Origin: a virus
DNA: 22,520 bases
IMG/VR virus record: IMGVR_UViG_3300030101_002799
Coordinates: 1-22,520 of that record
Direction: 5' to 3' (one strand)
The position numbers and the translations under genes are program-made. Within the stretch, counting starts at the first letter, position 1. The number at the start of each line of letters is the position of its first letter. Under the pieces are notes generated by a model. It was given only the letters and a program-made list of their open reading frames with translations, was not told the DNA's origin and ran no database searches. Shown piece after piece: positions 1-22,520 of the stretch.

Positions 1-206
1 CCAAAAGCCATGTTGTTGTTGCCAAGAAAGGTGACAAGACTAAATTAATAAGGTTTGGTCAACAGGGCGTTACAGGTGCGGGTAAGAATCCCAAGTCTGA
101 AAAAGACAAAAAACGCAGAAAGTCTTATTACAAAAGACATAATGCACAAGATCCTAACCCAGATTTTTTCAGTGCGAGATATTGGTCGCACAGAGTTAAA
201 TGGTGA
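1..206 (+). CDS. C-terminal part of a small conserved basic phage protein
   Basis: The frame starting at base 3 is open from the window edge to a TGA at 204-206, so the gene begins upstream. The visible 67 residues are rich in Lys, Arg, Gly and Tyr. They contain the run KSHVVVAKKGDKTKLIRFGQ, then GVTGAGKNPKSEKDKKRRKS, and end in FFSARYWSHRVKW. I recognise this pattern (an IRFGQ-type strand, a lysine-rich middle and an aromatic SA-YW--RVKW end) from small uncharacterised proteins of marine phages and large viruses, but I cannot assign a function. It lies five bases before the fibre gene and is probably in the same transcript. The basic composition would suit nucleic-acid contact, but that is only a guess. 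Confidence 0.6.
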   Translation, partial: KSHVVVAKKGDKTKLIRFGQQGVTGAGKNPKSEKDKKRRKSYYKRHNAQDPNPDFFSARYWSHRVKW

Positions 207-211
207 TGTAG

Positions 212-2992
212 ATGGCAGTACGAATAAAAGTAAGGCGAGAAACGGGTGGTGCGGGAGATACACCCACTACTTCTGATCTTGAAGCCTATGAAATAGCTCA
301 AAATACTGCTGACAAACGATTGTTTGGTAGGGATGGCAGTAACGCAATATTTGAGTTTGGTATTAACCCAACATCTATTACAACAGGCGCAATAACCGCA
401 TCTGGAACTGTAACGGCTAATTCATCCTTAGTTTCATCAAATGCTACTTTTACTGGTGGAACTATCAATGGAATGGTTATTGGTGCATCTTCTGCGGCGG
501 CAATAACAGCGACAACAGTTAATGGAACGGTTATTACTGCTTCTACTAATTTTTCAGGAAACATAACTGGAAATGTAACAGGTAATGTTACAGGTAATGT
601 TACTGGAAATATTACAGGCAGCGGATCATCTTCTCTTACAACTCTTGCCACAACTAATTTTACAGCAGGGGGTCTAACATATCCTACATCTGACGGCACT
701 GCGAATACTGTTTTAGCAACTAATGGCAGTGGAGCGTTGTCATTTATATCTGTATCTGGCGCATTTGATCTGGCTAGTCAAAGTGAAGCAGAAGCAGGGA
801 CGGAGACAGGTGGTCGTATATTTTCTCCACTGCGAGTTAAACAAGCTATTGATGCGCTTTCATTGAGTAATCTTGTAAGCGATACAACACCACAGCTAGG
901 TGGCGATCTTGATGGTCAGGGAAAAGATATTACAGATATTGGTGTATTGACTAAAGATACTGCTGCTCCGATATACGGATCATCAAGCAGCCCAATTGTT
1001 TTAACAGTAACTGTAGCAAGCAAAACAGCCGCTCATGCCTACAATGGTGATGGCAGCTCAAATGGCTACTTTATAAATGGCGTTGAAGCTCCTGCGATAG
1101 AGCTTGGCGGTAGTGATGCTGCCACGGCTAACACAGAATACGTGTACAAGTTTGACCAGTCTGATTCGTCTAACTCTGGTCATCCTCTTGTGTTTTATTT
1201 AGACGCCGCAAAAGCCACTGCATACACCACTGGGGTGACAACCTCTGGTACTCCAGGCTCATCAGGGGCATACACTCAGATTGCAGTCGATAGTGAGACT
1301 CCCAAGATTCTTTACTACCAATGTTCATCTCATGCATACATGGGCAACTATGCTGTTGTGCCAGCATCATTATCTTTTAGTGCAGGGACTTTGAGGATCG
1401 CAGGAACAGCAGTCACCAGTGCGGGTACAGAATTAAATTTATTAGATGCTCTTTCTAGGGGATCACTAATATACGGAAACTCATCTGCTGCTACGGCCAT
1501 TTTGACTAAGGGTGCGGCAGATACCGTATTGACATCAGATGGGACGGATATTTCTTGGGTTGCGCCGTCTCCTGGTGGAAATGTTCATTCATTCACGGCA
1601 AGCGGTGCAGTAGCTTCTGGCAAACCAGTCATTTTGAATGCAAATGGCACAGTAACTCAAGTGGCTGCTGTATCAGAAAGTTTAGGCTCAGAAGCTGTTT
1701 TCTCCAGTGGGGTTTTCACGAACAGTTCTAGCTGCTATGACTCCACGAATGACAAAATAGTCATTGTCTACTCAGATGGTGGCAACTCCGATTATGGTAC
1801 TGCTGTCGTCGGAACTGTATCAGGCACAACGCTTTCATTTGGAACACCTGTTGTATTTGAAACCGCAGAAACCATAAACACCTCTGCGTCTTTTGATTCG
1901 GCAAGCGGAAAAGTTATTATAACTTATCGTGATGCTGGTAACTCAAACCACGGAACAGCGATAGTAGGCACTGTCTCTGGAACTTCAATATCTTTTGGCG
2001 CAGCGGTAGTTTTTGAGTCTGCAACAACACAGTATACAAGTTCTACGTTTGACAGTAACTCCAATAAAATCGTCATAGCTTATCGAGATACAGGTAACAG
2101 TTCTTACGGCACAGCTATAGTCGGCACTGTGTCAGGCACTTCAATATCGTTTGGAACACCTGTGGTCTTTGAGTCGGCAGCAACTGTACCTAATGTTACT
2201 TTTGATTCGTCTAATAATAAGGTTGTTATAGCTTACCAAGACGGTGGCAATTCAAATTATGGGACGGCAATAGTCGGGACTGTAAGCGGGACTGGAATTA
2301 GCTTTGGGAGTGCTGCTGTTTTTGAAAGCGCGGGAATCGGTGCTGAACTCCAGGTTGTTTTTGATAGCACTGCTAACAAAGTCGTGGTTGCATACATGGA
2401 CACAGGTAACTCAAGTCACGGAACAGCAGCGGTAGGTACTGTTAGCGGCACTTCTATAAGTTTTGGTACGCCGGTTGTTTTTGAGGCGGCATCAACAGAT
2501 GAGGTAAGGGCTGCATACGATTCAGCCAGTAATACCACTGTTATAGCCTATGTTGATGGTGGTAATTCTAACTACGGAACCTATGTGATCGGAACCGTTA
2601 GTGATACATCAATATCGTTTGGAAGCGCAGCAGTTTTCAAGGATGCAAGCGTTGCAAGTTTAACATCTTCTTTTGATCCAGATCAGGGAGTCGTTGTTTT
2701 TGGATACAGAGATGGCGGCAGTTCTAATGACGGGGCGGCGAAAGCATATCGACAGGCAGGATCAAATGCAAACGCTACTAACTTTGTAGGAATAGCAAAT
2801 GCTGCGATATCAGATGGTGCATCTGGCAGTGTTACTGTGCAGGGCGGATTAATTACAAATTCTAACCTAGCAACTCTTGCAATCGGCAGCACCTACTATG
2901 TTCAGAATGACGGCACATTTGCCACCACAACCTCTAACGTGGTTGCTGGGAAAGCTCTTGCTGCCACAACACTTTTACTCAAAGGTATCTAG
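212..2992 (+). CDS. Tail fibre / receptor-binding-like protein with cupredoxin-like domain and beta-propeller
   Basis: This 926-residue protein reads as a mosaic fibre. Residues 1-55 have the usual marine-phage fibre start: a basic IKVRR strand, then PTTSDLEAYEIAQNTADKRL and FGRDGSNAIFEFG. Next come Thr/Ser/Gly-rich beta repeats, including five Gly-Asn-x-Thr units at 116-135. Residues about 252-388 resemble a cupredoxin, with His324 and a Cys371-x2-His374-x2-Met377 cluster. A linker with LTSDGTDISWV follows. Residues about 494-848 are seven near-identical units that should fold as a beta-propeller, and residues 850-926 form a beta-rich C-terminus. It is followed with no gap by a small companion gene. 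A role in adsorption is inferred from composition and context. Its large size and multi-domain build make it the best candidate for host recognition here. The ribosome binding site is weak. Confidence 0.75.
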   Translation: MAVRIKVRRETGGAGDTPTTSDLEAYEIAQNTADKRLFGRDGSNAIFEFGINPTSITTGAITASGTVTANSSLVSSNATFTGGTINGMVIGASSAAAITATTVNGTVITASTNFSGNITGNVTGNVTGNVTGNITGSGSSSLTTLATTNFTAGGLTYPTSDGTANTVLATNGSGALSFISVSGAFDLASQSEAEAGTETGGRIFSPLRVKQAIDALSLSNLVSDTTPQLGGDLDGQGKDITDIGVLTKDTAAPIYGSSSSPIVLTVTVASKTAAHAYNGDGSSNGYFINGVEAPAIELGGSDAATANTEYVYKFDQSDSSNSGHPLVFYLDAAKATAYTTGVTTSGTPGSSGAYTQIAVDSETPKILYYQCSSHAYMGNYAVVPASLSFSAGTLRIAGTAVTSAGTELNLLDALSRGSLIYGNSSAATAILTKGAADTVLTSDGTDISWVAPSPGGNVHSFTASGAVASGKPVILNANGTVTQVAAVSESLGSEAVFSSGVFTNSSSCYDSTNDKIVIVYSDGGNSDYGTAVVGTVSGTTLSFGTPVVFETAETINTSASFDSASGKVIITYRDAGNSNHGTAIVGTVSGTSISFGAAVVFESATTQYTSSTFDSNSNKIVIAYRDTGNSSYGTAIVGTVSGTSISFGTPVVFESAATVPNVTFDSSNNKVVIAYQDGGNSNYGTAIVGTVSGTGISFGSAAVFESAGIGAELQVVFDSTANKVVVAYMDTGNSSHGTAAVGTVSGTSISFGTPVVFEAASTDEVRAAYDSASNTTVIAYVDGGNSNYGTYVIGTVSDTSISFGSAAVFKDASVASLTSSFDPDQGVVVFGYRDGGSSNDGAAKAYRQAGSNANATNFVGIANAAISDGASGSVTVQGGLITNSNLATLAIGSTYYVQNDGTFATTTSNVVAGKALAATTLLLKGI
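557..616 (+). repeat. Tandem 12-base repeat coding Gly-Asn-x-Thr
   Basis: There are five consecutive 12-base units (residues 116-135 of the fibre) encoding GNIT, GNVT, GNVT, GNVT and GNIT, followed by a further Gly. Synonymous codons differ among the units (gta, gtt, aca, act), so the repeat is kept at protein level and is not a fresh slippage product. Similar short repeats form triple beta-helix shafts in fibres. Confidence 0.8.
965..1375 (+). other. Cupredoxin-like domain inside the fibre gene
   Basis: Residues about 252-388 contain YVYKFDQSDSSNSGHPLVFY, then TSGTPGSSGAYTQIAVD, and the closing motif LYYQCSSHAYMGNY. The order is one His (324), then Cys371, His374 and Met377, closely spaced near the last strand. 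It follows the His/Cys-His-Met type 1 copper ligand order of plastocyanin and azurin, except that His and Met are separated by two residues instead of the usual four. Copper binding is inference. It may instead be a structural beta-sandwich that keeps the motif. Confidence 0.6.
1691..2757 (+). repeat. Seven-unit ~51-residue repeat (probable seven-bladed beta-propeller)
   Basis: Residues about 494-848. Each unit has the plan FDS--NKVVIAYxDGGNSNYG, then TAxVGTVSGTSISFGxxVVFE. Six complete units start at about residues 509, 560, 611, 662, 713 and 765. The seventh (FDPDQGVVVFGYRDGGSSND) lacks its last strand. A lone strand, EAVFSS, sits before unit 1 and can supply it, as in the velcro closure of propellers. 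DNA identity between the units is moderate, consistent with old internal duplication. Confidence 0.8.
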
Positions 2993-3244
2993 ATGAAAAC
3001 CATAGTCGATAATGCAACAAACACCTCCCGATACCTATTTGCTGATGACAAGCAAGTCACAATGGGAAGCGACACGATCACTGTTGGCGATCCTGCTGAG
3101 TTTATCATTGGTGATCTCAACAGCGGCAACGCCACTCTTATCGAAGGAGTTAGCGAGCCAGAGGATTGGTATGGGTGCAAGTACACCTGCGCTTCTGACG
3201 GCACTTTTACGGCAGTGGAAGGTTGGATAGACCCTAGAGAATGA
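2993..3244 (+). CDS. Small conserved protein following the fibre gene
   Basis: This 83-residue protein starts directly after the fibre stop codon (TAG then ATG). Its sequence has the pattern TSRYLFADDKQVTMGSDTIT, then VGDPAEFIIGDLNSGNATL and EDWYGCKYTCASDGTFTAVE, ending in WIDPRE. I know this kind of small protein only as an uncharacterised neighbour of fibre genes in marine phages. Its position is where many phages carry a fibre assembly chaperone or a second small fibre subunit, so it may help fold or decorate the large fibre. There are two Cys residues and no signal peptide or membrane segment. Confidence 0.6.
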   Translation: MKTIVDNATNTSRYLFADDKQVTMGSDTITVGDPAEFIIGDLNSGNATLIEGVSEPEDWYGCKYTCASDGTFTAVEGWIDPRE

Positions 3245-3247
3245 ATA

Positions 3248-4066
3248 ATGAAACGTCTATTGGTTTTAGCGATATGTAGTTTTTTTGCTATTCCTTTGTT
3301 TGCACAAACGCAAACGGAGATAACCACGACTGCCACAAGTACAAGTTCTTCAACCAACAATAACAACAACAATAACAATACGACTTATACAGGAACGTCA
3401 ACAAATACCAATACCAATAACAGTACGATCAATACCACTACGGACTCAACGAGCTTGAACACCAACGTCAACTCAATGAATTATAATGGGCTGATTGAAA
3501 ATATAAATACCAGCACTAGCAACAATACTAATACTAACAACACGGTATCGACTAGCAGTGCTAACAACGTGAATACAAACAACACCATCAGTAACACTAC
3601 GTCTAACAGCACAAGTTTTACTACGACTAATTCAGTTAGTGATATTACTGCGATCAACACTAACAATAACCTTAACGATACTGTTAGCAGATCAACACAG
3701 CGGGTAACGCAGAAGTTAGAATCACCGCCGCCATCTGCTATCGCGCCCAGTATTGGCAGCAGTTATAGCCAAGATCTATGCACTACGGGCATATCAGGAG
3801 CAGTTCAGACTCAAATACTAGGGTTCTCCACAGGGAAGTCTGTTAGGGACGTAAACTGTGAGCGAATCAAATTAGGAAAAACTCTATATGATATGGGGAT
3901 GCGGGTGGCGGCAGTCAGTCTTATGTGCCAAGACTATAGGGTCTGGGCTAGCATGATGTCTGCTGGGACTCCTTGTCCATACGATGGCAAGATTGGCGAT
4001 GAGGCAAAACTCTTGTGGGAGGCTAATCCTGATCGGGTTCCTGAGCCAGACAGGAGAGTTAGATGA
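3248..4066 (+). CDS. Secreted Asn/Thr/Ser-rich protein with conserved Cys-containing C-terminal domain
   Basis: The first 20 residues (MKRLLVLAICSFFAIPLFAQ) form a clear Sec signal peptide, with likely cleavage after an LFA motif. Residues about 26-155 are almost entirely Asn, Thr and Ser, including an eight-Asn run. Residues about 160-272 form a compact domain with Cys178, NCERIKLGKTLYDMGMRVAA, MCQDYRVW and a TPCPYDGKIGDEAKLLWE end. The four Cys suit disulfides outside the cytoplasm. I recognise the C-terminal domain as recurrent in marine phages, but it has no known function. The gene overlaps the next by four bases (ATGA), and the next product is also exported, so the two may act together in the envelope or on the cell surface. 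Confidence 0.65.
   Translation: MKRLLVLAICSFFAIPLFAQTQTEITTTATSTSSSTNNNNNNNNTTYTGTSTNTNTNNSTINTTTDSTSLNTNVNSMNYNGLIENINTSTSNNTNTNNTVSTSSANNVNTNNTISNTTSNSTSFTTTNSVSDITAINTNNNLNDTVSRSTQRVTQKLESPPPSAIAPSIGSSYSQDLCTTGISGAVQTQILGFSTGKSVRDVNCERIKLGKTLYDMGMRVAAVSLMCQDYRVWASMMSAGTPCPYDGKIGDEAKLLWEANPDRVPEPDRRVR
3326..3720 (+). repeat. Low-complexity Asn/Thr/Ser coding tract
   Basis: About 130 codons made almost only of aac, aat, aca, act, acg, agc and agt. They include a tight microsatellite-like stretch of aac/aat codons near 3354-3380. The mixed codons argue for selection on the protein composition. The tract is still a place where slippage by multiples of three could change length. Confidence 0.75.
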
Positions 4067-5949
4067 AAGAAATACCTGACTGGCTATTGATATTAATCGT
4101 GATGGCAGTGATAGCCATTCCGACGATATCCCTTGCAGATAACTTGTCTCCCGAGGGGATGACGCAAGTAATGTCAGGCGTAGATGACAAGGCTGTTTCT
4201 GTTGAGATGGGTCATACGTTTCCTTGGCTAGATCAAGTGTTTACTCATGCGTGGATGGGCACTAACGGTTTTGTACTCATGTATAACCCAACCTCCGGTG
4301 TTGGTCTGCAATCTGCTCCTCCAGGTGGGTTTTGCTGCGATGGCTATACTCATGCCACAGGGATGCCGACATATATGCCTAGAACACATGGTATTGGCAG
4401 CTTTTCATATATGCTGGCTCCCTTGTGGACTGACCTAGATGACACTAGTAACGACGCGAATGCAGGATATTTTTACAAGACTAATGCTGACTCAACCAGT
4501 TTTTTGTGGAACAAGGTCAGAGAATATGCGACTACAAACGAGAACACGTTTGGCCTAACGCTTGATCGCACTGGAGGCTTCAAGTTTGAGTATCAAGATG
4601 TCAATGTGAGCTTTCACCACAAAGCATTTGTAGGCTGGTATGGTGGTCCTAATTTTCCGAACGGTGACGGCTATGGCGGAAGTTGGACGCAAGAGTGGGA
4701 AATGAACGGCTTCACAACTACTGATGTCTTGAACTACGGCGGTGACACTCAGTTTGAGGTCAACAACGGTGTTGCAAGTTTAGTGATGTCTGCAAGCACG
4801 TTAAATCAACCACAGGGCGGCGGAGGTCAGGCTTCTGCTCCACCCAGCTACGCAGAACAGGTAGCAGACACTGTGTTTGGCGATTCTGCTGATGACTTTA
4901 TGAATCTTGATCAACCGGATGCAATGGGCAGACCTCGTGTTTTAACACAGTTAGCACAACCGCAGGTCTATCAAAATGCACCCCAAGAGCAGATGTTTAC
5001 AGGTCCACAGGTAATGGGTAGAGCACCCACAGGTGAACCAGTTAGACAAGATCAACAGCAGCAAGCACCAGAGATTGTGGGTGAACCTGCACAAGTCGAA
5101 CAAGTTCGAGAAGCTAGACCTGCTGAAATTGTTCAGGTAACTCGTGAGCCAAGACCAGAACCAGCTCCAGAGCGAGTTGTTATTAGGGCAGAACCAGTAG
5201 TGCGACAGGCGCAAGTTGTAGAAGCGCAAGCGGCTCCTGTTGAAGTTGCTGCCGAAACAAGGGCAGAACCTGCCGCTGAAACAGTAAGTGCCGTGGTTAA
5301 ACCATCAGTAGATGTTGTCGGTATTGCTTTGAGTTTGTCTGGGCAATCGCAGTCATTTGGATTTCAAGCACAAAATATGGGCATATCTCAGGATACAGGC
5401 CCAAGCCAGACTGTAGCAGGTATGCAGCAGCAAATAATGCAAACGGTAACCAATCAGGCAGATCAACAAGAGGCTAATGGACTTACACAAGAAGACTTGT
5501 CTCCGCCAAGTCAGATGCAGTTTGAAAATGACTTTAATGATGCGATAGCGACAGGCCAGAGCATTGGTCAGTTTTTAAGCGCACAGCTTCCAGACTTCAG
5601 CCGTTTTGACGTTGCACCGCCAAGTCAGCAGGAACAGCGCACAGTCCAACGTGCTGAAGCCCAGATACAAAGCATGAGTCAACAGGATATCGAACAGAGC
5701 TTAGAGAATGAGATAGGAAACCTTGGGGACACAGGCGGTTTCACCGATCAAAGTTTAGCGGTGTTTCTCATATCAAATAATCCTGCCTTTAATCAATATG
5801 ACAACATAAGTCTATCTGATAGGCAGCAGTTTTATCAGTCAGCGCAGCCTTACCCATCTAATCAACTACGGGCGAATCTCTCTGGGTTGCTGCGTATGAC
5901 TGGTAATGATGAATACAATGAGTTGGTAGAGTTACAGTGGCAGAGGTAG
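4063..5949 (+). CDS. Exported protein with possible nidogen-like domain and long Gln/Pro/Glu-rich linker
   Basis: The protein is 628 residues. Residues 1-25 are a hydrophobic signal or anchor (WLLILIVMAVIAIPTISLAD). Residues about 26-245 form an ordered domain with the NIDO-like signs APLWTDLDD, a YFYK strand, FGLTLDRTGGFKFEYQDVNV and many aromatic residues. A CC pair sits in GGFCCDGY. Residues about 247-430 are disordered, rich in Gln, Pro, Ala and Glu with repeated REARPAE and REPRPEP segments. The C-terminus (about 430-628) is Gln/Asn/Ser-rich and helical. The start is fixed by a four-base ATGA overlap with the preceding secreted-protein gene. The NIDO assignment is by pattern only. It could be an envelope-located or virion surface adhesin. 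Confidence 0.6.
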   Translation: MKEIPDWLLILIVMAVIAIPTISLADNLSPEGMTQVMSGVDDKAVSVEMGHTFPWLDQVFTHAWMGTNGFVLMYNPTSGVGLQSAPPGGFCCDGYTHATGMPTYMPRTHGIGSFSYMLAPLWTDLDDTSNDANAGYFYKTNADSTSFLWNKVREYATTNENTFGLTLDRTGGFKFEYQDVNVSFHHKAFVGWYGGPNFPNGDGYGGSWTQEWEMNGFTTTDVLNYGGDTQFEVNNGVASLVMSASTLNQPQGGGGQASAPPSYAEQVADTVFGDSADDFMNLDQPDAMGRPRVLTQLAQPQVYQNAPQEQMFTGPQVMGRAPTGEPVRQDQQQQAPEIVGEPAQVEQVREARPAEIVQVTREPRPEPAPERVVIRAEPVVRQAQVVEAQAAPVEVAAETRAEPAAETVSAVVKPSVDVVGIALSLSGQSQSFGFQAQNMGISQDTGPSQTVAGMQQQIMQTVTNQADQQEANGLTQEDLSPPSQMQFENDFNDAIATGQSIGQFLSAQLPDFSRFDVAPPSQQEQRTVQRAEAQIQSMSQQDIEQSLENEIGNLGDTGGFTDQSLAVFLISNNPAFNQYDNISLSDRQQFYQSAQPYPSNQLRANLSGLLRMTGNDEYNELVELQWQR

Positions 5950-6440
5950 AGTTTGGCGATCTAAAGGTTTCTGGTGGCAAGCTCTTACTTGTTATACCTT
6001 TTCTGGGGAGCATAGGGGCTGCATTGTGGGGCGGCTTTGAGTTGTATCAGCGGCTTCTTACAGCCGAAGAGGCAATCGTGTCCTATGTCTCCCCAGATCT
6101 AAGCTCTTATGATGAGGAGCTTGCGGTTTTAAATACGAAGCTAGATGGTGCTGAAATATTAATCGACACAGTTAAAAGAGCTATTGATCAGGATATCGTT
6201 GAACTCAGCAATAATATAGATCGCCTACAAGCTGACATTGACATAGTGGAGCGTGTTGCCCGAGATACTGATGACGCAGTTGCAATAGCTACTAGAGAAC
6301 TACGAGATGATGTTTATGCTCTTGAAGAGCGTGTAAATGATAGTTTACGAGATATAGATACGGAACTGCGAGAGATGCGTGATGACCTTGAAGAGCGCAT
6401 ACAAAGGATATTAGACAACCCACTAAACGTTGAGGAATAA
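5937..6440 (+). CDS. Membrane-anchored coiled-coil protein (possible inner-membrane spanin)
   Basis: The 167-residue protein starts at a GTG that overlaps the previous gene by 13 bases. Residues about 14-37 form one transmembrane segment (KLLLVIPFLGSIGAALWGGF). Residues about 40-160 are acidic, with heptad-like hydrophobic spacing (LSNNIDRLQADIDIVERV, LEERVNDSLRDIDTELREM), so a long coiled coil is expected. A single N-terminal anchor plus a periplasmic coiled coil is the plan of i-spanins. A small lipoprotein gene, the usual partner, lies two genes downstream, with a lipase between them. Equally possible is a phage membrane protein of unrelated role. The next gene starts directly after its TAA. 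Confidence 0.55.
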   Translation: MAEVEFGDLKVSGGKLLLVIPFLGSIGAALWGGFELYQRLLTAEEAIVSYVSPDLSSYDEELAVLNTKLDGAEILIDTVKRAIDQDIVELSNNIDRLQADIDIVERVARDTDDAVAIATRELRDDVYALEERVNDSLRDIDTELREMRDDLEERIQRILDNPLNVEE

Positions 6441-7202
6441 ATGAAACTTGATCCTGTGCTGTTAAAGATGGCGTCCAGTTGGTCTGCAAAGGCTTACGAG
6501 GATAGTGTTAAAGATGCCATAAAGATAGAAAATAAATGGACAAGCGCAACTGCTTATATTGCAAAGCGCAAAACTATTGACGTAATTGCTTTTAGGGGGA
6601 CACAGCAAAAGCTCGATGTGTTAACAGACATCAATGTTGTACCTGTGCCATATGCAGGTAGGCTGTGTCATGGCGGATTTGTTATTCAACACGCATCTAT
6701 TTGGGGGCAGATAAAAAAGCATCTTGATCCCAACAAGCGAACCTTGTTTTGTGGTCATAGTCTTGGTGGTGCGTTGGCAGAACTATCTGCGGCTAAAATG
6801 TATAAAAAACACAAAAACATAAACATTGTGACCTTTGGTAAACCGAATACGTTTTTCAAAGGGTTCAAGCGTCCAATGGATTTGGATTATCAAATATCGT
6901 GTGTACAGGGCAGTGATATTGTATCGAGGATACCAAGGCTGTGTTATGGCCCAAGCGTAAGCCAGACCATGTTGTATTTTGCTAACAACGGAACAAATGT
7001 TGTAAATCCTGGTGAGTTATTTAGGAGTGTAGATCGGGGCGGTCTGAAAGACAGAATATCTGATCATTTAATGGCAGGATATACAGAAAGATTAGAGCAG
7101 TATCTTGAAGAAAGAGAAGAAGCTGCAAAGAAAGTCACCGAATTACGAAAGCAAGATAAACAAGATCTGGAGAAAACCGCTGATGAAATGGAAGCTAGCT
7201 AG
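6441..7202 (+). CDS. Class 3 lipase-like alpha/beta hydrolase
   Basis: The 253-residue protein carries the lipase class 3 (fungal lipase-like) signature. It has VIAFRGTQQKLDVLTDINV near residues 48-66 (the oxyanion-side region), the nucleophile elbow GHSLGGALAE with Ser107, VTFGKPNTF after it, GSDIVSRIPR with Asp159, and SDHLMAGY with His209. A full Ser-Asp-His triad is therefore present. The last 40 residues are a charged helix. There is no signal peptide, so access to phospholipids would need release or holin action. Genes for a coiled-coil membrane protein, a lipoprotein and a holin surround it, so a part in host lysis or membrane breakdown is the natural inference. A virion enzyme is the alternative. 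Confidence 0.85.
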   Translation: MKLDPVLLKMASSWSAKAYEDSVKDAIKIENKWTSATAYIAKRKTIDVIAFRGTQQKLDVLTDINVVPVPYAGRLCHGGFVIQHASIWGQIKKHLDPNKRTLFCGHSLGGALAELSAAKMYKKHKNINIVTFGKPNTFFKGFKRPMDLDYQISCVQGSDIVSRIPRLCYGPSVSQTMLYFANNGTNVVNPGELFRSVDRGGLKDRISDHLMAGYTERLEQYLEEREEAAKKVTELRKQDKQDLEKTADEMEAS

Positions 7203-7395
7203 TATAGGAATATTGGTATGTTTGCCAAGCTGCACCTCTGTTGAGCAGGTTATAGCTAACAAAGAACTATATTGTAGTCAGTTCTACAAAGGTGTACGGG
7301 CTGTAGGTAGAGGAGCGTTATCTGCAACTACAGGTGTTGTTGTGCCAGATGTGTGCGACACCATTGATGAGATTGTAGAAGAGGCTACAGAATGA
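7183..7395 (+). CDS. Small lipoprotein (possible outer-membrane spanin or lysis lipoprotein)
   Basis: I start this 70-residue gene at the ATG at 7183, not at the upstream ATG at 7105. A GGAG at 7169-7172 sits ten bases before it. The resulting protein begins MKWKLASIGILVCLPSCTSV, a typical lipoprotein signal with lipobox LPSC and lipidation at the Cys. The mature part of about 54 residues has two more Cys (YCSQF and DVCDT) and a Gly/Ala-rich GRGALSATTGVVV segment. The gene overlaps the lipase end by 20 bases and the holin start by four. Size, lipobox and position fit an o-spanin, but the mature part lacks the proline-rich stretch of classic Rz1, so the role is only suggested. Confidence 0.65.
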   Translation: MKWKLASIGILVCLPSCTSVEQVIANKELYCSQFYKGVRAVGRGALSATTGVVVPDVCDTIDEIVEEATE

Positions 7396-7862
7396 AGTTA
7401 GGTGGGCTGCTAAAGTCCCTAGCTCCAACTATAGCCAGCGCAGCGGGTGGGCCTATGGCTGGAATGGCTGTCAAGATGGCGGCGCAAAAGCTAGGAATGC
7501 CAGATGCTACAGCTAACGAGATAGAAGATTTAATAGAGCGAGAACCAGAGAAGGCGGTCTTGCTCAAAGAAGCAGACAAAGATTTCAAAGATCGTATCCG
7601 TGAAATGGAGATAGATCTTGAGTCATTTAAGACCGAGGTTGAAGATCGTAAAGATGCCAGAAGTAAGTTTTCTGGTGATATAACGCCCAAAGTCTTCTGT
7701 ATATTGGCTTTGTTGCTCTATGGGGCCTATGTAATGGCTGTTACTATTATGCCGCATGATCAGAATGATGAGACTATAATTAGTCTGGTATTAGGCCAGT
7801 TGAGCGGCATTTTGGGTACTTGTGCTGCCTTTTTTTATGGCGGTTCAAACGGAAAGGGTTAG
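7392..7862 (+). CDS. Holin of the 3-TM (gene-transfer-agent) type
   Basis: The 156-residue protein begins with [20 protein letters not shown], a small-residue amphipathic or membrane helix. A charged helical middle follows ([20 protein letters not shown], then [10 protein letters not shown]), then two strong membrane helices at about 100-120 and 127-149, ending [10 protein letters not shown]. This arrangement (Gly/Ala-rich start, LLKEAD-F middle, EDR-DAR, membrane helices, FGGS-like end) matches the family known as holin of 3TMs for gene-transfer release (PF11351). Holins form the timed inner-membrane lesions that end infection. It starts by ATGA overlap with the lipoprotein gene. No endolysin is visible next to it, which is odd for a lysis cassette. 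Confidence 0.75.
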
Positions 7863-7864
7863 TT

Positions 7865-8974
7865 ATGCCAAATCATTATGACAGACCATCTGGTTTACCA
7901 ACTTTTACGCCGGTAGGTTCTTATGAAGGCCTTGTACCATTTAGCGGTGTGTTTGATGCAATATTGCAAAACTCTGCACAGAAAGCATTTATGGAAACAG
8001 AAGGTATGTTTACCGCAGCGGAAGCAGCTTTTGAAACTGCTCAACGCGATTTGCGGGACATACAGATGACTGTCCCTCAAGAGCAGCAAGCGGAAAAACT
8101 AGCCGAGTATCTAAGGAGAACTGGTTACAGTTCAGATATTGTTACGCAGACGCTAGGTATACCCAAGGCCGAAGTAAATGCGGCGTTGATGGCTGGAGGG
8201 TTTGATGCTACTGGAACACCTCTACCAGAAGGTAATGTAAATCAAACAACAATACCGCCAAGCACAATAGACGTAAGCACAATTGATAATCAAACATCAG
8301 AAGATGAAAAACCCTTGTCTCAAGAAGTAATAGACAAGGCGAGAGCAGGAGATGAAGAAGCCCGTATTGCTGTTATTGGCGATGCAAATGACAGAGGTTT
8401 AACAGTTGGTCAGATGTCAGAAATGTATGGCAAAGATGATCCTAATTTCTTTGAAGAGTTGTTACGGATATTAATGGGCATGCCCAACAACGACGATGCG
8501 ATAGGTATCATTGGTCGCTCAAATTTGCCAGCACAAGGTGCTGTTACAAACAATTCAGGAAATTTAAATGGAAGTAGCAATACTGGGGATAATAATCAGT
8601 CTGCTAGTAGTGCTTCAGACGGTGTAGGCACCACAACAGGGACAACATCCACTACAAGTGGTACAAGTGGAACAAGTGGTTCAGGTAATACAGGAGCAAC
8701 GGGTGCAACTGGGGCAACAGGTGCAACGGGTGAAAAAGGTGACAAAGGTGACCAAGGCATACAGGGAGAGCAGGGTTTACAAGGTTTGCAGGGCTTGCAG
8801 GGTATACAGGGGTTGCGTGGAGAACCAGGTAAGACAGGACTTTTAGCTATGGTAACAACTCCTCAGATTGTCCCTGCGGTGATGTCAGAACCAAGCAAGT
8901 TGTTTGAGCCAATGTCGTTTGAAATGAACAATGTATCACAATATTCAGGGCTAATACGGAGGTTGTTAGCATGA
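7865..8974 (+). CDS. Virion-associated protein with collagen-like repeats
   Basis: I use the ATG at 7865, two bases after the holin stop with GGAAAGG just upstream; an earlier in-frame ATG at 7820 lies wholly within the holin gene. The 369-residue protein has a helical N-terminal half (residues about 25-110). An acidic segment follows (about 150-215, including MGMPNNDD), then a Ser/Thr/Gly/Asn-rich linker. Residues 274-325 are 17 perfect Gly-X-Y triplets. The C-terminus, ending [20 protein letters not shown], looks like a conserved attachment segment. Collagen-like runs trimerise phage fibres and tail parts. The gene lies just before the tail tubular-like genes, overlapping the next by ATGA, so a place in the tail or connector is inferred. 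Confidence 0.65.
8684..8839 (+). repeat. Collagen-like Gly-X-Y repeat
   Basis: 17 uninterrupted triplets plus a closing Gly. They begin GNT, then four GAT, then [15 protein letters not shown], three [12 protein letters not shown] and GKT. The GAT and GLQ blocks are also near-perfect nine-base DNA repeats. The charged GEK-GDK-GDQ part resembles bacterial collagen-like trimers. Confidence 0.9.
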
Positions 8975-9618
8975 CGTATTTAGACCTTATAAATAATGTT
9001 TTGCGAAGGTTGCGAGAAGATCAGGTAGAAACAGTCAATGGTACAGACTATTCGAGTCTCGTTGGTGACTTGGTAAACGATGCCAAGAAGGTTGTTGAAA
9101 ACTCATTTGATTGGACTGCATTGCGGGATGCCATAACGATCAGCACTACAAGTGGGACGAGCGAGTATTCTATTACTGGTAGCGGAGATCAGGCAGTCAT
9201 AAAGGATGTTATGAATACAACATCCCAAAAGTTTATGTATCAACGCAGTAAATCATATTTTAACAATGTGTATTTCAATACTGCTGTCGTAGCAGGATCA
9301 CCAGACTACTTTACATTTATCGGCACTGATACAAATAAAGATTTAAAAATAAAATTATATCCAGAACCTAATGCAATATTTGCGATACGGTTCGATGTAG
9401 TTGTACCACAAGCTGATTTAACGTCAGATTCTGATACGTTATCTATTCCAAGCAATCCAGTTATACAGTTGGCTTATGCTATGGCTTTACGAGAGCGAGG
9501 CGAGACAGGTGGTCAGTCAGCAGCAGAGCAGTTTGCGGTAGCATCCACAGCTTTATCTGATGCTGTTGCTTTTGATGCTAACCGATATCCAGCGGAGCTT
9601 ACGTTTCAGGTGATCTAA
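8971..9618 (+). CDS. Tail tubular protein A-like (head-tail adaptor) protein
   Basis: The 215-residue protein begins [20 protein letters not shown], a start I associate with the T7 gp11 / P22 gp4-type adaptor family of short-tailed phages. It is followed by a helix with [20 protein letters not shown], then alternating beta strands ([43 protein letters not shown]). It ends in a helical [20 protein letters not shown] segment with the conserved small-residue helix typical of such adaptors. It sits immediately before the propeller-like tail protein, in the order of T7 genes 11 and 12. The adaptor ring would join the portal to the tail nozzle. Assignment is by pattern and gene order. Confidence 0.65.
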
Positions 9619-11147
9619 TGGCTCAGAGATTACAAAGCATCACAATAACAGCTCCTGGTTTTGCGGGTATAAATACGCAAGACGCGCCGTTGGCCCAAGA
9701 TCCTACGTTTGCATCAGTAGCAGACAACTGCATTATTGATAAAGAAGGAAGGATTGCTGCTCGTAAAGGTTATGAAATGGTGTCATCAAATGGCAGCAGT
9801 GTATTGGGGTCTTCTGCTGGCATAGAGGCTGTACACCAGTTCCGCGATGAGGCAGGAAATACTAAAGTCTTTACGGCGGGTAACAACAAGATATTTACTG
9901 GTACATCTACATTAGCAGATGCTACCCCAGGTTCTTACACGGTATCGGCAAACAATTGGAAGATTGTTAACTTTAACAGTAAAGCATACTTTTTTCAGAG
10001 AGCGCATGAGCCACTTGTGTTCTCAAACAGTGCCAATGCAGTACAAAAAATGTCTGCACATACGGGGGCGTCAGGAACGCCACCCCAAGCGAATGAAGTA
10101 TTGGCAGCGTTTGGTAGGCTGTTTGTTGCTGACTTTGCAACAGATAAGTCTACTGTATTCTTCAGCGACTTGCTCGATGGCACTACATGGGACTCTGGGT
10201 CAGCAGGATCAATAGATATATCTAAGTTCTGGCCTAATGGCTACGACGAAATAGTGGCTCTTGCAGCTCATAACGACTTTTTAGTGATATTTGGACAGGA
10301 CTCTATATTGCTCTATTCCGGTGCAGAGTCTCCAGCGTCTATGACGTTGGCTGACACTATATCAAACATCGGGTGTGTCTCTCGCGACTGCGTTGTTTCT
10401 ACAGGCAAAGATCTTTTATTTCTTGATAAGTCTGGTATGCGTAGCATTGCTAGAACAATACAGGAAAAGTCCTCTCCGATTGGTGATATATCTAAAAATG
10501 TAAACAGCGATATAAAGGCTCTGATTGCCTCCGAAACGGGCAACATTAAAACACTGTATAGCGCAAAGGAAGCGTTTGTTTTGGTCAACTTTCCTGCATT
10601 GCAGCAGGTCTTTGTGTTTGATACTAGGTTTCCCTTACAGGATGGGTCGCACCGAGCTACAACATGGACTGCAATTGCACCGCTTAGTTTTACTAACTTA
10701 GCAGACGATACTATTTACTTTGGTGTGTCTACAGGGTTGGCTCAATATGCGGGATATGATGATGATAATACAGCCTATCAATTAAGTTACTTTTCACATC
10801 CTTTGGCATTTGGTGATAGCTCTGTTTTAAAGTTTCTTAAAAAGGTCAATCTTACGACATTTGACGGAGCGCAAGCTCCAGTTGTGTTGAACTGGGCTTA
10901 TGACTATTCAAATGCGTACAGAAAACAGGTCTATACTTTGCCTTCAAACAATTCAGCGCAGTACAACATATCAGAGTACAACACCTCAGCAGAGTATTCT
11001 GGGTCACTTAATTTAATAAACAGACAGAAGATCAATACATCTGGATCTGGTGCTGTAGTAGCGGTTGGTGTAGAAACCACCGTAAACGGTAAATCTATTG
11101 CTATACAACAATTAAATATTCACGCTTTATTAGGAAGGATTGTCTGA
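9618..11147 (+). CDS. Tail tubular protein B / stabilization-type tail protein
   Basis: The 509-residue protein begins with ITAPGFAGINTQDAPLAQDP, then VADNCIIDKEGRIAARKGYE. This is a familiar opening of podovirus tail nozzle or tail-stabilization proteins (T7 gp12 and P22 gp10 positions). The body is beta-rich with repeated short strands (KVFTAGNNKIFTGT, AYFFQRAHEPLVFSNSANAV, RLFVADFATDKSTVFFSDLL, DFLVIFGQDSILLYSG), which suits a propeller fold. The C-terminal third is beta-rich, with KINTSGSGAVVAVGVETTV. It starts on a TAATG overlap with the adaptor gene and ends on a TGATG overlap with a tiny fibre-adaptor gene. The exact family (gp12 or gp10 type) cannot be settled by eye. Confidence 0.65.
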   Translation: MAQRLQSITITAPGFAGINTQDAPLAQDPTFASVADNCIIDKEGRIAARKGYEMVSSNGSSVLGSSAGIEAVHQFRDEAGNTKVFTAGNNKIFTGTSTLADATPGSYTVSANNWKIVNFNSKAYFFQRAHEPLVFSNSANAVQKMSAHTGASGTPPQANEVLAAFGRLFVADFATDKSTVFFSDLLDGTTWDSGSAGSIDISKFWPNGYDEIVALAAHNDFLVIFGQDSILLYSGAESPASMTLADTISNIGCVSRDCVVSTGKDLLFLDKSGMRSIARTIQEKSSPIGDISKNVNSDIKALIASETGNIKTLYSAKEAFVLVNFPALQQVFVFDTRFPLQDGSHRATTWTAIAPLSFTNLADDTIYFGVSTGLAQYAGYDDDNTAYQLSYFSHPLAFGDSSVLKFLKKVNLTTFDGAQAPVVLNWAYDYSNAYRKQVYTLPSNNSAQYNISEYNTSAEYSGSLNLINRQKINTSGSGAVVAVGVETTVNGKSIAIQQLNIHALLGRIV

Positions 11148-11377
11148 TGTCGGATTACACTAAAACTACTAACTTTGCTGCTAAAGATTCGTTGGTGTCA
11201 GGCAACGCCGCAAAAGTTGTAAAAGGTACAGAGATTGATGCGGAGTTTAATAACATTGCTACTGCGGTAGCTACTAAATCAGATGTAGCAAACCCAACAT
11301 TTACCGGAACAATGACGGCTGCAAACCTGACGGTATCAACGACATTTACCGCCACTCTTGATGGAGGGACTTACTAA
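11147..11377 (+). CDS. Tiny tail-fibre adaptor-like protein
   Basis: The 76-residue protein overlaps the genes on both sides by one base (TGATG at its start, TAATG at its end). It reads DYTKTTNFAAKDSLVSGNAA, then VVKGTEIDAEFNNIATAVAT, then the beta-repeat-like NPTFTGTMTAANLTVSTTFT. In other marine phages this pattern forms the N-terminal attachment module of a long fibre (TKTTNF-AKD-L--G---KV-KG-E-D-EF--IA-A). Here it stands alone and stops after one short shaft repeat. It may be a connector for the large fibre encoded at 212-2992, or what is left of a longer fibre. Confidence 0.6.
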   Translation: MSDYTKTTNFAAKDSLVSGNAAKVVKGTEIDAEFNNIATAVATKSDVANPTFTGTMTAANLTVSTTFTATLDGGTY

Positions 11378-12519
11378 TGCCACACCAAGAAGGACATAGT
11401 TTCCAAGATATGCTTGGTAACTTCTTTGGAAGTCCCACTGCGGGTCTGATAGGAGCTATTGGTCAGAATGTTCTTACAAATAGAGGCATTGATGACATAG
11501 ATCAAATGCGAAGAACTGCCCTGACAGGTCTATCAGGCGAACCGAATTTGCCTAATTACGAGGGTGGTTTGCTTGGTGAGGTTGAGAGACAATCACAATT
11601 TAGGCCGTTTACTGTAACGAGCACCAATGTGTTTGGTCAGCCATCTGCCGCAACGATCTCTAGAGAGGGAACGGAGCTTGCGCTCAGTCCAGAAGAAGCC
11701 AACGTACAACGTGCTTTGACAGGGTTTGGTCAAGGTGCGTTTGACTTCTTAAATGATCCCGCTGCAAGAGAGCAGGAGCAGAGCGCACTCATTGGTATGC
11801 TTACTCAAGATCCAGGTCAACGGGCAGGGAGAGAAGCAGATATTTTTGCCCGACTTGAGGCCGCACAAGAACCCGCAAGGGAACGAGCAAGACTACAACT
11901 TGAAGAACGCTTGCTAGGTCAAGGTCGAACTGGTGTCAGAACAGCCGCTTACGGTGGCACACCAGAGCAACTAGCACTAAATCAAGCCATTGAAGAGCAA
12001 AGAGCCAGATCAGCCATATCTGCTATGGAACAAGCCAGAGCAGAACAAGCCTTGCAGTCTGGACAGACATTACAAGGTCTGCAAGAGTTTAGGGGCCGTA
12101 TGGGTCTACTAGGTCAGCTTGGGCTGTCAGCCATCCCAACAGCCTTTGTGCCGCAGCAAGAGCTACTGAGAACGCTGACACCACAATTACAGGCAACCAG
12201 ACTTGCTACAGATCTTGAGCGCACTGGTTTGGGTCTTGGTGCTGCGTTAGGTGAGGCAGGACTTGAGGCAGAACTTGGATTTGCAGGTTTGCAAAATGCT
12301 CTTAGACAGCAGCAATATCAAGGATTGTTTGATCTGCTGCGCAGTGAACGTGATGCACAATCTCAGCCACAACCAACAACCCTAAGAGGGGGTTTTGGTG
12401 AAGCAATGGGAATGATTCAAGATGCTCTTAAAAATCAAGCGGAAGCTGCGGCAAGACAAGTATTTAACCCGCAAGGAACACCAGTAACTATGCGTGATGG
12501 AAGCATAGTGTATTTATAG
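11377..12519 (+). CDS. Candidate internal virion protein, helical (gp14-like position)
   Basis: The 380-residue protein has a mildly hydrophobic Gly/Ala start (residues about 10-35, SPTAGLIGAIGQNVLTNRGI). The rest is a long Gln/Ala/Glu/Arg-rich helical body (EPARERARLQLEERLLGQG, RARSAISAMEQARAEQALQS). It has a small beta end, TPVTMRDGSIVYL. No catalytic motif is visible. It follows the two tail tubular-like genes and precedes two more large helical proteins, the order in which T7 carries internal core proteins gp14, gp15 and gp16. These are ejected to build a channel across the envelope. I infer a structural or ejection role from order and composition only; the sequence itself does not identify a family. 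Confidence 0.5.
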   Translation: MPHQEGHSFQDMLGNFFGSPTAGLIGAIGQNVLTNRGIDDIDQMRRTALTGLSGEPNLPNYEGGLLGEVERQSQFRPFTVTSTNVFGQPSAATISREGTELALSPEEANVQRALTGFGQGAFDFLNDPAAREQEQSALIGMLTQDPGQRAGREADIFARLEAAQEPARERARLQLEERLLGQGRTGVRTAAYGGTPEQLALNQAIEEQRARSAISAMEQARAEQALQSGQTLQGLQEFRGRMGLLGQLGLSAIPTAFVPQQELLRTLTPQLQATRLATDLERTGLGLGAALGEAGLEAELGFAGLQNALRQQQYQGLFDLLRSERDAQSQPQPTTLRGGFGEAMGMIQDALKNQAEAAARQVFNPQGTPVTMRDGSIVYL

Positions 12520-12528
12520 AGGCATAAC

Positions 12529-13920
12529 ATGGCTATAGACATACCATCACTATTTAGTGACATCATTGGTACAGATGAGCAAAGACGATTGCAGATGCTG
12601 CAAGAGGGCGATCTGTTGGCGCGTCAACTCACAGGGAACCTCAGAACAGGGGCTGGAGCTAGTCTTGGTCAAAGATTAACAGCGACAGCAGCACCAACAG
12701 TCACGGCTATCGCAGGTCAACTGCCACAACGCAGAGAAGATATAAGGAGGGCAGCAGGAGGTATGCTTGGCCTCGATGTCAGAACACAGGGCGAAAAGGT
12801 GCAAGATGCACTTCGTGGAATTGACGCAAGTGATCCAGAAAGTTTGTTACAAGCTGCCCAATCGGTTGGGGATTTAGGTTTGGGTTCGCAAGCAGCAACA
12901 ATTCGTGGATTAGCAGCAGATGTTACAAGACAAAATCAAGCAGATATCAGGGCGCAAGAAGCAGATTCGAGAGAGCAGGAACAATCGAGGATCAGCATAA
13001 ATAGAGATTTGCAAGCAATTTCAGAGTCTGCAGAACGACAGTTAACATCTAGGCAAAATCGGTTATTTGCAGCAGAAAATAGAGATAGTGAATTAAGCTC
13101 CCAAGAACGGCAAGCCAAATTAGAAAAACTTAATTTACAGGAGGCCGAGCTACGGATTCAAGCCTTAAAAGAAGGAGATCCAGTAGATGAAGTGTTTGGA
13201 GCACCACAGTTTTACCCAAATGGCGTTATTTCTTATATAGCAAAAAATGGTGATCCTGTTGTCAAAGATATTAATGCCAATGTTCTAAGCGGAGATGATG
13301 CTAGAGCAGCACTTGAAGAAGGTAATGCACGTTTAGTAGAGCAACAGCAAAAAGTATACCAAGCTCGCCGTCTTGGAACAGCGGCAGCAAAAACGGCGGC
13401 AGATGCGTTTGAAAGTATTGGCCCACAACGCATAATGATTACGAATTTGAGGGAGGCGGCAAGACTTGTTGAGGGCGGTGCTGCAACAAGTAAGCTCGAA
13501 GAGTTTTTAAAGCCACTAAGCCAAGCAACACAATTTTTAAAACAAATAAACGGTGAGCTTACTTTATCGCAATTGAGTCAAGTCACGATGGGGGCTTTAA
13601 GTGAGAAAGAACTAGAGTTATTGGAAGCTACTGCCGCTCCAAGTGGTTTTAAGAAAGGTCAGATTGTGCAGTGGTACAGAGATAAAGCCGCAGCAACAGA
13701 AAAAGCGTTGACGATTTTGGAGGAACAAGCAGCATTTTTTAGTCGGCCTGGAGCGACACCTGAAACTTGGATAGAATCTCAAAAAACAAAAAGAGAAGCG
13801 CAAGAATCACCAAATGCCGAGGACACCGAAGAAAGGGCAAAATTGCTCAGGGAGGTACGAGGAGAAAGTTCTCAGCAGAGAGTTCCTGGCACTGGTGGGC
13901 GAACTGGAAGGCCAAATTAG
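12529..13920 (+). CDS. Candidate internal virion protein, coiled coil (gp15-like position)
   Basis: The 463-residue protein is preceded by GAGG seven bases before its ATG. Residues about 20-75 are Arg/Leu/Thr/Gly-rich. Residues about 130-215 form a strongly charged coiled coil (QADIRAQEADSREQEQSRIS, RENRDSELSSQERQ-like segments). A small beta patch follows at about 220-250 (GAPQFYPNGVISYIAKNGDP), then more helices with LSQVTMGALSEKELELLEAT. The last 60 residues are Glu/Arg-rich and probably disordered. I see no enzymatic motif. The LSEKELELLEA plus SGFKKGQIVQW pattern recurs in ejection proteins of marine podoviruses in my memory, but I cannot name a family. Its position between two other large helical proteins supports an internal virion role. 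Confidence 0.5.
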   Translation: MAIDIPSLFSDIIGTDEQRRLQMLQEGDLLARQLTGNLRTGAGASLGQRLTATAAPTVTAIAGQLPQRREDIRRAAGGMLGLDVRTQGEKVQDALRGIDASDPESLLQAAQSVGDLGLGSQAATIRGLAADVTRQNQADIRAQEADSREQEQSRISINRDLQAISESAERQLTSRQNRLFAAENRDSELSSQERQAKLEKLNLQEAELRIQALKEGDPVDEVFGAPQFYPNGVISYIAKNGDPVVKDINANVLSGDDARAALEEGNARLVEQQQKVYQARRLGTAAAKTAADAFESIGPQRIMITNLREAARLVEGGAATSKLEEFLKPLSQATQFLKQINGELTLSQLSQVTMGALSEKELELLEATAAPSGFKKGQIVQWYRDKAAATEKALTILEEQAAFFSRPGATPETWIESQKTKREAQESPNAEDTEERAKLLREVRGESSQQRVPGTGGRTGRPN

Positions 13921-13928
13921 ATAAAGTT

Positions 13929-13933
13929 GGAAA
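13929..13933 (+). promoter_or_regulatory. Ribosome binding site setting the start at 13942
   Basis: GGAAA lies eight bases before the ATG at 13942. It decides against the in-frame TTG at 13927, which would put the initiation codon on top of this site. Confidence 0.6.
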
Positions 13934-13941
13934 TTTTAACA

Positions 13942-15975
13942 ATGTCCAAGTCATTACTAGAAATATCAAGAGAAATACCGCAAAGATATGTTGACGAACT
14001 ATCAACGGACGATTTGAGGGCTATACGCGATGGGCGCGATGAAGACCTCTCATTGAGTGGCTTACAGATACTGAGAAAAGGACAGCAAGATTTGGGTGTT
14101 GGTGAACTCATAGATGTTGGAGGAGCTATTGCAGGTGCAAGCACAGGAGCCATGATTGGGTCAGCATTTGGGCCTGTTGGCACTGCGGTAGGCGGGGTGA
14201 TTGGTGGTGCAGTTGGCACATTTGCAGGAGAGGTTGCAGAAGATGTGATTGCAGATCGAGAGGTGCAATTAGGGTTTCAGCAAGGCGGCGCAGCAAGAGA
14301 GGCAGCCTTGTCAGCAGCGTTTGACACGGCATTTTTGGGCGCAGGTAAAGCTATTAGAGGTTATAAAGCGTATCGGCAAGCAAATAAATCTATGCAAGAG
14401 TTAGGGTCTGAATTTCAACCTATTCTTGACGCAGTGTCTGTTGCTCCAGACAGCCCAGAATCATTGGCACAGGCACAACAATTTGCTCTTAGTCGCGGCG
14501 GCCCATCACTCTCGCCATTGGCTACAAACTCGGCATCAATGCTGACACAGATTGGAAGAGAATTAGGAGAGATTGGCATTGTGTCAGGAAGATATTTTGC
14601 TGAAGACGTCGGTAAACAAAAGGACATAGTTCTTGACGCATTTACCACATTCTCCAATCAAGCGTTAGCTAGAACACCAGAACAATTGGGGCAACAAGTC
14701 GTGCAGCTTAAATCAGGTGCAGACGTTGCAATGCAGAAAGTATATGGAAGGCAGCTTGATCGGCTGAAAAGCCTCGATACTGCAAAAAAATATGTCAGTG
14801 TTGCACCTATTGTAAATACACTTAGAAAGTTTTCTGACCAATATAAAATTGACGGCAAGATTAACTTTGAGGGAGCTGTTGAATCGTCGCTTCTCGATGA
14901 AAAGGCATCAAGTCTTGTAAACTCTTTAATTACAAATCTGTCTGGCTCTGTTACTGGTAGATTTGCAGATTTTAGGCTAGGTTCAATCATTGATTTTGAA
15001 AAACGAATCAATGATGAGATAACTAAAATGACACCGACTGGCGCGTATGGGAACGGTGTGGCTAGACGGCAGTTGAAAGACTTACACGACGAAATCCGAA
15101 AGACCACTGTTGGGATAATGCGGAAAGCAGATCCAGCAATGGCAAAAATCTATCAAAGGATGCAAAAAGAATATTCTGAAGGAATAAATTTCCTAGATAC
15201 ATCAACAGTTGAGAATATTGTAAAAAATGCTTTTAACAAGGACGCATACCAACCTTTAGGTAGAGGGCTTCTGGAAATGAATAATCCAGAAAAAATTAAA
15301 AACTTGCTGAAAGTTGCGGAGCGCAGCATCATCACAAAAGCAAAAACCAAACCTAAAATGGATGTTTCATCTGAAATTAATAAGTTTAGAGAAACAGTCA
15401 GAGCATCTTTTCTAAAGGAGCTGAATCTAGTTGAAAATGCACCTGTTGGCAGAGACAAAGCAATAAAAAATATATTTACTGAGTCTACTGGTGCTGTGCG
15501 TCTGTTAGACAACACTAATGCAATGCGAGCGTTATTCGGCGAGCGTTGGCCTTTGTTCAGCAAACTTCTCAATCATACAGTTGCCATGTCAAGGAAACGA
15601 AATCAAGAAGTGTTTTCGCTGGCACAAAGATCCGCAGAGATACAGGCAATTACAGCAGGAACATCAGCAATCACAGGACTTGTAACTGGGGCGGCAATTG
15701 GGTCTGCAAGTGCTGCTTTAACAGGTCTTGCGGGTGCGGGATTAATATTAGGTGCGCCTATATTCCTTTACAAAATGACATCTCGCCCCTCTCTCGTAAA
15801 TAAGTACATCGCCTTAGACAATCAGTTGTTGGCAAAATCCGCAGAATCCAAACCTGAACAAATAGCTGAACTAATGCTCTCAAATTTAACTAAACTTATA
15901 AGTGAGCTTCCAGAGGAAGATATATTAGATATCCAACAAGCTGTGTCAGATCCGAATTACAATTTTGGTCGATAA
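13942..15975 (+). CDS. Large candidate ejection protein with glycine-zipper segments (gp16-like position)
   Basis: The 677-residue protein has a short charged start. A striking Gly/Ala-rich hydrophobic stretch follows at about 52-100 (IAGASTGAMIGSAFGPVGTA, then GGVIGGAVGTFAGEVAED), a typical glycine zipper able to insert in membranes. The middle (about 110-560) is helical, with Lys-rich segments and no visible lysozyme or transglycosylase motif. A second Gly/Ala hydrophobic stretch lies at about 568-612 (AITGLVTGAAIGSASAALTG, then AGLILGAPIFLYK). The last residues are acidic helices. Two membrane-capable zippers in a virion gene cluster suggest a DNA-ejection conduit protein, the place held by gp16 in T7. 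It is the last gene on the plus strand, and its stop codon touches the stop codon of the opposing gene. Confidence 0.55.
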   Translation: MSKSLLEISREIPQRYVDELSTDDLRAIRDGRDEDLSLSGLQILRKGQQDLGVGELIDVGGAIAGASTGAMIGSAFGPVGTAVGGVIGGAVGTFAGEVAEDVIADREVQLGFQQGGAAREAALSAAFDTAFLGAGKAIRGYKAYRQANKSMQELGSEFQPILDAVSVAPDSPESLAQAQQFALSRGGPSLSPLATNSASMLTQIGRELGEIGIVSGRYFAEDVGKQKDIVLDAFTTFSNQALARTPEQLGQQVVQLKSGADVAMQKVYGRQLDRLKSLDTAKKYVSVAPIVNTLRKFSDQYKIDGKINFEGAVESSLLDEKASSLVNSLITNLSGSVTGRFADFRLGSIIDFEKRINDEITKMTPTGAYGNGVARRQLKDLHDEIRKTTVGIMRKADPAMAKIYQRMQKEYSEGINFLDTSTVENIVKNAFNKDAYQPLGRGLLEMNNPEKIKNLLKVAERSIITKAKTKPKMDVSSEINKFRETVRASFLKELNLVENAPVGRDKAIKNIFTESTGAVRLLDNTNAMRALFGERWPLFSKLLNHTVAMSRKRNQEVFSLAQRSAEIQAITAGTSAITGLVTGAAIGSASAALTGLAGAGLILGAPIFLYKMTSRPSLVNKYIALDNQLLAKSAESKPEQIAELMLSNLTKLISELPEEDILDIQQAVSDPNYNFGR

Positions 15976-16401
15976 TTAATATTCAACAATCTTCAACAGA
16001 CCAACTTCACCCTGCTCACGCAGAGCCTTTAGTCGTTTGTGTTCTTCTCGATAGTGTTTGGCTACGCCCTTTAGGTCTTTATTGATGGACTTAGCCAAAC
16101 CAATATCGTTACGCTTCTCTCGTAAGATCTCCATCATGCCCTCACCTACCTTGTCTACCATCCATCTCTGGAAGTCATCAGGGTTAGAACCTAGCCTCTG
16201 GTGGCATCCAAAGCAGTGTGCAAAAGCATTGTTAGGACAGAATCTCAGGGATTTGGCCCTTCTCCCAAAGTAGTGAGAGCAGTGTAATCCCATACTGCCC
16301 TCTTCATACTTGTTACCGCAGCACTCACAAGTCCAATCAGCAGCTTCTCTAATACACTTGGAGAACCATGTGTCAGCAGATGTTATCTTGACGTTTGCCA
16401 T
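15976..16401 (-). CDS. ninG: NinG-like zinc-binding recombination nuclease
   Basis: The 141-residue protein has the NinG/Rap layout. It has TWFSKCIREAADWTCECCGN with Cys25, Cys27 and Cys28, then GLHCSHYFGRRAKSLRFCPN with His40, Cys41 and His43. Next is NAFAHCFGCHQRLGSNPDDF with Cys63, Cys66 and His67. The rest is a helical, Lys/Arg-rich tail. In lambda, NinG (Rap) is an endonuclease acting on Holliday junctions and D-loops and boosts Red-mediated recombination. Here an Exo-like nuclease, SSB and a NinB-like protein are on the same strand, which supports that role. It is the last gene of the minus-strand unit, three bases after the preceding small gene. A more general HNH-type activity is possible. 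Confidence 0.8.
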   Translation of the reverse strand: MANVKITSADTWFSKCIREAADWTCECCGNKYEEGSMGLHCSHYFGRRAKSLRFCPNNAFAHCFGCHQRLGSNPDDFQRWMVDKVGEGMMEILREKRNDIGLAKSINKDLKGVAKHYREEHKRLKALREQGEVGLLKIVEY

Positions 16402-16404
16402 AGT

Positions 16405-16632
16405 CTATCCGTAGGGCGATTTGTAACCAGGTTCTGGTGAGGCATTTCCATTAATCTTTGGGACTTCATCTGTCAGTTGTTCATCGAGGTAGTATGCAAG
16501 TACTTTTGCTAACGTCTGCGCGTTTGTCAGGCGTAGGCCAGTGACCTCACAGGCTTTTGTTTTGGCCTTTTCAAAGTCTGCCTTGACCTCTGGGTTTGAT
16601 GCTAGATTAAAACTAAGCGTTATGTTTGCCAT
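16405..16632 (-). CDS. Small helical protein of unknown function
   Basis: The 75-residue protein begins MANITLSFNLASNPEVKADF, then a helix with EKAKTKACEVTGLRLTNAQTLAKVLAYYLDE. The C-terminus is Pro/Gly/Asn-rich (PEPGYKSPYG). A GGAG lies eight bases before the ATG, inside the nuclease gene that overlaps it by 20 bases. The fold looks like a short beta strand plus two helices, which can suit ribbon-helix-helix type DNA binding, but no clear family is seen. It lies between two nuclease genes. Confidence 0.55.
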   Translation of the reverse strand: MANITLSFNLASNPEVKADFEKAKTKACEVTGLRLTNAQTLAKVLAYYLDEQLTDEVPKINGNASPEPGYKSPYG

Positions 16633-17017
16633 TGAGAAGGCTCCTGTTCCTTATGTGGGCTTGTTTGATATCGGATTTACTCTGTCCGTAGTACTCCACT
16701 GCATGATGGGCTTTGACGAGTTCATTGCAGATCCATTTGCGTCCTGACTTGATATCACCCAAGTATCGTCCGTATTTACCCTTTTTGCTGGTCTTGAGGA
16801 TGACCTCAGACCCGACAGGCGCGAACGATTGAACGAATGATTTAGCCAGTAGTCCATATTTTTTCTCTTCCAGATCTCTTGTGCGAGACTCTGGGGTATC
16901 CACACCATTAAGGCGTATACGCTGACCATGAAGCCAACAATCAAAACCGAGATCAATATCAACATCGACTGTATCTCCATCAATCCATTTTAGAATTACG
17001 CTTTTGTATTCATGCAT
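16613..17017 (-). CDS. Staphylococcal-nuclease-like (thermonuclease) protein
   Basis: I start this at the ATG at 17017, giving 134 residues; a longer frame to 17059 would lie inside the preceding gene and lacks this site's GGAG. The SNase active-site pattern is complete: WIDGDTVDVD with Asp15, RIRLNGVDTPE with Arg35, Asp40, Thr41 and Glu43, and KYGRYLGDI with Arg84. These correspond to Asp21, Arg35, Asp40, Thr41, Glu43 and Arg87 of the staphylococcal enzyme. The domain is about the usual size. There is no signal peptide, so it should act in the cytoplasm, for example on host DNA or recombination intermediates. It starts one base after the PP-loop gene's stop codon. Confidence 0.85.
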   Translation of the reverse strand: MHEYKSVILKWIDGDTVDVDIDLGFDCWLHGQRIRLNGVDTPESRTRDLEEKKYGLLAKSFVQSFAPVGSEVILKTSKKGKYGRYLGDIKSGRKWICNELVKAHHAVEYYGQSKSDIKQAHIRNRSLLNGKHNA

Positions 17018-17018
17018 G

Positions 17019-17858
17019 TCAATCTCCGCAAAAGCATGGCAACGATTCGCTATCATCAAACATGTTCAAATTGTTGGTTGCAATGATTGATAGGTCTTTG
17101 TAACTTCTACCGTAGCTATCAAAAAGTTTGTCCGACCTAGACTCTTGTTCAATCCACCACTCTGCTAGATCAGGTCTTTGCTGAATTATGCTTTTCCTTT
17201 TTCTCTGCCCTTTTAAAAAACACAAGTCGCAGTTACCCCAATCCGTAAGACCATTTATGCTTGGCAAGCTCAGATCAAAATCATTGTTTTCCCAAAACTC
17301 GAACACGGTTTCTTTTGTCACTTTCTCTCGATATAACGGAAGTATCTTTTCAGACCCATCGCTTACTTTCCCTAATAATCGCATGGCCCTTCTAGGTTCA
17401 TCTGCTCGTAAACCAAGCATTGACAAGTACGGCCTCTGAAAACCAACATCACGCAAATATCTATCAATTGTCTGTACCTTTAACTGACCGCTGCACCAAC
17501 GTGTTCGAGGATTAGGAAGTTGACCAATATCATCAATTAGTTTTGAAAACGGCTCCCCAGAACGACTAGCAGTGTCATAAGTAACAATTTTGTAGTGATA
17601 GGTATATTTCATTTCGTCATCATTTTTGCTGCGGCCGTCATATTCAAGCCATGTTATCGGAACATTCCAGTAAAGCTCACAATCTCTGACGAAATCTAAA
17701 GTCTGAGGCATTTCTTTTCCGGTGTTGGCGAAACAAACCTGAAAGTAGTCTGGTAGACAGCCGTTATATGCCTCTAGTACCTTATAAAGCATGAATGCGC
17801 TTGTCCTGCCGCCAGAAAACGAAATCAATGTTTGCTCGTTTGTCTTGTAATAATTCAA
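17019..17858 (-). CDS. PAPS-reductase-like PP-loop ATP pyrophosphatase, Cys-rich
   Basis: The 279-residue protein has the PP-loop SGGRTSA at residues 15-21. Then come FANTGKEMPQTLDFVRDC (residues 43-60), LPNPRTRWCSGQLKVQTIDR (114-133, with Cys122) and a late Cys cluster: CDLC at 210-213 and CFCGD at 275-279. This is the phosphoadenosine-phosphosulfate-reductase-like family found in phages and plasmids. PP-loop enzymes adenylate a substrate, and some related ones thiolate nucleic acids. Cys122, Cys210, Cys213 and one of Cys275/277 could hold a metal or an iron-sulfur cluster (inference). The start is a TTG at 17858 overlapping the TGA of a 30-residue gene (TTGA). No ATG or GTG lies in frame upstream back to a stop at 17991-17993, so the start is uncertain. 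It is downstream of queC, itself a PP-loop enzyme. Confidence 0.75.
   Translation of the reverse strand: MNYYKTNEQTLISFSGGRTSAFMLYKVLEAYNGCLPDYFQVCFANTGKEMPQTLDFVRDCELYWNVPITWLEYDGRSKNDDEMKYTYHYKIVTYDTASRSGEPFSKLIDDIGQLPNPRTRWCSGQLKVQTIDRYLRDVGFQRPYLSMLGLRADEPRRAMRLLGKVSDGSEKILPLYREKVTKETVFEFWENNDFDLSLPSINGLTDWGNCDLCFLKGQRKRKSIIQQRPDLAEWWIEQESRSDKLFDSYGRSYKDLSIIATNNLNMFDDSESLPCFCGD
17024..17027 (-). promoter_or_regulatory. Ribosome binding site of the SNase-like gene
   Basis: On the minus strand GGAG lies six bases before the ATG at 17017, inside the end of the PP-loop gene. It sets the start of the SNase-like protein. Confidence 0.7.
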
Positions 17859-17947
17859 GAAAATATGCCGTTGAGCATCATCATAAGCATCAACAGAAAC
17901 AGTATAGTTGTGGCCGCTGCGTATAGAGTGTCTTGTAGTATTTTCAT
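17855..17947 (-). CDS. 30-residue hydrophobic membrane peptide
   Basis: Between queC and the PP-loop gene a 30-codon frame encodes MKILQDTLYAAATTILFLLM, then LMMMLNGIFS. Residues about 8-27 are a single transmembrane helix. The ATG is three bases after the queC stop, with AGGG six bases before it. The TGA overlaps the TTG of the next gene (TTGA), the same kind of coupling as elsewhere in this unit. It fills the only gap in an otherwise gapless block. Against it, the PP-loop frame is also open across this region, so the frame could be chance. I see no family; single-helix peptides of this size can modulate membrane or lysis proteins. Confidence 0.45.
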   Translation of the reverse strand: MKILQDTLYAAATTILFLLMLMMMLNGIFS

Positions 17948-17950
17948 GTT

Positions 17951-18625
17951 CTACCCTAAATATGTTATTTGATCGGATATGTTTACGCTCTCAAAGCCAG
18001 ATTTTCTAAGTCGGCAACTGGTACATTTTCCACAAGCCTCACCTACCGCTCTTGCGGAATAGCAAGACACACAGTTAGCAAAATCTAAGTAGAGAGCGTT
18101 AGCAATCTGAATAATTTGGGATTTGCATTTGCCTATTAAGGGAGTTTTAAGCTCTATCGTGTGGCCTTGCGTGGTTTTTTTAGTTGCCACATTGATAGTG
18201 TGTTGAAACGCCTCAATAAACGAACGGCGGCAATCGGGATAACCATCGAAATCTAAAGCGTTGACACCAATATAAATGGCCTCTGCACCAATGCTGTCGG
18301 CCCAAGACAATGCGTAAGACAAAAAAATTACGTTGCGGGCTGGGACATAAGTAACAGGAACGCCGTCACCGTCTTGCTCTGGCAACTCAATGTTGTGGTT
18401 AATAAGCGCGGAATCAGTTAGGAAACTTAAATCCAGAGAGACAATACTATGCTTTTTTGCCCCCATATTGGCAGCGAGTGTTGTCGCTGCGTCTATCTCT
18501 ACACGGTGTCTCTGTCCATAATCAAAAGTAAGTGCAAAACATTCTTGGTAATATAGCTTCGCAATGGCGAAACAAGTGGCTGAGTCTAACCCGCCTGATA
18601 ACAACACAATCGCTCTGTGTCTCAC
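17951..18625 (-). CDS. queC: 7-cyano-7-deazaguanine (preQ0) synthase QueC
   Basis: The 224-residue protein contains the PP-loop SGGLDSAT at 10-17, LTFDYGQRHRVEI at 32-44, VPARNVIFLSYALS at 94-107 and GVNALDFDGYPDCR at 120-133. It ends with the zinc site CVSCYSARAVGEACGKCTSC, where Cys188, Cys198, Cys201 and Cys204 are the expected ligands. Length is normal for the family. QueC uses ATP and ammonia to turn 7-carboxy-7-deazaguanine into preQ0. In phages this enzyme feeds DNA modification, and the DpdA-like gene two positions upstream supports that use. It starts at a GTG two bases after the queE stop codon, at the family's usual N-terminus. Confidence 0.95.
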   Translation of the reverse strand: MRHRAIVLLSGGLDSATCFAIAKLYYQECFALTFDYGQRHRVEIDAATTLAANMGAKKHSIVSLDLSFLTDSALINHNIELPEQDGDGVPVTYVPARNVIFLSYALSWADSIGAEAIYIGVNALDFDGYPDCRRSFIEAFQHTINVATKKTTQGHTIELKTPLIGKCKSQIIQIANALYLDFANCVSCYSARAVGEACGKCTSCRLRKSGFESVNISDQITYLG

Positions 18626-18627
18626 AA

Positions 18628-19278
18628 TTACTTACCCGCCACATCACCCCAAAGCAGTTTATGCTGTTGGAGTTGCATTCGGACATTTAGCTGGTCATTT
18701 AAAATCCACTCTGCTAACTCGGTAGCGTCCTGTTTACCGTGTGCAGGAGAGAAAAAGATATGCTGTACTTTCTCCGTCAAGTTGTACTGAATTGTCTTTG
18801 ATTTTGACCATGCGTAATCCACTGCGTCACAAATCACAAACTTAACTTGGTCTTTCCTTTTGAGCAAACCCACGTTCTGCCATAAGTTTTTATCTGACTG
18901 CATTGATCCAGGTGTTTTGAGGTCAAGGACAACAGACACTCGACGATCAATGTTATCAATCGGTAATGCGCCGCTCGTCTCTAATGATACGTCCCGACCA
19001 GTAGCAGCTAATGCACCTAACAAAGTTCGACAGTCTGGCTGTGCTAACGGTTCACCGCCAGTGACAGTGATGTAACCACAGTCAAAACCCATCACTTGTT
19101 GCAATATTTGTTGTATAGATTGCCGATTACCGCCGCTAAACGCGTATTCAGTGTCGCAATATATGCATCGTAGTGGGCAGCCAGTTAGACGTACAAACAC
19201 AGTAGGACGACCCACAGTGTGAGATTCACCTTGGATGCTGTGGAATATTTCAGTCACTCTAAATTTAGGCTCTTCCAT
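18628..19278 (-). CDS. queE: 7-carboxy-7-deazaguanine synthase QueE (radical SAM)
   Basis: From the ATG at 19278 the protein has 216 residues and begins with the family's N-terminus, EPKFRVTEIFHSIQGESHTV. The radical SAM cluster motif is CPLRCIYCD, with Cys34, Cys38 and Cys41 (C-x3-C-x2-C). It is followed by YITVTGGEPLAQ (the SAM-binding GGEP), DVSLETSG and VVLDLKTPGS. QueE converts CPH4 to CDG. The start I chose is one base after the dpdA stop codon; a longer frame to 19344 would lie inside dpdA and add nothing typical of the family. There is no strong ribosome binding site, so coupling to dpdA is likely. The substrate comes from FolE and QueD, which are not visible here. Confidence 0.95.
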   Translation of the reverse strand: MEEPKFRVTEIFHSIQGESHTVGRPTVFVRLTGCPLRCIYCDTEYAFSGGNRQSIQQILQQVMGFDCGYITVTGGEPLAQPDCRTLLGALAATGRDVSLETSGALPIDNIDRRVSVVLDLKTPGSMQSDKNLWQNVGLLKRKDQVKFVICDAVDYAWSKSKTIQYNLTEKVQHIFFSPAHGKQDATELAEWILNDQLNVRMQLQQHKLLWGDVAGK

Positions 19279-19279
19279 G

Positions 19280-19924
19280 CTATGTGAGTGGTACGCCGTT
19301 AAGTTGTTCAGGGTATTTATCGAAAATGCTAATGTTCTGACCAAGCGTGTGTTCTCCCTTTACAAAAGATACTACCTCGCGGAGCATATGATCGTATTTA
19401 CTGATGCCAGATCCATCAATTGAGTCAGCAATATCTATCCAATTAGATAGCCGTTCAACGGTATTTACCCTGCCAATATGTACCCACTTACCTAGCATTT
19501 TGGCAGTGCGGCAAGTTTGTATTGCCTCTGGGCTTATTTTGAAAGCATCAGAACCGCCAACAAACACCGCAGATATCTTGCGCCAAGGGATGCTTACATC
19601 ATTGATGCCGTCCTGAAGCACTAAAGCGCGAGGCAATCCGTTAGTCCGTAATTCAAATTCTTCAAACAATTCCATAGTTCTTTGAGCATTACCCACGATG
19701 TCGGGCAAACAGATAAACTTTGCCATCTTGATTGTTTCCGTTTCATCTACAAGTCTTTCCCATGTCTTTCGATTAAAAGTTTTGAAACAACCGTTGTCTA
19801 GCCCATAAGGTCTATCACCAATCGCATTAGCCGTTAACGGTGTACGCAATTGCCAGAACTCATAATCAAACTGGGTAGACCGTTCGATCAGTCGTTTAGG
19901 GCTTGCATCAAGCATAATTTTCAT
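19280..19924 (-). CDS. dpdA: DpdA-like DNA-guanine transglycosylase (short phage form)
   Basis: The 214-residue protein has features of short TGT-like DpdA proteins: RPYGLDNGCFK with Asp43, KFICLPDIVGNAQRTMELFE with Asp75, and RALVLQDGIND with Asp105. AVFVGGSDAFK follows with Asp126, then GKWVHIGRVNTVERL and a late DSIDGSGISKYDHM. TGT enzymes use Asp for base exchange, and the GG-S-D patch resembles their substrate pocket. The zinc-binding C-terminus of bacterial TGT is absent, as expected for phage DpdA. Known DpdA enzymes put preQ0 or derivatives into DNA in place of guanine. Here queE and queC follow directly, giving both base supply and insertion. The start is an ATGA overlap with the sigma-like gene. 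Which Asp are catalytic is not provable by eye. Confidence 0.85.
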   Translation of the reverse strand: MKIMLDASPKRLIERSTQFDYEFWQLRTPLTANAIGDRPYGLDNGCFKTFNRKTWERLVDETETIKMAKFICLPDIVGNAQRTMELFEEFELRTNGLPRALVLQDGINDVSIPWRKISAVFVGGSDAFKISPEAIQTCRTAKMLGKWVHIGRVNTVERLSNWIDIADSIDGSGISKYDHMLREVVSFVKGEHTLGQNISIFDKYPEQLNGVPLT

Positions 19925-20511
19925 AAGTCATCCTCTAGGTATGCTTTTAGGTCTCCTGACCGCGTGGGGTTTCGTAAGTATCTCATTCCTTTGTTATAGA
20001 TTTGTCTAGTTCGCTCAAGGGAACGCCCAATCTGCTCTCCAATTTCGGTAAACGTATGCTCTCGCTCATAGTCCTGTATACCATGACGCATCTTGATAAC
20101 CTTGCTTAGGCGGGGTGGTAATGAGCTGAGAGCTTCATAAATGTCAGACTGTGCTTGTTCCGTTATTAATAGTTGCTCTGCGGTTTTGTTCTCAAGAAAA
20201 TTGCTAGACATCATTTCTGACATATTCAATTCGACCTGTGCCTTATTAGCCTCAAGTGGATCAAGGATGTTTTGGGGCGGGAACATATCTTCAATGCCAA
20301 TCATAAGAAAATCGGCGAGTTTCTGGACGGATGTAACGACTCTTCCAACCTTATTCACGGGTGCAATCTTCAGATTAAGCATCTTTCCTATTTCAGTCTG
20401 AGTCACGCCAGAAGCCCGATGAAGCTCTGCTGCTGTTTGATATCCCCTCTGTCTCATCTGAGTCAGTAGGTAGTTATTCTTAACCTTTATCTCAATTGAA
20501 TAATCCTTCAC
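19921..20511 (-). CDS. Regulator fusing XRE-type helix-turn-helix to sigma-70 region 4
   Basis: The 196-residue protein starts at a GTG at 20511, with AGGA shortly upstream. Residues about 15-75 look like a Cro/C1 (XRE) domain: YQTAAELHRASGVTQTEIGK holds the helix-turn-helix, and it ends ADFLMIGIEDMFPP, the usual exit of such domains. A linker of about 45 residues follows. Residues about 125-182 are a sigma-70 region 4: LPPRLSKVIKMRHGI, then HTFTEIGEQIGRSLERTRQI and NKGMRYLRNP. Regions 1 to 3 of sigma are missing, so it should not act as a full sigma factor. It could bind -35-like elements and the RNA polymerase beta flap, like some phage sigma appropriators (inference). It is coupled to dpdA by an ATGA overlap. 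Confidence 0.8.
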   Translation of the reverse strand: MKDYSIEIKVKNNYLLTQMRQRGYQTAAELHRASGVTQTEIGKMLNLKIAPVNKVGRVVTSVQKLADFLMIGIEDMFPPQNILDPLEANKAQVELNMSEMMSSNFLENKTAEQLLITEQAQSDIYEALSSLPPRLSKVIKMRHGIQDYEREHTFTEIGEQIGRSLERTRQIYNKGMRYLRNPTRSGDLKAYLEDDL

Positions 20512-20546
20512 AGGTCATCCTTTATCTCTTTTAGTGTTTGTATTTC

Positions 20547-20963
20547 TCACTTTGACTCCCGCCGATAATCGCGTATAAATTTATTCCCCTTCCTGACATT
20601 GCACCGTTTGCAAAGTATTTGTAGGTTATTTTCGTCTTTACTTAACTCTGGGAATAGGCTCGTTGGGGCGATATGGTCAATATGAAGTTGTGCGTCTGTA
20701 GCAGTTGCTCCGCAACTCTGGCATTTAAATTCTAATTTATTGATGGACTCTTTCTTATGTCCCATTCCTACGAACTGGTTACCTCTAGCCTCAACGTGTT
20801 CAATAAACGATTTAACCAGCTCATCAATTATTTCTCCCTGTGACTTTTTCGTTTGAGCACTCTTTAGCGCGAGACTCTCACAAGTGCCATCACTCAGATT
20901 AAAGGTCTTACGGCTTTTTCCTACCCCCGCAAAGCAAGATTTACTGCTTGGCTTCCAGTCCAT
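20547..20963 (-). CDS. HNH endonuclease
   Basis: The 138-residue protein starts at the ATG at 20963, which shares its A with the stop of the 49-residue gene (TGATG), with AAGGA before it. Residues 80-125 are a zinc-ribbon HNH domain: FKCQSCGA with Cys81 and Cys84, LHIDHIAPTSLF with His94, Asp96 and His97, ENNLQILCKRCNVRKGNKF with Asn113, Cys118 and Cys121. The first 70 residues contain TFNLSDGTCESLALKSAQTK and a helix EIIDELVKSFIEHVEA, perhaps a ribbon-helix-helix DNA-binding part. It may be a homing-type or packaging-type nuclease. Its place in a recombination operon also allows a role in DNA processing. Confidence 0.85.
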   Translation of the reverse strand: MDWKPSSKSCFAGVGKSRKTFNLSDGTCESLALKSAQTKKSQGEIIDELVKSFIEHVEARGNQFVGMGHKKESINKLEFKCQSCGATATDAQLHIDHIAPTSLFPELSKDENNLQILCKRCNVRKGNKFIRDYRRESK

Positions 20964-21112
20964 CACGTATCCTTCATTTGGTCTAATTTGTCTTTTATTT
21001 CTTCTAGTTGGTCTTTCAATTCATCAACAATGTCGGATAGCTTAGTAACGCGCCTAGCCACTTCCATCAACTCTTCCGTTTCTTGCTCAGTCATCTCTAA
21101 ACTTATCTTCAT
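20963..21112 (-). CDS. 49-residue charged coiled-coil protein
   Basis: The frame encodes MKISLEMTEQETEELMEVAR, then RVTKLSDIVDELKDQLEEIK and DKLDQMKDT. It is coupled on both sides: ATGA with the NinB-like gene at its start and TGATG with the HNH gene at its end. Such exact coupling at both ends is strong support for a real gene. The sequence is one amphipathic helix with Leu/Ile/Val in heptad spacing, so it probably forms a dimeric or hetero-oligomeric coiled coil. No function is recognised; an adaptor for the HNH or NinB-like neighbour is possible. Confidence 0.7.
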   Translation of the reverse strand: MKISLEMTEQETEELMEVARRVTKLSDIVDELKDQLEEIKDKLDQMKDT

Positions 21113-21576
21113 TGGTTTTGGCTTCCGCTATATTCTAAATAATCTCCCTGTGCCTCTAACAATAGCCCCTCTTCTGCAAAGAACGACTGCATCCAATCCA
21201 AAAAGAAGGTCATCTCACCTTTTGTCCAGTTGCCACTAGATGTGAGATCTGTTTTACGCTGCTTGGTCTCAGGGTTTATCAAGGTCTGAACTAGGAAGCT
21301 CTGTTTGGTATCGCTGTAGCAACGCATCTTGCAGTAGCGTTTCATGCTCTCAAGCTCGATGTCAGAGACTTTACTCTTGAAAGTAAACTTGGCAGCTTCG
21401 CGTAGCCAGATGTGAAACAGGGCGTTCTGGGACAGACCACGCAGTGAAAATACCTTGCAGTCCATCCCCTCACTTGAAAACGCTATCGACACCTGCCCTT
21501 CCTTCTGCAATACACGCGCAGCAGAGCGGAACACGGTTTTGAGGTCATCCTCATTGTAGACAGCGTGAGTTTCCAT
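21109..21576 (-). CDS. NinB-like recombination protein
   Basis: The 155-residue protein shows the pattern of lambda NinB (Orf). It has an N-terminal helix and strands, then SLRGLSQNALFHIWLREAAK (residues 44-63), which lines up with the SLDQN-x3-W motif of NinB. Later LTSSGNWTKGEMTFFLDWMQ (111-130) and FFAEEGLLLEAQGDYLEY line up with its STS-x-M-x3-EF and final helix. In lambda this protein is a recombination mediator that helps exchange SSB for recombinase on single-stranded DNA. Here it starts on a TGATG overlap with ssb, which supports that function. The alignment is from memory and by eye, so the family call is moderate. The middle is Lys/Cys/Tyr-rich (KRYCKMRCYSDTKQS). Confidence 0.55.
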   Translation of the reverse strand: METHAVYNEDDLKTVFRSAARVLQKEGQVSIAFSSEGMDCKVFSLRGLSQNALFHIWLREAAKFTFKSKVSDIELESMKRYCKMRCYSDTKQSFLVQTLINPETKQRKTDLTSSGNWTKGEMTFFLDWMQSFFAEEGLLLEAQGDYLEYSGSQNQ

Positions 21577-21977
21577 CAGAACGGTATGTCATCATCAAAG
21601 TCATCAAACTGAGGCATTGGTGAGCTTGCTGCTATGTCTTGCTTGGTGGGTTCTACCGACTCAGGGGTGTACACAAGCTCTATGGTCACAGCGACTATCT
21701 GTGTCTTCCATACCTTATGCTTCTGACCATCCCCAAAGTCCTTGTCATAACTGGAGTTCTGTAGACGGCCCTCTACATAAAGCCTAGATCCTTTATGGAC
21801 ATACTTAGATATAAAGTTGTCCACAACCGCCCCGAATGCCACGCAGTCGTGATAGGTGGCTACGTCTTTAAAGTTGGTAGCCAGTGAAAAGTTCGCTACC
21901 GCTGTGTCTTTTGCTTGCCTGATGCTTGGATCTTTCACCACCGTACCGACAATAATCGCTTTGTTTACGCCTTTCAT
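21576..21977 (-). CDS. ssb: Single-stranded DNA-binding protein
   Basis: The 133-residue protein begins MKGVNKAIIVGTVVKDPSIR, the OB-fold start of bacterial SSB. Then come VANFSLATNF, DCVAFGAVVDNFISKYVHKG, SRLYVEGRLQ and QIVAVTIELV. After a short linker it ends in DDFDDDIPF, the acidic tip that recruits partner proteins. I start at 21977, where the ATG overlaps the exonuclease stop (ATGA) and a GGAG lies seven bases upstream; the ATG at 21995 is inside the exonuclease gene. It would coat single-stranded DNA in replication and support the Exo and NinB-like neighbours. Confidence 0.95.
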   Translation of the reverse strand: MKGVNKAIIVGTVVKDPSIRQAKDTAVANFSLATNFKDVATYHDCVAFGAVVDNFISKYVHKGSRLYVEGRLQNSSYDKDFGDGQKHKVWKTQIVAVTIELVYTPESVEPTKQDIAASSPMPQFDDFDDDIPF

Positions 21978-22520
21978 ATCTTTACTCCATCCCATTGGAA
22001 CTTATTAACGCTCTCATCGATCATCAGGACAGCTTCCTGTAGATTTATAACAAGCTCGTTTATGAGGTCATCATCCCTGTAGGTTCGGATCATAAATGGC
22101 CTCATCTTCGGGTGATATGACATAAAATCCCAAAAGCCCCTGCCCGTAACAAACATACAGCCCTGCACCTGTAGCAGATACTTGGAAGGCAGCTTCCCTG
22201 CTCTCAGGTATTCAACATGCGTACCCTGTAACGGGCATTTGATCTCAAGCCCACCAATCAGACCGTCCTGCTCCTTATCAATGAGGCCATCAGGACTGCA
22301 TCCGACTTCCATATTAGGATGCTTAATGAAGTCCACCTGCCTGACATCAACCTCTTCAATAAGCTGATACATCGCCCTGGCTTCATCTTCCAGGCTAGTG
22401 CCGCGCTCCATTGGTTCAGTGATTTTTACGTAGGTAGGATCTCCAGTGAGCTTCTCTGCTATTAGGGCGTTCACATAGCCGTTAAAGGACGTGCTACGCT
22501 TACCCGCAGTGGTGACTACC
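21974..22520 (-). CDS. YqaJ/lambda-Exo-like recombination exonuclease, N-terminus cut by window edge
   Basis: The frame is open to the window edge; 181 residues are visible and there is no start, because the GTG at 22474 is an internal valine. It opens VVTTAGKRSTSFNGYVNALI, then MERGTSLEDEARAMYQLIEE, GCSPDGLIDKEQDGLIGGLE, then EIKCPLQGTHVEYL and YLLQVQGCMFVTGR. The GxxLExxAR, SPDG, EIKCP and LQVQG patches mark the YqaJ-type PD-(D/E)xK nuclease fold, with Asp of SPDG and Glu/Lys of EIK as metal and catalytic residues. Such enzymes resect double-strand ends for phage recombination. It is first of the minus-strand genes visible and is coupled to ssb by ATGA. The missing part should include the N-terminal helix and the first conserved residues. 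Confidence 0.85.
   Translation of the reverse strand, partial: VVTTAGKRSTSFNGYVNALIAEKLTGDPTYVKITEPMERGTSLEDEARAMYQLIEEVDVRQVDFIKHPNMEVGCSPDGLIDKEQDGLIGGLEIKCPLQGTHVEYLRAGKLPSKYLLQVQGCMFVTGRGFWDFMSYHPKMRPFMIRTYRDDDLINELVINLQEAVLMIDESVNKFQWDGVKI
21985..21988 (-). promoter_or_regulatory. Ribosome binding site of ssb
   Basis: GGAG on the minus strand, seven bases before the ATG at 21977. It supports this start instead of the ATG at 21995, whose codon lies upstream of the site. Confidence 0.7.

Follow-up and report, generated by a model that had tools for sequence, protein, structure and literature searches.

A short transglycosylase-like gene adjoining queE and queC in a phage: a candidate exchangeable cassette for preQ0 synthesis and insertion

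Three neighboring genes in IMG/VR virus record IMGVR_UViG_3300030101_002799, encoding a short transglycosylase-like protein (short TGT), QueE, and QueC, are read here, with moderate confidence, as an exchangeable minimal-DpdA cassette in which QueE and QueC would make preQ0 from host CPH4 and the short TGT would insert it, most likely into phage DNA. The stretch analyzed (positions 1 to 22,520 of the record, 22,520 nt; the window) probably covers only part of a phage genome. The trio is tightly packed on the minus strand (positions 17951 to 19924; Table 1), with gaps of 1 nt between the short TGT gene and queE and 2 nt between queE and queC, and the frames lie where the first-pass annotation had described three gapless neighbors with intact motifs. 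Its statement that FolE and QueD are missing also held for the 22.5-kb record, within which neither of these nor QueF or YhhQ was found. Promoter and terminator scans gave fewer sites than in shuffled sequence. Elsewhere in the window, a structural gene (positions 9618 to 11147; phrog_5107/3287-like) has 455 relatives in IMG/VR, and the phage is therefore a member of an abundant group.

Table 1. Positions of the trio and of the genes bordering it in the window
Feature	Position	Strand	Evidence or remark
Short TGT/DpdA-like protein, predicted preQ0 transglycosylase, 214 aa	19280..19924	-	TIM-barrel model; active-site set D43, D75, Q104, G123-G124, D170
QueE, 7-carboxy-7-deazaguanine synthase, radical SAM, CX3CX2C, gammaproteobacterial type	18628..19278	-	ATG at 19278, 1 nt past the stop of the 214-aa frame
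QueC, 7-cyano-7-deazaguanine (preQ0) synthase	17951..18625	-	GTG start, 2 nt past the queE stop
Sigma-70 region-4-like protein, left border of insert	19921..20511	-	PF04545, 4.7e-15
Free-standing HNH endonuclease, upstream of the sigma-like gene	20547..20966	-	PF01844, 1.3e-12
Small ORF (MKILQDTLYAAATTILF... is the conserved stretch), right border of insert	17858..17947	-	Junction sequences
PAPS-reductase-like ATP pyrophosphatase	17019..17858	-	PF01507, 1.6e-5; phrog_424, 1.2e-53

The identities of QueE and QueC can be regarded as secure on the basis of curated cut-offs and catalytic motifs, as expected from the earlier assignment of two preQ0 synthesis enzymes with intact motifs. QueC matches PF06508 (E value of 2.5e-71, 240 bits; cut-off, 22) and TIGR00364 (199.6 bits; cut-off, 150.3), and QueE matches TIGR04349 (324.5 bits; cut-off, 300), the Pfam radical SAM family (1.4e-11), and phrog_2076 (1.8e-34). 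Alignment of QueC found every motif listed for the enzyme (SGGxDS, YxQxHxxE, VPxRN, YPDC, and a Cys cluster; PMC13329287) intact, the first three as SGGLDS, YGQRHRVE, and VPARN. The first Cys spacing is 9, compared with 8 in PMC13329287, and is also 9 in the QueC of Acinetobacter and of contig L011. The CX3CX2C cluster (CPLRCIYC) and the GGEP motif of QueE are likewise intact.

The queE-queC pair was likely captured from a host in which the two genes are adjacent, judging from gene order and similarity. Of 80 bacterial loci, mostly from Gammaproteobacteria and Betaproteobacteria, 60 have queE immediately upstream of queC and in the same orientation. The chromosomal pair of Gammaproteobacteria has the gene order of the window, with 45 to 53% identity for QueC and up to 60% (59.6%) for QueE, whereas the pair in the window is joined downstream of the short TGT. 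The closest match in the phage collection, CAKLQF020000007.1 (L081), is labeled Acinetobacter phage; this 174-kb contig has the chromosomal gene order dapD-queE-queC and is probably host sequence. Base composition gave no signal of recent transfer (GC content of 0.43 to 0.45 in the trio versus 0.44 in the window).

Three contigs (L069, L084, and L092) with flanks 87 to 91% identical to the window lack the trio. The order in L092 is NinB, HNH, sigma-like, small ORF, and SNase, and the small ORF directly follows the stop of the sigma-like gene (‘...GAGGATGAGCTATGAAAATACTACAAG...’), while the trio separates these two genes in the window (‘...GAGGATGACTTATGAAAATTATGC...’ and ‘...GGGTAGAACATGAAAATACTACAAG...’). 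Because the sigma-like gene of L092 is joined straight to the small ORF, positions 17951 to 19924 represent exactly one presence/absence unit. The trio is absent at the same place in L084, and L069 lacks the trio, the sigma-like gene, and the HNH gene. The small ORF directly follows queC in the window and the sigma-like gene or the coil ORF in relatives. The sigma-like gene is 90 to 93% identical in the trio-less L092 and L084, and the HNH gene is 94% identical in L092. The occurrence of three separate trio-less contigs makes an assembly artifact unlikely on that side, and the junctions of the window rest on one record. Both ends of the insert have ATGAAAAT, which may be micro-homology or merely two similar gene starts.

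Neighboring genes were considered as further cassette members. The gene content of L069 prompted inclusion of the HNH and sigma-like genes, which was ruled out by L092, with both genes and no trio. The PAPS-reductase-like gene is kept in L069 without the trio and is absent from L092, and is treated as a neighbor whose role here is uncertain. It is nevertheless a recurrent partner of short TGT genes, being adjacent or near in L005 to L008, L058, and ReqiPine5 (gp02) and no more than about 2 kb away in L041, L042, and L046.

The locus is a hotspot: the corresponding interval in relatives holds genes of HNH, sigma-like, PAPS-like, radical-SAM-like, and DNA methyltransferase types. An ORF of the phrog_757 ‘DNA methyltransferase’ family lies between SSB and NinB in L069 (positions 3624 to 4226) and is also found in L086, L089, L090, L091, and L093 but is absent from the window, L084, and L092, a possible swap of DNA modification genes in one hotspot. 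L084, which lacks the HNH gene, has a radical-SAM-like ORF with a CRLKCSFC motif after NinB (positions 6518 to 7400).

The 214-residue protein has no match in Pfam or NCBIfam, and its sole family is phrog_15826, to which no function is assigned; the label DpdA therefore needed separate evidence. Viral scans placed relatives at 59 loci, and tblastn returned 22 phage records, several annotated as ‘DpdA-like tRNA-guanine transglycosylase’. Narrow search patterns found no relatives in bacterial genomes, and prophages may carry the gene. Comparison with L005 indicates purifying selection (dN of 0.19, dS of 1.72, dN/dS of about 0.11); dS was saturated in other comparisons.

AlphaFold2 modeled the protein confidently as a TIM barrel (pLDDT of 91.5) from an alignment of 42 sequences. 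Residues N44, P74, D75, Q104, G106, F121, G123, G124, K129, H149, R152, N154, R158, D170, and G171 are invariant in all 49 homologues, and D43 is kept in 48 of them. D43-N-G, D75, Q104-D-G, GG123-124, and D170 match in order D89, D143, Q187, GG213-214, and D264 of Escherichia coli TGT, an assignment made at the motif level, by motif order. The protein has no CxCxxC...H zinc motif and ends soon after the barrel, so that the C-terminal zinc-binding part is absent. In a search of PDB folds, generic TIM barrels led and TGT appeared at ranks 15 and 20, while several named top matches among viral models were phage queuine transglycosylases. The fold search is by itself non-diagnostic, since it does not separate TGT from other TIM barrels. 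Against PDB sequences, the only phmmer match was a designed protein (E value of 0.04), and hhalign against E. coli TGT as a single sequence gave no signal.

Profile comparison provided a more specific connection. Against eight DpdA1 proteins, hhalign gave an E value of 2.1e-4 with D43 to G124 in register, compared with 0.18 for a reversed DpdA1 decoy and 0.14 to 0.85 for four unrelated proteins; a narrower alignment gave a weaker match (E value of 0.0053). These values, with the catalytic motifs aligned, point to membership of the broad DpdA superfamily by remote homology to DpdA1. Comparisons with two HVTV-1 candidates gave nothing, and that with the DpdA2 of Vibrio phage nt-1, a single sequence, gave an E value of 0.16. 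The Pfam TGT family (PF01702) was useless as a detector, missing even known DpdA1 genes.

By the same comparisons, the short TGT is not the characterized phage DpdA1 (the CAjan/9g type, with a proven role in DNA). It is shorter, lacks the zinc domain, and is only remotely homologous, and a DpdA1 profile that finds the DpdA1 of R29Z, Sonali, and phiG7 has no match anywhere in the window. Furthermore, the two enzymes coexist in these three phages, which have folE, queD, queC, and DpdA1 plus a separate short TGT. A short TGT occurs without DpdA1 in four complete genomes (ReqiPine5, GreaseLightnin, Aoka, and Ssp-JY42). In phiG7, the short TGT (gp20/gp21; L022, positions 13244 to 13836) is frame-broken and next to the DNA polymerase gene; the R29Z copy is intact, in a similar place.

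The first-pass annotation had called the protein a transglycosylase-like DpdA and proposed structure prediction as a check. No fold unrelated to TGT was seen, but a TIM barrel alone cannot distinguish TGT from other barrels. The TGT-like part of the description stands, through the barrel, the ordered catalytic set, the weak but specific similarity to the DpdA1 profile, and linkage to supply genes; assignment to the DpdA1 type does not, given the profile miss and the presence of both kinds in three phages.

Linkage to genes for 7-deazaguanine supply recurs across the short TGT family. The short TGT gene lies directly beside queE-queC in the window, queE in L002 to L004, queD in L032, L036, L037, and L038, and queC in L066, a distant family member. 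It lies directly beside the YhhQ/Vut_1 queuosine-precursor transporter gene in L015, L017, L021, L053, L054, ReqiPine5 (gp04), and GreaseLightnin (gp54). The transporter matches of L015 (24.5 bits) and L017 (21.9 bits) are under the Pfam cut-off of 27.2 bits, and the queD match of L036 exceeds the Pfam cut-off but falls short of the NCBIfam one. In Aoka (L029), YhhQ (gp38), a QueF-like protein (gp39, annotated as hypothetical), and the short TGT (gp40) form an apparent run, from which nucleic acid containing preQ1 would be expected. Linked and unlinked states change at least six times on the short TGT tree, which is weak in its deep branches. A rough product of chance adjacencies over eight cases, chosen because they were linked and assuming 700 bases per gene and independence, is 2e-10, which shows that adjacency is non-random and nothing beyond that. 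In L011, queC is about 8 kb from the short TGT gene, and most other contigs, many of them short fragments, have no linked supply gene visible. A QueC match in L058 (18.2 bits) was discounted as weak and located at a PAPS-like gene, as were QueF matches in phiG7 and R29Z that overlap FolE, which has the same T-fold. L002 to L004 have no queC directly after queE and possibly represent a CDG-supply lineage or depend on host QueC.

The proposed route begins with host FolE and QueD, which would convert GTP to CPH4; phage QueE and QueC would convert CPH4 through CDG to preQ0. The short TGT, as a minimal DpdA consisting of a TIM barrel without a zinc domain, would then replace guanine by preQ0; its most likely nucleic acid target is phage DNA, following replication. 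The nucleophile would be an Asp, probably D170, while D43, D75, Q104, and GG123-124 would shape the pocket for the base. Modified guanines would serve as camouflage by masking restriction sites, and on this reading the phage would have deazaguanine in its own DNA, as inferred in the first-pass annotation. Dependence on host CPH4 is plausible, as searches of the window and of 20 relatives (up to 34.8 kb) turned up no QueD, although all of these sequences may be incomplete. In characterized phages, preQ0 is made from GTP by FolE, QueD, QueE, and QueC and inserted by DpdA, and deletion of dpdA from CAjan abolishes dPreQ0 and restores restriction sensitivity (PMC6884629). Phages encoding dpdA and none of the preQ0 genes contain traces of dADG (~0.02% of Gs in Salmonella phage 7-11 and ~0.13% in MED16, where it gives little restriction protection) or, in Orion, none (PMC6884629). 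Modification through the cassette of the window may consequently be slight.

An RNA target is an unlikely alternative, in which QueE and QueC would raise preQ0 for queuosine in host tRNA and the short TGT would act on tRNA or other RNA. RNA is the ancestral substrate of TGT, a TGT-like Gln without a conserved counterpart in the aligned DpdA1 proteins is retained by the short family (VLQDG; cf. IIQGS), and translation boosting was proposed for phages with preQ0 genes and no DpdA (Hutinet et al.; PMC6884629). Nevertheless, the short TGT lacks the C-terminal zinc-binding part, and in hosts possessing TGT, supply genes would not require linkage to a transglycosylase gene. In addition, YhhQ and the short TGT are paired in a mycobacteriophage whose host genus has no Q pathway genes (PMC6884629), and queuosine boosting therefore cannot explain that pair.

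It is also rather doubtful that the short TGT is an accessory transglycosylase working with DpdA1 and folE/queD located beyond the sequenced part of the genome. R29Z, Sonali, and phiG7 do have DpdA1 and the whole preQ0 set with a short TGT nearby (the broken copy in phiG7), but the four complete genomes without DpdA1 argue against this arrangement. QueD was found in none of the 20 relatives tested, nor DpdA1 in the nine of them tested for it, although these relatives are themselves without the trio, and a captured queE-queC pair would be redundant beside a full phage set.

Insertion of CDG, ADG, or preQ1 in place of preQ0, set by the supply genes and host enzymes present, is improbable for the window, where queC after queE leads to preQ0 as the expected product. 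Lineages with queE only, such as L002 to L004, would favor CDG, though host QueC could complete the route there, and the QueF-like gene of Aoka would favor preQ1. Chance placement of host-derived queE-queC beside an unrelated TIM-barrel gene, with no joint pathway, would fit a hotspot of varied genes and the lack of que genes in most short TGT contigs but is very improbable, as different 7-deazaguanine genes lie directly beside the short TGT in separate lineages.

Tentatively, and at somewhat less than even confidence, short TGTs form a separate clade of minimal (~200-aa) phage DNA transglycosylases, plug-ins paired in each lineage with the one or two supply functions needed (QueD, QueE, QueC, QueF, or a YhhQ importer) and gained or lost as an exact cassette between close relatives. 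Neither short ‘DpdA-like’ genes nor preQ0 clusters in phages are new. DpdA3 and DpdA4 were reportedly described by Cui et al. in 2023, and the short family may already be named, for example, among these. That description aside, the literature search found neither pairing of the short family with single, varying supply genes nor exact presence/absence of a short TGT cassette between close relatives. The separate gene pairings tie phrog_15826, a family without assigned function, to 7-deazaguanine metabolism, and closely related phages differing at the locus by exactly the trio offer a natural with/without comparison. Phages classed as without the pathway, or with a lone ‘DpdA-like’ gene, may modify guanine from host-made or imported precursors.

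Among known systems, the short TGT appears to represent a small and little-studied branch of an established family, remote from all enzymes with proven DNA activity. Bacterial TGT shares the TIM barrel and the order of catalytic residues but has a zinc-binding C-terminal part that the short TGT lacks, and profile similarity is undetectable by hhalign. The DpdA2 of Vibrio phage nt-1 is likewise a transglycosylase encoded beside queC, but it is 464 aa long, gave no profile signal with the short TGT in a single-sequence comparison, and has GTP cyclohydrolase and PTPS-like genes nearby, neither of which is in the window. Actinophage singletons publicly annotated as ‘DpdA-like tRNA-guanine transglycosylase’ (GreaseLightnin, Aoka, and Sonali gp81) belong to the same short family, with about 36 to 39% identity over 54 to 67% of the query; they adjoin YhhQ (with a QueF-like gene in Aoka) or have a full DpdA1 set nearby, and none lies beside queE-queC. 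The DpdA1 cassettes of the CAjan, 9g, and Rosebush types (Hutinet et al. 2019; PMC6884629) also link a TGT-like enzyme to preQ0 genes in phage, and DpdA1 has D-x-G, D, GG, and H motifs in common with the short TGT. Homology is only remote: the DpdA1 of CAjan has 306 aa compared with 214, and, unlike DpdA1 cassettes, that of the window combines two of the four preQ0 genes with an enzyme that keeps the TGT-like Gln.
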